Positions 1-64,000 of a DNA stretch of 64,000 nt are shown here, piece after piece. The notes beneath the pieces were generated by a model. The model searched no databases and had not been told where the DNA came from. It saw only the letters and a list, made by a program, of their open reading frames with translations. The position numbers and the translations under genes are program-made. This DNA comes from Hormoscilla sp. GUM202 (GTDB taxonomy: Bacteria > Cyanobacteriota > Cyanobacteriia > Cyanobacteriales > Desertifilaceae), in assembly GCA_005518205.2 (NCBI GenBank), contig RFFC02000032.1:1-64000 (forward strand), given 5' to 3'. How positions within the stretch are numbered: the stretch's first letter is position 1; every line of letters starts with the position of its first letter.

Positions 1-80
1 GACTCCCTAGATCTAAATTTCACTCGCTCTGTCTGGCACCGGTTGATAAGACCCAAGTGTCACTTTTAATTACACCCCCC
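1..80. mobile_element. End of an unidentified mobile element
   Basis: The last ~26 bases (about 55-80, AAGTGTCACTTTTAATTACA followed by a C-run) recur in the same orientation at 16127-16152, each time joined to unrelated sequence that looks like the inside of a gene. This is what the end of an insertion sequence would look like. No transposase is visible because the window starts inside the element. The opposite end was not found in the window. Confidence 0.5.
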
Positions 81-736
81 GGGGAGAATGCCTGCGGGGA
101 CGAAAGCTAACTGCGATCGTGCCCAAGTCGAATAAGGGCCAAACTATATCGGAGTATCCGACATTCTTTGTCTATGTGCCGGCAAGTCTGCAAAGTTGGG
201 CAGATACTGTCAAGGGGGCAGAGTTTGGGATAGAGGATGAAAATGGCAATGAGATTTACTCGGATGCGATCTCCCTCCCGTCAGATTCTGGTATTGTTAG
301 TGTCAGCATCCCCTCTACCCCGGATACGCCCAAACTAGAGGTGGGCAAGAATTATATCTGGTATTTTCATGTGATTTGTGATTGGCAAAACAACCCTCTA
401 GACAGGTCGTCAATTCATTATGTAGAATCTCGCATTCAACGAGTCGAAGCAAGTGACGCTCTGGCGATGGGGTTGAAACAAAATTCGGTACGCGATCTGG
501 TGGACCTGTATGCTGAAGAAGGGATGTGGTTCGATCTGTTAAAAACTCTGGCAGAACTCCGCCGCGATCGCCCTGGAGATTTACTGCTAGCTGCTGAGTG
601 GGCGAGGCTTTTAAGGCACGAGCGAGTGCAACTGTCAGATCTAGCTGAAGAACCCTCGTCAACTGCTGCACAGAAGACAGTGGCAATCAGATTATATCAG
701 GTTCCTAATCAAGGTGGTAAGATTGTTGATTGTTGA
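81..736 (+). pseudogene. DUF928 family protein, 5' end removed by a mobile element
   Basis: The reading frame is open from the mobile-element border at about 81 and encodes GECLRGRKLTAIVPKSN, then EYPTFFVYVPA, LEVGKNYIWYFHVICD and YAEEGMWFDLLKTLAELRR. This is the conserved body of cyanobacterial DUF928 proteins, which are predicted exported proteins often found near CHAT or WD40 genes. Family members normally begin with a signal peptide and a Gly/Arg-rich stretch. Both are absent here because the frame runs straight into the repeated element end. A GTG at 119 could start a 205-residue product, but it lies inside the conserved LTAIVP motif, so it is unlikely to be the native start. The stop is at 734-736. 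I call it truncated. Confidence 0.7.
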
Positions 737-778
737 TTGTTGATTGTTGATGGCAATTAACAATTAGCAATTGGCAAT

Positions 779-2203
779 TCACAAATCATCTTGTTGCTGA
801 CGTTCCCGCAGTTGGAGCAAGATGTCGGCATGGACTTCGCGGGTAATGGGATAAAAATAGGCGAGTACAATTCCCCCTAGCAAACAGATAGCTGGCAGGA
901 CGGCGACCGACAGACGAATGGCAAGCAATGCCGAATCGGGCTGGACTGGGATGGGCTCTCCTGCTACAGTTTCTATATATCCAGACCAATCTAAGGCTTG
1001 CCCTACCAAAAATAATCCAATTGCCAAACCTAATTTTTGCAGCAGTACCATAAAGGCATAGAAAACCCCTTCACGACGCTGACCTGTACGGAGTTCGTCT
1101 AGGTCGATAACATCAGGTAGCATTGACCAGGGGACGAGATAGGCGACAGCAACGCCACATCCAGCTATTACTGCTAAAAAGTACATCAGTCCTACTTGAC
1201 CGGGTTGGAGATATAACAGTATTATCTGGGCAATCAGCCATAGGGCTGTGCCCATGTAATAAACGGCTTTTTTGCCAAAGCGATCGCTGACCCGAGTCCA
1301 GACAAACAGCATCAAGAAGGCGGTTCCCTGTACGGTCAGGGCAACTTGAGGGAATATCTGCGGTTCCAGACCCATTAAATCGACCACAAAATATTTCATT
1401 ACACTCCCTATTACCTGTACTGCCAACCAGGAACACAGGTAAATGCCAATCACAAAGAGGAAAGGTCGATTGCTGAAAGCGACGCGCAGTTGTTCTGGCA
1501 AGGATAGGGAAGCCTCTGAGTCTTCTGGATCCTCAACTCTCAGCCTTTGTACAGCGGCAACTCGCTTTCGCGTTCCCCAGACACAGAGATACAGGGGTAG
1601 GACAGAAATAACAGTACAGACGATTCCTAAGACTAAATACCGTTGTCCAGTATCTTGCACTTGGGAGAAAATGAATGTGGCCAGAACTAAGGAGAGGATG
1701 CTGCCGCCGATGGAGAAGGCAAACCGAAAGCTATTCAGGTTGGTGCGTTCGTTGTAGTCTTTGGTTAGTTCTGGGGTGAGGGCGGTATAGGGTAAGCTGA
1801 CGGCAGTGTAGGCGATGTTGAATAATACCCCAATGGCGACATAGTAGCAAAATAGCCCCCATTCGCTGAAGCCCGGTACTACCCATTGTAAGCAGAAGAT
1901 AATGCCAAAGGGAATGCCGCCAAAGACGATCCAGGGATAGCGACGCCCCCAGGGATGACGGGTGCGATCGCTGAGAAAGCCGACTACGGGGTCATTCAGG
2001 GCATCAGATATCTTACCTACCATCAGAATGCTGCCTGCTAACCCGGCGCTAATCCCAGCGACATCGGTGAAGAAAGGCAACAGGAAAAATACTAGGACAT
2101 TGGCAGTGATGGCTGGTCCCATGTCACCAACGCCATAGGCTAGTTTGGTGAGGAAGCTGAGTTTTTCGCTTTCCGGCTCAATTTGAGATAGGTCAGTTGT
2201 CAT
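779..2203 (-). CDS. MFS transporter, glycoside-pentoside-hexuronide (GPH) cation symporter type
   Basis: The product has 474 residues and is strongly hydrophobic, with about 12 predicted membrane segments. The N-terminal motif LAYGVGDMGPAI and the loop FLSDRTRHPWGRRYPWI match the GPH (MelB-like) sugar:cation symporters of the major facilitator superfamily, which import sugars or glycosides with Na+ or H+. It would sit in the cytoplasmic membrane. The substrate cannot be read from the sequence. The ATG at 2203 is preceded by a run of GTCATTTGTCAGTGGTCA-type repeats, so promoter signals are unclear. The gene diverges from the phosphoribosyltransferase at 2296 and is of normal length for the family. 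Confidence 0.85.
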   Translation of the reverse strand: MTTDLSQIEPESEKLSFLTKLAYGVGDMGPAITANVLVFFLLPFFTDVAGISAGLAGSILMVGKISDALNDPVVGFLSDRTRHPWGRRYPWIVFGGIPFGIIFCLQWVVPGFSEWGLFCYYVAIGVLFNIAYTAVSLPYTALTPELTKDYNERTNLNSFRFAFSIGGSILSLVLATFIFSQVQDTGQRYLVLGIVCTVISVLPLYLCVWGTRKRVAAVQRLRVEDPEDSEASLSLPEQLRVAFSNRPFLFVIGIYLCSWLAVQVIGSVMKYFVVDLMGLEPQIFPQVALTVQGTAFLMLFVWTRVSDRFGKKAVYYMGTALWLIAQIILLYLQPGQVGLMYFLAVIAGCGVAVAYLVPWSMLPDVIDLDELRTGQRREGVFYAFMVLLQKLGLAIGLFLVGQALDWSGYIETVAGEPIPVQPDSALLAIRLSVAVLPAICLLGGIVLAYFYPITREVHADILLQLRERQQQDDL

Positions 2204-2295
2204 TTGTCAGTGGTCAATGGTTAGTTGTCAGGGGTTAGTGGACTAATGACTTTAGTTGTACTATTGTCGAAAGCAGATAACTCTCGATCTTACTC

Positions 2296-2811
2296 ATGGA
2301 GGAATTATACGTCTCTTGGTCGGAGTATTACCAAAAAATTGAGCGTATAGCCGTCAATATCTATCAATCAGGCTGGGAGTTTAATCAAATTGTCTGCATC
2401 GCTAAGGGGGGACTGCGAGTTGGTGATGTCCTCTGTCGCCTCTTCCAACGGCCACTGGCGATTTTATCGGCTTCTTCTTATACTGGACCAGATAATCGCG
2501 TCCGAGGTCGCATCAAGTTTTCCCGCCACCTGACTATGACTGCTGATAATTTAGGCAGTCGGGTGCTGCTGGTTGATGATTTGGTTGATTCTGGTGTTTC
2601 TCTCCAGGAGGCGATTAACTGGTTGCAATCCCATTATCCCGATCGGATTCAGGATATCAAAACTGCCGTTCTCTGGTACAAGGCTTGCTCCGCGATCGCC
2701 CCTGATTATTATGTTGATTATCTCCCTGACAGTCCTTGGATTCATCAGCCTTTTGAATTTTACGAACAGACTACTCCTGTGGAACTTGCTGCTAAATATG
2801 AACGATTATAA
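2296..2811 (+). CDS. Phosphoribosyltransferase family protein
   Basis: This 171-residue protein carries the type I PRTase signature VLLVDDLVDSGVSL at about residues 90-103, which binds the PRPP pyrophosphate and ribose. An upstream IVCIAKGGLRVGDVLC segment corresponds to the PPi loop. Such proteins resemble xanthine/hypoxanthine (Gpt-like) phosphoribosyltransferases of purine salvage and act in the cytoplasm. The acceptor base cannot be assigned from sequence. It is transcribed away from the MFS gene and is followed after 22 bp by a strong hairpin (2834-2866). Length and start (ATG at 2296) are normal. Confidence 0.85.
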   Translation: MEELYVSWSEYYQKIERIAVNIYQSGWEFNQIVCIAKGGLRVGDVLCRLFQRPLAILSASSYTGPDNRVRGRIKFSRHLTMTADNLGSRVLLVDDLVDSGVSLQEAINWLQSHYPDRIQDIKTAVLWYKACSAIAPDYYVDYLPDSPWIHQPFEFYEQTTPVELAAKYERL

Positions 2812-2833
2812 TTCATGATTATCCCAGTAGCCC

Positions 2834-2866
2834 AGAAACCCGGTTTTTCTCAAAAACCGGGTTTCT
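2834..2866. terminator. Perfect 15-bp hairpin of the AGAAACCGGGTTTCT repeat family
   Basis: AGAAACCCGGTTTTT is followed by a 3-base loop and its exact reverse complement. It sits 22 bp after the phosphoribosyltransferase stop and could terminate both convergent transcripts. The same palindromic core recurs at 7206-7272, 35848-35882 and in a cluster at 43280-43540, so it is also a dispersed repeat. Confidence 0.6.
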
Positions 2867-3210
2867 CCCGATCGCCTCTTATTTGGGTTCGTTTACTCTT
2901 GGATTACTTCTAGTTCACAGGCTTCTGCTACTCGTTGGGCCAGACTCTTGTATCGGCGCGGTGGTGTTTTCGTGTTGAATTTTAAGTTAAATCCTGCTAC
3001 CACCCTCTCAATTAATTCCGATCGCCATTCGGCTTCTATTTCATAATCGGAACTTAAGCTGCCTCCAGATAAAGCTGCCATCAGTTTGTCCAAGATGTGA
3101 AATTGTCCAGCTAGATTCGCTGCTGCGATCGCATCATCAGAATCTATATCCAGGTTGTCTAGTTCGCGACTGACTCGATGCCATTCTGCCTCAATTATCC
3201 GCTGGAGAAC

Positions 3211-4544
3211 GGGTGCATCCCAGTTTGGCAATGAGTAAAAATACTTCATTGCGCAACTGTCACCTTGAGAATACTCCATTAAGATAAGCGCAGCGATGCA
3301 GCAGAACCTGGGGAACATTGACGGCTTTCCATTGCGATCCTGAAAGCTTTAGCCGTGCCGCCTTCTGTGTACCGTTGATTCCACCTCTCCCGAACCAATG
3401 GAAATCCCCTCGGCTTGATAATAGCTATAGTTCACAATGCGATGGCGATGCTTAGTAACATAGGCCCTAAAATTGTCCACCCGTGGATGGTCCCAGTCGT
3501 CAAATTCCTTGAGGGCCTCTGGCACCTTGCCAGACCAGAAAAGGGCTTTCACTCGTGCCAGTCGCTGGCCGGACCCGCCGATTTTTTCCAGATTTTCCAT
3601 TAAGTGATACCAATCGAGGATTTCTTGACGAACATGGCCATCCCCGAGACACACAAGCGGATTCGCCAAGGGCTGCTGATTTACCCATTTGACCAGTCCT
3701 GCATTGTCTCGAAAAAAGGCCGCTACCCCCTGGTCATGCAGATTGACAGCCTTGTAATCGCGCCACTCACAGGGTTGACCAAGGGGAGTCCGTAAGCGCA
3801 ATATCGGAAGTATATCTAGCCTTGGGTGTTCTACCGAGATTGGCAAGGGATTCTGGCAAATGAGTCAACTCAAAGGAAGGGGTGCGCTCTTTGTCCTGGT
3901 CGATGCTGATTTCTTCAATGGCCTCGGAGACCGTCGGCCACTCTTGCTCTGGGCCAGACTCTTTCTCTTGTGAATGCCTGATTTCTTCAATGGCCTCGGA
4001 GACCGTCGGGAACTCAAAATCATGGCGCTGCACCAGCCGTTGCTGAGTTCCCCGGGAGACGCTAATCCCCGTGAGCACCTTAAGATCTTCCGAGGCGTGC
4101 TCATAGGAAGAGTTTGCACTTAGCAATAAGCAACATTTCTCCAGATAGGGGCTCCACTGGCTATAGGGCTTTACCTCAAAATAGGCCGCTTGTTTGGAGG
4201 TGATTGAAATCTTGCCCACAATGCTATTTAAAGCTCTGGCTCGTCCGGCAGTGGTACCACTGCTACTTTGGATAAAAAAAGGGCAATCTCTGGACCGACG
4301 TATTGAAGCCACTGCCTGCGGATGGTGCCTTCTATCCCTGAGAGCGTTTTCAATTCCTCTGGAACAGTCGCTTGAGCCTCCTCGTACAACAAGGCGGCCA
4401 TGGCCAAGGCATAAGTTTGTATTTGAGCCAACTTCTCTCTATTCATCGTTTCAGGGGGAACGTTTGTCTGGTATCTCAGCCTAACATCATCTCGTCAGTT
4501 GCTCGACTAAGCAAAAATACTCATTACCAAACTGGGATGCACCC
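3211..4544 (-). mobile_element. ISKra4-like insertion sequence, copy 1 (1334 bp)
   Basis: The terminal inverted repeats are GGGTGCATCCCAGTTTGGCA at 3211 and, inverted, the same with GGTAATGAGTA at 4518-4544. An 8-bp target duplication TGGAGAAC flanks it (3203-3210 and 4545-4552). The internal transposase is decayed. The first 169 bp (3211-3379) recur, apparently identical, at 15610-15778. Confidence 0.85.
3349..4446 (-). pseudogene. Decayed ISKra4-family transposase
   Basis: Three partly overlapping frames carry recognisable pieces: an N-terminal part from about 4446 (MNREKLAQIQTYALAMAALL), a middle part with ITSKQAAYFEVKPYS and LTGISVSRGTQQRLVQR, and a C-terminal part with CLGDGHVRQEILDWYHLMENL and IGSGEVEST. 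The same motifs occur in order in the second copy at 33237-34295. A 36-codon stretch reading PTVSEAIEEI appears twice in tandem in the middle part. Frameshifts and a deletion near the second catalytic region make it inactive. Confidence 0.8.
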
Positions 4545-4637
4545 TGGAGAACTATAGCGTATCTAGCATTGCGTGCCTGTTCTAGTGCTTGGAATTCATC
4601 CTTGGTCACAGTTCTTACCTCCGTGGGTGCGATTCCT

Positions 4638-4880
4638 CTATAATAACCTAAGTTGCTACCTACAGAACCCCAATACCAAAATTAGCCTTTAGAGCCTTGT
4701 GATTTACTCCAAAATGGTATTTTGGTGGATAAGTAGTTAGACAAAAATAATTGCACATAGCCATGGGCGACATGCTCCGGATATGGAGACTAGCGCGAGA
4801 GAGTGTGTAAAATTAATTTTGTCCATGTACTTATTTGCCTGTCTAAATTTTTATAGGTAGCAACTTGAGTTATAATAACA
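4638..4880. mobile_element. MITE-like element, family 2, interrupted by a family-1 MITE
   Basis: The left end, AATAACCTAAGTTGCTACCT, is matched by an inverted copy at about 4850-4878 (AGGTAGCAACTTGAGTTAT). The internal sequence (ACCAAAATTAGCC, TTGTGATTTACTCCAAAATGG) is shared, inverted, with 30696-30867. The 100-bp MITE at 4732-4831 lies inside. No open reading frame is present. Confidence 0.6.
4732..4831 (-). mobile_element. 100-bp MITE, family 1 (IS630-derived)
   Basis: The ends are AGTAGTTAGACAAAAATAAT and, inverted, AGTACATGGACAAAATTAAT. A TA dinucleotide flanks it on both sides (4730-4731, 4832-4833). Three further copies of exactly 100 bp lie at 15964-16063, 20458-20557 and 43102-43201. 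The ends match those of the resident IS630 element (58841-60015), so its transposase probably moves them. Confidence 0.85.
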
Positions 4881-5165
4881 AATAAACGATTCGTAGTCCC
4901 GATGCCTTCGGGAGTTAAGTCGCGCACCCATGATGTAATATTTGATCGTGACCAGGGGCAACCTGGCTACCCCTGGTGACGCGGAAGCGCTAAAGCGCTT
5001 ACTACGAACGGGCAGAGTTGCCCCCTAATCTGGAGATTAAAGCCCATTATAGCAGTTGGTGCCCCCAAAAATAAGACTCAGACTAACTAGTTCTTGTAAA
5101 GCCTATCAAGAACCGCTGATAGAAGGTCTCAATAATTTGCTTAATTCTTCTCAATTTATCTCAAG
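4881..5165. other. Intergenic stretch with hairpin repeats
   Basis: No gene was recognised. At about 4987-5010 lies AAGCGCTAAAGCGCTTACTA, a member of a dispersed hairpin family also seen at 10970-11030, 38480-38572 and 52970-53005. Confidence 0.5.
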
Positions 5166-5350
5166 ATGTTCGAGATTGTTTAAAACTGGTACTGACATTA
5201 GCCGATGCTAAGATGGATGCCGTGCAAAACGATCGCCTCGGCGAACTGCAAGCAAGGGGGAAAGCTACAGGACTGACTGAAGCAGAACAAATGGAACTAC
5301 TAGCCCTGATGCAAATTTACCAGTTGCGAAAATCAGAAGCATTAGCGTAA
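5166..5350 (+). pseudogene. C-terminal fragment of a small hypothetical gene
   Basis: An open frame without a usable start reads SQDVRDCLKLVLTLADAKMD, then GELQARGKATGLTEAEQMEL and ends LRKSEALA at the TAA at 5348-5350. Codon use and composition look protein-coding. The upstream part is missing or unrecognisable. The family is not known to me. Confidence 0.4.
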
Positions 5351-5564
5351 GTAGTGCAGCGTGGTTTGCGAATTGTGAATTTGTAATTGCGCTGGTTGCC
5401 TACAACATTGTAATACCATTTTAAAAAAATGTTCGACAATAAAACATTAAATTTATGCTACAATATAATTTCACCAGTTGGTAAAAAGATACCACACCCA
5501 TTTCTGGTGGGCGGTGCCCACCCTACGAATGCAACGACTTTGAACCCCCGGCGGGCTAACTTTT

Positions 5565-6476
5565 ATGTCCGAGTCAAAACCAATTATACGGGACACATTG
5601 ATGCTGCAACCAGGCACATTATGGCAAAAGATAACGGAACGCACCGCCCATGCACTCGCCTGCGGTGCCCTCCAACCCATTCCCACAGAATGCGAGTTGG
5701 TGGAAGACTCTGGTATTCGCTTTTTAGTGCGCATCTTGTCCAACCTCGCCCGCAAGGATGCTGCCAAAAAGCACCAGGATAAGAAAACCAAGGAATTTAA
5801 CCCCTTCCTTCCCTACGAGGAGGATCTGTTTGTTGCTGACATTTCTGAGACTCACCTATGTCTGTTAAACAAATATAATGTTGTCGATAGTCATATACTG
5901 ATCGTCACGCGATCGTTTGAAGAACAGGAAACTTGGCTCACTGAGCCAGATTTTCAGGCGATGTGGGCTTGCATGGCGGAATTTGCAGGTTTGGCATTTT
6001 ATAATGGTGGGAAAATTGCTGGTGCTAGTCAGCGACACAAGCATTTGCAAATTGTCCCCCTCCCCCTCGGTGACGGACTCCAGACTCCTATCCATGAGGC
6101 GATCGCATCGGCGACATTTTCCGATACCGTGGGCAGGATACCGAGCTTTCCTTTCCGACATGCGATCGCCCGTTTCGACCCCGATCTGGTAAAATCCCCC
6201 CAAGAGGCTAGTAAAATTACCCGGGACTGCTATCATAATCTGTTAGCTGCTGTAGGATTAGAGGTAACTGGCAACAGGCAATCCGGCGCCTACAATCTCC
6301 TCGCTACCAGGGAATGGATGCTACTCGTCCCCCGATCGCGGGAAGATTTCCAATCAATTTCAGTTAACTCCCTGGGATTTGCCGGGGCCCTGTTGGTCCG
6401 CAACCAGCAGCAAATGCAGATCCTCAAAGATAGCGGTCCCATGACGGTCCTCAGTACGGTCGCGCAGCCCCAATGA
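5565..6476 (+). CDS. ATP adenylyltransferase / Ap4A phosphorylase (HIT-like)
   Basis: This 303-residue protein has the HIT-like active-site segment SQRHKHLQIVPLP (about residues 154-166) and a C-terminal YNLLATREWMLLVPR block typical of Ap4A phosphorylase II. These enzymes split Ap4A with phosphate to ATP and ADP, or run the reverse with ADP/sulfate, controlling alarmone-like dinucleotides in the cytoplasm. The ATG at 5565 is used here. A start about 17 codons later (near MLQPGTLWQKI) is possible, because the first residues overlap a GGTGGGCGGTGCCCACC-type repeat tail. The gene is followed after about 60 bp by msrA. Confidence 0.85.
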   Translation: MSESKPIIRDTLMLQPGTLWQKITERTAHALACGALQPIPTECELVEDSGIRFLVRILSNLARKDAAKKHQDKKTKEFNPFLPYEEDLFVADISETHLCLLNKYNVVDSHILIVTRSFEEQETWLTEPDFQAMWACMAEFAGLAFYNGGKIAGASQRHKHLQIVPLPLGDGLQTPIHEAIASATFSDTVGRIPSFPFRHAIARFDPDLVKSPQEASKITRDCYHNLLAAVGLEVTGNRQSGAYNLLATREWMLLVPRSREDFQSISVNSLGFAGALLVRNQQQMQILKDSGPMTVLSTVAQPQ

Positions 6477-6536
6477 CAGCCTTTGTGTATTAGAATATTA
6501 AGAAAAGTAAACAACTCAGCCAACAACTAAACAATT

Positions 6537-7196
6537 ATGGCCCTATTTGGACTCGGTCAGAAAAAACTCACCCTTCCCACTCCCGAAACCGCCTTGCCAG
6601 GACGGACAGAGACGATGCCCGTCCCCTCTCAACATTATGTCAACGGCAACCCCCTCAAACCTCCCTATCCCGAGGGACTGGAAATGGCAATGTTTGGTCT
6701 GGGCTGTTTCTGGGGCGCAGAACGCAAATTCTGGCAACAAGAAGGAGTTTTCACTACCGCAGTGGGTTACGCAGCAGGTGTAACTCCCAACCCTACCTAT
6801 AGGGAAGTCTGTAGCGGCATGACGGGGCACAATGAAGTAGTGCGCGTCCTGTTCGACCCCAAAGTCATCAGTTACGAAACCCTGCTGCAAGTCTTCTGGG
6901 AAAGTCACGACCCCACCCAAGGAATGCGCCAGGGCAATGACACCGGCACCCAGTATCGATCGGGCATTTACTTTTATTCCCAGGCCCAAAAGAAACTCGC
7001 CGAAACCTCACGAGACATTTATCAGCAAGCCCTGAGCAAGGCAGGTAAGGGTCAAATCACAACAGAGATTATTGACGCACCCGAATTCTACTACGCGGAG
7101 GACTACCATCAGCAGTACCTGGCCAAAAACCCCAATGGTTATTGCGGTCTGGGTGGCACTAAAGTTAGTTTCCCAGCAATGGCCCTTCAGTCATAG
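6537..7196 (+). CDS. msrA: Peptide-methionine (S)-S-oxide reductase MsrA
   Basis: The protein has 219 residues. The catalytic GCFWG motif ([15 protein letters not shown], about residues 52-66) and the downstream [23 protein letters not shown] and HQQYL segments are all diagnostic for MsrA. It reduces methionine-S-sulfoxide in proteins using thioredoxin. The ~45-residue extension before GCFWG is usual in cyanobacterial forms. The start is ATG at 6537. Two members of the AGAAACCGGGTTTCT hairpin family lie directly downstream. Confidence 0.95.
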
Positions 7197-7204
7197 TTAC
7201 CTGT

Positions 7205-7378
7205 CAAGAAACCGGGTTTCTACAACAATCTTGGTCTTTCACCGATATTTTGTCGAGAAACCCGGTTTCTGAGCCTCACGCAAGCGTTAAAGAAACCAGC
7301 TTTCTCTGGTTCCCTGACTCTGGCAGGGAACCTCTTCGCGAGGCTCTGCCTCCGGCGTCCGTCTCTCGTTCCCTGACT
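7205..7378. repeat. Repeat cluster after msrA
   Basis: AGAAACCGGGTTTCT (about 7206-7221) and its inverted partner (about 7254-7270) are followed by GTTCCCTGACTCTGGCAGGGAAC and a GAGGCTCTGCCTC hairpin. The last two recur at 7850-7890 and 26088-26115. There is no gene here. Confidence 0.6.
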
Positions 7379-7840
7379 CTACCATCCTACCAGATCGCAA
7401 CCACCACCACAATCACCATTTAAACCGTTTAAGCAGTCCACAGCATCACAAGCACCGCAACAATAACAATCCCATCCAGCTACACAGTCGTCTACCAAAT
7501 TTTGTTTTTCCTGACGACGTTTTTTATTGCTTCCTGCTTTCATAACTATATTGGCTGCTTTGCAATCTTTCAGTCTCTGGCGAGCTCTTGGAATAGCCGA
7601 TATCACACCACGTTCAGCAATCATCCGTTTGATGTACTGGGAGCAAGATTCTCCCCCATGTAGTAATCTGTGAGCACAGGAAAATCCCTTGTGAGGAGAG
7701 AGATATTTTTGATAGGCAATAATAGCAATAATAGCACTATTATTGACTATTAAGCTTCCTCGATCGAGCAGACGGTTATTATACATAGATCTTTCTCTTG
7801 CAAGACTCTTTGCTCGCACCAAGTAGCGCGCTTTTTTCAT
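7379..7840 (-). CDS. YidD-like membrane-insertion factor with Cys-rich tail
   Basis: The core AIIAYQKYLSPHKGFSCAHR followed by GGESCSQYIKRMIAERG is the YidD signature (haemolytic domain), associated with Sec/YidC membrane-protein insertion. Unlike the ~85-residue E. coli protein, this one continues into a basic linker and a tail with ten cysteines in about 30 residues (CYCCGACDAVDC, then CGGGC). The frame is open further upstream to 7915, but those codons lie in a GTTCCCTGACTCTGG repeat, so I place the start at ATG 7840 (ATG 7786 is also possible). The cysteine tail could bind metal, but that is inference. Confidence 0.7.
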   Translation of the reverse strand: MKKARYLVRAKSLARERSMYNNRLLDRGSLIVNNSAIIAIIAYQKYLSPHKGFSCAHRLLHGGESCSQYIKRMIAERGVISAIPRARQRLKDCKAANIVMKAGSNKKRRQEKQNLVDDCVAGWDCYCCGACDAVDCLNGLNGDCGGGCDLVGW

Positions 7841-7915
7841 CGATCTTTCGTTCCCTGACTCTGGCAGGGAACGTCGCACCGAGGCTCTACCTCCTGGGTT
7901 TGCAGAGTTCCGCAC

Positions 7916-8135
7916 TGGCGAGATATTTCCGATGGTTTATCAAGTGACCGCCGTCTGGTAATCTTCTCTGGAGGCAGAGCCTCCAAACTACCAATCCCAG
8001 GCAGAGCCTGGGATCGAGAGAATTAAGTAATCTAGCCCGCGCAGGCGGGCTTTGTTCGTGTAGCCGGACCCTTTAGGGTTCGGGCATGGGATCGAGAGAT
8101 TTCACAATTCACAATTCACAATTCACCATTCTCAA
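7916..8135. repeat. Repeat-rich intergenic region
   Basis: It holds a core of the AGCCCGCGCAGGCGGGCTTT / GTAGCCGGACCCT repeat at about 8034-8085, the same sequence that fills family-3 MITEs elsewhere, and a run of CACAATTCACAATTCAC short tandem repeats at 8102-8125. No gene was recognised. Confidence 0.55.
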
Positions 8136-8717
8136 TTACCCAGCTTTTGCCTCTCCCAGCTTCCAAGTCAGACTCGAAACTACATTAATGATGATATGAG
8201 CGACGATCGGGACTAACAAATTGCCAGTTTCTAAGGCAGTATATCCCAGCACCAACCCCACTGCCGTCGCCCAAATCACATAAGGCCATCGTTCCATGCC
8301 GGTAAAGTGCAAAACCCCAAAGCAGACACTCGATACAATTAAACCTAAAACGTTCAAGCCGAAGGCTGGCAGGATCACGCCTCTAAAGAGCAATTCCTCA
8401 CTCAATCCCGGTAATAATCCCAGCCAAATAAAATCAACATAGAATAAAGGTTCCAGCACCAATCTTAAATATAAATCAGCACTTTCCCGGTAAGCTGGCC
8501 AAATTTTATAAACGATCGCACTTGCCCCGGTCAACCCCAGTCCCACTCCCACACCCAAGAGCAAAAATTCCGGTTTCCAGAACAGCGGCAGTTGCGGCAC
8601 CGGATCGAAGTGTAGCCACACCTTTGCCACTATCAGCAATATCACTGCTGTTACCCCCATCGCAATCAAAACTTGCGTGCGCGTCATGGGTTCTAATTCT
8701 GGATTCTCGTTTGTCAT
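8136..8717 (-). CDS. CPBP family intramembrane glutamic endopeptidase
   Basis: The 193-residue protein has several membrane segments and carries the three CPBP (CaaX protease/bacteriocin-processing, Abi) motifs: SEELLFRG with the EExxxR core, FGVLHF (FxxxH), and a terminal HIIINVV (HxxxN). These residues form the active site inside the membrane. In cyanobacteria and plants such proteins are usually of unknown substrate. The start ATG at 8717 gives a normal length. The tandem 18-bp repeat at 8739-8814 lies just upstream. Confidence 0.85.
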   Translation of the reverse strand: MTNENPELEPMTRTQVLIAMGVTAVILLIVAKVWLHFDPVPQLPLFWKPEFLLLGVGVGLGLTGASAIVYKIWPAYRESADLYLRLVLEPLFYVDFIWLGLLPGLSEELLFRGVILPAFGLNVLGLIVSSVCFGVLHFTGMERWPYVIWATAVGLVLGYTALETGNLLVPIVAHIIINVVSSLTWKLGEAKAG

Positions 8718-8738
8718 TTGTCAGTTGTTATTTTTTCG

Positions 8739-8814
8739 TGGGGCAGGCGTCTCGCCTGCCTGGGGCGTCTCGCCTGCCTGGGGCGTCTCGCCTGCCTGGG
8801 GCGTCTCGCCTGCC
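8739..8814. repeat. 18-bp tandem repeat, four units
   Basis: The unit TGGGGCGTCTCGCCTGCC occurs three times exactly (8761-8814), preceded by a 22-bp variant carrying an extra CAGG. It lies between two minus-strand genes. Confidence 0.9.
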
Positions 8815-8834
8815 TGGCTGGATAAACTGCCCAC

Positions 8835-9902
8835 CTATGAGGATAAACAATTTAATGATGATATGCTAGAGCTAAGGGCATCAGGACTAATGCCTGCCCG
8901 ATCGGCCACCAAGACGCCCAATGCCTCTAAATATGATTTTACCCGCAAAGCATTGATTCCGAGCGCTTCTGGGGGCACAGTCATCCGAGTTACATTATCT
9001 GTCACCGCAATAATTTTTGCCCGTGACTGACTCAAACTCAGCAGGCCACTACCGCCGCAAGCAGTTGCCGGCACTACCACTGCATCTACTCCATCTACCC
9101 AAATGTCCCCTGGTTGGGGCAATTCATCTGTACCCTTGACTACAAATTGAGGGGCGCGACTCAGTCCTACCAACACGCAGGGTAAGAAAGTATAGCCCAA
9201 TTCTTCGGCGGCGCAGCGGGGGGACAGTTGCGGATCCAGGGGCAAAGGTAAGAGTGCCGGTGCATGGGCGCAGGGAATTTGGAATTCCCGCACTACCAGG
9301 TGACTTATTACTGCTTCCGCACCCGCGATCGGGTCCACGCCCCGTCCCTGGCGATAGTTTTGCAACGCCTCGCTTTCCGTGTCGTCCGGGAACCGGGCCA
9401 CCACCGCGATCGCCTCTGCTTGGGCCTGACTTATCAGTGTTTCTGCGGCCCGCAACAGACTATCGGGATTGGCAATTGTCCCCCAACTGGCACCGGTTGC
9501 CGAGGTGCGCAGTTCCACCTGTAACTGCGCGTCCGTGACCACATAGTCCGTCAGAGACAGACCCAAAGTTGCTCTCGTAGCGTCCGCTGCTTGCAGGTGC
9601 CGCAGGCGCAGTTCCGGTTCTATCCCCCGATCGAGAATTAAACCCACCCGGTTCTGATGTACCGGTCGCAGACCACAGGATCCTGCCGCAAATTTGTCAA
9701 AACCATAGCCTTCCACATAGAAGGCATTAGGTAAATTCCAGTACAGTTGGGCACCATTGAGCACATTGGGGTGGGTAATCAGGCGATCGCAGATTTGGGC
9801 GATCGCCCTAGCTACCGGCATTGCATCTCCAGCATAGCCACCTATTGCCGCCCCCACCCCCGTAGGAACGATCGACACCACAGTGTAAGGACGCTTGTTC
9901 AC
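8835..9902 (-). CDS. DUF3326 domain protein
   Basis: The 355-residue protein begins YTVVSIVPTGVGAAIGGYAGDA and contains GYGFDKFAAGSCGLRPVHQN and VVVPATACGGSG, as in the cyanobacterial/plant DUF3326 family. No function is established and no catalytic motif is obvious. The start is GTG at 9902, which overlaps the TGA of the upstream 83-residue gene (GTGA), so the two are probably translationally coupled. The very C-terminus (LSSSISSLNCLSS) looks atypical and may be a replaced end. Confidence 0.75.
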   Translation of the reverse strand: MNKRPYTVVSIVPTGVGAAIGGYAGDAMPVARAIAQICDRLITHPNVLNGAQLYWNLPNAFYVEGYGFDKFAAGSCGLRPVHQNRVGLILDRGIEPELRLRHLQAADATRATLGLSLTDYVVTDAQLQVELRTSATGASWGTIANPDSLLRAAETLISQAQAEAIAVVARFPDDTESEALQNYRQGRGVDPIAGAEAVISHLVVREFQIPCAHAPALLPLPLDPQLSPRCAAEELGYTFLPCVLVGLSRAPQFVVKGTDELPQPGDIWVDGVDAVVVPATACGGSGLLSLSQSRAKIIAVTDNVTRMTVPPEALGINALRVKSYLEALGVLVADRAGISPDALSSSISSLNCLSS

Positions 9903-10150
9903 AGCGATACAGCAGACTTCTGAGATTCTACCGTCACAATAGCCTCAACCTGGGCTGTTTGCCGTTCGGTGTCAACGCTAGTAACTGCCCAGCGTAGGGG
10001 TTCGCCCCGGCGCTGCAACTCAGCTTCAATTTCGTGATGCAGTTGGGATGGCAGTGTCTGGAGCATGCCGCGTCCTTCAGGACAAGAGCATGCTCCAGAC
10101 GCTGAAGTTGCTTGCAAATCTATCTCTGCCGTAATAAAATGTGTTGTCAT
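9899..10150 (-). CDS. Small hypothetical protein carrying an in-frame palindromic insert
   Basis: The product is 83 residues. The parts that look conserved are MTTHFITAEIDLQ and LPSQLHHEIEAELQRRG followed by PLRWAVTSVD. Between them lies a 15-residue stretch (GACSCPEGRGMLQ) encoded exactly by the 45-bp palindromic repeat at 10056-10100, inserted without breaking the frame. It overlaps the DUF3326 start by four bases and is presumably co-transcribed. No function is known to me. Confidence 0.6.
   Translation of the reverse strand: MTTHFITAEIDLQATSASGACSCPEGRGMLQTLPSQLHHEIEAELQRRGEPLRWAVTSVDTERQTAQVEAIVTVESQKSAVSL
10056..10100 (-). repeat. 45-bp palindromic coding repeat, copy 1
   Basis: GTCTGGAGCATGC is followed by 19 bases with an inner GTCC/GGAC stem, then the perfect complement GCATGCTCCAGAC. 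It lies in frame inside the 83-residue gene. Other copies are at 31122-31166 and 34588-34632, both in the GntR gene. At 45 bp it adds 15 codons with no stop. Confidence 0.9.
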
Positions 10151-10200
10151 CGGGTAATTCTCACGCTATCTATTTGTCATCTTCCCATGCAGGACTACTT

Positions 10201-10518
10201 TTACGGACGACCAAACTGGCGATCGTACACCTCATCTTCCTTTTCGGTAAAAATTTTCAGGTCCGATCGGGGGAATGATACGCACAGCAATGCATAACCT
10301 TCCTTTTGCAAATCTGGACTAAGTCCCATACCCTCACTTTGATCTACAGTTCCCGTCTCTAGCAGGGCCGCACAGGTAGTACAAACACCAGCATTACAGG
10401 AGTTGGGCAACTCCAGTCCTGCCTCCTCAGCAACTTCTAGGATCTTCCGATCTTCTGGTACTTGCAGGGTATGGATATTGCCTTGGTGGTTAATTTCGAC
10501 AGTATAAGTCTGAGGCAT
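10201..10518 (-). CDS. 2Fe-2S plant-type ferredoxin
   Basis: The protein has 105 residues. Cluster ligands are seen in NSCNAGVCTTCAALLETG (CxxxxCxxC, about residues 41-49) and ALLC (about 79). This is a plant-type [2Fe-2S] ferredoxin for soluble electron transfer. It has a C-terminal extension of about 20 residues (FTEKEDEVYDRQFGRP) unlike the main photosynthetic ferredoxin, so it is probably a divergent paralogue. The start is ATG at 10518, with an AT-rich spacer upstream. Confidence 0.88.
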   Translation of the reverse strand: MPQTYTVEINHQGNIHTLQVPEDRKILEVAEEAGLELPNSCNAGVCTTCAALLETGTVDQSEGMGLSPDLQKEGYALLCVSFPRSDLKIFTEKEDEVYDRQFGRP

Positions 10519-11046
10519 AACTTCGGTCTGGGGGCAACTGCCTGTTACAAAACTACATCTGCTTATTTTTTCACGAACAGGACAATTAGCCGTTAAATGA
10601 TTTATTTAATAATTGGTCATAGCGCAGCGAGACCACAATACCCCTGTAATGCATACAACGGCCAATGGGTCCTGTGTCTCCCGGGAGCGCTAAAAGCACA
10701 TACATGGGAGACACAGGAGGTTCACCGCAGTGCCGTCTTACCTCAGTTTTTGACCTGGTTGCACCAGGTGGGTACCCAGGTTCGGTAGCTTCCGTTTCCG
10801 GTTACTGGCCCGGTATACTGCCGCTAGAACTACGCGGGTTCCCGTTTATCTCAAGGCATAGATCATAAAACTTTATTGGCAGTCACCAACACCGCAGTAG
10901 AACCTGTAAAGTATATTAGCATGATTTTTGCTTTTGTGGCTGCTTATTTTTCTAAAGTGCTTGAAATCCGTTCGTAGTAAGCACGAATCGTGCTTGACCG
11001 TTCGTAGTAAGCACGATTCGTGCTTCACTGGTGGGCGGTGCCCACC
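10519..11046. repeat. Intergenic region with hairpin repeats
   Basis: No gene was recognised. At 10670-10718 CCTGTGTCTCCC pairs with GGGAGACACAGG, a member of the GTGTCTC hairpin family. At 10967-11025 CCGTTCGTAGTAAGCACGA occurs twice in tandem, followed by GTGGGCGGTGCCCACC (11032-11047), which is also seen at 5506-5522. Between 10730 and 10920 I see no recognisable feature. Confidence 0.5.
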
Positions 11047-12171
11047 CTACGAGTTGTACCAGATCGATTCTACTTTCTGGGCGATCGCCAGCGCCCGATC
11101 TCTTTCGGGCGTCTCCAGCAGCACCGTCACATGTCCCAACTTCCGACCAGGACGGGATTCTTTCTTACCGTACCAATATACCTGAGCTTGCCGAATTGCT
11201 GCCAACTCTTGACGCTTGACAAAATAGTCATGTATTGCTAACTCATAGCCCAGCAAGTTGACCATGACTGCACCAGTACAGTTTAAGGCTGGGTTGCCCA
11301 CCGGCAGATGACAGACCATTCTCAGATGCTGCTCAAATTGGGAAGTTTGGCAAGCATCCAGGGTAAAATGGCCAGAATTATGGGTCCGAGGGGCAATTTC
11401 ATTTACTAATAGCTTGCCAGAACTGGTTAAAAATAGCTCAATGCCAAAGACGCCCACTACTTCCAGACTGTCCAAAAGGGTGCGGGCGATCGCCTCTATC
11501 CGTTCTCTGACAGCTATAGTAATCTGGGCAGGCACCAGTACCCGACGGCAAACTTGGTCTTCCTGCTGGGTTTCCACCACTGGATAGACCACCACCTCCC
11601 CGGCGACCGAACGGGCCGCGATCGCGGCCAACTCCCGTTCAAAAGGGATAAACTCTTCGAGTAATGCCGGGGTTTGTCCCAGATGCTGTAAAGTTAAGTC
11701 TAGGGCCTGACGGTCTTTAAGGATAAAAGTCCCTTGACCATCATAGCCGTGGCGTCGGGCCTTGACTACCACTGGGAAAGACCAATTTTGAAGATCTAGT
11801 TTTCCATTGAGGGGGATAAACTTAGGGACAGGTAAACCCAGTCGCTGCAAGTAACAGCGCTGATCGTACTTATCTAGCAGTGGGGCAAGACTCTCCAGTC
11901 CGGGACGGAAACAAACACCCTCGGTGGCCATAGGTTTGAGGGCCTCCAGGTTAATAAACTCATTTTCAAAGGTAATTACATCACAGCGATCTGCTAGTTG
12001 GGCGGTAGCGGCAGCATCATCTATTGGTGCCAAGATGACATCAGCAGCATCTGCCACTGCTGGATCTGACTTGTTGGGAGTTTGCACCACCAGTTCTGTA
12101 TCCAAACATTTAGCTGCACCCGCCATCATCCAGGCCAACTGTCCGCCACCTATCACGCCTACTCGCTTCAC
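11047..12171 (-). CDS. purK: N5-carboxyaminoimidazole ribonucleotide synthase
   Basis: This ATP-grasp enzyme of purine synthesis converts AIR, bicarbonate and ATP to N5-CAIR. The N-terminal VGVIGGGQLAWMM nucleotide-binding loop, ITFENEFINLEAL, VVVKARRHGYDGQG and the late ELFLTSSGKLLVNEIAPRTH block are diagnostic. I choose GTG at 12171 (VKRVGVIGGG) because GAGAGAAGGG precedes it at a normal distance and PurK proteins start at this point. An upstream ATG at 12228 would add 19 unlikely residues. The end overlaps a GGTGGGCGGTGCCCACC repeat region. Confidence 0.92.
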   Translation of the reverse strand: MKRVGVIGGGQLAWMMAGAAKCLDTELVVQTPNKSDPAVADAADVILAPIDDAAATAQLADRCDVITFENEFINLEALKPMATEGVCFRPGLESLAPLLDKYDQRCYLQRLGLPVPKFIPLNGKLDLQNWSFPVVVKARRHGYDGQGTFILKDRQALDLTLQHLGQTPALLEEFIPFERELAAIAARSVAGEVVVYPVVETQQEDQVCRRVLVPAQITIAVRERIEAIARTLLDSLEVVGVFGIELFLTSSGKLLVNEIAPRTHNSGHFTLDACQTSQFEQHLRMVCHLPVGNPALNCTGAVMVNLLGYELAIHDYFVKRQELAAIRQAQVYWYGKKESRPGRKLGHVTVLLETPERDRALAIAQKVESIWYNS

Positions 12172-13394
12172 TTGCTGTTGTCCCTTCTCTCTTAACCTGA
12201 CAATAATCTTAACCGGACGATCGGGCAACTGCCGCTCTCTCCTATGATATCATAGCAGCCAATTCGGCAACATTGTAGCAACCTTTTGGACAAATGCTAT
12301 TACCCGACCTTAACGGTCGCTTTTTCGGTGCTGAAATTATTACTCAGTATTTTTAATCTATTCGCCCAACTCTCTTTTACATTGGCCATTGAAATTTAAT
12401 TTTCCGGCTCTTCGGTACTTGGGTTGCTAAACTATTGCTAATTTTGAAAAGCTAATAAACATCTTAGCTCAAAATTTTCTATGTTACGAAAACAAAATCC
12501 GCACCGTTTAACTAACTTAATTTTTTGGTTAATACCTTCAACAATGCCATTAGTTGTTTTTTGCTCAAAATCTGCTGTTATCTCCACTAACCAGCGACGG
12601 ATTGTTCCTTGACTTTTGGGAAATAATTCTGCTGATTGTTTCAACCATTCTGCTAAATTCAATAAGCCATCAAACCAATTTATGCTCTCTTCAAATACTT
12701 TCCTAAAATTTTCTTTTAATTCATGCATCTTTTGCAGCTTCGGGAATTCTTTATTGACTTCTTCTAATTGGCTTTTTTGAGCTTCATTTAAATCATCGGA
12801 ATTAGCAAGAAGGACATATTTACTGTGATGAAGCACCTTGAGTTTTGCAGTTTTTTTCTTCTTATCATCCATGTTATTAACTTCTTTTTTTGTTTGCTTA
12901 CGACCATTGTCTAATTCTTCTTGAACCTGGTTCATTACATGAAATCTATCAGCTACTACCTCGGCGTGAGGCATTAATTTTTCTACCAAAGTTTTATAGG
13001 GACGCCATAAATCAATGCTAACCTCTTCTATGCCTGATAACACGTCTATTCCCCAAGATAGCAACACTTTTTCAATGGCTTCTTGGGTTCGATCGGGGAC
13101 TAAAGCTAGAAGTTGACTATTGTCCAAATCTACTAATACCGCACAATAATTACCTTGTCCTTTTATCAGGCTAATTTCATCAATCCCCAATCGTTTTAAG
13201 TCTTGAGGTTTTTGACCTACCAAACTTTTTTTTAAATCTTTTAACATAGTTTCAATTTCTGACTCACTTACCCCGGTTCTTTCGGCAACACTTTTAATAT
13301 TACTATGTTTTACCTGATTCAATATATCGTCGGCAAGTCTTTTAGTATAGTTGCGTTTTGGTTCACAAAAATCCAAAGGCTCACTAAAAATTTT

Positions 13395-14808
13395 GGCTCT
13401 TCGGTACTTGGGTTGCTAAACTATTGCTAATTTTGAAAAGCTAATAAACATCTTAGCTCAAAATTTTCTATGTTACGAAAACAAAATCCGCACCGTTTAA
13501 CTAACTTAATTTTTTGGTTAATACCTTCAACAATGCCATTAGTTGTTTTTTGCTCAAAATCTGCTGTTATCTCCACTAACCAGCGACGGATTGTTCCTTG
13601 ACTTTTGGGAAATAATTCTGCTGATTGTTTCAACCATTCTGCTAAATTCAATAAGCCATCAAACCAATTTATGCTCTCTTCAAATACTTTCCTAAAATTT
13701 TCTTTTAATTCATGCATCTTTTGCAGCTTCGGGAATTCTTTATTGACTTCTTCTAATTGGCTTTTTTGAGCTTCATTTAAATCATCGGAATTAGCAAGAA
13801 GGACATATTTACTGTGATGAAGCACCTTGAGTTTTGCAGTTTTTTTCTTCTTATCATCCATGTTATTAACTTCTTTTTTTGTTTGCTTACGACCATTGTC
13901 TAATTCTTCTTGAACCTGGTTCATTACATGAAATCTATCAGCTACTACCTCGGCGTGAGGCATTAATTTTTCTACCAAAGTTTTATAGGGACGCCATAAA
14001 TCAATGCTAACCTCTTCTATGCCTGATAACACGTCTATTCCCCAAGATAGCAACACTTTTTCAATGGCTTCTTGGGTTCGATCGGGGACTAAAGCTAGAA
14101 GTTGACTATTGTCCAAATCTACTAATACCGCACAATAATTACCTTGTCCTTTTATCAGGCTAATTTCATCAATCCCCAATCGTTTTAAGTCTTGAGGTTT
14201 TTGACCTACCAAACTTTTTTTTAAATCTTTTAACATAGTTTCAATTTCTGACTCACTTACCCCGGTTCTTTCGGCAACACTTTTAATATTACTATGTTTT
14301 ACCTGATTCAATATATCGTCGGCAAGTCTTTTAGTATAGTTGCGTTTTGGTTCACAAAAATCCAAAGGCTCACTAAAAATTTTTAAACAATTTTCACATT
14401 TCATTTTTCGTTTATTTACCTGTAAATAAACATTTTGACCATTCATAGGCAAGTCTTTAATTAGATGTGAATAATAGGAGTGAATTTTCTGACTCATTTG
14501 ACCGCAATGAGGGCAGGCTACTTCTGAAGTTAAACTCGCTACGGAGAGGATTTTTCCTAGAGATGTATCTTGTACGAAATGAGTAACTTTAACATCTGGG
14601 ATGTTCAGAAAATCTGTTAGTAGTTTGAGTTGTCCTTTTGAAGCCATGATAATTTTACCTCAGTTTTCACTTTGTCCTCAATTTCAGTAAAGCATTAAAA
14701 ATGCCAGAAGTCAAGTACAGCAATATGTTTACTCTTCAAGTATAACAATTTTAGTTTAATTTGACGAGTATTTATTTGATAGTTTAGCAACTCAGGTACC
14801 GAAGAGCC
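13395..14808 (-). mobile_element. ISL3-family element, inner intact copy (1414 bp)
   Basis: It is inserted into the outer copy in the same orientation. The 8-bp target duplication AAAATTTT is at 13387-13394 and 14809-14816, as expected for ISL3. The terminal repeats GGCTCTTCGGTAC and GTACCGAAGAGCC are present. Confidence 0.95.
13427..14647 (-). CDS. ISL3-family transposase
   Basis: The protein has 406 residues and is intact. The order is an N-terminal zinc-binding region (CPHCGQMSQ then CENCLK), a helix-turn-helix-like stretch (KSVAERTGVSESEIETML), and then a DDE-type catalytic core with LGIDEISLIKG (first Asp), VSIDLWRPYKTL (second Asp region, VVADRFHVMNQV) and NGIVEGINQKIKLVKR (Glu). It catalyses cut-and-paste movement of this element. 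Being undamaged and sitting in a clean 8-bp duplication, it is probably active or recently so. Confidence 0.93.
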   Translation of the reverse strand: MASKGQLKLLTDFLNIPDVKVTHFVQDTSLGKILSVASLTSEVACPHCGQMSQKIHSYYSHLIKDLPMNGQNVYLQVNKRKMKCENCLKIFSEPLDFCEPKRNYTKRLADDILNQVKHSNIKSVAERTGVSESEIETMLKDLKKSLVGQKPQDLKRLGIDEISLIKGQGNYCAVLVDLDNSQLLALVPDRTQEAIEKVLLSWGIDVLSGIEEVSIDLWRPYKTLVEKLMPHAEVVADRFHVMNQVQEELDNGRKQTKKEVNNMDDKKKKTAKLKVLHHSKYVLLANSDDLNEAQKSQLEEVNKEFPKLQKMHELKENFRKVFEESINWFDGLLNLAEWLKQSAELFPKSQGTIRRWLVEITADFEQKTTNGIVEGINQKIKLVKRCGFCFRNIENFELRCLLAFQN

Positions 14809-15405
14809 AAAATTTTTAAACAATTTTCACATTTCATTTTTCGTTTATTTACCTGTAAATAAACATTTTGACCATTCATAGGCAAGTCTTTAATTAGATG
14901 TGAATAATAGGAGTGAATTTTCTGACTCATTTGACCGCAATGAGGGCAGGCTACTTCTGAAGTTAAACTCGCTACGGAGAGGATTTTTCCTAGAGATGTA
15001 TCTTGTACGAAATGAGTAACTTTAACATCTGGGATGTTCAGAAAATCTGTTAGTAGTTTGAGTTGTCCTTTTGAAGCCATGATAATTTTACCTCAGTTTT
15101 CACTTTGTCCTCAATTTCAGTAAAGCATTAAAAATGCCAGAAGTCAAGTACAGCAATATGTTTACTCTTCAAGTATAACAATTTTAGTTTAATTTGACGA
15201 GTATTTATTTGATAGTTTAGCAACTCAGGTACCGAAGAGCCAATTTTCCTCCCCGATGGCTTGCAATGACTCCAATGTTCCCAAAAAGCGCTTCGTCCAG
15301 CTGGCGCAGAATATGGGGACCAATTGCGATCGGCGATACCAGGTGGAGATTGGCTGGCGCCAGCCGCAGGCGATCGGGCCCCCGCAGTCCGGAGTGAAGC
15401 GGCAT

Positions 15406-15609
15406 CAGTACCTAGAGAAATCGTAAAATTGCTACAATCATGATAATTATCGAGTTATGGGTAGTGGGTCACAAGTAGTGATGTTAGCACAAGAAAGCTC
15501 AGACGGAGATCGCAATAGTGGCATCCAACGGCAAGTCAAATAACGATATTTCAGGCATTGACGTCCCAGCCGAAAAATTGAAAATGCCACATCCCCACAC
15601 CTATTGGGA
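15406..15609. other. Residual intergenic DNA, possible gene start truncated by an IS end
   Basis: From GTG 15518 an open frame reads VASNGKSNNDISGIDVPAEK, then MPHPHTYWE, running into the IS end at 15610. It resembles the N-terminus of a protein cut by the element. Otherwise nothing was recognised. Confidence 0.3.
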
Positions 15610-15778
15610 GGGTGCATCCCAGTTTGGCAATGAGTAAAAATACTTCATTGCGCAACTGTCACCTTGAGAATACTCCATTAAGATAAGCGCAGCGATGCAG
15701 CAGAACCTGGGGAACATTGACGGCTTTCCATTGCGATCCTGAAAGCTTTAGCCGTGCCGCCTTCTGTGTACCGTTGAT
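15610..15778 (-). mobile_element. Terminal 169-bp fragment of the ISKra4-like element
   Basis: It matches 3211-3379 over its whole length, then jumps at GATGGCGAC into the end of an IS630 element. This is a deletion or recombination junction between two different elements. Confidence 0.85.
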
Positions 15779-16119
15779 GGCGACTTTGATGATAAATTCG
15801 TAAGAGCAATTTTGCAGAAAGCTCATTTATTTCGCGCATTAAAATCATTCTTAATTTCTCCTAATTTATCGTCATATTATGTCAAATATATCTGGCCGGG
15901 GATGAGCATGAAAACCGACTCCCCGTTAGTTTGACAAAAATCTGCTACATGTACGAGTAGCTAAGTACATGGACAAAATTAATTTCACACACTCTCTCGC
16001 GCTAGTCTCCATATCCGGAGCATGTCGCCCATGGCTATGTGCAATTATTTTTGTCTAACTACTTATATCTAGTATAACAAGTTTTGTCGATTTTGTGCAA
16101 TTAATTTTGTCCAACTACT
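15776..16119 (-). mobile_element. Right-end fragment of IS630 element A, carrying a MITE
   Basis: It corresponds to the transposase-start side of the complete copy (59780-60015): ATTCGTAAGAGCAATTTTGC, the GGCCGGGGATGAGCATG spacer and the TTTTGTCCAACTACT terminus, then TA at 16120. It is interrupted by the 100-bp MITE at 15964-16063. Confidence 0.88.
15964..16063 (+). mobile_element. 100-bp MITE, family 1
   Basis: It is inserted in the end of the IS630 fragment at the TA of GAGTAGC-TA-TATCTAG, with TA at 15962-15963 and 16064-16065. It is the same sequence as the copies at 20458 and 43102 apart from single-base differences. Confidence 0.92.
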
Positions 16120-16126
16120 TAAGGCC

Positions 16127-16230
16127 AAAGTGTCACTTTTAATTACACCCCCCACCAGGACAATTCTGGATGCTGATGACGACTGGCAATCGCTTGTTGA
16201 TGGCGTCCGACGCTGCTTTTGGATAGACCG
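16127..16230 (+). pseudogene. Mobile-element end followed by the C-terminal remnant of a gene
   Basis: AAGTGTCACTTTTAATTACA plus a C-run (16127-16152) repeats the element end at 55-80. Directly after it an open frame reads RTILDADDDWQSLVDGVRRC then FWIDR and stops at about 16232. This looks like the last 25 or so residues of a truncated protein of unknown family. A terminator follows. Confidence 0.45.
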
Positions 16231-16244
16231 GTAGTCTTGGCTAT

Positions 16245-16277
16245 ACCCTGTGACAGGTCACAGTCACAGGGTTTTTT
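16245..16277 (+). terminator. Rho-independent terminator
   Basis: The 10-bp stem ACCCTGTGAC / GTCACAGGGT has an 8-base loop and is followed by six T. It lies 13 bp after the stop of the gene remnant, so it is the surviving terminator of that lost gene. Confidence 0.8.
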
Positions 16278-16616
16278 GAGACAATGCTCTTTCTCGATGT
16301 GCTTTTTAATACAACATTTGCAAAGTAATTACTGCACCGCTTGATGCTGATACCCTTTATACTAAATGCAAGAGTGGGATGCACCAGATCGGATGATCTG
16401 ATTTCCTTTGCTTATAGCGTTTCTCAAATTGATGTGATACAGCCGCCCGAACCCTAAAGGGTCCGGCTACAGGAACAAAGCCCCAGCTCCCCGGGTAACG
16501 CCCCCTCCGCTGCGCAGGGGCTAGAAGTGAGATGCATCCATCTCCGACAGCATATCACACTAATCTGAGAACTGCTATATTATTGAAAAGGATGTTTCGG
16601 TTAAGAGGATAAGCAT
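16278..16616. repeat. Intergenic region with degenerate family-3 repeat
   Basis: At about 16440-16548 lies an inverted, degraded copy of the GTAGCCGGACCCT / AGCCCGCGCAGG repeat, ending in GAAGTGAGATGCATC. This resembles the end of family-3 MITEs. The next gene is preceded by TTAAGAGGATAAGC, a reasonable ribosome-binding site. Confidence 0.45.
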
Positions 16617-17978
16617 ATGACTTGGGATGACCAGTTATCCGCAATGACTGACCAGTTGATAGACGATGCCCCGATCGAAAACTCGCTCAATGCAACCAAA
16701 ACGATAGCAGATGAGACAGATGAATACGTCGAGGAGTTGAATATAGATAACAACAATATAGACACAATGAATGACAGAATTATTTTCCAGTGTCTATTAG
16801 GGTTTACCGGTCATAATTTGACTAATTTGACGAAAGGGATTGTTGCTAGATATAAGGCGGGGAGGAACGTTGAGCATATTGTAGCGTACCTGCGGATGCT
16901 AATAGGCTTTATATATCGGGAACCACATTTGTTTAAAATGGGATTGGGAACCACCGGTACAATTGACGTCTTGACAAATGACAGCGATGACAATGGGGAT
17001 GTTCTGTCAGTTACAGGCTTCTCTTCAAGCCAAGAGCTAAAACAAGCCATTGATTTCGATTTCGTTACGGTCGATATCAGCAGCGATAGTAAGAGTATAA
17101 TCGTCGGTAATATTTTTCAAATTTCAACTGACGTAGGTGAGCTATTCAGTCTTGATTACACTATTAGTGACGGCAATGGTGGAACCGACAGCGCAACTGT
17201 GACGATCCGGATCCAGCCTTATGGTATTATTGTGCATAATGAAGCACCCTCGGCTGTAGATGACAGGGCCACCGTGGAATTGGGAACCACTGGCACAATT
17301 AACGTATTGGCAAATGACACCGATGGCAATCTTGATGTTGTGTCAATTACAGGCTTCTCTGCAACTTCATCTCAAGGAGGTACGATCGCCCGCGATGGTA
17401 ATAGTCTGCGCTATACTCCAGCCGATGATTTTCGCGGTATTGACAGTTTTGAGTACAGTATTAGTGACGGCCATGGCGGAACCGACAGCGCAACTGTGAC
17501 GATAACGGTGCAGCCCAATAACGAGGGAAAGCTGATTATTGGTAATGATAATCTCTCCACCACTACTGGACAACGAGAAACCCTAGAAGGTGACACTGGG
17601 AATGATACCATAATTAGTAACCGTGGTTCAGACGTTTTGTTAGGAGGCGCAGGTGCTGATGTATTTGTATACAATAGCGTAGCTGACAGCGGTGCAGACC
17701 CAAATGCACCCAATGAACCCGGCGATTCTATTGTTGATTTCAATCCAACAGAGGATGCAATCCAGCTTGACTTCGAGATAGCTTCGGGAACATTAGTCTC
17801 TATTGATGATGTACAGATTGAAACTAAATCAATCAATTCTGGCATGGCTACGATTAAGCTTTCTACTCATAATTCATTTGAGATTATTTTGGAAAACTTA
17901 GATCCAACAACTGATCCAACAACTATTGAGTCAATTATCCGAAATAGCATAATTACGCCACTGTTGGAGACAATTTAA
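16617..17978 (+). CDS. Secreted RTX / cadherin-like tandem-repeat protein
   Basis: The product has 453 residues. An N-terminal ~100-residue segment of unknown type is followed by two tandem-95/VCBS-like Ig folds (TIDVLTNDSDDNGDVLSVTG and TINVLANDTDGNLDVVSITG, each ending DGNGGTDSATVTI-like). Next comes an RTX-type Ca-binding segment (ETLEGDTGNDTI, RGSDVLLGGAGADVFVY) and an Asp-rich C-terminal domain. Such proteins leave the cell by type I secretion without a cleaved signal. The ATG at 16617 follows AAGAGGATAAGC. The gene stands alone among mobile elements and was possibly acquired or rearranged. Confidence 0.75.
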   Translation: MTWDDQLSAMTDQLIDDAPIENSLNATKTIADETDEYVEELNIDNNNIDTMNDRIIFQCLLGFTGHNLTNLTKGIVARYKAGRNVEHIVAYLRMLIGFIYREPHLFKMGLGTTGTIDVLTNDSDDNGDVLSVTGFSSSQELKQAIDFDFVTVDISSDSKSIIVGNIFQISTDVGELFSLDYTISDGNGGTDSATVTIRIQPYGIIVHNEAPSAVDDRATVELGTTGTINVLANDTDGNLDVVSITGFSATSSQGGTIARDGNSLRYTPADDFRGIDSFEYSISDGHGGTDSATVTITVQPNNEGKLIIGNDNLSTTTGQRETLEGDTGNDTIISNRGSDVLLGGAGADVFVYNSVADSGADPNAPNEPGDSIVDFNPTEDAIQLDFEIASGTLVSIDDVQIETKSINSGMATIKLSTHNSFEIILENLDPTTDPTTIESIIRNSIITPLLETI

Positions 17979-18226
17979 CCCTGGAAGTCAGCGATTTGCA
18001 AAATATCTCTGATTCGGAAAGCAGCAAGACAGTGATGGGAACTGCTGGGAATGCCGTGAATGCTAACTTACCTGGTTTCAGCACTAACAGCATTGACGGT
18101 TTCACCACTTACACTGATGGCACGAATAGCCTGGCAATCGATGATAACGTGATTCAGAACGTCCTGACCTGGGAAGTGCGATGCTGCGCCCAGACGGCAT
18201 TACAAAGGCAGGGAAATGTTCTGTAA
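17970..18226 (+). pseudogene. Fragment of a second VCBS/RTX-type protein
   Basis: Directly after the previous stop, an open frame reads LTLEVSDLQNISDSESSKTV, then NAVNANLPGFSTNSIDGFTT and LAIDDNVIQNVLTW. This resembles the domain that often ends cyanobacterial cadherin-like secreted proteins. It lacks an N-terminus and runs into unrelated residues after LTW. It is probably the relic of a longer adhesin joined by recombination. Confidence 0.45.
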
Positions 18227-19144
18227 GGGCACAGCAGAGTGCAGATTATCGGTATCGCAAAAGAATCGCCTGCCAGCAATTGCCCTGACCAAGTAAGTAG
18301 TCAGACAAAATTAATTACATATTTTTCTCCAAAATTTTTTATGATTGTTTCAACGGAATCAACTAAGTTTTTCCAGCAAGAATAAGCATCGATTTCAATC
18401 CATTCGTATTTAATAAACCGCCACAAGATTTCAATCAAATTCAAATGAGGTGAATAAGTGGGGAGATGGAATATAGTAATATTGCGTTCTTTCCATTCTT
18501 CAATCTTATCTTGAATAGCATCACTAGTATGGACAGATGCTTGGTCTACTACAATTACTGTTTGCTTTTCCATTCTCGTGGGAAAAAATGCATCGATACA
18601 AGCTATGACTACATCTGAATTAATATTTTGAGTAGATACATACGCTTCTAAATGATTGTGGCGATTCATTATTCCTAATACATTTAATCTGCGGCTACTC
18701 CGACTAGGTACTTCTATATATTCCCCAATATTTTGCCATCCATAAGGGACACAAGGGATTAAATAAAACCCACTTTCATCTAAATAATACAAATTAATTT
18801 CCCCCAAATTGTCTAACAGTTTCAGTTGTTCAAGTTGTGCTTTTTTTTCCTCATACTCTTGAGCTGGGGGGCTGACAGCTACCCCTTTACGCATCCGATG
18901 CCAACTCATATTCATTGTTTTCAATATTCTCTGAACAGTTTTAACAATTGCGGAAGTTCGTATAGGAACTAGACTACAACAAAAAGACACTTTTTTTAAT
19001 TGCCTCGGTTCTTCTTCAGTCCAGGCTTTAATTTTTTCTTTTTGTTCGAGACTAAAGGTTTGCTTACGACCTCTTCCAGACTTATTATATAGTCCGACCA
19101 TTCCCTCGGAATCCCAATTTTTAATCCAATTGTAGATAGTTCTA

Positions 19145-20167
19145 TAGCATTTATCAAAATGGTGAGGTACAGTAGCAACAGTGGGTGAACCAGTTGTGGA
19201 TATCTTGCAGGTTGATGGTAGCAAAGCCCTCCTGAATGCCATCTACTAAGGCCCGATAGGTTCTGGCTTCTAGTTTCTTGAGATAACTCTTCAGCTTTGA
19301 CCAAATATTTTCAATTGGAGAGAAGTCTGGCGAATAAGGAGGAAGATAGACTAACCGCGCCCCCACTTTTTCAATAGCTTGTCGGATTACATCTCCCTTA
19401 TGAATTGTACAGTTGTCCATCACAACACAAGCTCCTTTCCACAGCTTTGGCACTAAGTGTCGAATCACAAATGCCTCAAATGTTAAGCTATCATAAGCAC
19501 CTAAAATATTCAATGAACTCACTATCCCATTGAGACTAACTGCCCCAACTATTGAAACATTTTGTCCTCGCTTACTGGGTTTACTTCCATAAGCTCTCAG
19601 ACCACATTGTGAGCGGGCATACATCCGTGTTAAAGCCAGGTTGCAGCCCGATTCATCCAGAAAAATGAGGTCAGTAGGCTCAATTCCTTCTATCTCTTTC
19701 CAGTAGTCTAACCTTAACTGCTGAACTCGAGAACTTCTCTTTTCCGTCGGATGTAATGCCTTTTTTTTTACGGTCAATCCCGACCGTTTAATCATTCTGT
19801 CTATTGTGGAACGGCTGACTTTTACCTCCGTCTGTTTTTCTAATTCTGACTGATATTCTGACAATGTCCAATCATTATTTTCCTCTACTAAAACTTTGAG
19901 CTTTTCCTGTTGGGACTGGTTGAGCTTGAGGGGACGACCGGTGCTAATACCCGGCTTCAAGTTGCCAGTGGACCGGTACTGCTTGAGAATTTTGATAACG
20001 AAACTGAATGCTACTCGGAATCTTTTGGCTAGTTGTCTTTGTGATATCTCCTCATTTTCATAGGTTTCTATAATTTTCTGGCGGAGATCGACTGAATAGG
20101 GCTTCATGGTTTTCGAGGGTTCTACTGCTGACCTCACTATTGTACCTCATCTTTATGATAAATGCTG
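19145..20167 (-). mobile_element. IS630 element B (1023 bp) nested in element A
   Basis: The inverted ends TAGCATTTATCAAAATGGTG (19145) and CAGCATTTATCATAAAGATG (inverted, 20167) are flanked by TA at 19143-19144 and 20168-20169. It interrupts the codons for DVSY/RTIYNW of the element-A transposase. Confidence 0.9.
19154..20107 (-). CDS. IS630-family transposase (element B)
   Basis: The protein has 317 residues from ATG 20107 (MKPYSVDLRQKIIETYENEE); an upstream ATG at 20137 adds ten codons. An N-terminal winged HTH (QRQLAKRFRVAFSFVIKIL) is followed by a DDE core with LIFLDESGCNLAL, VVMDNCTIHKG and YSPDFSPIENIWSKLK. It catalyses TA-targeted cut-and-paste transposition. It is intact, and its sequence is clearly different from the element-A transposase, so two independent IS630 types coexist here. 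Confidence 0.93.
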   Translation of the reverse strand: MKPYSVDLRQKIIETYENEEISQRQLAKRFRVAFSFVIKILKQYRSTGNLKPGISTGRPLKLNQSQQEKLKVLVEENNDWTLSEYQSELEKQTEVKVSRSTIDRMIKRSGLTVKKKALHPTEKRSSRVQQLRLDYWKEIEGIEPTDLIFLDESGCNLALTRMYARSQCGLRAYGSKPSKRGQNVSIVGAVSLNGIVSSLNILGAYDSLTFEAFVIRHLVPKLWKGACVVMDNCTIHKGDVIRQAIEKVGARLVYLPPYSPDFSPIENIWSKLKSYLKKLEARTYRALVDGIQEGFATINLQDIHNWFTHCCYCTSPF

Positions 20168-20457
20168 TATAACTAACATCAAAGATTTCCATAAGTTCTT
20201 TAAATTTTTTATGTTCTCGATCTCGCAAAAGTAAACAATGTGCTCTTTGACGAACTCGATCATGGCGACTTTGATGATAAATTCGTAAGAGCAATTTTGC
20301 AGAAAGCTCATTTATTTCGCGCATTAAAATCCTTCTTAATTTCTCCTAATTTATCGTCATATTATGTCAAATATATCTGGCCGGGGATGAGCATGAAAAC
20401 CGACTCCCCGTTAGTTTGACAAAAATCTGCTACATGTACGAGTAGCTATATCTAGTA

Positions 20458-20557
20458 AGTACATGGACAAAATTAATTTCACACACTCTCTCGCGCTAGT
20501 CTCCATATCCGGAGCATGTCGCCCCTGGCTATGTGCAATTATTTTTGTCTAACTACT
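20458..20557 (+). mobile_element. 100-bp MITE, family 1
   Basis: It is inserted in the end of IS630 element A at the TA of TATCTAG-TA-TAACAAG (TA at 20456-20457 and 20558-20559). This is nine bases from the site used by the copy at 15964, so the two insertions are independent. Confidence 0.92.
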
Positions 20558-20605
20558 TATAACAAGTTTTGTCGATTTTGTGCAATTAATTTTGTCCAAC
20601 TACTT

Positions 20606-20762
20606 ATAACTTGGGATTACAACAGCACTCCGATTTTTCCGGAACGGTGGAGAAAATTACCCTAGTAGACCGGATGACCGCCCTATGTGTGCGCATAGCT
20701 ACCAGTGGTAGCTATGTTGTCCTAGATGCTTCGGCATGCACCGGGGGCGCTTGCTGAAGGAA
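20606..20762 (+). pseudogene. Possible gene remnant next to the IS630 end
   Basis: A frame open from the IS border reads YNLGLQQHSDFSGTVEKITL, then VDRMTALCVRIATSGSYVVL and stops at TGA about 20753. DFSGTV is encoded by the 17-bp repeat at 20632-20648. The family is not recognised and there is no start codon. It may be the C-terminal end of a gene cut by the IS. Confidence 0.35.
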
Positions 20763-23474
20763 CTATGAACTACTAGGATTGCTGCTGCGGACAAGAATCA
20801 CAGTACAATCACAGCCAGAGGCGATCGCCTCTGGGATATTGCCCTTAATGGCCTGCTGTAGCAAACCCTCGCGGCGAGCACCCATCATTACCACATCGGT
20901 GTTATCATTAGACGCTTGGTCAATTATGGCTTCGGGAACAGAAGGCGATCGCAGCACTGTGGCAGCGACAAAACCACTCTTCAGTTTCGGCTTGAGAAAC
21001 TGACTCGCCCGGTCGATCGCCTGGCGATCGACCTTGTCCAGTTCTGGATCAAAAACCTGGCACAAGCGGATTTCTGGAGAAAACTGTCCTTTGACAAGGG
21101 CGGGAAGGAGTCGCACCGCCACAGCGCTATTGGGACCACCCGCCATCGGCAATAGCCAGCGTTTGAAGAGGGGGACGGGGCAATAATTAGGAGTGGGATT
21201 TTTCGACAAGGAATTGGGCAGATTGAGTGATAAATTAGGCTCGCTAGCCCCATTGCTGGCCTGGGAGTTGGCCCATTTGACTAGGACCAGATCGCAGGGG
21301 GCTTGCCGGATCAGAGTGTCCACAGCATCGCCAAAAATCCGACCCGGAGTAGTGGCGCTACCCTTCCAACCCATCAGCATGAGGTCAATGTGGCGTTCGG
21401 AAATCGCTTCCAAAATTGCCTGGGCCAGGTCGTGGGTTACCCGCACCTGAGTATGGACTGGCACAACCCCATCTGGTACCATCCGCTTGGCCTTCTCGAA
21501 CAAGACTAAAGATTTGCCGATCTTTACTGGTGTTTCTTCCGGGGGACTGCTGCGAGGTACCATTAGCACCTGGAGACATTCGATTTCATAATCCTTCTCC
21601 ATGGCGATCGCCTGAGCCATCTGTAACAATAGTGGAGCTGTATTCGGGTTGGCCAGGGGTACGAGCAATCTGCCCCGTCCCGTTGCTGGGGCTTTGGTTT
21701 GGTAAACCACATAGGAACGTCCAGTAGCAGAGGTGGCAGCAATCTTACCGTCCAGCCGATCGCCCTCCGTGCGGATAATATCGCTGCGAGTAATAATCCC
21801 CACTAGCTTGCGACCTTCAGTCACGGGTAGCCGACTGAGTTGATAGCGGTTGAGCCGATAGACTACATCCGAGAGAGGATCTGTAGGTCTGACAGTCACG
21901 ACAGGCTGAGCGGTCATAATCTCGCTGACAGGTCGATCGCCCGTCAATCCCTGGGCTGGGATCTTAGCCAGATCGCTCTGAGTCACAATCCCAACCAGCC
22001 TGGCATTCTTGACCACGGGAAAACCGCGATGATGGGAACGGGAAAAGGCTTTAACCACTTCATCAAGGGTGAGTTGACTGGGTAAAGTTTCCACCTTTTT
22101 TTGCATCACCTCTGCGGCCTTCACCTCGAAAGCCTCTGCAGCGGAGGGGGCCCGGAGCGTAGATTCTGCTTGAGGCTGAATACCATTCCATTCCAAGAGG
22201 CGCTGGTAGAGGGAACTGTCCGTTAATATGCTGGAAACCAGGTAAGCAACCACTGAACCAATCATCAGGGGCAGCACGAGATTGAAGTCCGCAGTCATTT
22301 CAAATACGATCACAATGCTAGTGATCGGCACCTTGCCCACAGCACTAAAGAAAGCCCCCATGCCTGCTAGGGCGTAGGTAGTGGGTGCAGCGACTCCCAG
22401 AGTATGGTATTGCCAAGTGCCCACCAGGTGACCGAGAGCAGCTCCCAAAACCAGCGTGGGGGCGAAAAGTCCTCCCGGCGTGCCCGCACCATAGGCGATG
22501 CAGGTGAGCACAAAGTGCGCGACAAAGGCCAGGGTAGCGGTGGCGATCGTCACGTCACCCGCCAGCAGGATTTCTCGCAAACCCGCGTTGTTGTTAAACC
22601 AATCTGGCAGTAGGGCGATCGCCATTCCCGAAACTAATCCTGCCAGGGTCATTCGCCCTGGTAAAGTTAGAGGCAAGCGGCGATTGAGAGTCAGAGAGGT
22701 AATAATCCCTTGATTAAACAGAGTCCCCAGCAGTCCAGCGAGGATACCCAACAACAGGAAGGGGGGAATTTCTGGGGCTGAGAAACTGGTAATGGAGTCG
22801 CTGACTTCCCGGTTGAGATTAAAGTTTTCACCCCCTAGCAACCGCGAGACCACCGCACCCACAAAGGAAGCAACGATCGCTGTTTCCAGGGTAAGTTCCG
22901 AGACATCATGTAGCAGTTCCTCAATTACAAATAGAACTCCGGCAATGGGGGCATTAAAACCCGCAGCTAATCCTGCCGCCGCCCCCGCAGCGATCATCTG
23001 GCGTCGGTGTTTGGGAGAAGTCGGAACTATGCGGGCTAAACTAGCTGCTAGGGCGGCCCCAATTTGCACTGTTGGCCCTTGGCGACCCAGAGTCAGTCCC
23101 GAAGAGACAGATAATAGGGTACTCGAGAATTTGACTAGGGCCACGCGCCAGTTCAGCACGATGGATCCACCAGTCAGGGCTGACTTAACTTGGGCAACGC
23201 CGCTACCCCGAGTTTCCGGTGCAAATTGCTCTATCAACCAGCCAGCAATGAAGCCAAAACTGATGCCGATCGCTGGGAAAACGAACCAAACTGGCAGGTA
23301 GCTAGACGTCTGTATACGAACTGGTCCTAATAGCCCGATGCCATTTTTGAGCAAAACTGCGCTGCATCCCGATACCAAACCAATGATGCAAGCTTCTACG
23401 TTCGCGCCAGCACGGGAGGTACTTGCCCTTTCTAGGCGGCGTTTGGGCGATAGAAAGCGGCTCAGGCTAAACAT
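20763..23474 (-). CDS. ClC chloride channel/antiporter with CBS pair and two Usp domains
   Basis: The product has 903 residues. Residues ~20-430 form the ClC membrane domain: RGSGVAQVK (selectivity loop), LGRQGPTVQIGA, VLFVIEELL and GTPGGLFAPTLVLGAALG. Two CBS domains follow (~445-570, ITRSDI and related), which bind adenine nucleotides, and then two universal-stress (Usp) domains (~600-760 and ~780-900, with MGWKGSATTPGRIFG and MMGARREGLLQ). The canonical gating glutamate in GREGP is Gln here (CAA codon), which in E. coli ClC uncouples Cl- from H+ transport. It is likely a membrane anion channel regulated by its cytoplasmic domains. Confidence 0.92.
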   Translation of the reverse strand: MFSLSRFLSPKRRLERASTSRAGANVEACIIGLVSGCSAVLLKNGIGLLGPVRIQTSSYLPVWFVFPAIGISFGFIAGWLIEQFAPETRGSGVAQVKSALTGGSIVLNWRVALVKFSSTLLSVSSGLTLGRQGPTVQIGAALAASLARIVPTSPKHRRQMIAAGAAAGLAAGFNAPIAGVLFVIEELLHDVSELTLETAIVASFVGAVVSRLLGGENFNLNREVSDSITSFSAPEIPPFLLLGILAGLLGTLFNQGIITSLTLNRRLPLTLPGRMTLAGLVSGMAIALLPDWFNNNAGLREILLAGDVTIATATLAFVAHFVLTCIAYGAGTPGGLFAPTLVLGAALGHLVGTWQYHTLGVAAPTTYALAGMGAFFSAVGKVPITSIVIVFEMTADFNLVLPLMIGSVVAYLVSSILTDSSLYQRLLEWNGIQPQAESTLRAPSAAEAFEVKAAEVMQKKVETLPSQLTLDEVVKAFSRSHHRGFPVVKNARLVGIVTQSDLAKIPAQGLTGDRPVSEIMTAQPVVTVRPTDPLSDVVYRLNRYQLSRLPVTEGRKLVGIITRSDIIRTEGDRLDGKIAATSATGRSYVVYQTKAPATGRGRLLVPLANPNTAPLLLQMAQAIAMEKDYEIECLQVLMVPRSSPPEETPVKIGKSLVLFEKAKRMVPDGVVPVHTQVRVTHDLAQAILEAISERHIDLMLMGWKGSATTPGRIFGDAVDTLIRQAPCDLVLVKWANSQASNGASEPNLSLNLPNSLSKNPTPNYCPVPLFKRWLLPMAGGPNSAVAVRLLPALVKGQFSPEIRLCQVFDPELDKVDRQAIDRASQFLKPKLKSGFVAATVLRSPSVPEAIIDQASNDNTDVVMMGARREGLLQQAIKGNIPEAIASGCDCTVILVRSSNPSSS

Positions 23475-23645
23475 AACATCAATTGCACAATAGGCAACTA
23501 AAGTATGATATCAGAGCGTATTCCCCATAAAGAATCATTCTGAATTCAGATTATGGGTAATTTACCGATTTTCCCGGAACGGTAGCTGTTCTGATTTTTC
23601 CGGAACGGTAGAGTACAGTGCGATTTTATCTTTGAGATTTCATAC
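23475..23645. repeat. Intergenic region with two copies of the CCGGAACGGT repeat
   Basis: GATTTTCCCGGAACGGT (about 23567-23583) and GATTTTTCCGGAACGGT (about 23593-23609) lie 10 bp apart between the ClC and tldD-like genes. The motif also occurs at 20632, 25858 (inverted), 31178 and 60930. Confidence 0.7.
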
Positions 23646-25870
23646 TTAATCCGTTTTTCCGGTAACCGAAAGACCATCAACAATCAAGGATGGGGTATAG
23701 CAGGAACTTTTCCAGTCGGCGTCGCCTCCCAATGCCACTAATTGTTTCAGGGCCTGATAGACATTACCTGCAACCATCGTATCTTTAACTCGACCGACTA
23801 TTTGACCATCACGGACAAGATATCCCAGGTCAACGTTGATGGAAAATTCTCCAGAAATTCCCGAGGCATCGCCAAGAATCCGATCTACTACCAGTCCATT
23901 CTCTAGCTGAGTAATTAATTCCCGCAGTTGACCCGTTCCGGGTTTAATTAGTAAGTTAAACAGACCCGGTTTGGGATAACTCCCTAAACCGGGGCGAAAC
24001 CCATTACCTGTCGTTCCTTGACCTAGCAAGCCGCCCGTGGTCCGATCGGCGTAGAAGTTTTCTAAGATCCCATTTTGGATGAATACTAAGGGTTGGGTGC
24101 TCGTGCCTTCGTCGTCAAAGAGGCAACTGTAAGGACCAGCTTCTGGTTGCTGGAAAAGGGTGAGGTGGGTGGAGATTACCTGTTCTCCTAAGAAGTCACT
24201 CCAGGGGGATGCTTTCTCTACTACCTGTTTGCCGTTGAGGGCGCTACTAATTATTCCCCAGAATAGGTCTGCTGCTTTGGCAGTAAACAAGATTGGCAGG
24301 CGACCTGTTGTGGGGGGCGGCACGTTTGATTTGGCCCAGTCTAATCGCTGTAATAATGTATTTGCTATTAGCTTGGGATCTAAGCTGTCCCGCTGGGTTT
24401 GACCTTCACTCACGCCCAATAAATCATCCCCCCGCACCCATTCTGATTCTAGATAGCAGCTGAGGGTGCGGTCTGTATAGCTACGGTTGAGTCCTTTGGA
24501 GTTGATGATGCTAGTTGTTTCTATTTCACAATCCCATTCGCTATTGCAGATGACTTCTGGATATGCCTCTCTCACCCGCCCGATCGCCTCTTGACCCCAG
24601 GCTACCAGCTGTTCTGCTGCCACATATTTTCCCATATTGCCCTCGACATCCTCACCGACCTTATCGGCTAATTCTATCTTTCCTGTAGGATTGAGATGGG
24701 ATAGGGCGATCGCCCGTTCTACCAGCGCTTTTGGGTCCACTGGACCGTAGGCTACTGCCAAACCCGGACGCCCGTCCACCCACAGTCGTAGGGCCGTACC
24801 TGCTGATTCACTGTTCGTCAGTTCCTTGAGTCGGTTCGCCTCGAATGTCACTGACAACTCGCGCGATCGCTCTTGAAATACTTCTGCTGCTTCTGCGCCA
24901 TTTGGTTGGGGTCGAGCTGGGAATCACTTCCCAACCCTCCCTTTCAAAACCGTGCTTGCAGCTTTCACCGCACACGGCTCCTGGGTAATAGGCCCGTTGT
25001 CATGGGCAGGGATTTATCTGAATTACCCCATTGTCCCCTTGCGATCTGTTCTTCATTCTTATCCCGTGGCGTACAACGGGAGACTAATCCTCTACCGTCA
25101 GCTTTGTATGGTTCCGTGATGGCGAGTGGATTACCTGCCAACCGAGAGCATTCACTCTACTCGCGCTTTTAGAAGCAGTTTTACCAGTAACCGGCTGTCG
25201 GCGGTCATTTAGTTCATCAAACTACAGTTCCTACCGCTTCCTACTATCACCGTCCTATGTCAGCATATCCCAGACATTACCCTAGGCATTGGCTTCTTAG
25301 GACATCCCTCCCCAGTGAGCTTGCGCCTGTTATCTAACTTATCTACCGAGTGGTAAATAGCGTCACTGAGGTTATAACGTTCCGTGGAATCAATATGATG
25401 CTTTTAGGTCGCTGCAATACCCCGAGAGGGTTGTTGTAATACGAGATATCCAAGGAAAACGAATATCCACACCTGCTATTGCCTTTTGGCTCCAGCGCAT
25501 AAAGCCTTATTTCGCTGGTTATATATGACGAGGCTTGTACAGCTTCACTTATTGTTAACCATGAGCACCTTTCCTAGCGACGTCTCCGGCTTAGGCTGCC
25601 AGATAGCCTTCATTTAAGTCCCTGCTCTCCACCACCAGCGATAACACTCCGTGGCAGTTGGGACCGGTGTACCTCCCGTATTTGGAGGGTGGGGTTAGGA
25701 CCCACAATAATTCCACAGTTCCCCGGCTAATGTTACCGGTTTGGGTTGTCTCAGGCCTGATGGCCTAGATTACACCCGAACGTCTCGCACTTTCCTGCTA
25801 TATCTAACAGTTTATCCGCCAATTTTTCTTGTTCTCTGTCCACCGTTCCGGAAAAATCAGTATCTGTCAC
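23646..25870 (-). CDS. TldD/PmbA family metallopeptidase-like protein, split by a group II intron
   Basis: Exon 2 (24903-23646) encodes the body: FEANRLKELTNSESAGTALR, LWVDGRPGLAVAYG, and C-terminal LGSYPKPGLFNLLIKPGTG and SGEFSINVDLGYLVRDG. TldD/PmbA proteins form a heterodimeric zinc protease for peptide maturation and toxin turnover. Exon 1 lies beyond the intron: GTG 25843 (VDREQEKLADKLLDIAG) or GTG 25868-25870. Joining 25791 to 24903 keeps the frame (437 codons from 25843) and gives LLDIAGKNGAEAAEVFQER, as expected for the family. Without splicing the N-terminal helix is lost. Confidence 0.85.
24904..25790 (-). mobile_element. ORF-less group II intron in the tldD-like gene (887 nt)
   Basis: The 5' end is GTGCG (25790-25786). 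Near the 3' end domain V reads GAGCCGTGTGCGGTGAAAG followed by a CACGGTT strand, then domain VI and a CCCCAAC(C) end. It is about 85-90 percent similar by eye to the other introns at 28142-29947. It has no reverse transcriptase/maturase ORF. Exact splice positions are uncertain by one base: GTGCG at the 5' end implies ..AACC at the 3' end, or an AY end implies one extra 5' base. Confidence 0.87.
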
Positions 25871-26012
25871 TCGTGTCCGAGAGCGCCCACCCTGTCGTTC
25901 GCCTGCTCGGCAACGACAATGGGTGGGTCGTTTCCAAGAGCGCCAATCCTGTCGCTCGCCCGCTCGGCAGCGACATGGGTGGGCGTCTCTGGAAACGACA
26001 GTCCTGGACACG
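25871..26012. repeat. Nested hairpin repeat
   Basis: The outer arms are TCGTGTCC (25871) and GGACACGA (26012). Inside lies a second hairpin, GTCGTTTCC / GGAAACGAC, with loops containing two GCTCGGC hairpins. Related elements with the same outer arms are at 38976-39022 and 50707-50769. Between 26012 and 26087 nothing else was recognised. Confidence 0.7.
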
Positions 26013-26087
26013 ACTCGCTGCCTTCCTCCTCTCCTCAAATTATTCAGGTAGATTGTACCTAAGCCCAACCTACATTTTTTTATTGTC

Positions 26088-26115
26088 TCGTTCCCTGACT
26101 CTGGCAGGGAACGTC
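26088..26115. repeat. GTTCCCTGACTCTGGCAGGGAAC repeat
   Basis: It has a stem GTTCCCTG / CAGGGAAC and is the same element as at 7318-7340 and 7851-7875. It is followed by an ACCAGAGGCAG tail before the Tab2-like gene end. Confidence 0.75.
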
Positions 26116-26156
26116 TTACCAGAGGCAGATACTCTTGTCAATACAGCCTTTATCTG

Positions 26157-27029
26157 CTAGCGGAGGGTTCCCGGAGCGTGCAGTTCTTGTAACAGCCAAA
26201 ATCCGGCAAAGGATTGGGACTGCGGATCCGACTGGACAGCTAAAAAATGGATTTGCTGCGCTTCCTGCTTTGCTGATTCAAATCCTGCTGCTTCTGTGAT
26301 GAGTTGCTTATTCTTCAGGTTCGCTAAAATCCAACTGTCACTAGCCCCCGTTTCCAAGATTAATTTTGCCGGAGGTTCGGGGATAAACTTCAAAAACGCC
26401 AGTTCTATACCTGACATCCAACCCGCCATCGGCAGGGCCCGGGGCGAGAATAAAATTACTCCCGGAATATGGGTTTCTGCTGTCACCTCCTGGGGTATTG
26501 GAAATGCTTCGCCAAAGGAAATATCCCACTCCGACATTTCCTGAAGATCCCCCGCTGTTAAGCTGACAAAGGCCCATTGCTTGGGCATCAGGGCGTCTGG
26601 TAGCCGTTGAGGTATTGGGGGTTGATAGCGCGCGGATGCTGATGGTACAGCCTGGGGGTCGTATCCAGTCTCCTGGGGATACACCTCCTGGCTTCGTTCT
26701 TCCAGCAACTGGTTGAGGGCGATCGTCCGCCGCGACGGCACCGCCTGAATATCTAATTCCTGACAGGCTTTCGTTATCATATTTTTCATCTGACGCCGGA
26801 AGAAGCGAATTTGGCTGGGGGCTTTTCCTGCTTGGGAGATCGCCTCTTCCAGGACTTGGCGCAGCTTCACCGAATTCACCTCTTTACTCGAACAATACTG
26901 AGAGTATTGAAACAGCGATTCTCGGTGGATATTCAAAGGACTCTCGCACAGTAGAACTTCCCAGATTTTTTTGTTTTTCTCGTCTAAAATTGGACGCGAG
27001 TATAAATCTAATTCCCAGATGATTCCCAT
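26157..27029 (-). CDS. Tab2/Atab2-family RNA-binding protein
   Basis: The protein has 290 residues. The start MGIIWELDLYSRPILDEKNK and the segment AVPSRRTIALNQLLEERSQE with the later LPDALMPKQWAFV and SGIELAFLKFIPEPPAKLIL follow the Tab2 family of cyanobacteria, algae and plants. In Chlamydomonas Tab2 binds psaB mRNA and is required for photosystem I translation. The cyanobacterial role is less clear. The last residues (APGTLR, stop at 26157) are read from a GGAGGGTTCCCGGAGCGTGC repeat that also occurs at 60788, so the native C-terminus may have been replaced. Confidence 0.85.
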   Translation of the reverse strand: MGIIWELDLYSRPILDEKNKKIWEVLLCESPLNIHRESLFQYSQYCSSKEVNSVKLRQVLEEAISQAGKAPSQIRFFRRQMKNMITKACQELDIQAVPSRRTIALNQLLEERSQEVYPQETGYDPQAVPSASARYQPPIPQRLPDALMPKQWAFVSLTAGDLQEMSEWDISFGEAFPIPQEVTAETHIPGVILFSPRALPMAGWMSGIELAFLKFIPEPPAKLILETGASDSWILANLKNKQLITEAAGFESAKQEAQQIHFLAVQSDPQSQSFAGFWLLQELHAPGTLR

Positions 27030-27107
27030 TGCTAATTATTAATCCCTATTTGTCGATCGCGTCATTGCCCGCTCGTAACAATTAGCCTCGTTCCCTCCGA
27101 AACGTGA

Positions 27108-28022
27108 TTATTTCTTTTCCAATATCTTTTTCGCCGCCCTGTCTTTACGGGCCTCTGCAGTTGCCATGACTTCTGACATTTTTTCTATCATTTCTCCTGG
27201 GTAATTTTCCAACACCCTGGTTGACATAGAAATGCGACTTCTGCCTTCATCCAGATTAATAATCATCGCTTTAATTTCCTGACCCATTTGAAACAGGTCT
27301 GACAGGGAGGGGACGTAATTTTGGCTGATTTGCTTGACATGCAGCAGAGCTGTTGAACCACCCAAATCTACAAATACTCCAAAGGGTTTGATGTTAGCAA
27401 TTTTCCCTTTTACCAACTGCCCCAACTCTAATTCGCTGAAGCTAGCGGACTGAGCTGCTATCCGCTGAGAGAGGACGAGTTTTTTCGTTTCCGGGTTGAC
27501 CTCCAAAAAGCTGACATTCAGGGATTCTCCTTTCAAAGCTTCCAGGTTGTCTCGATCGATCAGGTGCGATCGGGGGATAAAGCCGCGCAACCCTTCCACG
27601 TCCACAGTGACGCCGCCTTTATTGGATCCCGTAACAATCACCTGGAGTGATTGCTTATTTTCCTCCATCTCGATCAGCTTTTCCCATAGCCGTTTTATTT
27701 CCAGCTGACGGCGGGAGAGGGTCACCTGACCTTCATCATTCTGATCGTGGACGATCAGGAAGTCCAGTTCCTCTTCTTGGGGCAGGACTTCTTTGATATC
27801 CTTATCCTTTAAGCTGCCAAAGGCAACTTCGCTCATGGGTAAGAATGCTGTGGACTTGGCACCAATTTCTACATAGATGCCATCCTCATCGTATACTTCT
27901 ACCTTGCCCCGCACGACTTGCCCTTTTTGAAAGTTGTAGTCATGTGCTTCTAGGGCCTGGGCGAAATCATCCATTGAGAATGAATCTTTGGTGGCTAAGG
28001 GTGCTGTTTCTTGGGAATTCAT
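27108..28022 (-). CDS. rps1: 30S ribosomal protein S1-like protein
   Basis: The product has 304 residues with three S1 RNA-binding (OB-fold) domains: about 32-102 (GQVVRGKVEVYDEDGIYVEI), 120-180 (SLQVIVTGSNKGGVTVDVEG) and 200-270 (GQLVKGKIANIKPFGVFVDL). Cyanobacterial S1 proteins of this short type bind mRNA leaders and support translation initiation. The ATG at 28022 lies 15 bp after the stop of the dienelactone hydrolase exon 2 on the same strand, so S1 expression may depend on a transcript passing through both group II introns. It is intact and of normal length for the cyanobacterial paralogue. Confidence 0.9.
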   Translation of the reverse strand: MNSQETAPLATKDSFSMDDFAQALEAHDYNFQKGQVVRGKVEVYDEDGIYVEIGAKSTAFLPMSEVAFGSLKDKDIKEVLPQEEELDFLIVHDQNDEGQVTLSRRQLEIKRLWEKLIEMEENKQSLQVIVTGSNKGGVTVDVEGLRGFIPRSHLIDRDNLEALKGESLNVSFLEVNPETKKLVLSQRIAAQSASFSELELGQLVKGKIANIKPFGVFVDLGGSTALLHVKQISQNYVPSLSDLFQMGQEIKAMIINLDEGRSRISMSTRVLENYPGEMIEKMSEVMATAEARKDRAAKKILEKK

Positions 28023-28037
28023 TGTACTCAGAAGAAA

Positions 28038-30617
28038 TTAGGCTGCTTGGAGTTCTTGTTGAAATAGCTGCTGCACCTGCTTCCAGGCGTCAGTTGCAGC
28101 TTCATGATTATAACTAGAACGGTGGTCGCAGCAGAAACCGTGGTCGGGGTCGAGCTGGGAATCGCTTCCCAACCCTCCCTTTCAAAACCGTGCTTGCGAC
28201 TTTCACCGCACACGGCTCCTGGGTAATAGACCCGTTGTCATGGGTAGGGATTTGTCGGGGTTACCCCCTTGTCCCCTTGCGACTTGTTCTTCATCTTTAT
28301 CCTGTGGCGTACAACAGGAGACTAATCCTCTACCGTCAGCCTTGTGTGATTCCGTGGTGGCGAGTGGATTGCCTACCAACCGAGAGATTTCTCTCTGCTC
28401 GCTCTTTTAGAAGTAGTTTTACCAGTAACCAGCTATCGGCGGGCTTTTAGTTCATCAGACTACAGTTCCAATCGCATTCTACTATCACCGTCCTATGTCG
28501 GCATATCCTAGGCATTACCCCAAGCGTTGGCTTTTTAGGACATCCCTCCCCAGTGGGCTTGCGCTTATTATCTAACTTATCTACCGGAGGCAGATAGCAT
28601 CACTGAGGTTATAACGTTCCGTGGAATCAATACGATGCTTTTAGGTCGTTGCAATACCCCGGGAGGATTGTAGTAATACGAGATATCCACAGACCAAGGA
28701 TATCTACACCTACCATTGCCTTTTGGCCCAGCGTAAAAGCCTTATTCCGCTGGTTGATGATCACGAGGCTTGTACAACTTCACTTATCGTTAACCATGAG
28801 CACCTTTCCTAGTGGCGTTTCCGGCTTAGGCTGCCAGATAGCCTTCATTTAAGTCCCTGCTTTCCACCCCCGGCGATAACACTCCGAGGCAGTTGGGACC
28901 GGTGTACCTCCCGTATCTGGAGGATGGGGTTAGGACCCACAATAATTCCACAGTTCCCTGGCTAATCTCACCAGTTTGAGCTGTCACGAGTTTAGCGGGT
29001 CATTGAAACCACGCTATCTTTGCTTACGCTCGAACATTCCGCACGGTCGGGGTCGAGCTGGGAATCGCTTCCCAACCCTCCCTTTCAAAACCGTGCTTGC
29101 GACTTTCACCGCACACGGCTCCTGGGTAATAGACCCGTTGTCATGGGTAGGGATTTGTCGGGGTTACCCCCTTGTCCCCTTGCGACTTGTTCTTCATCTT
29201 TATCCTGTGGCGTACAACAGGAGACTAATCCTCTACCGTCAGCCTTGTGTGATTCCGTGGTGGCGAGTGGATTGCCTACCAACCGAGAGATTTCTCTCTG
29301 CTCGCTCTTTTAGAAGTAGTTTTACCAGTAACCAGCTATCGGCGGGCTTTTAGTTCATCAGACTACAGTTCCAATCGCATTCTACTATCACCGTCCTATG
29401 TCGGCATATCCTAGGCATTACCCCAAGCGTTGGCTTTTTAGGACATCCCTCCCCAGTGGGCTTGCGCTTATTATCTAACTTATCTACCGGAGGCAGATAG
29501 CATCACTGAGGTTATAACGTTCCGTGGAATCAATACGATGCTTTTAGGTCGTTGCAATACCCCGGGAGGATTGTAGTAATACGAGATATCCACAGACCAA
29601 GGATATCTACACCTACCATTGCCTTTTGGCCCAGCGTAAAAGCCTTATTCCGCTGGTTGATGATCACGAGGCTTGTACAACTTCACTTATCGTTAACCAT
29701 GAGCACCTTTCCTAGTGGCGTTTCCGGCTTAGGCTGCCAGATAGCCTTCATTTAAGTCCCTGCTTTCCACCCCCGGCGATAACACTCCGAGGCAGTTGGG
29801 ACCGGTGTACCTCCCGTATCTGGAGGATGGGGTTAGGACCCACAATAATTCCACAGTTCCCTGGCTAATCTCACCAGTTTGAGCTGTCACGAGTTTAGCG
29901 GGTCATTGAAACCACGCTATCTTTGCTTACGCTCGAACATTCCGCACGGTCTGCTCCATCGTAGCGAAAGATGCGATGGGAAATTCGATGTTTTTGCAGT
30001 TCGGCCTCTATTTGGTCTACTTGTGCTGCTGGGATGCTGGCGTCTTCCATGCCAAAGAAGCCGTAGATGGTGCCTTTAATCTCGGGAGTGCAGGTAATGG
30101 TGGCCGGGCCGTCTCCGGGAGACCAGTTGGTGATGCCCGCACCGTAGAATGAGGCGGTGGCTTGGATCTCGGGTAGGGTGGCGGCAAGATAGGCTACGTG
30201 ACCCCCAAAACAGAAGCCAATACAACCAAAGCCCGATTTTTCGGACCGTCCGCGGGCCGATCGGGCCACCTCTGCGTGCTGTTTCAGGTAGTCTATGGTG
30301 GCCTGGATGTCGCTTTTCAGTTCCTCGGCCTTGGTTTGGGCTTTGTATTCCTTGCCGATTGTGATATCTTCCGGGGTGTAACCGGCTTCAAATCCCGGGG
30401 CGATGCGCTGGTAGATGGCAGGGGCGATCGCCACATAGCCATCGGAGGCGATCCGTTCGGTCACCTCTCGGATATGGGCGTTGACTCCGAATATCTCCTG
30501 TATGACTACCACTGCAGGGAAGGTTCCCGATGCTGCGGGTTGGGCCAGGTAAGCGTCGAGGTGTAAGTCCCCGTTGGGCACTTGGACTTGGGCGGTGCGA
30601 ATTTCTGGGTCGGCCAT
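28038..30617 (-). CDS. Dienelactone hydrolase family protein, split by two tandem group II introns
   Basis: Exon 1 (30617-29948) encodes MADPEIRTAQVQVPNGDLHL, FPAVVVIQEIFGVN, the nucleophile motif GFGCIGFCFGGH (Cys) and FGMEDASIP (Asp), ending at FRYDGAD. Exon 2 (28141-28038) supplies HGFCCDHRSSYNHEAATDAW to the stop. Together they make 774 nt = 258 codons and the expected GADHGF active-site segment. The catalytic His is therefore the first residue after the splice junction, and an unspliced message gives an enzyme lacking one triad member. The family hydrolyses lactones/esters in the cytoplasm. It is in one operon with the S1 gene. Confidence 0.9.
28142..29044 (-). mobile_element. ORF-less group II intron, tandem copy B (903 nt)
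   Basis: The 5' GTGCG is at 29044-29040. The domain V strand pair GAGCCGTGTGCGGTGAAAG / GCACGGTT lies at about 28218-28186, and the 3' end CCCCGAC(C) abuts exon 2. No maturase ORF is present. It appears identical to copy A base for base over 903 positions. Confidence 0.9.
29045..29947 (-). mobile_element. ORF-less group II intron, tandem copy A (903 nt)
   Basis: The 5' GTGCG (29947-29943) follows exon 1 directly. Its 3' end (CCCCGACC at 29052-29045) is joined with no spacer to the GTGCG of copy B. Two precise copies without intervening exon sequence imply either tandem insertion, unequal recombination, or an assembly duplication. Confidence 0.88.
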
Positions 30618-30695
30618 CGGTCTGGTGCGGGAGTTTGACTAGATCTATTTTATCGCGCTGGCTGGGAAAACTCTATCCATGCAGCAGAAAAGGCA

Positions 30696-30867
30696 TAATT
30701 ATTTTAACTCAAGTTGCCACCTCTAAAAAATTTTACGTCCCAGACAGCCATTTTGGTAAATTTTTCCGCAAAAATGCCATTTTGGGGTAAATCACAAGGC
30801 AATTTTGGCCAATTTTGGCTAATTTGGGTTTTGAGGTTCTATAGGTAGCAACTTAGGTTATTTTATA
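30696..30867. mobile_element. MITE-like element, family 2, uninterrupted copy
   Basis: The inverted ends are AACTCAAGTTGCCACCT (about 30705) and AGGTAGCAACTTAGGTT (about 30843-30859). The interior shares CCATTTTGG and GTAAATCACAAGGC with the inverted copy at 4638-4880. It is about 170 bp with no ORF. It ends about 22 bp before the first codon of the GntR gene. Confidence 0.65.
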
Positions 30868-30889
30868 GACATTTACTCTCTCAGCCAGC

Positions 30890-33800
30890 CTGCAGTTTCA
30901 GATTCAGCAAGATAGTGACATCCCCGCCTCCAACCAGCTGTTTAATCAAATCCGGTTCGCGATCGCCTCTAGGCAATATCCCCCGGGCCACCGGCTCCCC
31001 AGCACCCGAGCGCTAGCGATGCAGACTGGTTTGCACCGCAACACGGTAAACAAGGTGTATCGACAGTTAGAAGAAACTGGTTTAGTGGAAGCGCAAGCGG
31101 GTTCTGGGATTTTCGTGCGGTGTCTGGAGCATGCCGAGTCCTTCAGGACAAGAGCATGCTCCAGACGCCGCAGGGCCGATTTGTCCGGAACGGTAGGACT
31201 GGACAGAAAAGGGTCACACAAGTCTTATCTGCTGGAAAAATACCCAGATGCCGAACATCTGGTGCGACAGTGCTTAAATGAGCTGCTGGGGGAAGGTTGC
31301 TCTCTCAATGAAGCCAGAGAGTTATTTTTGGCGGTAATTGACTGGCGCTTGCGTTCTAGTGCCCGGGTATTGGTGACTGCACCGCGTCATGATATCGGTG
31401 GTGCGAAACGTTCGAGCGTAAGCGAATAGTGTGGCTCCATTAGCAAACAAAACTTGTGACAGCTCAAACTGGTCTCATTAGCCAGGGAACTATGGAATCT
31501 TTGTGGGTCCAAACCCCACCCTCCGGATACGGGAGGTACACCGGTCCCAACTGCTGCGGAGTGACATCACCGGCGGTGGAGAGCAGGGACTTAAATGTAG
31601 GAGGCTGGTAGCCTAAACCGGTGTCTCCGCTAGGAAAGCAGCTCATGGTCAACGATAAGTGAATCTGTATAAGCCTCGTGAAGGTGAACCAGCGAAATAA
31701 GGCTGTCACGCTGGAGCCAAAAGGCGATGGAGGATGTGGATCGGTCGGGGTCGAGCTGAGAGTCTCCTCTCAACCCTCCCATTCGGAACCGGACTTGCGA
31801 CTTTCACCGCAGTCGGCTACTGGTTGGTAAGCCGATGTCACTGGTAGCCGTTGATTGGATTACTCCTTTCTGGCCTTGTCCCATGAAATTTCTCCCCTTC
31901 TGGTGGTCGTAATTGACTAAATTTATGCCTAACCCGGGCGGTTCGTGACGGGAGAACTGCCAAACCCATGAGTGCCACTCTTTATTAACATGAATCCCTA
32001 TAAAATAGGAATGCGCTAGTTTTTACCTGGTCAGGGCTTTAGTCCATTATATTTACCTTTCGGATTTCTCCTCCGGCTCTGTATCATGTTTAGGGTTACT
32101 TTCTCCCAAGACTTCTTACCATATCCGTCCTATGTCAGCATATCCTCGAGCGTTACCTCGGGCATTGGCTTTTTAGGACATCCCCCCCCCTGTGGCTTTC
32201 GCTTATCATCTAACTTGTCTCCCTCCCTTCCTACCCACCCGGAGACAGCACACAGGAGGTTATTTCGTTCCTTGATACCATTATTGATGCTTTTAGGCCC
32301 CTACAATACCCCGGGAGTTCTTTGAGCACGTTGTTAGCCAGAAGACAAGACTAACACTAACTACCATTTCCCTTTTGGGCCAGCGATACAGCCTTATTGC
32401 GCTGGTTCATCTTAACGAGGCTTAAATAGGTTCGCTTTTCTAGCCATGAGCATCTTTCCTTAGCGGATTTACCGGCGATAGCTGCCAGTTCTCCTACATT
32501 TGAGTCCTTGCTTCACACCGCAGTGATGTCACTCCGCAGCATTAAGGACCGGTGTCTCTCCCGTACTTGGAGGGGGGGATTTGGACCCCCATGGTACCAA
32601 AGTTACTGGCTAATGGGACCAGCCAGGCTTTCACTGGTTTTTCAGCTTATACCTGAACGAATCGCACGTCTTCTCTGATGGCTATCCCGTATCACAAAAA
32701 TTCTCCCGGGGTAATGCAGGGGCCTAAAAGCATCATATGGATTCCACGGAACGTTATAACCCCTGTTGTGCAATCCATGGACCGGGAAAAACGTTTTATA
32801 CGGATAACCGACCAGGGGATAAGTTAGATGATAAGCGAAAGCCAACAGGGGAGGGATGCTCTAAAAAGCCAATGCCCAGGGTAATGCTTGGGATATGCAG
32901 ACATAGGGCAGTGATAATAGGAAACGACCGGAACAAGTAATCCTGATTATTACGGAGACCCGCGAAAGTGAGGTTATAATTTCTGGTAAAACGGCCTAGT
33001 AAATAGTGATACTAAAGGTTTGCCGGCTGCTCCACTCACAACCAGAATAGGGATGAACGAACGGGTCGTAAGGCTAAACTGGGGTAACCCTGACACAAGC
33101 TGCTCATGATAAGAGCCTATTACCTAGGAGCCTCCTGCGGTGAAAATCGCAAGTCCGGTTTTGAAAGGGAGGGTTGGGAAGCGATTCCTAGCTCGACCCC
33201 GAGGGAGCATCCCAGTTTTGCAGTAGGTAAAAAGACTTAAGCAGTATTGAGGTCAAGGTTGAGATAAGCACAACGTTGCTTCAACACCTGGTTGACATTC
33301 TCAGATTTCCATTGAGCCCCAGAAATCTTGAGCCTCCGACCAATACGCTTAATCGTTGAGGAGACGGCTCCCGACCCAATATCAATTTTGAGCTGTTGAT
33401 AAGCTGCGTAATTGGGTAGACGAGAGCGATGCTGGTCGAGATCAGCTAGGAAGTTGTTAACCTGTGGAGCTGACCAACCATCAAAGGACGCTTTTGCTTC
33501 ATCTATGAGACCATGCCACAGAACGGTCTCAACTCGTTTGAGCCGTTGGTGAGAGCCACCCACTTTATATAAATTTTCCATTAGATGATACCAGTCAAGG
33601 ACTTCGCGTCTGCACTCTGGAGGAGCAAAGCCGTCGATTAAATTCCAGACTCCGGGATGTCCATCTCCGATGCAAGTGAGCGGGTTAGCCAGTGGCTTCC
33701 CCTTGACCCAATTAACCAGGAACTCGTTGTCGTGAAACGCTGCCATACATACCTGTGAGTGCAAAGCTACCGTCTTGTAGTCTTTCCACTGGCTCGGCTC

Positions 33801-35023
33801 TCCTTTGGGAGTCCGTAAACGCACTTTGCCCCCGTCGGCGCTCACCGCTTTCACTGGCTCTTTGGCCAAGGCAAGAGGGAACTCACTGCGATGAACGAGC
33901 CGATGCTGTGTGCTGTGCGAGACTTTCATTCCTGTCAACATAAAGATGTCTTGTTCGGCGTGAGCATAGGACTCGTTTGCTGTCAGCAGCAGGGAGCATC
34001 GTTCCAAGTGCGGACTGATGCGGGTGCGGGCTGCTAGACCAAGACGCTGTGCTTGCTTGCTCGTTACCCTCAGCGTTCCGATGCAGCTATCGATATAGCG
34101 ACTCCGTCCACTTTGTGTTTGACTTGCTTCGGATAAAAAAAATTTCCTAACTCCGGTCCGACTGTCTCTAACATATGGTCGCGCACTGCGACACACCTTC
34201 AAAATCTTGCAATCGCTCGGAGGGTGTATTCTTGTACAAAATGCGTGCGATGGTTTTCAGAGCCTGGTTGAGTTCGCGGAGTTCTTTTTGTGTCATCGGA
34301 ATGCTTCTGGCGGGTGAGTTTCATCCCTATTTTAGCCCATTGTCTACCCTTTTGCTAATGATCTCACTACTTGGCTCCTCTCCTAAGTATATTTACTCAT
34401 TGCATTAGTGGGATGCTCCCGACCCCGACCTCGGGGAGTTGATGACCCAGGAATTGGAACAAGAGCTGCGAATACCGGTGCAACTGGTGCCTTTAGAGGA
34501 TCTGGCTGAGGTGCTAGAGCGGATTTCCTCTGCTACTGTGGTCACTAACAAGTATTTTATTGGAGAAGCCCAGAAACAGGCTTCGGCATCTTCCGCGTAC
34601 TCTTGTCCTGAAGGACTCGGTACGCTCCAGATACCGTCTCCCCAATCGGTGCGGGTAATTCCGGTGGATATCTATGACTATGCTGAAGAAATTAAGCTGG
34701 TCAAAAGCTTGCCCAAGGACACCTGTTTTGGGATCGTCTGCCTTAGTGCTGGCGTGCTGCGAGCCACAGAGGTGATCGTTAATAGTCTCAGGGGAGATGA
34801 GATCTATGTGATGAAGGCTCAACCCCAAGATAACTATAAACTAGATGCTATAGTGCGCGCTGCGCAAGCGATCGTTACTGATATGGCGAGTTATGATGCC
34901 GTCAAGGCTGCGGTGGCCGCTGCCAGAGAGGACATTATTCGTGCTCCTCGGATCTATCCCTGCGAGAATTATATCGATTCTAAGTCGATCGAACGGCTGC
35001 AGCGCGAACTAGGTTTGGACTAA
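30890..35023 (+). CDS. GntR-family transcriptional regulator, split by a twintron-like group II intron and an IS
   Basis: Exon 1 (30890-31400) begins LQFQIQQDSDIPASNQLFNQ and contains the winged HTH (RLPSTRALAMQTGLHRNTVN, VYRQLEETGLVEAQAGSGIF). Exon 2 (34431-35023) starts with GELMTQELEQELRIPVQLVP and ends SIERLQRELGLD. Joining them gives 1104 nt = 368 codons and restores LVTAPRHDIG-(V)-GELMTQ. No ATG, GTG or TTG is in frame between the stop at 30866 and residue 44 (ATG 31019). The family start Met appears replaced by CTG at 30890. Two 45-bp palindromic repeats and one DLSGTV repeat are inserted in frame. It is the C-terminal-ligand type of GntR regulator, target unknown. Confidence 0.82.
31122..31166 (+). 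repeat. 45-bp palindromic coding repeat, copy 2
   Basis: It has the same arms GTCTGGAGCATGC / GCATGCTCCAGAC as copy 1 with one central difference (CCGAG for CCGCG). It is read in frame in the GntR gene as CLEHAESFRTRACSR, just after the conserved GSGIFVR. The 17-bp repeat GATTTGTCCGGAACGGT follows at 31178-31194 (DLSGTV). Confidence 0.92.
31743..32667 (-). mobile_element. Inner group II intron, antisense inside the outer intron (925 nt)
   Basis: On the minus strand the 5' GTGCG is at 32667-32663, domain V reads TAGCCGACTGCGGTGAAAG ... TCCGGTT near 31815-31785, and the 3' end is CCCCGACC at 31750-31743. Removing it joins GATGTGGATC to GTCTTCTCTGATGG, which aligns with the uninterrupted introns. 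Being antisense, it cannot splice out of the GntR transcript. Confidence 0.87.
33203..34420 (-). mobile_element. ISKra4-like insertion sequence, copy 2 (1218 bp)
   Basis: The inverted ends are GGGAGCATCCCAGTTTTGCA at 33203 and the partner ending GGGATGCTCCC at 34420. The 8-bp target duplication GACCCCGA is at 33195-33202 and 34421-34428. It is a different lineage from copy 1 (3211-4544). Confidence 0.92.
33237..34295 (-). pseudogene. ISKra4-family transposase with an N-terminal frameshift
   Basis: The start MTQKELRELNQALKTIARIL at 34295 runs to LQDFEGVSQ, then the frame shifts near 34185. The body continues as VRDHMLETVGPELGNFFLSE, RVTSKQAQRLGLAARTRI, LTGMKVSHSTQHRLVHR, AVSADGGKVRLRTPKGEPSQ, CIGDGHPGVWNLI and REVLDWYHLMENLYKVGG, ending NQVLKQRCAYLNLDLNTA. 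The catalytic region is complete. With the frameshift the full protein cannot be made unless the ribosome slips. Confidence 0.82.
34588..34632 (-). repeat. 45-bp palindromic coding repeat, copy 3
   Basis: This diverged copy in GntR exon 2 is read as SSAYSCPEGLGTLQI. The arms have changed together, GCATGC/GCATGC of copies 1 and 2 being GCGTAC/GTACGC here. The central TCTTGTCCTGAAGGAC is unchanged. It sits between FIGEAQK and SVRVIPVDIYDY, which are adjacent in relatives as I recall them. Confidence 0.85.
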
Positions 35024-35035
35024 ATGGGAGTGATT

Positions 35036-35698
35036 ATGACACAACAGCCTGCAATTAGCTTACAAGAGGCGATCGAACAGCGCCGTGCGGCCCGTTCTTT
35101 CCGCCCCGATCCTATTCCCCAAGATACTTTAACAGAAATTCTGCGCTTAGGGGTGCGATCGCCTTCTGGATTCAATTTACAACCCTGGCGTTTTGTGCTA
35201 GTCAGGGAGCAACAGAATAAGGAAAAGCTCAAAGCATGTGCCTTCGATCAGCCTCAGGTAATAGAAGCGCCGGTGGTGCTGATCTGTTGTGGCGATCGGC
35301 GAGTACACAGCAGCGAGTATATTGAGGAGACGATCGCTCTGGGGAAAGAAACTGGTGCGGTGAATGATAAGTATGCTAAATTTATGCGCGGCTCTATTCC
35401 CGGGATATTTGAGAATCACCCCTGCTTTGAATCGATAGAAGCTTGGACAAATCGCCATACAATGCTAGCGGTTGCCCATATCATGATTGTAGCGAAAAGC
35501 TTTGGCGTTGACAGCTGTCCGATGGAAGGGTTTGTGGCAGCGCAGGTAAAGGAAGCGTTTAATATTCCAGCAGAGGTGGATGTATGCTGTCTGTTACCTT
35601 TGGGTTATGCGAAGGAACCTTTTAAGCTGTATGGCGGACGCTTTGGGTTAGATAAAGTCTGCTACGGCGAGAGTTTTGGAGCAGCATTTAAGCTGTAG
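35036..35698 (+). CDS. Nitroreductase-family protein
   Basis: From ATG 35036 (MTQQPAISLQEAIEQRRAAR) it has 220 residues; an ATG at 35024, directly after the GntR stop, adds four codons. RRAARSF, LRLGVRSPSGFNLQPWRFVL and C-terminal LPLGYAKEP are the FMN-binding motifs of the NfsB/FRase nitroreductases, which reduce nitroaromatics, quinones or flavins with NAD(P)H in the cytoplasm. The immediate juxtaposition to the GntR gene suggests co-transcription and probably control by it. A perfect hairpin follows at 35737. Confidence 0.88.
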   Translation: MTQQPAISLQEAIEQRRAARSFRPDPIPQDTLTEILRLGVRSPSGFNLQPWRFVLVREQQNKEKLKACAFDQPQVIEAPVVLICCGDRRVHSSEYIEETIALGKETGAVNDKYAKFMRGSIPGIFENHPCFESIEAWTNRHTMLAVAHIMIVAKSFGVDSCPMEGFVAAQVKEAFNIPAEVDVCCLLPLGYAKEPFKLYGGRFGLDKVCYGESFGAAFKL

Positions 35699-35736
35699 GG
35701 TGGAATGGCACTGACTTAAGGAACAAAGTTGTTAAT

Positions 35737-35775
35737 GTCATTGCGATTTTTCGCTGCGCGAAAAATCGCAATGAC
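35737..35775. terminator. Perfect 18-bp hairpin
   Basis: GTCATTGCGATTTTTCGC, a 3-base loop, and the exact complement. It is 39 bp after the nitroreductase stop and could act as its terminator. The arm recurs at 39357, so this is also a dispersed repeat. At 35848-35882 an imperfect AGAAACCCGG / CCGAGTTTCT hairpin follows. Confidence 0.55.
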
Positions 35776-35931
35776 TTCTAGGATATTTCAGCTTAAATCA
35801 GTGACATTCCCTGTAGGGTGGGCCGTGCCCACTGTCAAATGTTAACTTAGAAACCCGGTTTTTACGAAACAACCGAGTTTCTTAATTCACCAGTCGGATA
35901 GCAGCAAAATTATAATGTATTGGTATTGCTT

Positions 35932-36279
35932 ATGGTACTCGCAATTGTAGCTGAACCTGCACCACTAAAAATTATCGCTGATAATGTCGTTCGGGTAGGC
36001 AAAACTCGCGTAACCCTTGACACGGTAGTTGCGGTATTCAAACAAGGAACAACGGCAGAAGAAATTGTTTATCGCTATCCGTCACTGAAGCATGCTGATG
36101 TTTACGGGACTATTGCCTTCTATCTCAACCATCAGCAAGAAGTGGAAGCCTACTTACTGCAACGGCAGCAGCAAGCCCAAGAAGTTCGGAAGATGAACGA
36201 GGCGAAGTTCGATCCCCAAGGCTTACGCGATCGATTACTTGCTCGCAAAGTGGAAAGAGAAGCATGTTGTGCTGAGTGA
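35932..36279 (+). CDS. DUF433 antitoxin-like protein
   Basis: From ATG 35932 (MVLAIVAEPAPLKIIADNVV) it has 115 residues. The RVTLDTVVAVFKQGTTAEEI and YPSLKHADVYGTIAFYL motifs are the DUF433 winged-HTH fold. DUF433 proteins are commonly the antitoxin or DNA-binding partner of DUF5615 PIN-like toxins, and such a gene overlaps the end of this one. It looks intact. By analogy it may bind its own promoter. Confidence 0.82.
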   Translation: MVLAIVAEPAPLKIIADNVVRVGKTRVTLDTVVAVFKQGTTAEEIVYRYPSLKHADVYGTIAFYLNHQQEVEAYLLQRQQQAQEVRKMNEAKFDPQGLRDRLLARKVEREACCAE

Positions 36280-36445
36280 TGAAAACTTCGATAACACCAT
36301 TGTTAGGGGACTACTGCGTCGTAGACCAAGTATCGATATTGTCCGAGTTCAGGATGTCGGTTTATCTATAGAAGATATTATCATCATTTTAGATTGTAGT
36401 TTAGAAGGAGAATTGGAAGGGCAAATCCACTATATTCCATTTTAG
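36269..36445 (+). pseudogene. DUF5615 (PIN-like) toxin with internal deletion
   Basis: GTG 36269 opens VLSDENFDNTIVRGLLRRRP then SIDIVRVQDVGLS, the N-terminal catalytic part of DUF5615. It jumps directly to IEDIIIILDCSLEGELEGQI, the usual C-terminus. About 50-60 central residues, including the conserved HD-type catalytic region, are missing in frame. It overlaps the DUF433 gene by 11 bp as in intact modules. The antitoxin partner is intact, so this is a toxin-inactivated module. Confidence 0.72.
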
Positions 36446-36685
36446 TGCAAGACTAGGTTCGCCTTTTGTCAGGAAGATATCGCAAGGACAAAAAATGGCT
36501 ATATTCGCAATATTTAGCGAGCGATCGCCTTTTGAGGACTGGGCATTTTAAGAAAATGAAATAGCCCTAGGCAAAAAATAAGTTACATCAAATTTAAAGT
36601 GGGTATATAATAGTTTATATGGTGGGTTTCGGCATCGCAACCAAGCAACAAGATAATTAAAACGCTGTTGAGAACCGAGGTAGTT

Positions 36686-36864
36686 ATGACGCTATTGCTA
36701 ACTCCAGAAACGAAACGGGCGATCGCAGAGCAAGTGGAAAGCGGTCGCTACTCCACCGCCAAGTGGTGCTCGAAGTCCTGCGACCTAATGGAAAAGTGAC
36801 TGATGGGGATCTGGTTATCGATCGCCTAATAAAGAAAATGACAGCTATGAAAAATAGATCGTAG
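36686..36864 (+). pseudogene. ParD-like antitoxin, frameshifted
   Basis: MTLLLTPETKRAIAEQVESG then RYSTAK is a ParD/CopG ribbon-helix-helix start. The frame is lost near 36760 and recovered one base away as RQVVLEVLRPNGKVTDGDLV and IDRLIKKMTA before TAG at 36864. No ParE toxin follows. Confidence 0.6.
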
Positions 36865-37313
36865 GTTTGGTTTCCGATTTTTCTGAGGTACGAAACCAAA
36901 CGTTCCTGTATAATCATTGAAACTTGATTATAGGAAATAGCAGGTGGCGGGCGATCGCATGTAGGATGTGGTGGGAGATCGCATGGTAGTAGAGAAACCG
37001 GGGGCGTTGCACATTTTTGGGATGATAGCAGCCAATTGTTGAAAATTGCACTTTGGCTAATTGCTAATTGAAAAGAGTAAATCCATCTATTCATGACAAA
37101 AAATGACTATCGAGATTAACCTTTGAGTATTAGCAATTAGCAACCCTTATCATCCCGGAGTTGTGCAACGCCAAACCGGGTTTATTTAAAAATCTCGGTA
37201 GGGATGGCAAGATTTTGAGCAGAAACCAGGTTTCTGGTATGGTGGCGATAGAGAGGCGATCGCCCGCCCGGCCCCATGCGATCGCCAATGCCCGTGTATG
37301 GGCAGTATGGATA
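36865..37313. other. Gene-free stretch
   Basis: I see no coding region. It contains isolated AGAAACC-type repeats (about 37180-37240) and HIP1 sites. Confidence 0.5.
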
Positions 37314-37875
37314 TCACTCTGGTTGTCCTAGCTTCTCCAGTAACCGCTTACGGTTATTGATTGCTATTTGGTAGTTATAATCAAATTCAAGGGCTTTGTT
37401 ATAGGATTTTAGCGCTTCATCGTATCGTTCAATTTCTCTAGCGCCCATCCTCTGTTATTCCAAGCTTCATGGTAGTCTGGCTTGATTTCTATCGCTTTTT
37501 CATATGATGCGAGCGCCTCACTGTACCGTTGCAATTTATATAGCGCATTGCCTCTGTTATACCAAGCCTCATGCTTGTCTGGCTTGATTTCTATCGCTTT
37601 GTCATAGGATGCGATCGCCTCACTGTACCGTTGCAATTTCCCTAGCGCATTGCCTCTGCCATTCCAAGCCTCATGCTTGTCTGGCTTGATTTCTATCGCT
37701 TTGTCATAGGATGCGATCGCCTCACTGTACCGTTGCAATTTCCCTAGCGCATTGCCTCTGCCATTCCAAGCCTCATGCTTGTCTGGCTTGATTTCTATCG
37801 CTTTGTCATAGGATGCGAGCGCCATTGAGGTAGGGCATTAGCGGCCTGGCGCGTAGCTAGGGTTGATGAATTCAT
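37314..37875 (-). pseudogene. TPR protein with near-identical repeats, frameshifted at both ends
   Basis: The central part (37825-37409) encodes four 34-residue TPR units (AIASYDKAIEIKPDKHEAWN then GRGNALGKLQRYSE) whose DNA repeats of 102 bp are almost identical. The likely original start, ATG 37875 (MNSSTLATRQAANAL), is joined to the repeats in another frame. At the other end, the frame shifts near 37430 and continues as ERYDEALKSYNKALEFDYNY to LGQPE and TGA at 37314. Frame loss at both ends suggests the gene is dead. Repeat slippage is the probable cause of unit duplication. Confidence 0.75.
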
Positions 37876-38083
37876 AGCGATTTTAATTTGTCCCGTGACA
37901 TTACTCTTATTATAGATTAGCAGGGTGCATTTGCTATTGTGCAAGAGCGTAGCTGCCAGGTAGCCCCCCTAGATCCCGTTCCCAGGGGTCGCCAGGTAAC
38001 GAGGAAATGTGCTAATCTGCTCGCAGCAAGCTTTTCCAGTTCCCTTACTATATCATATAATCACCTTTACCAGGTCTAGACCC

Positions 38084-38450
38084 GTGAAAACTACAGGCAT
38101 CCATCATCTGCTCTAACTATGAAAAATCCAAGCACTTCTATGTGGAAGTTCTCGGTTTCTCCATTATCCAAGAAACCTTCAGAAAAGAGCGCAACTCTTA
38201 CAAATTATATCTGCGCGTGGGCCATCGCGACCAAATTGAACTGTTTTCATTTCCCAACCCGCCCCACAGAGTGAATAACCCAGAAGCTTGTGGACTCAGA
38301 CATTTAGCTTTTGCCGTCGAGAACCTCAATGCCACAGTTGAGCAGTTAAAATCTCAGGGAGTGGCCGTAGAAGAAATCAGATTTGATGAAATTACAGGCA
38401 AGCGGTTTACTTTCTTTAAGGATCCAGATGACTTGCCTCTGGGAATATGA
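38084..38450 (+). pseudogene. VOC/glyoxalase-family protein, frameshifted
   Basis: GTG 38084 opens VKTTGIHH. A small deletion near 38105 shifts the frame, which continues as ICSNYEKSKHFYVEVLGFSI, QIELFSFPNPPHRVNNPEAC, GLRHLAFAVENLNATVEQL and RFTFFKDPDDLPLGI. These are the metal-binding (HH, E) and fold motifs of small vicinal-oxygen-chelate proteins like YaeR/GloA2. The normal C-terminal ELYE is also altered. A frameshifted start and end make function unlikely. Confidence 0.75.
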
Positions 38451-38485
38451 ACAATGAAGATCCTACCCCAAATCCAGGAGGCGGG

Positions 38486-38572
38486 GAAGCACTATAGTGC
38501 TTACTACAAACCTCCTAAGCACTTTAGTGCTTACTACAAACCTCCTAAGCACTTTAGTGCTTACTACAAACC
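38486..38572. repeat. 30-bp tandem repeat
   Basis: Units of CCTCCTAAGCACTTTAGTGC plus TTACTACAAA occur in tandem, the first with CACTATAGTGC. Each holds a GCACTTTAGTGC hairpin, the same family as at 4987, 10970 and 52976. Confidence 0.9.
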
Positions 38573-38693
38573 GTTTACATTTCTTAACAGAGCTTGATTT
38601 ATTTTCAATCTCTGTTTTGTCTATTAGGATACTGTTATTTCCAAATAGTCAGTAATACTCTGATAAGATGCAAGTTAGCACAGAGAGAGATTC

Positions 38694-39296
38694 ATGAGTA
38701 TTCATGCTGAACAACTGCACGATTCACAAGGAAAAGTAGCTGAATTGATGAGTGAGCCAACATTCTACTACTTTGCCTATGGTTCCTGTATGTGCCCAGT
38801 AGACTTAAAGCGCTCCTTCTCAGAAGATACCCATAGTTATGTAATTGGTCCAGGAAAAGTGTCAGGCTATCGACTGCGCTTTAGTCGCCGTTCCCTTCGT
38901 CGCCAATGTGGTGCCCTCGATATCGTACCAGACCCCACTTCCTATGTCGAAGGCGTGCTTTATCAGTTGCCTTGGTCGTGTCCAGAGACGCCCACCCCTA
39001 GGGTGGGCGCTCTCGGACACGAGCGACTCAGCGATCGCCTGGACGAAAGAGAGGAAATTCCCCGTAACGGCTATCGACGGGAAGCGATCTCGGTAGAATG
39101 TGGCGGGCAGATATATGAAGACGTGCGGACCTATGTCGTGGTGCAGAAACTGCCACAAGAACTGGCCCCCAACGACTGGTATTTCCATGTCGTGATGCGG
39201 GGTGCCGTTACCTGCGGACTCTCGGAGGAGTATTGCTGGAAATTGTTCCATCACATGCATCAACTGCAACAGCATCAGTGGGGAACGCAATACTGA
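38694..39296 (+). CDS. Gamma-glutamylcyclotransferase-like protein with an in-frame hairpin insert
   Basis: The product has 200 residues. FYYFAYGSCMCPVDLKRSF is the YGS substrate-binding loop of the GGCT/AIG2 fold, and later LDEREEIPRNGYRREAISVE carries the expected acidic residues. Between YQLPW and ERLSDRLDEREE lies SCPETPTPRVGALGH, encoded by the 47-bp hairpin at 38976-39022, inserted without a frameshift. The family cyclises gamma-glutamyl peptides; the substrate here is unknown. Start ATG 38694, with ATG 38748 (MSEPTFYYFAYGS) as an alternative. Confidence 0.75.
   Translation: MSIHAEQLHDSQGKVAELMSEPTFYYFAYGSCMCPVDLKRSFSEDTHSYVIGPGKVSGYRLRFSRRSLRRQCGALDIVPDPTSYVEGVLYQLPWSCPETPTPRVGALGHERLSDRLDEREEIPRNGYRREAISVECGGQIYEDVRTYVVVQKLPQELAPNDWYFHVVMRGAVTCGLSEEYCWKLFHHMHQLQQHQWGTQY
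38976..39022. repeat. Hairpin repeat inserted in a coding region
   Basis: TCGTGTCC-AGAGA-CGCCCACCC, centre CTAG, then GGGTGGGCG-CTCT-CGGACACGA. The arms are shared with 25871-26012 and 50707-50769. Confidence 0.85.
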
Positions 39297-39354
39297 CGAT
39301 CGGCATAGGACGCATATTGCCTGTCCCAATATCTCTCGGTTAATAACAATAACG

Positions 39355-39460
39355 TGTCATTGCGATTTTTCGCGCAGCGTGGGGGGGAGTCCAAACCGAC
39401 ATTGCGAGGGGGGATCGCCGCCAGGATCCCCCCTCGCAATGACAAATGTGCCCCTAAATC
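39355..39460. repeat. Nested GTCATTGC hairpin
   Basis: GTCATTGCGATTTTTCGC starts at about 39357. GACATTGCGAGGGGGGATC pairs with GATCCCCCCTCGCAATGAC to 39442. The first arm equals the hairpin at 35737. There is no gene here. Confidence 0.7.
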
Positions 39461-39476
39461 GCTAGTTGGGTTTCCT

Positions 39477-40664
39477 CTACTTAGATAGCAAAAACTCTGG
39501 AGATAGCAGATCTCTTGTTAGTTCCCTCTCCCCAGGCAAATATATAGCAACAGGAATATCAATTTCGGTCATATACTTGCACATCAAAGGACCAACATCC
39601 TGCCACTCCAACTGACCTAAACCACATCCCAGGGCCGGCAAAGCTAAAGATTGTATTCCTGACTTTTGGTAATTTTCGACTATCCACTGCAAACCCTTTT
39701 CTATTCCCTGCATATCCGCTTTATTTCGCCAATGCTTTTTCGTCGGAAATAGCAAAAACCAAGTATGATGATTATTACCGTTTTCTAAATAAACCCATTC
39801 TTCAGCTAGTTCGTAAAAGATCGAAGACTCCCGTTTGTAAAGATAGGGTTTGCCCATTTCCATAATACCTTGCTTGCATAAATCCTCATATCTAACATAA
39901 AGATATGGAAACCGATATTTTGCCGTCGAGGCCAGTCCTTTGCCCATAACACCCACGCAGTTAACACTCACCGTCAGAGTCTGCATCGTAGAAAAGAACA
40001 TATCTCCGCGAATCAGAGATATATTGCTAGTTAAAGAAATTCTCAAATCGGGCAAAAAGAACTTTTTCGGTTCCACCACAAGGGGGATTTTCTGGATAAC
40101 TTTATCCTCCGAATCACTAATAACTTTTTCTAAATTATGCTTCGCTTTATCATTAGCGACATAGATCGATTGGATATAGCTTGCTGGGACCAAGTCAGGC
40201 ACCAAACATTCAGCCATCATTTTCCTTTTCGATCCATCTTCCGCGTTCCACCATTCTTTATCAATTTCATCCCTAATCTTAGGTAAAATTTCTTGACATT
40301 CACCGATCCGAATTATTTGCGACTCATTATGGGCAGCATTTCCAGTGGTAATAAAAATATTCGACTTCTTCAAAATACTTTTTTTTACGCAAATAATTGC
40401 AATTTCATCTTTTCGATCCTTTAAATAATATAGCATGGCATTGCGAGGTTGGAAATAAAGATTGGCAAAATCCCATAAAGTTTTTTCACCCTCTACAATT
40501 TTGGTAGCACGACGATTTAAAATTTCAAGATTATATATTTTTTGATATGATAGATTTTCTTTCTCAACTAAAGCATGAGAAAAAATTCCCTTTTGCAAAA
40601 TTGAAATAACATTGCCAAAATGAGTTATGTAGTATAGCCCTTCGATGCCAACCTTACGCGCCAT
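39477..40664 (-). CDS. DarT-DarG-like fusion: ADP-ribosyltransferase toxin plus macrodomain antitoxin
   Basis: The product has 395 residues. Residues ~1-215 match DarT (DUF4433): YYITHFGNVISILQKGIFSH, LNRRATKIVEGEKTLWDFAN, LYFQPRNAMLYYL, IFITTGNAAHNES and MAECLVPDLVPASYIQSIYV (the conserved Glu). Residues ~218-395 match the DarG macrodomain: LIRGDMFFSTMQTLTVSVNC, VGVMGKGLASTAKYRFPYLY, LLFPTKKHWRNKADM and LALPALGCGLGQLEW. DarT ADP-ribosylates thymidine in DNA; DarG removes the mark and neutralises the toxin. These are normally two genes, here one intact chain. The C-terminal DarT-binding domain of DarG is not evident. It is probably a phage-defence or toxin-antitoxin unit. Confidence 0.85.
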   Translation of the reverse strand: MARKVGIEGLYYITHFGNVISILQKGIFSHALVEKENLSYQKIYNLEILNRRATKIVEGEKTLWDFANLYFQPRNAMLYYLKDRKDEIAIICVKKSILKKSNIFITTGNAAHNESQIIRIGECQEILPKIRDEIDKEWWNAEDGSKRKMMAECLVPDLVPASYIQSIYVANDKAKHNLEKVISDSEDKVIQKIPLVVEPKKFFLPDLRISLTSNISLIRGDMFFSTMQTLTVSVNCVGVMGKGLASTAKYRFPYLYVRYEDLCKQGIMEMGKPYLYKRESSIFYELAEEWVYLENGNNHHTWFLLFPTKKHWRNKADMQGIEKGLQWIVENYQKSGIQSLALPALGCGLGQLEWQDVGPLMCKYMTEIDIPVAIYLPGERELTRDLLSPEFLLSK

Positions 40665-40801
40665 CTCTTTTACCCGATCTCGCTAAAGTCCTGAAAATTG
40701 AAAATTGCGAATTGACATGAATAAAACATCAACAATTCTCAACTCTCAATTTTCATCGTTTCCTGGCTCCCGCCTGGGAACGAAATTCTCAATTCTCTAT
40801 C

Positions 40802-41098
40802 CTACTTCCCGCCATAGTAGAAAGCAATTTCCTTGTCTTTCAGGGGCGCAAAGTCAGCGTCCAGAAGCATTTGATTCAGTTCCCCTTGCCCGATGTGCTT
40901 CGCCCCCGTGACAATGCGCGATCGCATGGTATTGGAAACCCCATTGCGCTGCCTGCCCGCCTCCAAGGCCATCACTTTATGATACAGGTCCAGCTGTGCA
41001 GGGGGAATGGGGGAACTGTCCAGGTCCAGTCCTTGGGCGATCGCCTCATCGACTGCATCTGCGCCCTTGCTGCTTGGTGAATTTGTTTCCGGAGACAT
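40802..41098 (-). CDS. Small conserved cyanobacterial protein (possibly DUF4090)
   Basis: The protein has 98 residues. It reads ADAVDEAIAQGLDLDSSPIP, LYHKVMALEAGRQRNGVSNT, MRSRIVTGAKHIGQGELNQM and ends LKDKEIAFYYGGK. I recall this as a widespread small soluble cyanobacterial protein, perhaps DUF4090, with no assigned function. The start ATG 41098 and intact length look right. It stands alone, flanked by repeat-rich DNA. Confidence 0.6.
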   Translation of the reverse strand: MSPETNSPSSKGADAVDEAIAQGLDLDSSPIPPAQLDLYHKVMALEAGRQRNGVSNTMRSRIVTGAKHIGQGELNQMLLDADFAPLKDKEIAFYYGGK

Positions 41099-41222
41099 AT
41101 GAATATCCGTGCTTGTTTACCCTAGTATTATACTAAAGATCTGTCACAATCTAGCTCCTGCCAAGAGTCAGGCAGCAGTGGCGGCATTATACCATACCTA
41201 GACCTTCCCAGAGCCAAGCCCG

Positions 41223-41533
41223 ATCTAGCCCGCGCAGGCGGGCTTTGTTCATGTAGCCGGACCCTTCAGGGTGAGGGCGGCTGTACGGTGGGGAAAGTCG
41301 CACCGGGTTAGGGCGAAGTATTTGGGAATATAAATTATCGGTTTGTTGACGAGGTTATCGCCCAAATGCTTCGCCCCTACAGGTGGGTTATTCGGGTGTA
41401 TCTCACTTTTGCGATCTAGCCCGCGCAGGCGGGCTTTGTTCATGTAGCCGGACCCTTCAGGGTGAGGGCGGCGGGTGAGGGCGGCGGGTGAGGGCGGCGG
41501 GTGAGGGCGGCGAGGCAAATATGAGATGGACCC
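41223..41533. mobile_element. Family-3 MITE and an extra copy of its core
   Basis: The core AGCCCGCGCAGGCGGGCTTT / GTAGCCGGACCCT occurs at 41223-41284 alone and again inside a full element 41394-41533, which begins GGGTGTATCTCACTTTTG and ends CAAATATGAGATGGACCC. In the full element a 12-bp unit, GGGTGAGGGCGG, is repeated four times. No gene is present. Confidence 0.6.
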
Positions 41534-41617
41534 GGGTAATTGGGGTGCAAATTCATTTCCATCCCTTTCCCAGGATATACAATGATCCGAATGTAGGATT
41601 GATTTACTCACAGAACC

Positions 41618-43237
41618 ATGAAACTATTCTATAAAATACCCGCAGCGTTACTTGGTGTGGCGGCTACTTTGGCCCTGGTGCAGCCTCAAATCGCTGTGGG
41701 GTTATCCTCCGAGGAAGTTGGCAAAATTGCTCAAGAAATTACTGTGCGGATCGTCATCGAAACACCAGGAACATATACTATTATTACTCACGCGGGCCGT
41801 CGCTATCGGGTTAATGCCAATCAAGACATGTGTATGCCTGGGATAGACTTAGCTATGTTGCGTTTTACTAGCACCCAAAGTTACCGCGTGGCAAATTTAG
41901 GGGATTCATCGCAATTAGTTGTAGGTAGGAAAATCTATGTTTCAGGTTGGATCAGTACAATAGGTCCGTCGAACGAAAGAGAACGGGAATATCGGTTTCG
42001 GGATGGCAATATTGCCTCAACTGAGTCCAAAACTGGGGAAGGCTATAGTTTAGTCCATACAAGTATTATTATACCGGGAATGAGTGGCGGTCCGATACTG
42101 GATGAGCAAGGGGATGTAGTGGGGATTAATGGACTCGCCATACGAGTTCCATTGGTTGGGGCAACGGAATTTTTTGGCATTCCGATTAATATTTACAAGC
42201 CTATCTACCCCTCTCCCACCAACTACGTTCTAGCTAACACTCTCAAAGGTCATTCCTCCTCGGTTACGAGCGTCGCCATTAGTCCCGATGGGAAGTTGTT
42301 AGCCAGTGGCAGTTGGGACAAGACCATCAAGATTTGGAATCTGGGAAGCGGCAGGTTACTGCGTACCCTCACTGGTCATTCCAACTTGGTTATAAGCGTC
42401 GCCATTAGTCCCGATGGCCAGTTGTTAGCCAGTGGTAGTAATGACAAGACCATCAAGATTTGGAATCTGGGAAGCGGCAGGTTACTGCGTACCCTCACTG
42501 GTGATTCCGACTGGGTTTGGAGCGTCGCCATTAGTCCCGATGGGCAGTTGTTAGCCAGTGGCAGTAGGGACAAGACCATCAAGATTTGGAATCTGGGAAG
42601 CAGCAGGTTACTGCGTACCCTCACTGGTCATTCCTACTCGGTTACTAGCGTCGCCTTTAGTCCCGATGGGCAGTTGTTAGCCAGTGGCAGTAGGGACGAT
42701 ACCATCAAGATTTGGAATCTGGGAAGCGGCAGGTTACTGCGTACCCTCACTGGTCATTCCAGCTTTGTTAATAGCGTCGCCTTTAGTCCCGATGGGCAGT
42801 TGTTAGCCAGTGGCAGTGATGACGATACCATCAAGATTTGGAATCTAGGAAGCGGCAGGTTACTGCGTACCCTCACTGGTCATTCGGGCTCGGTTAGTAG
42901 CGTCGCAATTAGTCCCGATGGGCAGTTGTTAGCCAGTGGCAGTAGGGACGATACCATCAAGATTTGGAATCTGGGAAGCAGCAGGTTACTGCGTACCCTC
43001 ACTGGTCATTCCTACTCGGTTACTAGCGTCGCCTTTAGTCCCGATGGGCAGACAATTGTCAGTGGTGGTGGGTGTGATTGGTCAGGATGCAACGAGGACT
43101 AAGTACATGGACAAAATTAATTTCACACACTCTCTCGCGCTAGTCTCCATATCCGGAGCATGTCGCCCATGGCTATGTGCAATTATTTTTGTCTAACTAC
43201 TTATGATATCAGGATTTGGAGGGGGCAGGGGCGGTGA
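41618..43237 (+). CDS. Trypsin-like (degenerate) plus WD40-repeat protein, end cut by a MITE
   Basis: The current product has 494 residues (stop at 43100-43102, inside the MITE junction). A signal-peptide-like N-terminus (FYKIPAALLGVAATLALVQP) is followed by a serine-protease-like domain with GIDLAMLRF (Asp) and IPGMSGGPILDEQGDVVGIN (Ser), but the TAAHVV segment with the catalytic His is missing, so it is probably inactive. Seven WD40 repeats follow (GHSSSVTSVAISPDGKLLAS, KTIKIWNLGSGRLLRTL), nearly identical in DNA at a 126-bp period. Removing the MITE restores YDIRIWRGQGR and a stop at 43237. It is probably exported; function unknown. Confidence 0.82.
43102..43201 (+). mobile_element. 100-bp MITE, family 1, inside the WD40 gene
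   Basis: TA flanks lie at 43100-43101 and 43202-43203. The TAA formed at the left junction ends the WD40 protein eleven codons early. Confidence 0.93.
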
Positions 43238-43258
43238 GAGGGAAGGGGGCGGAGTTCG

Positions 43259-43545
43259 ATGGATTTTCTAACCCCGCAAGTCGGCCCAGAAACCGGGTTT
43301 CTTGAGCGTCAGTTCACGATCGGTTTGGGACCTTGGGCAGAAACCCAGTTTCTCTACCCCCGTGAGTCGGCCCAGAAACCGGGTTTCTCACAAGTCAGTT
43401 CATCAGTTGTTTCCCATCTCGGGCAGAAACCCGGTTTCTCTACCCCGCAAGTCGGACCAGAAACCGGGTTTCTTGAGCGTCAGTTCATCAGTTGTTTGCG
43501 ATCGCGGGCAGAAACCGGGTTTCTCTACCCCCATGAGTCTGCCCA
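43259..43545. repeat. Array of AGAAACCGGGTTTCT palindromes
   Basis: Three degenerate units of about 80-95 bp each hold CCAGAAACCGGGTTTCT and GGGCAGAAACCCGGTTTCTC, separated by GTCAGTTCATCAGTTG-like spacers and TACCCC-G-AAGTCGG links. Six palindromes occur in 290 bp. No protein is expected although frames stay open. Confidence 0.8.
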
Positions 43546-43594
43546 GAAGCGGATGGGATATGATACAATATCAGCAGTTTTACCCGGATGAATT

Positions 43595-43839
43595 ATGCAA
43601 TTATCTATTCCAGATACGGTAGTTCAAGCTATCCGACTCCCAGAACAACAGAACAAGAGCTTTTGAAAGAACTGGCGAGTGCCCTCTATGCCCAAGAACT
43701 ACTCTCCTTTGGCAAAGCGAGAGAACTGGCACAGATGGGACATTATGAATTTGGCCAGTTATTGGGAGAGCGAGGTATATTGAGACATTACGGTGCCCAA
43801 GAGCTTTCCGAAGATTTGACCTCTGCCCGTGGTGAGTAA
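43595..43839 (+). pseudogene. UPF0175 antitoxin-like protein, frameshifted
   Basis: ATG 43595 reads MQLSIPDTVVQAIRLPEQQ, then the frame is lost near 43650 and continues as EQELLKELASALYAQELLSF, GKARELAQMGHYEFGQLLGE and RGILRHYGAQELSEDLTSAR. Both halves are typical UPF0175, a small HTH protein paired with DUF3368 PIN-like toxins. A toxin stub follows and overlaps its end. Confidence 0.75.
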
Positions 43840-43870
43840 CACTTCTCCACTTTTGCTCTTCGTGAAATAG
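43829..43870 (+). pseudogene. DUF3368 PIN-like toxin, N-terminal stub
   Basis: GTG 43829 overlaps the UPF0175 stop and reads VVSNTSPLLLFVK then TAG. VSNTSPL is the first conserved strand of DUF3368 with its catalytic Asp region. The rest of the ~150-residue toxin is gone. Confidence 0.6.
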
Positions 43871-43874
43871 GATG

Positions 43875-44087
43875 CTAAACTGCTGAAACTACTTCCTGGT
43901 TCACAGGCAATAGACTTGACAAATTCACATTCTGGGAAGCATCCAGAATCTCAATGCCCACAATCTTATCGTCTTCCCCAATATCTAAGACAACTTCTTC
44001 CGAGAGTCGCTGGTTAGTCACCTGCTGCTGGCGCTCATCTAGGCGCAAGTAAAGTAAGTCTGACTTGGTGTTGTAGATAATCTGCAT
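43875..44087 (-). CDS. DUF2283 protein (antitoxin-like)
   Basis: From ATG 44087 it has 70 residues: MQIIYNTKSDLLYLRLDERQ then SEEVVLDIGEDDKIVGIEIL. This is the DUF2283 fold, usually the second gene of a pair with a DUF4258 RelE-like protein, exactly as here. The partner's stop lies one base upstream of the ATG, so they were translationally coupled. It appears intact, whereas the partner is broken. Confidence 0.8.
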   Translation of the reverse strand: MQIIYNTKSDLLYLRLDERQQQVTNQRLSEEVVLDIGEDDKIVGIEILDASQNVNLSSLLPVNQEVVSAV

Positions 44088-44088
44088 T

Positions 44089-44373
44089 TTACCACTTTCC
44101 ATAAAATACGTATACTGTCACAGTTATTATGACATTGTCCTCAATCACATAGAAAACCTCCACTCGCTTTTCCTCGTAGTATTTGCCGTTTCTGGTTTGG
44201 TTAAATTCATAGATTTTGCCCTTCCTCGATCGCGCTGCGCGCACGCTGCGCGCAATCGCCCACGCTTACCCAGGATAGAAAACCCTGTGAGGATCGTATC
44301 TGGTAATTTCCTCTTCAGTAGCACCGCGTTCTTCCGCCCGTTCCCGGGTATGGGGATCGATTTGAATTTCCAT
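44089..44373 (-). pseudogene. DUF4258 (RelE-like toxin), interrupted
   Basis: ATG 44373 reads MEIQIDPHTRERAEERGATE then EEITRYDPHRVFYPG and stops at TAA. After a GCGCGCAGCGTGCGCGCAGC-type repeat the body continues as GKIYEFNQTRNGKYYEEKRV and EVFYVIEDNVIITVTVYVFY, ending one base before the DUF2283 gene. The inserted repeat and stop split the protein. Confidence 0.72.
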
Positions 44374-44724
44374 TGATTTACCTTAATTGTAACATAGAGT
44401 CATTTTAACTACAATCGATCTCACAGCACTACATGATTCCCGATCGGGAAAGGTAGGGTAGTCTGTAGCGATGTGTCTCCTGGGACTCTATTCAACCATC
44501 TTAATAGATGCTCAAATATGGCGCGATCGCATTGGGCAAAAAGCAGTTCTCCGCATTAAAAGAGGTTCTCTGCTGTAATCTGATGATGCCTGGAATTGTC
44601 AATCCCAATGTAGTTTTACCCCGATGAGTTATGCAATTATCCATGCGGTATTCTGTATTTAAAGCTATCCGACTCCCAGAACAGCACCGAGAACGAGAAC
44701 TTACCAAAGAACTGGCGATCGCCC

Positions 44725-44825
44725 GGGTGCATCTCACTTTTGTAATGTAGCCCGCGCAGGCGGGCTTTGTTCCTGTAGCCGGGCCCTTTAGGGTTCGGGC
44801 GGCGAGGCAAATATGGGATGCACCC
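44725..44825 (+). mobile_element. Family-3 MITE (101 bp) with 9-bp target duplication
   Basis: It begins GGGTGCATCTCACTTTTG and ends CAAATATGGGATGCACCC. The duplication CGATCGCCC is at 44716-44724 and 44826-44834. Its interior is the AGCCCGCGCAGGCGGGCTTT core. The terminal sequence resembles the ISKra4-like elements here. Confidence 0.88.
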
Positions 44826-44846
44826 CGATCGCCCTCTGGTATAACC

Positions 44847-45467
44847 TAATCAGCCATGCCAATTATACAACCACTCCGCGCCCCCAACAGTAAGCCGAGA
44901 AAACCAGCAGCTTCCGTCCAAGTTATCACAGCCTTTCCATATAATACCTGACGGGGTACAGAAGAAAACCCCTCGGGCTGAAAGCTGACATTTGCTACTG
45001 ACTCTCCCACATAACTGCCACAATTAATTCTTCATCCCCCAGTTGTCGCGCAAACACGTAAACCAATCCCTCGGCAAACAAAACCTCGTACTTCCCCGTC
45101 CGCAAAGCCGGATATTTGTGCCGCAAAGCAATCAACTGGCGGTGATAGGCTAACACTTCCGTATCCCAGTCCGTTTCAGCAGGAAAACCTCGCCGCGAGT
45201 CCGGATCCTGGGCCCCAGGCAAACCCACTTCATCTCCATAAAAGATACTCGGCGCACCCGGAAAAGTAAACAGCAGTAAAGTAGCCAACTCCACAGTAGC
45301 TTTATCCCCTCGGGCAATAGTCAGTAACCGGGCCGTATCATGGCTATCTAGCAGATTTAACTGCGTTAATTGAATTTCCCAAGGATAAAGATCCAGCAAC
45401 TTTTGGATTTTCGCCTCATCCAGGGCCGGATAGGGTTCGTAGGATCGATCGCGGACCAGTTCCTTGA
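44847..45467 (-). pseudogene. Partial duplicate of the GH13 amylase 3' end
   Basis: It is about 95 percent identical by eye to 46261-46885, covering the region from DLYPWEIQLTQLNLLDSHDT to the C-terminus. A single-base loss near 45010 (VAVMWESQ instead of VAVNVGESAANVSF) breaks the frame. A further 22-bp amylase piece (GATCGCCCGCCGTCAATGC) lies at 45956-45977, beyond the SAP-domain gene. Confidence 0.85.
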
Positions 45468-45545
45468 GTCAGATATTTCCAAATTCTTGGGGATTACTGC
45501 AAATACTTGAGTAAAATAAGGTAGTAATCCCGGGGACTAGTAACT

Positions 45546-45896
45546 ATGAGGGCCAACAAGAAAATACTGCGGTGGCTTATTATAGAGGCTGTAACAGGTC
45601 TTATTATGGACAGCATAATAGGGCCTATTGCATTTGTTTTGGTGGGGTTGATGGTTCTGGCTACTTTTCTGAAATCCATCAAGCAAGACCCCCAGCCACC
45701 AGAAATAACATTTGAGCTGCATTATGACGAGAAGAGCAAACTCCCGCCCCGTGTCGTTTCTTCGGGGGATCTTGACCAATTAGCCCAGTTAACTGTAGAA
45801 CAGTTAAAAGATATCTGTCGGAAATCAGGCTGGCGCGGCTGGTCCAGGCTTAGGAAGGCTGAACTCATAGCTTTCATTCGAGACTCTGTAACTTAA
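45546..45896 (+). CDS. Small membrane protein with SAP/Rho-N-like C-terminal helix pair
   Basis: The product has 116 residues. One or two hydrophobic segments (VTGLIMDSIIGPIAFVLVGL then MVLATFL) are followed by a linker and LTVEQLKDICRKSGWRGWSR then LRKAELIAFIRD, which has the helix-extended-helix pattern of SAP or Rho-N-terminal domains that bind nucleic acid. No exact family was recognised. It interrupts the duplicated amylase fragment, so it was brought in by rearrangement. The ATG 45546 lacks a clear ribosome site. Confidence 0.5.
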   Translation: MRANKKILRWLIIEAVTGLIMDSIIGPIAFVLVGLMVLATFLKSIKQDPQPPEITFELHYDEKSKLPPRVVSSGDLDQLAQLTVEQLKDICRKSGWRGWSRLRKAELIAFIRDSVT

Positions 45897-46260
45897 GACC
45901 CCGAACGCGCAGCGCGGCGAAGCCATCGCGACTAGAGACATGAAAAATCCACGTGATCGCCCGCCGTCAATGCGGAGGAAGATTTGACCTCTGCCCGTGG
46001 TGAGTAACACTTCTCCACTTTTAAACCTAGCAAATCTTTGGTTGCGAATAAACCCTAGGGTGGGCACCGCCCACCAACCTAATCATAAGCACTACCAATA
46101 CCATGTCGAATTGATAAATGCTATTAGTCGGTTTCAACCAACTTTAGCTATTAGCCCGGGGTTTGAACCCCGGGCGGGCTAACAGCGAAGTCCCGTAAAC
46201 TGCTCGCCCCAAATGCGGGCTAACAGCGTAGAGAAGTAATTTTTTTACAAATGGAATAAT

Positions 46261-47739
46261 TTAATCAGCCATGCCAAGAATACAACCACTCCGGGCCCCC
46301 AACAGTAAGCCGAGAAAACCAGAAGCTTCCGTCCAAGTTATCTCTGCCTTTCCATATAATAGCTGACGGGGTACAGAAGACAAACCCTCGGGCTGAAAGC
46401 TGACATTTGCTGCCGACTCTCCCACATTAACAGCCACAATTAATTCTTCATCCCCCAGTTGTCGGGCAAACACGTAAACCTTACCCTTCGCAAACAAAAC
46501 CTTGTACTTCCCCGTGCGCAAAGCCGGATATTTGTGCCGCAAAGCAATCAACTGGCGGTGATAGGCTAACACCTGAGTATCCCAGTCCTTTTCTGCTGGA
46601 AAACCCCGCCGCGAATCGGGATCGTGGGCCCCAGGCAAACCCACTTCATCTCCATAAAAAATACTCGGCGCACCCGGAAAAGTAAACAGCAATAAAGTTG
46701 CCAACTCCACAGTAGCTTTATTCCCTCGGGCAATAGTCAGTAACCGGGCCGTATCATGGCTATCTAGCAGATTTAACTGCGTCAGTTGAATTTCCCAAGG
46801 ATAAAGATCCAGCAACTTTTCGATTTTCGCCCCATACCCCGCCCCATCCAGGGCCGGATAGGGTTCGTAGGATCGATCGCGGACCAGTTCCATATCCACC
46901 CGATCGCCCGCCGTCAATGCGATCGTGGGTGCAGTAAACAAATAATTCATCACCCCATCAAACTGGGTGCCATCCAACCACTGGCGGGCATCAGTCCAAA
47001 TTTCGCCAACAATATAAGCATCAGGGTTAATGGCCTTAACCCGCTGACGAAACTCCTGCCAAAAACCCTCCGTTTTCACGCATTCGGGCACATCCAAACG
47101 CCAGCCATCGATACCCAGTTTAATCCAACGTTCGGCAATGCGCATAATATATTCCCGCACATCAGGATTATCGTGATTAAACTGGGGCAAAGCCCGGCGA
47201 TCGGCCCAAGAAACATAGTTAGCAGGCTTGCTGCCATCATAGGCTGACAGGGGCCAACCGGAAATATTAAACCAATCCAACCAAGGAGAATGGGGTCCAT
47301 TTTCCAGAATATCATGGAAGAAGAAAAAGCCGCGACTAGCATGATTAAACACCCCATCCAGCACCACTTTAATATTGCGCTGTTTTGCAGCTAGCAGCAA
47401 TTCCATAAAAGCTTGATTTCCTCCCAGCAAGGGGTCAACCTGGTAATAATCATGAGTGTGGTAGCGGTGATTGCTGGCAGATTGGAAGATCGGGGTAAAG
47501 TAAATTGCGTTCACCCCCAAATCCTGGATATAATCAAGTCGTTCCATCACGCCCCACAAGTCTCCGCCCTTGTAGCCTTGCGGCGTCGGTGGCGTTTCCC
47601 AGGCTTCCAGAGGGGGGCTGTCGGAAACCCGCGATCTCCGCTGCTGGCTTCTGGCAAAGCGATCGGGGAATATTTGGTAGAATACGGCCTGTTTAACCCA
47701 GTCTGGTGTTTCCATCGATAGTTTGAGATTATAGAGCAT
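46261..47739 (-). CDS. GH13 alpha-amylase-family glycosidase
   Basis: The product has 492 residues. The four GH13 regions are clear: VVLDGVFNHASRG (region I), DGWRLDVPECV (nucleophile Asp, region II), YIVGEIWTDA (acid/base Glu, region III) and LNLLDSHDTAR (region IV). HTHDYYQVDPLLGG and the start ETPDWVKQAVFYQIFPDRFA are typical of neopullulanase/cyclomaltodextrinase-like intracellular enzymes. It lacks a signal peptide, so it probably acts on maltodextrins derived from glycogen in the cytoplasm. It is intact, with a damaged partial duplicate 0.8 kb away and glgC 1.7 kb upstream. Confidence 0.9.
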   Translation of the reverse strand: MLYNLKLSMETPDWVKQAVFYQIFPDRFARSQQRRSRVSDSPPLEAWETPPTPQGYKGGDLWGVMERLDYIQDLGVNAIYFTPIFQSASNHRYHTHDYYQVDPLLGGNQAFMELLLAAKQRNIKVVLDGVFNHASRGFFFFHDILENGPHSPWLDWFNISGWPLSAYDGSKPANYVSWADRRALPQFNHDNPDVREYIMRIAERWIKLGIDGWRLDVPECVKTEGFWQEFRQRVKAINPDAYIVGEIWTDARQWLDGTQFDGVMNYLFTAPTIALTAGDRVDMELVRDRSYEPYPALDGAGYGAKIEKLLDLYPWEIQLTQLNLLDSHDTARLLTIARGNKATVELATLLLFTFPGAPSIFYGDEVGLPGAHDPDSRRGFPAEKDWDTQVLAYHRQLIALRHKYPALRTGKYKVLFAKGKVYVFARQLGDEELIVAVNVGESAANVSFQPEGLSSVPRQLLYGKAEITWTEASGFLGLLLGARSGCILGMAD

Positions 47740-47766
47740 TCATCTATAATATCTTAACCCTTAGCA

Positions 47767-47952
47767 TCGTGCTATGACCCTCACCCTTTAGGGTGAGGGT
47801 ACAGGAACGAAGCCCGCGCGGCCTTGAGGCGATCGCCTGTTATTAGCCGACAGCAAAATCAGAGTACTTGCGCATAGAGGGGGGAATAAATGCCAAAACC
47901 GTGCCCCTGAACGGGGCACGGGGAAACACTGAAGTGTTTACTACGAACAATA
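47767..47952. repeat. Repeat-rich intergenic region
   Basis: CCCTCACCCTTTAGGGTGAGGG (47778-47799) is followed by a degenerate family-3 core, then GTGCCCCTGAACGGGGCAC (47902-47920) and GAAACACTGAAGTGTTTAC. The last two recur at 63955-64000. No gene was recognised. Confidence 0.6.
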
Positions 47953-48072
47953 GGGTGCATCCCAGTTTTGCAATCTAGCCCCTGCGCAGGGTCGGGGGCC
48001 CTGCGCGTGGGCTTTGTATCTGTAGCCGGACCCTTTAGGGTTCGGGCGGCAACGCAAATATGAGATGCACCC
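47953..48072. mobile_element. Family-3 MITE (120 bp)
   Basis: It begins GGGTGCATCCCAGTTTTGCA, identical over 12 bases to the ISKra4-like ends, and ends CAAATATGAGATGCACCC. The flanks share AACAATA. Its core has an enlarged CTGCGCAGGG hairpin. Confidence 0.75.
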
Positions 48073-48180
48073 AAACAATATCCTGTTTGGGAACCCCCAA
48101 AGCTACTAAACGATCAGCAATTCCTTCTTCAGTACCACCGATACTACTCTACTGCCATAGAGTAATCACCTCCTCATCTG
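48073..48180 (-). pseudogene. XisI-like remnant
   Basis: A minus-strand frame reads SIGGTEEGIADRLVALGVPK then QDIV and runs into the MITE. This matches the C-terminal part of XisI (fdxN element excision controlling factor) proteins, in which a GTE-GIA-LV-LGVPKEDIV block is conserved. Upstream codons contain stops. No XisH was found. Confidence 0.45.
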
Positions 48181-48286
48181 GAACCTAAATCAAAAGACGC
48201 AACTAACCGCAACAGCAGTTCAAACTTTTGAGTATTTTTCACTGCTCAACTAAACTATTCATTTTGCCCTAGCTAGAGGGCGATCG

Positions 48287-48660
48287 CTATGATAGCATTC
48301 TCTCAATTTCCTGTAACACATCGACCAATATGGGAGCATCTGAGGAAATAATATTATCTTGACTCCCATCATGCTTGTGATGAGGATAATTTGGCAGATG
48401 CAGCTTTTTGTGATGTGTGGTATTGTCATAGCGAAAAATCAGATTATTTGAAGCATCCATGTACTGATATGAATACATATCGCGGTCTATCTTAGTTTTT
48501 ACAGCTACATACTCGCGCAGGTAAAGCACGGAAGCATCTGTAAATTTTACCTCCCCACGAATAAAACCTTAATAAGTGCCCTGTTTCTCAGGGATAAGGG
48601 TGAACGAATGCACGACGGGATAAGCTTGAATAGCCTCGTCAATAAGCTGAAAGTACTCCT
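48287..48660 (-). pseudogene. DUF6516-like toxin with an in-frame stop
   Basis: From about 48660 the frame reads IEEYFQLIDEAIQAYPVVHS, FTLIPEKQGTY, a TAA stop, then GFIRGEVKFTDASVLYLREY, VAVKTKIDRDMYSYQYMDAS and HLPNYPHHKHDGSQ to the end at 48287. The combination is typical of DUF6516, the putative toxin of a two-gene module. A single stop separates otherwise perfect halves. The upstream antitoxin-like gene also has one in-frame TAA. Confidence 0.65.
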
Positions 48661-48950
48661 CAATTAACAAACTTCACACCTCCATATATATCTAAATTTT
48701 TTTGTAACCTTTTCAGCATCATTGATTCTCCAATCCACTCATCCAGTTCTAATGTCTCGGAAAATTCATCATTTTCATAGCGACGCAGAAACTCCTCTAT
48801 CGATAACTGATGTTTATCCTCAAATTCCCGCAGTCTTGACTCTGTTCGCTGGATACTGTGAGCAAGCAATTGCAATTATTTGGCTAGCAGATCTTTGAAA
48901 AATAGCTTTAAGGAATCTGGATGCTTGCAGAGGATCTTGAGTTCAGCCAT
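48660..48950 (-). pseudogene. Antitoxin-like partner of the DUF6516 gene, in-frame stop
   Basis: ATG 48950 reads MAELKILCKHPDSLKLFFKD then LLAK and TAA. In the same frame it continues LQLLAHSIQRTESRLREFED, KHQLSIEEFLRRYENDEFSE and ends VKFVN at 48660, directly at the toxin start. The second part alone could initiate at an internal codon and give about 71 residues. Confidence 0.55.
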
Positions 48951-49402
48951 GTTTACCTCCTACGGTATATGGTTAATTACGTCGATCCCGAGGATATGAT
49001 ATCATCAAAGGGCGATCGATGACACAGAACCCATATCCCGATCGCCTAAAATAATCATACCACGATCGCAGAACAATTAGATGAAACCTATTTTAAATTT
49101 GTTGCGGCTCTATTCGATCGAGACCTGATGCCAACGGCGCTGAAAGTCGCAGCAGTGGTAGGATCGCTCCTGTTTACGATCGACCAAGGTGGGGCGCTGG
49201 TGCAAAGAAAGATGACAGGCGATCGCTGGATATAGCGAAGATATTTGTAGTGTCAATTGACAATTGACAATTGACCACTGACCACTGTCCCGGAGGCCAT
49301 AACCTCTCCTTAACCAAACTTTTCTGCCAATCCCCCTTGCCAACTGCGCCCTACAGTCGGACACTGGATCGGAGAGTTTACAGGCAGTTGAGAGGTTTTT
49401 CT
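48951..49402. other. Gene-free region upstream of glgC
   Basis: No recognisable gene. It contains GTCAATTGACAATTGACAAT short repeats (49251-49275). The frame of glgC is open upstream to 49271, but those codons do not resemble GlgC. Confidence 0.5.
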
Positions 49403-50692
49403 GTGAAAAGAGTATTAGGGATTATTCTCGGAGGGGGCGCAGGCACCCGGCTTTACCCGCTGACCAAGCTGCGGGCAAAGCCAGCAGTCCCCCTGGCAGG
49501 CAAATATCGCCTGATTGACATCCCCATCAGTAACTGCGTCAACTCAGAGATTTACAAGATTTACGTCCTGACGCAATTTAACTCAGCGTCCTTGAACCGT
49601 CATATCACCCGTACCTACAACTTCTCTGGCTTGACCGAAGGCTTTGTGGAGGTGCTAGCAGCACAGCAGACCAAAGAAAACCCCAGTTGGTTTCAAGGCA
49701 CCGCCGACGCCGTGCGGCAATATCTCTGGTTATTTGAAGACTGGGACATTGATGAATACCTGATTTTATCAGGGGACCACCTCTACCGGATGAACTATCG
49801 GGATTTTGTCGGACGCCACCGGGAAACCGGTGCCGATATCACCCTCTCGGTCTTACCCATCGATGAGAAACGGGCCTCGGACTTTGGCTTGATGAAAATT
49901 GACGACACCGGGCGGGTGATTGACTTCAGCGAAAAACCCAAAGGGGATGCCCTCAAGCAGATGGCCGTGGATACCACTACCCTGGGACTGACGCCAGCAG
50001 AGGCGACTGAACGACCCTACATCGCCTCCATGGGGATTTATATCTTCAGCAAAGAGGTAATGAACAAACTGCTCAAGGACAATCCCCATCAGACTGACTT
50101 TGGTAAAGAGATTATCCCCGGATCGGCAAAAGACTACAACATTCAAGCCTACCTGTTCAAAGATTACTGGGAAGACATTGGTACAATTCAGGCATTCTAT
50201 GAAGCGAACTTGGCCCTCACCCGACAACCACAGCCGCCCTTCAGCTTCTACGACGAAAACGCCCCGATTTATACTCGCTCGCGTTTCTTGCCTCCCTCTA
50301 AGATTTTAGACTGTCAGGTGACCGAATCGATTATTGCCGAAGGCTGTATCTTGAAAAAATGCCGCGTCCAACATTCAGTTTTGGGAGTGCGATCGCGCGT
50401 AGAAGCTTCCTGTCTGATCGAAGATTCCCTGGTGATGGGTGCTGATTACTATGAACCCTTTGTTGAAAGTCAATCATCCTCAGACAAAGACGGCATTCCC
50501 GTGGGTATCGGTGCAGATACGACAATTCGCCGCGCCATCATTGACAAAAACGCCCGCATTGGTCGCCAGGTCCAAATTATCAATAAAGACTGGGTAGACG
50601 AAGCCGATCGGGAACAAGATGGATTCTACATCAAAAATGGTATAGTCGTGGTATTGAAAAATGCCGTAATTCCCGACGGAAAGATAATTTAG
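49403..50692 (+). CDS. glgC: Glucose-1-phosphate adenylyltransferase
   Basis: From GTG 49403 ([20 protein letters not shown]) it has 429 residues, the standard cyanobacterial length. [20 protein letters not shown] is the nucleotide-binding loop, [14 protein letters not shown] holds the Mg-binding Asp, and DFSEKPKGD and a C-terminal left-handed beta helix ([13 protein letters not shown]) follow. It makes ADP-glucose from glucose-1-phosphate and ATP, the committed step of glycogen synthesis, and is activated by 3-phosphoglycerate and inhibited by phosphate. An ATG at 49271 would add 44 residues that do not fit the family. Confidence 0.95.
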
Positions 50693-50706
50693 TTCAAATT
50701 CCCCCC

Positions 50707-50769
50707 TCGTGTCCGAGAGTACCACCCACATCGCGCTTCCGCGCGATAAGGTGGTATCTCTGGACACGA
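50707..50769. repeat. Hairpin repeat with TCGTGTCC arms
   Basis: TCGTGTCC-GAGAGTACCACC, an inner ATCGCGC/GCGCGAT hairpin, then GGTGGTATCTCTGGACACGA. It sits 15 bp after glgC and may serve as its terminator. It is the same outer arm family as 25871 and 38976. Confidence 0.8.
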
Positions 50770-50795
50770 CCAGTTCCTTGTCCGGACAATGACGA

Positions 50796-51326
50796 ATGAC
50801 CAGACTAATTCTGCTTATAGGGCTTCCTGGTAGCGGAAAATCCACTCTGGCACACCAGCTGATAGCGGAATGGCCCAGCTATCAGCTGGTTTCCACTGAC
50901 GCTATCCGCGCTCAACTATTTGGCTCGGAAGCTATCCAGGGAGAATGGCTCCGCGTATGGCGTCAGGTGCAGCGACAATTCCAAACCGCCGTGGCCCAAA
51001 AGGCAACAGTAATCTATGATGCTACTAATGCTCAGCGGTGCCAGCGACGATGGGCGATCGCCCTGGCCCGGGAAACTGGCTTTACCCACATCACTGGCAT
51101 CTGGTTGCGTGCTCCCTTGCTAGCATGTCTGGAACGTAACCGCAACCGCCCGCGCCAAGTGCCAGAAGAAGTAGTCTTCCGAATGCACCGGCAATTGTCT
51201 GGCGCTCCACCGGCAGTCAATGAAGGGATGGATTTTCCGATCTATTATGGAAAACAGCATGGTATTGTGGGGGAATTGCGATCGCCCGCGAGCAAAAACC
51301 GAACTCCAGGAGATGGAAATATTTGA
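50796..51326 (+). CDS. P-loop kinase-like ATPase (AAA_33 type)
   Basis: The product has 176 residues. Walker A is LIGLPGSGKSTLA at the N-terminus. VSTDAIRAQLFG and IYDATNAQRCQRRWAIALAR, then LERNRNRPRQVPEEVVFRMH, follow the zeta-toxin/polynucleotide-kinase-like AAA_33 family. Cyanobacterial members are of unknown substrate; phosphorylation of a nucleic-acid end or small molecule is plausible. It is cytoplasmic and follows glgC on the same strand. The C-terminal ~20 residues (ASKNRTPGDGNI) run past a HIP1 site and may be non-native. Confidence 0.75.
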   Translation: MTRLILLIGLPGSGKSTLAHQLIAEWPSYQLVSTDAIRAQLFGSEAIQGEWLRVWRQVQRQFQTAVAQKATVIYDATNAQRCQRRWAIALARETGFTHITGIWLRAPLLACLERNRNRPRQVPEEVVFRMHRQLSGAPPAVNEGMDFPIYYGKQHGIVGELRSPASKNRTPGDGNI

Positions 51327-51397
51327 TAGCCTAAACAGTAACAGTAGTTTATAGAAAAAAATCAGTTAGTTGAATCTTTAGGCAACAGGAGAGAAGC

Positions 51398-52408
51398 ATG
51401 GCGAAAACAGACTTCAAAGATTATTACTCCATCCTAAGAGTGAGTAATAACGCTAGCGTTGAAGAGATCAAAAAGAGTTTCCGCAAACTGGCAAGGAAGT
51501 ATCACCCAGATATGAACAAAAACGATAGGCTTGCGGAAGCCCGGTTCAAGGAAGTTAACGAAGCCTACGAAGTTTTATCAGACCCGGAAAAACGTCGCAA
51601 ATACGACCAATTCGGTCAATATTGGAAGCAAGCTAGCAATGGCTGGTCTGGCAGTAGTGGTGGTAGGGGAACTAATGTTGACTTTGGCGGCTTTGACTTT
51701 AGTCAGTACCGCAGCTTCGATGAATTTATTAATGAATTATTGGGTCACATGGGCGGCGGCGGGGGGAGACAAACCTACAGTTACCGCAAGAATGGTGGTG
51801 GACCAACAGGCTTTGGCGGCTTTGAAGATTTTGCCGGATTTGGTGGCGCTTCCGGGGCGGGTTCTGGGGCGGGCCCAGATGCAGAAGCAAATCTCACCCT
51901 CAGTCTATCGGAAGCCTTTGCTGGAGTCCAGAAGCGTCTGAGTTTGGGTTCGGAAGTGATAGACGTGCGCATTCCGGCTGGGGCGAAACCGGGTAATCGC
52001 ATTCGTGTCAAAGGGAAAGGTAAAATGAACCCCCGCAATGGGCAAAGGGGAGATTTGTACTTAAAAGTAGGAATTGCCCCTCACTCCTTCTTCCAATTCG
52101 AGGGCGATAATCTCGTCTGTGAAGTACCCGTGACACCCGATGAAGCCGTACTCGGGGCATCCGTGGAAGTTCCTACCCCTGATGGCAGCGTCAGCGTACA
52201 GGTTCCCGCAGGTATCCGTCCAGGTCAATCTCTGCGACTGCGGGGCAAAGGCTGGCCTCATCCTCAAGGCGGACGGGGAGACCAGCTGGTGAAAATTGCG
52301 ATCGCCATTCCCAAAGATCTGAGTAAGACGGAAAAGGAATATTACGAAAAAATTCGTACCAGTCGCAGTTACAATCCCCGCCAACATTTGTCTGGAGTGC
52401 GGCTATAA
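51398..52408 (+). CDS. dnaJ: DnaJ-type co-chaperone (CbpA-like, no zinc finger)
   Basis: The product has 336 residues. The J domain (FKDYYSILRVSNNASVEEIK, HPD in KYHPDMNK) at 5-75 is followed by a Gly/Phe-rich linker (GGGRQTYSYRKNGG) and then the two beta-barrel substrate domains (SLGSEVIDVRIPAGAKPGNR, GWPHPQGGRGDQLV) and a C-terminal dimerisation tail. The four-CxxCxGxG zinc finger is absent, as in CbpA/DnaJ2. It stimulates DnaK ATPase. AACAGGAGAGAAGC precedes the ATG. The stop overlaps that of the convergent peroxiredoxin by six bases. Confidence 0.92.
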   Translation: MAKTDFKDYYSILRVSNNASVEEIKKSFRKLARKYHPDMNKNDRLAEARFKEVNEAYEVLSDPEKRRKYDQFGQYWKQASNGWSGSSGGRGTNVDFGGFDFSQYRSFDEFINELLGHMGGGGGRQTYSYRKNGGGPTGFGGFEDFAGFGGASGAGSGAGPDAEANLTLSLSEAFAGVQKRLSLGSEVIDVRIPAGAKPGNRIRVKGKGKMNPRNGQRGDLYLKVGIAPHSFFQFEGDNLVCEVPVTPDEAVLGASVEVPTPDGSVSVQVPAGIRPGQSLRLRGKGWPHPQGGRGDQLVKIAIAIPKDLSKTEKEYYEKIRTSRSYNPRQHLSGVRL

Positions 52409-52936
52409 TAGGTCTAAAGCTCCCAGCAAGCTATCTACCTCAGCATTAGGGTCTAAAAAAGAGAACAGGTGTTTGTAACGCAAGATTCCCTGCTGGTCGA
52501 GGACAAACTGGGCGGGTAGGGGTGCCCCTAATGCCTGTCCGACTTTGTAAGCGCGAAAAGTCCGGCAGCTAGGGTCGGCAAGCAAGGGCATTTTTAAGGC
52601 CAAATCTTGCACCACGATTTGGCTTTGTTCGGTGTCCGTACTGGTAATCATCAACAGTTCTGCGCCCCGACTGATGAACTGTTCGTAATTTTCATTCAGG
52701 GCTTTGATATGAGGTTTGCAAAGGGGGCAATATTGCTTTTCCGTGAAAATTCGGGTAAAGGCAACAATAACTGGTTGTTTTTCCCGGTAATCTGATAACT
52801 TGACCGTCCCGGAATTAGTAATATCGGGTAGTTCAAAGTCCGGGGTTTTATTTCCCAAGCTGAGGGTAGTGGTGGCAGGAATGGGGAAAAAGTTTTTCCT
52901 AAACCGCTCATTTTTAAGGTCTGTTAAAGTCAGCAT
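52403..52936 (-). CDS. Peroxiredoxin-like (AhpC/TSA) protein
   Basis: From ATG 52936 (MLTLTDLKNERFRKNFFPIP) it has 177 residues; the frame is open 21 codons further, into a GCGCTTTAGCGC hairpin, so the shorter start is preferred. The TSA fold is visible (TPDFELPDITNSGTVKLSDY, VIVAFTRIFTEKQYCPLCKP with CPLC in place of the usual PxxxTxxC, and LADPSCRTFRAYKVG). The CxxC motif suggests a peroxiredoxin-like thiol oxidoreductase as in PRX-like2/DUF899 relatives. It is next to a typical 2-Cys peroxiredoxin on the same strand. Confidence 0.8.
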   Translation of the reverse strand: MLTLTDLKNERFRKNFFPIPATTTLSLGNKTPDFELPDITNSGTVKLSDYREKQPVIVAFTRIFTEKQYCPLCKPHIKALNENYEQFISRGAELLMITSTDTEQSQIVVQDLALKMPLLADPSCRTFRAYKVGQALGAPLPAQFVLDQQGILRYKHLFSFLDPNAEVDSLLGALDLL

Positions 52937-52961
52937 AGTAAAAGGCATTAGGGATTGGCAA

Positions 52962-53012
52962 ATTAGCGTTCGTAGTTGCGCTTTAGCGCTAAAGCGCAAC
53001 TACGAACCGACA
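52962..53012. repeat. TTCGTAGTTGCGCTTTAGCG hairpin
   Basis: TTCGTAGTTGCGCTTTAGCG pairs with CGCTAAAGCGCAACTACGAA. It lies between the two peroxiredoxin genes and belongs to the dispersed TTCGTAGTAAGC family. Confidence 0.85.
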
Positions 53013-53017
53013 GATGA

Positions 53018-53614
53018 CTAAACAGCGGCAAAATATACTTTAGACTTGACTGGATCGGGGTTCATAGTCTTGTCTCCGGGCTTCCAGCCAGCTGGGCAAA
53101 CTTGATCGGGATGGGTTTGCACGTGTTGGATGGCTTGCAGTATCCGCAGGGTCTCATCAACGTTGCGACCGAAGGCGAGGTTGTTGATGGTAGCATGTTG
53201 GATGATGCCCTCTTTGTCAATGATGAATAGACCTCGTAGGGCAATGCCCGCTTCGGGATCCAGTACGTTGTAAGCGGTGCTGATTTCTTTTTTGATGTCG
53301 GAAACCAAAGGATAGTTGAGATCGCCGACGCCGCCTTCCTTACGGTCTGTCTGAATCCATGCTAGGTGAGAAAACTCGCTATCTACGGAGACGCCGAGAA
53401 CTTCTGTGCCTAGCTTCTTGAATTCGGAAAAGCGATCGCTAAATGCGGTAATCTCAGTGGGGCAAACAAAGGTGAAGTCCAGGGGATAGAAGAAGATGAC
53501 GACATATTTACCCTGATAGTCAGACAGCTTAATCGTCTTGAATTCTTGATCGACTACAGCAGTCGCAGTAAAGTCCGGGGCCGGTTGTCCCACCCGCAGG
53601 CATCTGAGCGTCAT
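53018..53614 (-). CDS. 2-Cys peroxiredoxin
   Basis: The product has 198 residues. The peroxidatic Cys is in [20 protein letters not shown] (about residue 51), the resolving Cys in [14 protein letters not shown] (about 172), and the [13 protein letters not shown] (GGLG) and C-terminal YFAAV (YF) motifs mark a typical sensitive 2-Cys peroxiredoxin. It reduces H2O2 and alkyl hydroperoxides with thioredoxin as donor. ATG 53614 follows GGAGACTCAATT. It is intact and divergent from the decayed debranching enzyme upstream. Confidence 0.95.
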
Positions 53615-53684
53615 AATTGAGTCTCCTTCACAAATCGTTACAAGTAGATGGTAGTCATAACGATTATGACTATAGCATAATTGG

Positions 53685-54535
53685 ACTGAAATCCTGGGGC
53701 ACGAGAGGCATCTACAGTCCCGGTTACTCGACCGTTACTCTGCAACCGGGAGACAGTGTAACTTTAGAGGCGAGAGTGGAATGGCCCGAGGCATCAGCGA
53801 TGTCTCGGGGTCGTGCGAAGAGCGCAAGGCGTGGAGACATCGAGCTCCCAGGAGACATTTAGCGTCCCCTGGAGGGGGGACATCGAAGACCCAGGACTGG
53901 GATTTCTGAGAGCAACAATATCCGATCCTGCGGCAGATTTACAAAGGTTTCCGAGGCGGCACTCTCTATAATCGGCGTTGACCCTAGGGATGGATTGGTG
54001 ACTTGGGAAGCGCCCGGTGTGGCCCTGACTTGGATGGATGCTGTCATCGCCCCCGTCCGGGGCCAACCGGTGGAAATTAATGCCCTTTGGTACTCGGCTT
54101 TGTGCTGGATCGCTCAGTGGGCCCAGCAACTCAGCTGCCAGATATGCACGAGAAGCCCAGCAAGTCAAGGCATCTTTACAAAAGTTTGGGAATGGAAAGC
54201 TGGGATATCTTTACGATCGCATCGATCCGGATGCAAGCATTCGCCCGAATGCGGTGTTGGCCCTATCTTTGCATCATTGCGGGTTGAGAGTGGATCGTCA
54301 GGTCCTACAGGTGGCACGCGATCGCCTGCTGACGCCTTAGGGTTTGCGCAGCTTATCCCCAGAGGATCGGTCGTATATTGGCAGTTACGGAGGCGATCGT
54401 CTGCATCGCGATCGGGCTTACCACCAGGGTACAGTTTGGAGTTGGCCGATCGGTCCGTCGATCAGGAGTTGGCAACGCTTCTATCCAGGAAGCCATGGAT
54501 TTGGCGATCTTTTCTTTTTCGTGCAGGTAATATAG
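53685..54535 (+). pseudogene. Amylo-alpha-1,6-glucosidase (glycogen debranching enzyme) remnant
   Basis: Successive frames encode [40 protein letters not shown] with AVIAPVRGQPVEINALWYSA, AARYAREAQQVKASLQKFGN, GKLGYLYDRIDPDASIRPNA and [17 protein letters not shown] with [16 protein letters not shown]. These are the C-terminal GDE motifs, including the catalytic TWMDA region. There are at least three frameshifts, a missing N-terminal half and a GATGTCTC hairpin repeat at 53797-53860. It is dead. Its position near glgC and the amylase suggests a former glycogen cluster. Confidence 0.8.
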
Positions 54536-54695
54536 GATGGTGGCATAGACTTGTTCTCAACTCAGGGTGGGGTAAGTTTGGGCGACTTCTGCGGCTGTTC
54601 GGGCGCGATAGTTCTATTCGTACAAAATGGTTTCTATCCCAAGGCGCGAGTTCTTTAGGCGAATGGAGAAATTTGAAGTAATCTTCTAGTTGCAT
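54485..54695 (-). pseudogene. DUF433-type gene with two in-frame stops
   Basis: ATG 54695 reads MQLEDYFKFL. A shifted frame then gives [50 protein letters not shown]. This matches the C-terminal half of DUF433 proteins. A deletion after FLHS and the two stops mark it as decayed. Confidence 0.6.
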
Positions 54696-54891
54696 CCTTG
54701 TCTCCTCTTTTTAGTTTACTATTGGTTCATGGTTCATTCCCCTCCATTTGGATAAACCCATGCCGAGGTCGGGGCACAAATCAGTTAATTTTCGGGCGAT
54801 CCAGTGGATTATTGGATGCCGTGCCCCTGTATTACATGGGAAACATATAAATACTTTATAACCTGCATCCCGCAGCCACGCTACCGTCCGC

Positions 54892-54939
54892 CCGTGTCTC
54901 TTGACAGAGATAGTATCTCATCTCTGTCAAGAGACACGG
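54892..54939. repeat. Perfect 20-bp hairpin of the GTGTCTC family
   Basis: CCGTGTCTCTTGACAGAGAT, an 8-base loop and its exact complement. Confidence 0.9.
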
Positions 54940-54984
54940 CAGATAAATTACCATATCTGCTAATAATTTCATCGGATTTTTTCA

Positions 54985-55253
54985 GGACCTCCGATGGCAT
55001 AAACTTTCTCTTTAGTCAACCACGCAGCGATGTCTCTGGGGTAGTGCGTAAGAGCGCAGAGACATCGAAAGACAGCAAAGATTGTTTAATATCTTCTGGT
55101 TCTAGATCGGGGGACTCTTCTAAAATATCCGACACCGGTTTACCATTAGCCCCCAAATTCACTTGCCTTAGAAACGGGAATTCCCATTCCCCGAATGCAA
55201 GCTTGTCCCGCCAGGATCCGGGGATTAAATGTAATCCTGTCTAATCCTAACAT
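54985..55253 (-). pseudogene. DUF433 antitoxin-like gene with a hairpin insert
   Basis: ATG 55253 reads MLGLDRITFNPRILAGQACI then RGMGIPVSKASEF. After a shift it continues NLGANGKPVSDILEESPDLE then PEDIKQSLL. A GATGTCTCTGGGGTAG ... CAGAGACATC hairpin repeat (55028-55065) lies before the normal C-terminus WLTKEKVYAI. Frameshifts on both sides make it non-functional. Confidence 0.65.
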
Positions 55254-55779
55254 CTCTTTGTTCGGACTCCATCGAATTAAATGGCATCGCCGTGTCGGGT
55301 AGGGCTCCCTGTGGGGTTGGGAGACACGGCCAACCCCAGGGGATTAACCTGAGCGATCGCCCTCTATTTCCCCCTTCACAAATACTGTACTCCCCATCCC
55401 CGCCTCTGTCAAGCTGATAACTCCTCGTCGCCTTACCGAACAGCAACTTCCATGGGCTTTTTTATGGCAGATGGAAGCTCCTAACAATTTTGTCTTTAAT
55501 CAATTATTTGGAGTTAGACAGATCGCACTTCTGGATAAGGCAAAAGTTCCCTCACCTTTGCTCTTGGGGCCATGGCGATCGCCAGTTGCCATTACAGGAC
55601 TGGACAGCCCGCGATAGCAGCGCTATCGACAAGGTAAAATACTCCTTGGCCCCATCAAGCAACCGCACCCCTCTGGCAACCGACAGAAAAAGTCTGGTTT
55701 GAGCCTTTGACGTACCGCTCGATGTCGCGGATAATGGTAAGCTTGATGGTTGCAAATAATGACGATCGCAGGTAAAGTA
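55254..55779. other. Decayed region upstream of chlM
   Basis: At 55288-55330 a CCGTGTC / GACACGG hairpin is visible. From about 55430 a plus-strand stretch reads EQQLPWAFLWQMEAPNNFVF then NQLFGVRQIALLDKAKVPSP before a stop. It looks like a gene remnant of unknown family. No intact gene was recognised. Confidence 0.4.
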
Positions 55780-56469
55780 ATGACTGTAGCAGATGACAAA
55801 ACTATTGTCCGTGAGTATTTTAACGCGACTGGCTTCGAGCGGTGGCAGAGGATTTATGGCGATGGCGAGGTGAATAAAGTCCAGCTGGATATCCGCAAGG
55901 GACATCAGCAGACAGTTGATACGGTGCTCTCCTGGCTGCAGGCGGATGATAATATCAAAGGATTATCAGTCTGCGATGCGGGTTGTGGTGTGGGTAGCCT
56001 CAGTATTCCCTTGGCCCAAGCGGGTGCGCAAGTCTATGGGAGTGATATTTCTGAAAAAATGGTGACAGAAGCATCCTCCAGGGCCCGTGCGATCGGCCAC
56101 AACGATAATCCTACTTTTATTGTCCGGGATTTGGAGCAGTTAAGCGGCAGCTACCACACTGTGACTTGCCTGGATGTGCTGATTCACTATCCTCAAGAAC
56201 AGGCAAGTGAGATGATCGGACATCTCTGTTCTCTGGCCGAATCTCGTCTGATTATCAGTTTTGCCCCCAAAACTCTGGCTTTGTGTATACTCAAGAAAAT
56301 CGGGAGTTTATTTCCCGGTCCTAGTAAGACGACTCGCGCTTACATGCATCGCGAGGTAGATGTGGTCGAGATTATTGAAAACAATGGCTTTTCTATTGCA
56401 CGTGATGCCATGACTAAGACTAGCTTTTATTACTCTCGCATCCTGGAAGCTACTCGCACTCCCTCCTAG
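55780..56469 (+). CDS. chlM: Magnesium-protoporphyrin IX O-methyltransferase
   Basis: From ATG 55780 (MTVADDKTIVREYFNATGFE) it has 229 residues. GFERWQRIYGDGEVNKVQLD is characteristic of ChlM/BchM, followed by the SAM-binding LSVCDAGCGVGSLSIPLAQA and DVLIHYPQE. The C-terminal YMHREVDVVEIIENNGFSI and FYYSRILEA match. It transfers methyl from SAM to Mg-protoporphyrin IX in chlorophyll synthesis at the thylakoid or cytoplasmic membrane. Upstream ATG codons at 55750 and 55759 are less likely. The gene is intact amid decayed neighbours, as expected for an essential photosynthetic enzyme. Confidence 0.93.
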   Translation: MTVADDKTIVREYFNATGFERWQRIYGDGEVNKVQLDIRKGHQQTVDTVLSWLQADDNIKGLSVCDAGCGVGSLSIPLAQAGAQVYGSDISEKMVTEASSRARAIGHNDNPTFIVRDLEQLSGSYHTVTCLDVLIHYPQEQASEMIGHLCSLAESRLIISFAPKTLALCILKKIGSLFPGPSKTTRAYMHREVDVVEIIENNGFSIARDAMTKTSFYYSRILEATRTPS

Positions 56470-56532
56470 CCCCCCAGCTACATGAACAAAGCCCGCCTGC
56501 GCGGGCTGAAGATTTGAACGAGCAATAAGAAG

Positions 56533-56913
56533 ATGATGACAAGAATTTTTCTGGCGATCGCCTCTATTTACGGGGCCCTGGGGGTAGGAGCAGGTGCCTT
56601 TGCTTCCCATGCATTAAAGGATCGGTTAACGGAGAAGGCTTTGAGTATTTTTGAAACCGGGGCCAGATACCAAATGTATCATGCTTTGGCGCTGCTGATG
56701 GTGGCGTTGCTGTTAAGTCGCGCCGAAGCTTCCCAGACCTTTATCGTAGCAGGAGGATGGGCCTTCGTTGTAGGAATTGCTATTTTTTCTGGCAGCTTGT
56801 ATGCTTTGAGTTTAACAGGTATCAAGTGGCTGGGGGCCATCACTCCTCTGGGAGGAACCAGTTTGATTATCGGTTGGATTTGTTTAGCAGTTGCGGCTGG
56901 GAGTTTTAAGTAA
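56533..56913 (+). CDS. DUF423 small membrane protein
   Basis: The product has 126 residues with four predicted membrane helices. ALGVGAGAFASHALKDRL and TGARYQMYHALALLMVALLL, then GIKWLGAITPLGGTSLIIGW, are the DUF423 (YgdD/TMEM256-like) signature. The role is unknown. ATG 56533 follows a GAACGAGCAATAAGAAG spacer. The next gene starts two bases after its stop, so the two form a transcription unit. A family-3 repeat core lies at 56478-56508. Confidence 0.88.
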   Translation: MMTRIFLAIASIYGALGVGAGAFASHALKDRLTEKALSIFETGARYQMYHALALLMVALLLSRAEASQTFIVAGGWAFVVGIAIFSGSLYALSLTGIKWLGAITPLGGTSLIIGWICLAVAAGSFK

Positions 56914-56915
56914 TT

Positions 56916-57245
56916 ATGACTATCAAAAAATTGGAATCTCAACTGCTTGCCTTAACGCCTACTGAAAAAGCACGAGTAATTCAGCCTTTAGCTGCAAGTC
57001 TTGCCAATAGCTGGCAAGGGATTGAAAAAACTCCTGGTGTCTGTGGCGGGAGGGCTTGTATTGCCGGGACGCGCATCACGGTTTGGGGATTGGTAAATGC
57101 CCGTCGTTTGGGGTATAGCGAAGGGGATCTTTTGGAAAATTATCCTACCTTGAGTGCCAATTCTTTGGCAAATGCTTGGGCTTATGCTGAGGCATTTCCA
57201 GAAGAGATCCAACTGGCAATCCGAGAAAATGAGGATATTGAGTAG
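56916..57245 (+). CDS. DUF433 antitoxin-like protein
   Basis: The product has 109 residues. An N-terminal helical ESQLLALTPTEKARVIQPLA segment precedes the DUF433 core: TPGVCGGRACIAGTRITVWG, LGYSEGDLLENYPTLSANSL and AWAYAEAFPEEI. It is intact and immediately follows the DUF423 stop. Members usually pair with a DUF5615 toxin, but after its stop only MASLNELYN and then a TAG are seen, so the toxin has been lost or reduced to a stub. Probably an orphan antitoxin. Confidence 0.82.
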   Translation: MTIKKLESQLLALTPTEKARVIQPLAASLANSWQGIEKTPGVCGGRACIAGTRITVWGLVNARRLGYSEGDLLENYPTLSANSLANAWAYAEAFPEEIQLAIRENEDIE

Positions 57246-57279
57246 ATGGCAAGTCTTAATGAACTATACAATTAGGGTG

Positions 57280-57600
57280 TCAAATTGGTACTCCTTCCCG
57301 TCGAACATTGAGGAAAAACGGACTATTTTCTGACTGGAAACGCAGTAATGACACAAAAGCGCGGGAAATGACTACCGTATGTTCTCGGCACAAAGCCGCA
57401 GTAAATTCACCGGTACGATCGATTTATTCCCAGGCATTAACGTCATCTTTGAGAACTACCAAAACATCAATATCGGAGTCCGGTCGAGCATCTCCTCTCG
57501 CTTGAGAACCATAAAGAATTAACCGCACTAGACGTTCTCCATAAAATGTCTCAAAATAATGACGCAGTTCTGTCAAAATATCTGGCAATTTCTCTTTCAT
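57280..57600 (-). pseudogene. MNT-type nucleotidyltransferase with one in-frame TAA
   Basis: ATG 57600 follows AGGAGGT at 7 bp. It reads MKEKLPDILTELRHYFETFY, then LILYGSQARGDARPDSDIDV (the GSxARGxxxxDSDID active site) and LKDDVNAWE. TAA follows, and in the same frame IDRTGEFTAALCREHTVVIS, RAFVSLLRFQSENSPFFLNV and RREGVPI to TGA at 57280. The total of 107 codons is normal for MNT antitoxins of HEPN-MNT modules. No HEPN gene was found. A 58-residue truncated product could still be made. Confidence 0.75.
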
Positions 57601-57657
57601 AGCATACCTCCTACCTATCTGAATAGGAAGCGAGCGCCCGATCGCCCCCTTTCTCAC

Positions 57658-58140
57658 TTAAAACTCTTGAGGATAACCGCTTTCAACAATTTGACATGCC
57701 ATCTGTTTGTAGACCGAGGGATCCTCTGGGGCAATGCTTGCCAAACCGTCCGCGTAACGATTATACATGCAAAATGCGGCAGCAATCAATACAGGATCGT
57801 GAATTTCCCGATCGCTGGCACCTTGTTTCCGCGCCTGTTCTAGATCTGCTTCTGTTACAAAATTCCCTCCCATTTGGACCTGGCCAGCAATTTTCAGCAG
57901 GGCCTTCATTTTCTCGCTGATGTCTGCGCTTTCAATATCCTGCTTGACAGCATCTACGACCGAACTTTTCTCTTGCAGCAGTTGTCGGGCGATCGCCTCA
58001 TGAGTCTAGGTACAATTTTTGCATTTATTCCGGTAAGATCCGTAGGCAGCAATCAGTTCTCGTTCTCCCTGCGATCGGGGCGAATCCTCGCAGCAGTTCT
58101 GCTAATTTGTTTAGAGATTTCCCCACTCCCCGACAAATGT
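57658..58140 (-). pseudogene. AhpD-like / carboxymuconolactone decarboxylase-family protein, broken
   Basis: Pieces read GKSLNKLAELLRGFAPIA, then after a frameshift ERELIAAYGSYRNKCKNCT, a TAG stop, THEAIARQLLQEKSSVVDAV and KMKALLKIAGQVQMGG to the end at 57658. CKNC followed by H is the CxxC-H peroxidase-like motif of the AhpD fold. The stop falls two codons after the CxxC motif. Starting at ATG 57909, only the C-terminal 83 residues would be made. Confidence 0.72.
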
Positions 58141-58220
58141 TAAGAAATATGTGAGTAAGGCATAGTTTGCTGAAGGAGGGACTCCGAAAGCACCCCTTTC
58201 TCATGAGAGTTACTTATGCT

Positions 58221-58840
58221 TCATTCTACTTGGCCTTCAATGGCTTGAATCGGTATAGTAAAATTAAAACTGCTGCCCTCACCAAGGGTGCTGTCTACCC
58301 AGATGCGTCCGTTGTGTTGTTCGACAATTTGCTTACAAATTGATAAACCCAAGCCCGTTCCCCCTTTTTGACGAGAATCCGAGGTATCCACTTGCTGAAA
58401 ACGATCGAAGACGATCTGCAATTTATCTTGAGGAATGCCTCTGCCCTGGTCTTTAACCACAAACAAAACATTGCTATTCTGGCGTTCGACGGTGAGCCAA
58501 ACTGTAGAACCAGGTTCAGAAAATTTAACCGCATTGCTGAGAAGGTTAATTAAGACCTGAACCAGGCGATCGCTATCAACGTAAACATATATCTTGGCTC
58601 GATACCTCGAAAATAATTTGAGATGTGGCTGCTATTGTTTCTACTACTTCTATTGCTTGGGTGAGTAAGTCCGCAGCATTAACCAATGCCCAGTGTAGTT
58701 GTATTTTCCCTGATTACAAATGTGCTAAATCCAAGATGTCATTAACTATATTAACCATGCGAACGCTACTATTTAATGCAATTTCCATGATTTTTTTACC
58801 AAACGGCTTCTTCTATTGATTGGGGTAGACCTCTATATTA
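58221..58840 (-). pseudogene. Sensor histidine kinase, C-terminal part, decayed
   Basis: Recognisable in order on the minus strand are MVNIVNDILDLAHL, TAA, SGKIQLHWALVNAADLLTQA (the segment after HisKA), DIYVYVDSDRLVQVLINLLS with NAVKF (N box), VKDQGRGIPQDKLQIVFDRF (G1/F box), GGTGLGLSICKQIVEQHNGR (G2) and GEGSSFNFTIP. The stop corresponds to a GAA-to-TAA change in AHLESGK, and a frameshift lies near 58590. The N-terminal sensor part has been lost at the IS630 border (58840). Confidence 0.82.
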
Positions 58841-60015
58841 AGTAGTCAGACAAAATTAATTATATATTTTTCTCCAAAATTTTTTAGGATTGTTTCAACG
58901 GAATCAACTAAGTTTTTCCAGCAATAATAAGCATCGATTTCAATCCCTTCGTATTTAATAAACCGCCACAAGATTTCAATCAAATTCAAATGAGGTGAAT
59001 AAGTGGGGAGATGGAATATAGTAATATTGCGTTCTTTCCATTCTTCAATCTTATCTTGAATAGCATCACTAGTATGGACAGATGCTTGGTCTACTACAAT
59101 TACTGTTTGCTTTTCCATTCTCGTGGGAAAAAATGCATCGATACAAGCTATGACTACATCTGAATTAATATTTTGAGTAGATACATACGCTTCTAAATGA
59201 TTGTGGCGATTCATTATTCCTAATACATTTAATCTGCGGCTACTCCGACTAGGTACTTCTATATATTCCCCAATATTTTGCCATCCATAAGGGACACAAG
59301 GGATTAAATAAAACCCACTTTCATCTAAATAATACAAATTAATTTCCCCCAAATTGTCTAACAGTTTCAGTTGTTCAAGTTGTGCTTTTTTTTCCTCATA
59401 CTCTTGAGCTGGGGGGCTGACAGCTACCCCTTTACGCATCCGATGCCAACTCATATTCATTGTTTTCAATATTCTCTGAACAGTTTTAACACTTGTTTCA
59501 ATTCCCCATTCTTCTTTGATTTTAGCCACCACTTTTTTTAATTGCCTCGGTTCTTCTTCAGTCCAGGCTTTAATTTTTTCTTTTTGTTCGAGACTAAAGG
59601 TTTGCTTACGACCTCTTCCAGACTTATTATATAGTCCGACCATTCCCTCGGAATCCCAATTTTTAATCCAATTGTAGATAGTTCTATAACTAACATCAAA
59701 GATTTCCATAAGTTCTTTAACTTTTTTATGTTCTCGATCTCGCAAAAGTAAACAATGTGCTCTTTGACGAACTTGATGATGGCGACTTTGATGATAAATT
59801 CGTAAGAGCAATTTTGCAGAAAGCTCATTTATTTCGCGCATTAAAATCCTTCTTAATTTCTCCTAATTTATCGTCATATTATGTCAAATATATCTGGCCG
59901 GGGATGAGCATGAAAACCGACTCCCCGTTAGTTTGACAAAAATCTGCTACATGTACGAGTAGCTATATCTAGTATAACAAGTTTTGTTTTGTGCAATTAA
60001 TTTTGTCCAACTACT
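58841..60015 (-). mobile_element. IS630 element A, complete copy (1175 bp)
   Basis: The inverted ends AGTAGTCAGACAAAATTAAT and AGTAGTTGGACAAAATTAAT are flanked by TA at 58839-58840 and 60016-60017. It is the only uninterrupted copy in the window and the likely source of transposase for the 100-bp MITEs. Confidence 0.95.
58846..59841 (-). CDS. IS630-family transposase (element A)
   Basis: The protein has 331 residues and is intact. An N-terminal HTH region (KELMEIFDVSYRTIYNWIKN) is followed by a KTVQRILKTMNMSWHRMRKG linker, then DDE-superfamily motifs INLYYLDESGFYLIPCVPYG, TVIVVDQASVHTSDAIQDKI and LPTYSPHLNLIEILWRFIKY. It transposes into TA. Compared with the copy at 18301-20324 it lacks the replaced 39/42-bp patch and the nested insertions. 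Confidence 0.95.
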   Translation of the reverse strand: MREINELSAKLLLRIYHQSRHHQVRQRAHCLLLRDREHKKVKELMEIFDVSYRTIYNWIKNWDSEGMVGLYNKSGRGRKQTFSLEQKEKIKAWTEEEPRQLKKVVAKIKEEWGIETSVKTVQRILKTMNMSWHRMRKGVAVSPPAQEYEEKKAQLEQLKLLDNLGEINLYYLDESGFYLIPCVPYGWQNIGEYIEVPSRSSRRLNVLGIMNRHNHLEAYVSTQNINSDVVIACIDAFFPTRMEKQTVIVVDQASVHTSDAIQDKIEEWKERNITIFHLPTYSPHLNLIEILWRFIKYEGIEIDAYYCWKNLVDSVETILKNFGEKYIINFV

Positions 60016-60017
60016 TA

Positions 60018-60262
60018 TGAGGCTCAAGATGCGATCGCCAGATGGAGATCGGAACTGGCGGCTCTTTATGCTCCCTCTCCTGAAACTCAACTTCCGACAA
60101 CATCCAATGAACTGGCATCATCCGATGAACCAGCTCCAGCCTATCGGCTTGCACCTCGCGGATCGCAAGCTACACCTCCGGGGACATCCTATCAGGCTCC
60201 AGTTCGGACACCAGATGTTAGCAGACAACCCGTCCGATCGCAGATCCCAGAACCTGAACTAA
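60018..60262 (+). pseudogene. C-terminal gene fragment cut by the IS630 element
   Basis: A frame open from the IS border reads YEAQDAIARWRSELAALYAP, SPETQLPTTSNELASSDEPA and PDVSRQPVRSQIPEPELNY, stopping at about 60262. The low-complexity Pro/Ser-rich tail resembles the C-terminus of a larger protein. The family is unknown. It is unrelated to the histidine kinase on the other side of the IS. Confidence 0.4.
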
Positions 60263-60269
60263 ACTATTA

Positions 60270-60485
60270 GGCGTTGCACCAACTCGGTCCTGGTAGGGTC
60301 CTGGTCCTGGTAGGGTCCTGGTACCGGTCAGTAGACGATGTCTCTGGGGTAGTGCTTAAGGCGCGAGGTATCTCCTGGGTAGTGCTTAAGGCGCGGCCTT
60401 CGCGAGATACCTCGACCCAGAGACGATGTCTCCTGTGTGCCTTATGGACCCTGGGACAAGAGCAAGGAGCAGAGACATCGGAATC
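60270..60485. repeat. Nested hairpin repeats and a short tandem repeat
   Basis: GGTCCTGGTAGGGTCCTGGT-type units (60280-60325) are followed by GATGTCTCTGGGG, an inner CGAGGTATCTC / GAGATACCTCG hairpin with the GGGTAGTGCTTAAGGCGCG unit twice, then CCCAGAGAC and a second ATGTCTCC ... GAGACATC arm. This is hairpin-in-hairpin architecture like 25871-26012. No gene was recognised. Confidence 0.65.
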
Positions 60486-60677
60486 GAATGGTACGCGGTC
60501 ACTTATCATCCCGTCGTTGCAATTAGCCATTAGCCATTAACGATTCGCTAGAGCATGGACGCTTATTGCAAAAATATTAAGTATTGTTAAACTAGGTTGA
60601 CAAAAGCCAAGATGGGTTTGTTATACTCCGGACGGTCAGGAACTGCGCTTAAGGGATCAATAGTCATTGTGTCGAGG

Positions 60678-60736
60678 CAAGTATCACTTGACATAGCGCG
60701 CTCTGATATCAGAGCGCGCATGTAAAGTGATACTTG
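60678..60736. repeat. 59-bp near-perfect palindrome
   Basis: CAAGTATCACTT-g-ACAT-a-GCGCGCTCTGAT is followed directly by ATCAGAGCGCGC-ATGT-a-AAGTGATACTTG. There is essentially no loop. The arms match except for one mispair and one unpaired base. It lies in a 900-bp gene-free region. Confidence 0.92.
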
Positions 60737-60769
60737 GGGGGGGATAATTGAGAGATACTTGTGCTTTTT

Positions 60770-61163
60770 GAGTAACTCCCCCCTCGTAGCGGAGGGTTCC
60801 CGGAGCGTGCGAAGCAATCTCCAGTCGTCATGCTGGCGTTGAGATGAAGAGCGCTCCTGCTTACGCACGATGGATCTACTGCGAAGGCCGGGGGACTCGG
60901 GCCTGGAGTGCTGCGCAGCGTGGCGTTCCGATTTTTCCGGAACGGTGCGCTAGCGAAGCAATCTCTCGAGGAAGGAAAAGGAGGTAAAAAGTACATAGCA
61001 CGAAAAACGCGCTCTCAATAATATGTTGAGAGCATTGCAGGCGATCTGCTTTGACGCATATGATGGTATAATTACTATCTCTGACGCAAATGTTGTAGTT
61101 GCTAAAAGTTGAGATTGCTTCGTTCCTCGAACGCTGCGCGACTTTGTGATAAAGATAGCACGA
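60770..61163. repeat. Gene-free region with dispersed repeats
   Basis: GGAGGGTTCCCGGAGCGTGC at 60788-60808 also ends the Tab2-like gene. GATTTTTCCGGAACGGT is at 60930-60946, GCGAAGCAATCTC occurs twice, and CGCGCTCTCAATAATATGTT ... with GAGAGC is at about 61010. No gene was recognised. Confidence 0.55.
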
Positions 61164-62867
61164 ATGAATGATGAGTATTCATGGCAGCTGCTGTTAATCG
61201 ATCGGGACCAGATTTTCCGGCTGGGTCTACGGACGATATGCCAGCAGTCTGCGGACCTGGAGGTGGTGGCAGAAGCTGACAGTAGGGCAGGGGCGGAGCA
61301 GGTTCTGGCCCGTTCCGAAACTGTCCGAGTGGACTTGGTAATTCTCGATATAGTGTTGGATATGTCCAATGGGGATCCCCTACAAATCTGTCAGCTGTTG
61401 AAAACCCGATATTATGACTTGCCTGTTTTACTGCTGACTGCTATACAGGATGCAACGGTGCTGCGTCAAGCTCAGGTTTTGGGGGTGAATGGTTATTGTC
61501 CTAAAGGTATTGCGGTCCCCGAGTTGGTGAGGGTGATACGCCTTGTGGCAGCTGGTGAGAATTACTGGGAACTGGCGAGATCCTCTGGATCGAGACCTCT
61601 AGGTTTTGTGGCCCGTGTTGGTAATAGCTGGCGCTTGTCGGGGTTGCGACAAATTGCGGCCTCCAGGGCGAAGGCGATCGGTCAACTGCAAAACCCGGCC
61701 CTTTCTCCTCTGAGTCGGGCAATTTTGGTGGGACGCTTGCGAGAACTGCAAACTGCTAGTTGGTTACTCAATCAGCTGTTCGCCCCACAGGTCCAGAATA
61801 AGCTGCCAGTTCCGATAAGCCCACTCCCCAATACTGTAGCGGTCCCGCAAAAGGGGTCGGAAATTCCTAATGCCTCACTCTCCTGCTGGAGTTTGAGCTC
61901 CCGACAAGCTTCTTTATTTCCCTCGATGACTGCTAAACTGGGTTGGGACTTGCAAAACTTGACGGGTATGCCCCTAGAAATTGATATTTTACGCGAGGAA
62001 AAGAAACGGGAACTGCTATATACTATATTGCGGCAATTAGAAAAAATCTTGAATGAATTACATTTTAGTCAGGTAGAACTAAGTCAATTAAAAGAGCAGA
62101 ATTTGGAAATTTTGCAGGATTTGTGGTCGGAGTCAACTAAAGATTTTTTGGGGAAGTATTATCGGGTGCAAGTGGGCGATCGCTCATTGGATATGCTGGT
62201 GGTTCTGCTGCAAGATGCCCCAGTTGTGATGGCAACAATTCTTAACAAAATTCCTCTGGTGATGGAGTTATTTTCTCATTTGTTGTACGAGCAGCCTTTA
62301 ATAATTGATAATGCTCCCTACTCGGCGGGAACCCCTGAAGCGATCGCCCGGGCCGCAGCGGTGATGGAAAATTTAATCATTCAGGTGGCTAATGGGGTCG
62401 TGCAACCGCTGTTGAATAATTTTGCAGATGTGATGGCAATTAAATCATTGTTTTATGACCGGGAATTAATTTCAACTCGCGCTATAGAAAGATTTAGAAA
62501 TAATTTGTCTTGGAAATATCGCTACGAGCAATTGTTTGCAGAACCAAAGGCGATCTTTGAAAGCCAGTATATTCTGTTTGGTTTTGATAGTCGGGGCATT
62601 AAAAAAATATCGATCTATGCTCCCAGACGCCCAGAGTTAGAAAAACTGACGGGCTGGCAGCAGGCGGTTACTTTGGCCCTAGAAATAAGGGATGCGATCG
62701 AGCCTCGTTTGCGGTCGTTTATTGCTTTCGTCGGTAGCAGCATTGTCTATATTCTTACCCAAGTAATTGGTAGAGGTATTGGTTTAATTGGTCGCGGTAT
62801 CCTGCGAGGGATAGGTAATTCCTGGTCGGAAAATCAGCTTGAAAAAAATGGCGAGCGGCAAAAATGA
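61164..62867 (+). CDS. Response regulator receiver domain fused to DUF3685
   Basis: From ATG 61164 (MNDEYSWQLLLIDRDQIFRL) it has 567 residues; ATG 61146 adds six. Residues ~7-125 form a REC domain (DRDQ acidic pocket, DLVILDIVLDMSNG phospho-acceptor Asp, LLLTA, CPKG Lys). The C-terminal ~400 residues match DUF3685, found only with cyanobacteria/plastids, including RSFIAFVGSSIVYILTQVIG, a probable membrane-associated helix. It probably links two-component signalling to a membrane process in cyanobacteria; targets are unknown. It is intact and stands alone. Confidence 0.85.
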   Translation: MNDEYSWQLLLIDRDQIFRLGLRTICQQSADLEVVAEADSRAGAEQVLARSETVRVDLVILDIVLDMSNGDPLQICQLLKTRYYDLPVLLLTAIQDATVLRQAQVLGVNGYCPKGIAVPELVRVIRLVAAGENYWELARSSGSRPLGFVARVGNSWRLSGLRQIAASRAKAIGQLQNPALSPLSRAILVGRLRELQTASWLLNQLFAPQVQNKLPVPISPLPNTVAVPQKGSEIPNASLSCWSLSSRQASLFPSMTAKLGWDLQNLTGMPLEIDILREEKKRELLYTILRQLEKILNELHFSQVELSQLKEQNLEILQDLWSESTKDFLGKYYRVQVGDRSLDMLVVLLQDAPVVMATILNKIPLVMELFSHLLYEQPLIIDNAPYSAGTPEAIARAAAVMENLIIQVANGVVQPLLNNFADVMAIKSLFYDRELISTRAIERFRNNLSWKYRYEQLFAEPKAIFESQYILFGFDSRGIKKISIYAPRRPELEKLTGWQQAVTLALEIRDAIEPRLRSFIAFVGSSIVYILTQVIGRGIGLIGRGILRGIGNSWSENQLEKNGERQK

Positions 62868-63034
62868 TAAGCAATTAAAAATTATTTCTTCAAAATTAAA
62901 AATTGCCAAAGCAATTGAGAACAAGTATCTTAGCTTCTCTTTTTATGCAATTTAATGCGCGGCGGCTTATGGAGAATTGAGAATAGAGAATTGAAAATGG
63001 AGAACTGACAGGCTTCGCTACTGACAACTGACAA

Positions 63035-63295
63035 TTAGCAATAATTTTTGAGGATAGCGATCGCTCGGTCGAAGGGAAATTCACTGGCTCTAGTTTGCAT
63101 AATTGCCTGGACGATATCAAGGAAATTGCCGTCGAGTTTGTTGTCGGAGTGGATTATATTACTAGCAGGATGTTTAGATGCGGCTGTTGGATTTTCAAAA
63201 GTTAAACCGGTTTTCAGTCGGGGTGGTTTTTTATGCCAGGTAATACATTGACCTCGCAAGGTAAACTGAAACCAGATGACTTCATCTATCAGTTG
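63035..63295 (-). CDS. Hypothetical protein, probably 5'-truncated
   Basis: The frame reads QLIDEVIWFQFTLRGQCITW, KPPRLKTGLTFENPTAASKH and DNKLDGNFLDIVQAIMQTRA to the stop at 63035. The only ordinary start is TTG 63259 (LRGQCITWHKK), but the similar composition upstream of it suggests that the true N-terminus is missing (a stop lies near 63297). The family is not recognised. It is a small soluble protein. Confidence 0.4.
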   Translation of the reverse strand, partial: QLIDEVIWFQFTLRGQCITWHKKPPRLKTGLTFENPTAASKHPASNIIHSDNKLDGNFLDIVQAIMQTRASEFPFDRAIAILKNYC

Positions 63296-63363
63296 TCAGC
63301 GTCACGGTACTGGTCACTCGGCCTGTTACTTGCTCACTATTACGGTTGTAAATCTCAACTATT

Positions 63364-63936
63364 ATGACTGATTGTCGATTAGAACGTACTCTGGCAGGGA
63401 TCTGCCTGTTGATGCTGTGTGTTACCCTCAGCTGGCATGCAGCTCTGGAAATACCACCGGCGCTAGCGGGGATTAATGATGATAACTTTGATGGTAATAT
63501 CTTTGCTCTCTATGGCGGTAATGGTTCATTGATACCGCCGAAAGTGACATTGGCACAAGCTCGGAAGCGGGATAAGCCCATCCTGCTGGTGTTTTACGTG
63601 GATGACAGCCGCGATTGCAAGCAATATTCTACTGTGGTTTCCCAACTTCAGGCATTTTATGGAGTGCCCGCAGATTTTATCCCGATCGATGTGGATGCGA
63701 TCTTGCCCAAATCTACCTATGAACCTACGGAACCGGGATATTATTATGAAGGCTTGGTGCCTCAAACTCTGATCCTGGATGAGACGGGTAAGGTGGTTTT
63801 TAACGCTAGCGGCAATATCCCCTTTGAACGGGTGGATGATGCCTTCCGGGAGGTGTTTGATTTGTTACCCCGATCGGAATCGGTCGAGTTGAGGCGGCGA
63901 CCGGTGAATGAAATCAATGTGGAGTTGACTCAATAG
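63364..63936 (+). CDS. Thioredoxin-fold protein, exported or thylakoid-lumenal
   Basis: The product has 190 residues. The N-terminal LAGICLLMLCVTLSWHAALE looks like a signal or anchor segment. A thioredoxin-like fold follows (VTLAQARKRDKPILLVFYVD, FIPIDVDAILPKSTYEP, LVPQTLILDETGKVVFNASG). In place of CxxC it has DDSRDCKQY with a single Cys, so it is unlikely to be a dithiol oxidoreductase. Cyanobacterial homologues are described as thylakoid thioredoxin-like proteins of uncertain role. The ATG 63364 start is intact. Confidence 0.75.
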   Translation: MTDCRLERTLAGICLLMLCVTLSWHAALEIPPALAGINDDNFDGNIFALYGGNGSLIPPKVTLAQARKRDKPILLVFYVDDSRDCKQYSTVVSQLQAFYGVPADFIPIDVDAILPKSTYEPTEPGYYYEGLVPQTLILDETGKVVFNASGNIPFERVDDAFREVFDLLPRSESVELRRRPVNEINVELTQ

Positions 63937-63951
63937 CCGATCGAGTAAAAA

Positions 63952-64000
63952 AGGCACGGTTTGTAGTAAACACTTCAGTGTTTCCCGGTGCCCCTGAAGG
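63952..64000. repeat. Dispersed hairpin repeat at the window edge
   Basis: GGCACGGTTTGTAGTAAACA, then CTTCAGTGTTTCCCGGTGCC. It is the same family as 47900-47950 and continues beyond the window. Confidence 0.7.

Follow-up and report, generated by a model that had tools for sequence, protein, structure and literature searches.

In a cyanobacterial family of ClC proteins that carry CBS and Usp domains, the gating glutamate has commonly given way to a conserved glutamine or, in one clade, to arginine. By analogy with the E148Q mutant of E. coli ClC-ec1 and with ClC-K, the family would be uncoupled from protons, and we lean towards reading its members as anion uniporters or channels of ancient origin, free of H+ coupling and under cytosolic regulation, that would let Cl- or another small anion move passively.

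A ClC gene with glutamine at the gate position

The window, the whole 64-kb stretch of Hormoscilla DNA that we analyzed, contains on its minus strand an ORF with an ATG start (20763–23474) that encodes a 903-residue protein in which a ClC domain, a CBS pair and a Usp pair follow one another in a single chain. This gene is the single match to PF00654 in the source genome, which is 95.85% complete. Residues 73–414 (22233–23258, minus strand) matched the Voltage_CLC transmembrane model PF00654 over model positions 1–345 of 346, with 312.2 bits against a cut-off of 24.8, placing the protein in the CLC superfamily. An AlphaFold model built with 21 family sequences had a mean pLDDT of 75.9 and a pTM of 0.51, with helix F beginning at residue 132, and a Foldseek search with this predicted model matched structures of ClC-3, ClC-7 and ClC-ec1, the last with a TMt of about 0.84.

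The gate motif of the protein is LGRQGPTVQIGA, with residue 132 encoded by CAA (23079–23081, minus strand). The sequence-only reading had placed this Gln at the position of E148, the gating glutamate of ClC-ec1, and two alignments bore it out. Q132 fell on E148 when the protein was aligned to solved ClC-ec1 chains, the top-scoring of which (2exy) carries Q there too, and it fell in the same E148 column of a MAFFT alignment of the family. No substitute gate was seen in the transmembrane columns of the family alignment.

Other residues of the pore are retained. Ser91 (23202–23204, minus strand) and Tyr423 (22206–22208, minus strand) correspond to S107 and Y445 of the central Cl- site and inner gate. 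Glu185-Glu186 (22917–22922, minus strand), the EE of VIEELL that the same reading had described as kept, indeed corresponds to E202/E203, the internal proton glutamate. Further pairs are Lys115 with K131, Phe173 with F190, Phe337 with F357, and Lys43 with D54; ClC-ec1 position 153 is Gln, not His. The pore motifs of CLC proteins are GSGIP, GRxGP and GGxFxP, plus Tyr445, and the window protein has a variant GSGVA together with GRQGP, GGLFAP and Y423. Of the two glutamates expected of an antiporter, it thus has the one at E203 (Glu186) and not the one at E148 (Gln132), and, as in ClC-K, its wild-type gate residue is something other than Glu.

The cytosolic part begins with the CBS pair at about residues 451–571 (21762–22124, minus strand), with GIVTQSD (495) and GIITRSD (559), which we take to be its ribose-binding motifs. 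Pfam found two Usp stretches: the first domain covers residues 601–733 (21276–21674, minus strand) and the second about residues 772–896 (20787–21161, minus strand), with limits taken from predicted strands. A Usp motif is expected to end in GS/T; the first one in the window protein terminates in GD.

It is extremely improbable that Gln132 is a sequencing error or that the gene is decaying. The two nearest named relatives, Hormoscilla MAGs with 94 and 91% identity over the best segment, carry the same Gln codon (CAA was read at Hormoscilla loci L002 and L033), so that it is common to three assemblies; Gln also occurs in 104 homologs, and the ORF in the window is intact. A read error at this codon, which the sequence-only reading had named as a way for its claim to fail, was rejected on these grounds. 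Speaking for decay is one Hormoscilla MAG, GM7CHS1pb, in which the ClC ORF (L033:5001–7832) is broken across several frames by assembly indels or decay.

Upstream of the ClC gene lies a PmbA/TldD-type gene (23646–24857), and a gene of this type likewise lies beside the ClC gene of a Gln-type genome (L248:2–1252). Directly downstream are overlapping transposase-like ORFs (18301–20324), presumably of IS630 type. A dispersed 15-base repeat, TTTTTCCGGAACGGT, occurs with at most one mismatch at 20634, 23569, 23595, 25842 (minus strand), 31180 and 60932, giving 6 copies against 0.01 expected, and three of the copies flank the ClC gene. There is also a duplication at 28142–29344 with a 903-base spacing, in which two 300-base stretches are 100% alike; a third copy, about 3.2 kb off, is 87–91% alike, and related stretches lie at 25000–25750, 28589–28985 and 29492–29888.

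Gate residues across the family

Gln proved to be a conserved, lineage-wide state, a matter that the sequence-only reading had left to an alignment of cyanobacterial homologs. After removal of duplicates, nested pieces and weak matches, 170 ORFs were aligned, 8 of them without the gate position; the remaining 162 non-identical ORFs had Gln in 104, Arg in 43 and Glu in 15, in a set partly selected by pattern searches, which favor Gln and Glu. Three Gln pieces fell below the score cut. The protein-search subset alone, itself partly hand-chosen, gave Gln 81, Arg 26 and Glu 4, with the position absent once (n = 112). The loci came from a scan of named genomes (34 loci), from 60 chosen regions that were fetched, and from a search of 40 more named genomes, of which 30 loci were kept. 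The 104 Gln codons comprise 74 CAA and 30 CAG, and Arg is encoded by all six of its codons.

With E ≤ 1e-100 as the cut-off, a whole-protein search of 291 genomes from the order matched at least 273. Scanning 386 genomes of the phylum by pattern, we found GRQGPTVQIG in 24 and GREGPTVQIG in 9; 7 of the 24 Gln-pattern genomes belong outside the order, within the same class. Three genomes (G203, G336 and G385) have both a Gln copy and a Glu copy. The matches of one contig scan were cyanobacterial except for a MAG named Chloroflexaceae and for a Desulfarculaceae MAG that matched weakly in the CBS region. A plasmid search matched two Nostoc records. The gene in the Chloroflexaceae MAG (L022) has an Arg gate and falls inside the cyanobacterial Arg clade, by mis-binning or transfer.

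The family's loss of the gate stands out against other cyanobacterial ClC proteins. PF00654 was sought in 44 hand-picked cyanobacterial genomes and matched in 42, and all 19 ClC genes read outside the ClC-CBS-Usp family have the gate Glu. These comprise GPEGPSV/GPEAPSV types (524–677 residues), GREGTALQ (427–574), GPEAPMVQ (431–435), GTESPAA (450–482) and GPEAPLV (466) types, and one ClcA-like GREGPTIQMG protein (471). The closest outside relative of the family in our trees, a 572-residue ClC-CBS protein without Usp domains (L190), also has the gate Glu. Because the glutamate is present in all of these, in L190 and in E. coli ClC, its loss belongs to the ClC-CBS-Usp family. The sole ClC gene found was of Gln or Arg type in 13 of the 44 hand-picked genomes.

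Away from the gate, the pore is strongly conserved. F190 is Phe in 162/162 members and K131 is Lys in 140/140 full-length ones; S107 and Y445 are each kept in 89 of the 91 full-length Gln members, and both Gln and Arg members show strong conservation of F357 and Y445. The CBS-motif Asp is present at both sites in 91/91 full-length Gln members, and at the two sites in 38/43 and 42/43 Arg members; Usp motifs are variable across the family and less regular. Glu-gate members (L060–L069 and relatives) mostly have Leu for F357 (11/15) and often a GSGMSE motif, so that their filter differs. The idea that Lys at position 54 accompanies the lost gate was weakened, since the Glu-gate members L006, L131 and L161, which have F357, share this Lys, and L068 carries Arg there.

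These alignments bear on whether the proteins remain proton-coupled exchangers, with H+ passing via E203, a His at 153 or water chains despite the Gln or Arg gate, which we consider unlikely. Such a route would account for the retention of E202 as Glu in 162/162 members and of E203 as Glu in 158 (with D in 3 and Q in 1; Glu in 87/91 full-length Gln members), and for a His at 153 in 39/43 Arg and 27/91 full-length Gln members. The window protein, however, has no His at 153, and no transmembrane column of the family alignment holds an acidic residue common to Gln and Arg members yet rare in Glu members; a compensating acidic residue near the gate was rejected on that account. In ClC-ec1, E148Q mimics the protonated Glu, and Cl- transport remains while H+ signals resemble those of control vesicles (PMC7253180, excerpt). 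The retained E203 would be odd if proton transfer were gone, and counts against uncoupling, but E203A ClC-ec1 still pumps H+ (PMC7253180, excerpt), so E203 may have another role. One member, L108, has Gln both at the gate and at E203, and is the sole ClC found in its genome (G308).

The arginine clade and the probable order of gate changes

Members of the Arg clade carry GRRGPTVHIG or GRRAPTVHIG in place of the usual gate motif, and GGGIP in place of GSGIP. The resulting Gly at S107 is found in 41 of 43 Arg members and in 1 of 104 Gln members. Full-length Arg members otherwise keep Y445 (41/43) and both E202 and E203 (43/43). Two genomes of 1.4–1.5 Mb retain an Arg-type gene; in one of them (G573, 1.4 Mb) the gene, L246, encodes an Arg-gate ClC with CBS and no Usp domains.

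We examined the history of the gate with two trees, a quick and a careful one, both of which left out the columns for the gate and for S107. The quick tree, with 123 rows, required three gate-state changes and nested a Glu clade inside Gln, whereas the careful tree, with 50 rows and a mixture model, required two, with Glu basal, Gln plus Arg supported at 94/79, and Arg at 100/100. None of the 200 bootstrap trees of the careful analysis (0%) grouped the Gln members by themselves, as expected if Arg arose within Gln. We prefer the careful tree, and with it the order Glu to Gln to Arg, which is feasible by single-base steps (GAR-CAR-CGR). Most simply, then, the gate Glu would have been replaced once by Gln and later by Arg in one clade. 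Two points stand against a single replacement: the support for Gln plus Arg in the careful tree (94/79) is not starred, and the quick tree disagrees. A reversion from Gln to Glu is suggested by the quick tree and not by the careful one, and we did not adopt it. CBS and Usp domains are already present in L006, a Glu-gate member, so these sequences suggest that Usp was probably acquired before the gate was lost. A gain of Usp together with Gln was rejected, since L006 has both domains and the Glu members lie outside Gln plus Arg in the careful tree.

The Arg clade probably includes Sll1864 of Synechocystis as an orthologue. In three of the five genomes from one genus (L239–L241), an RF2-like ORF lies near the family gene; the L239 ORF has PCRF and RF-1 by Pfam, and those of L240 and L241 begin alike. 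Similarly, sll1864, a chloride channel gene, adjoins sll1865, which encodes release factor 2 (PMC4463661, excerpt). Sll1864, a "probable chloride channel," is therefore likened to Arg-type proteins by this shared neighborhood, not by sequence. In the two remaining genomes of this genus, no RF2-like ORF was found near the gene (L242) and prfB does not adjoin it (G014). The sll1864 mRNA rises transiently after salt shock, with the protein undetected (PMC8670252, excerpt), and is lower during the first day of iron loss (PMC3516471, excerpt); the nirP1 transcript overlaps sll1864 (PMC10907346, excerpt). The passages on sll1864 in this literature, which concern salt shock, iron loss, nirP1 and sll1865, contain no transport data for Sll1864.

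A pore without a closing glutamate, and known CLC proteins

In the mechanism we propose, Gln would be unable to shuttle protons, making transport uncoupled and electrogenic. The outer gate would lack its closing carboxylate, and the inner constriction at S107 and Y445 would still be rate-limiting in Gln members. The CBS pair and the Usp domains would set activity from the cytosolic side, plausibly via a stress signal or via adenine nucleotides, which CBS motifs bind in other CBS proteins. The protein could then act as a regulated leak for anions that helps to balance charge or osmolarity, for instance following salt shock. Against the proposal stand the GD ending of the first Usp motif, the variability of Usp motifs and the Arg-gate copy with no Usp domain. 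For the Arg clade, S107G and a fixed positive charge would together provide an anion-attracting site instead of a closing carboxylate. We hold more tentatively, at slightly less than even confidence, that many cyanobacteria have a natural CLC without the gating Glu, a prokaryotic anion channel or uniporter uncoupled from protons, whose control has passed to cytosolic CBS/Usp sensors instead of a gate that can be protonated, with one clade adding Arg and a Ser-to-Gly change. Our literature search found no transport measurement of any family member.

Published work on E148 mutants constrains this proposal. Proteins with E148Q are described in a review as passive chloride conductors (PMC5362633, excerpt), but in ClC-ec1 the mutation removes just one bottleneck of the two on the outer side (PMC7253180, excerpt), and E148A transports about 974 ions/s, roughly a third of the wild-type rate (PMC7274781, excerpt). 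The sequence-only reading had inferred both a loss of proton coupling and a constitutive chloride conductance; the former fits the E148Q work, and the latter may not carry over to the window protein. Its further suggestion that the CBS and Usp domains are the only gate is doubtful, given the remaining inner-gate residues S107 and Y445, the slow ClC-ec1 mutants, and the Arg-gate ClC-CBS protein without Usp.

That the pore is weak or silent, and that the CBS and Usp domains make the protein chiefly a sensor of nucleotides or stress anchored in the membrane, also seems improbable. The lost gating residue and the large cytosolic part would suit a sensor, and Arg might block the pore where the central serine is lost as well. 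Yet F190, F357, K131 and Y445 are conserved in Gln and Arg members beyond what a dead pore would need, and one reduced genome retained ClC and CBS while having no Usp. Uncoupled anion transport remains our preferred reading.

The superfamily was already known, and annotations call such genes chloride channels; what appears new is the conserved Gln and Arg at the gate. Among the titles and abstracts searched, in a collection with few subscription journals, none dealt with the gate of ClC-CBS-Usp proteins or with an Arg gate joined to a Ser-to-Gly pore. Engineering away the gating glutamate gives the standard uncoupling mutant, and a widespread natural Gln/Arg family would supply natural uncoupled CLCs to set against exchangers. 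In tractable cyanobacteria, it would also allow a test of pore gating by CBS and Usp domains, with a bearing on cyanobacterial charge and chloride balance.

Among known systems, the solved cyanobacterial CLC, Sll0855 (3ND0), belongs to the same superfamily but has a 466-residue chain, against 903 here, and is presumably an antiporter with the gating Glu. The E. coli CLC-ec1 mutant E148Q (1OTU) has Gln at the gate and shares S107, F190, E203, F357 and Y445 with the window protein, whose Gln is natural and family-conserved rather than engineered, and which has Lys for D54 and attached CBS and Usp domains. The gating glutamate is conserved in almost all CLCs (PMC4746265, excerpt); thylakoid AtCLCe was rejected as a gate-less relative because it keeps this residue (PMC4746265, excerpt), and a CLC-0 paper uses the phrase "lacking the gating glutamate" (PMC7757909). 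Vertebrate ClC-K likewise shows natural loss of the gating glutamate, having Val at the gate and forming largely open channels (PMC5362633, excerpt). The family described here differs from ClC-K in being bacterial, in having Gln or Arg rather than Val, and in carrying Usp domains where ClC-K has its barttin subunit.
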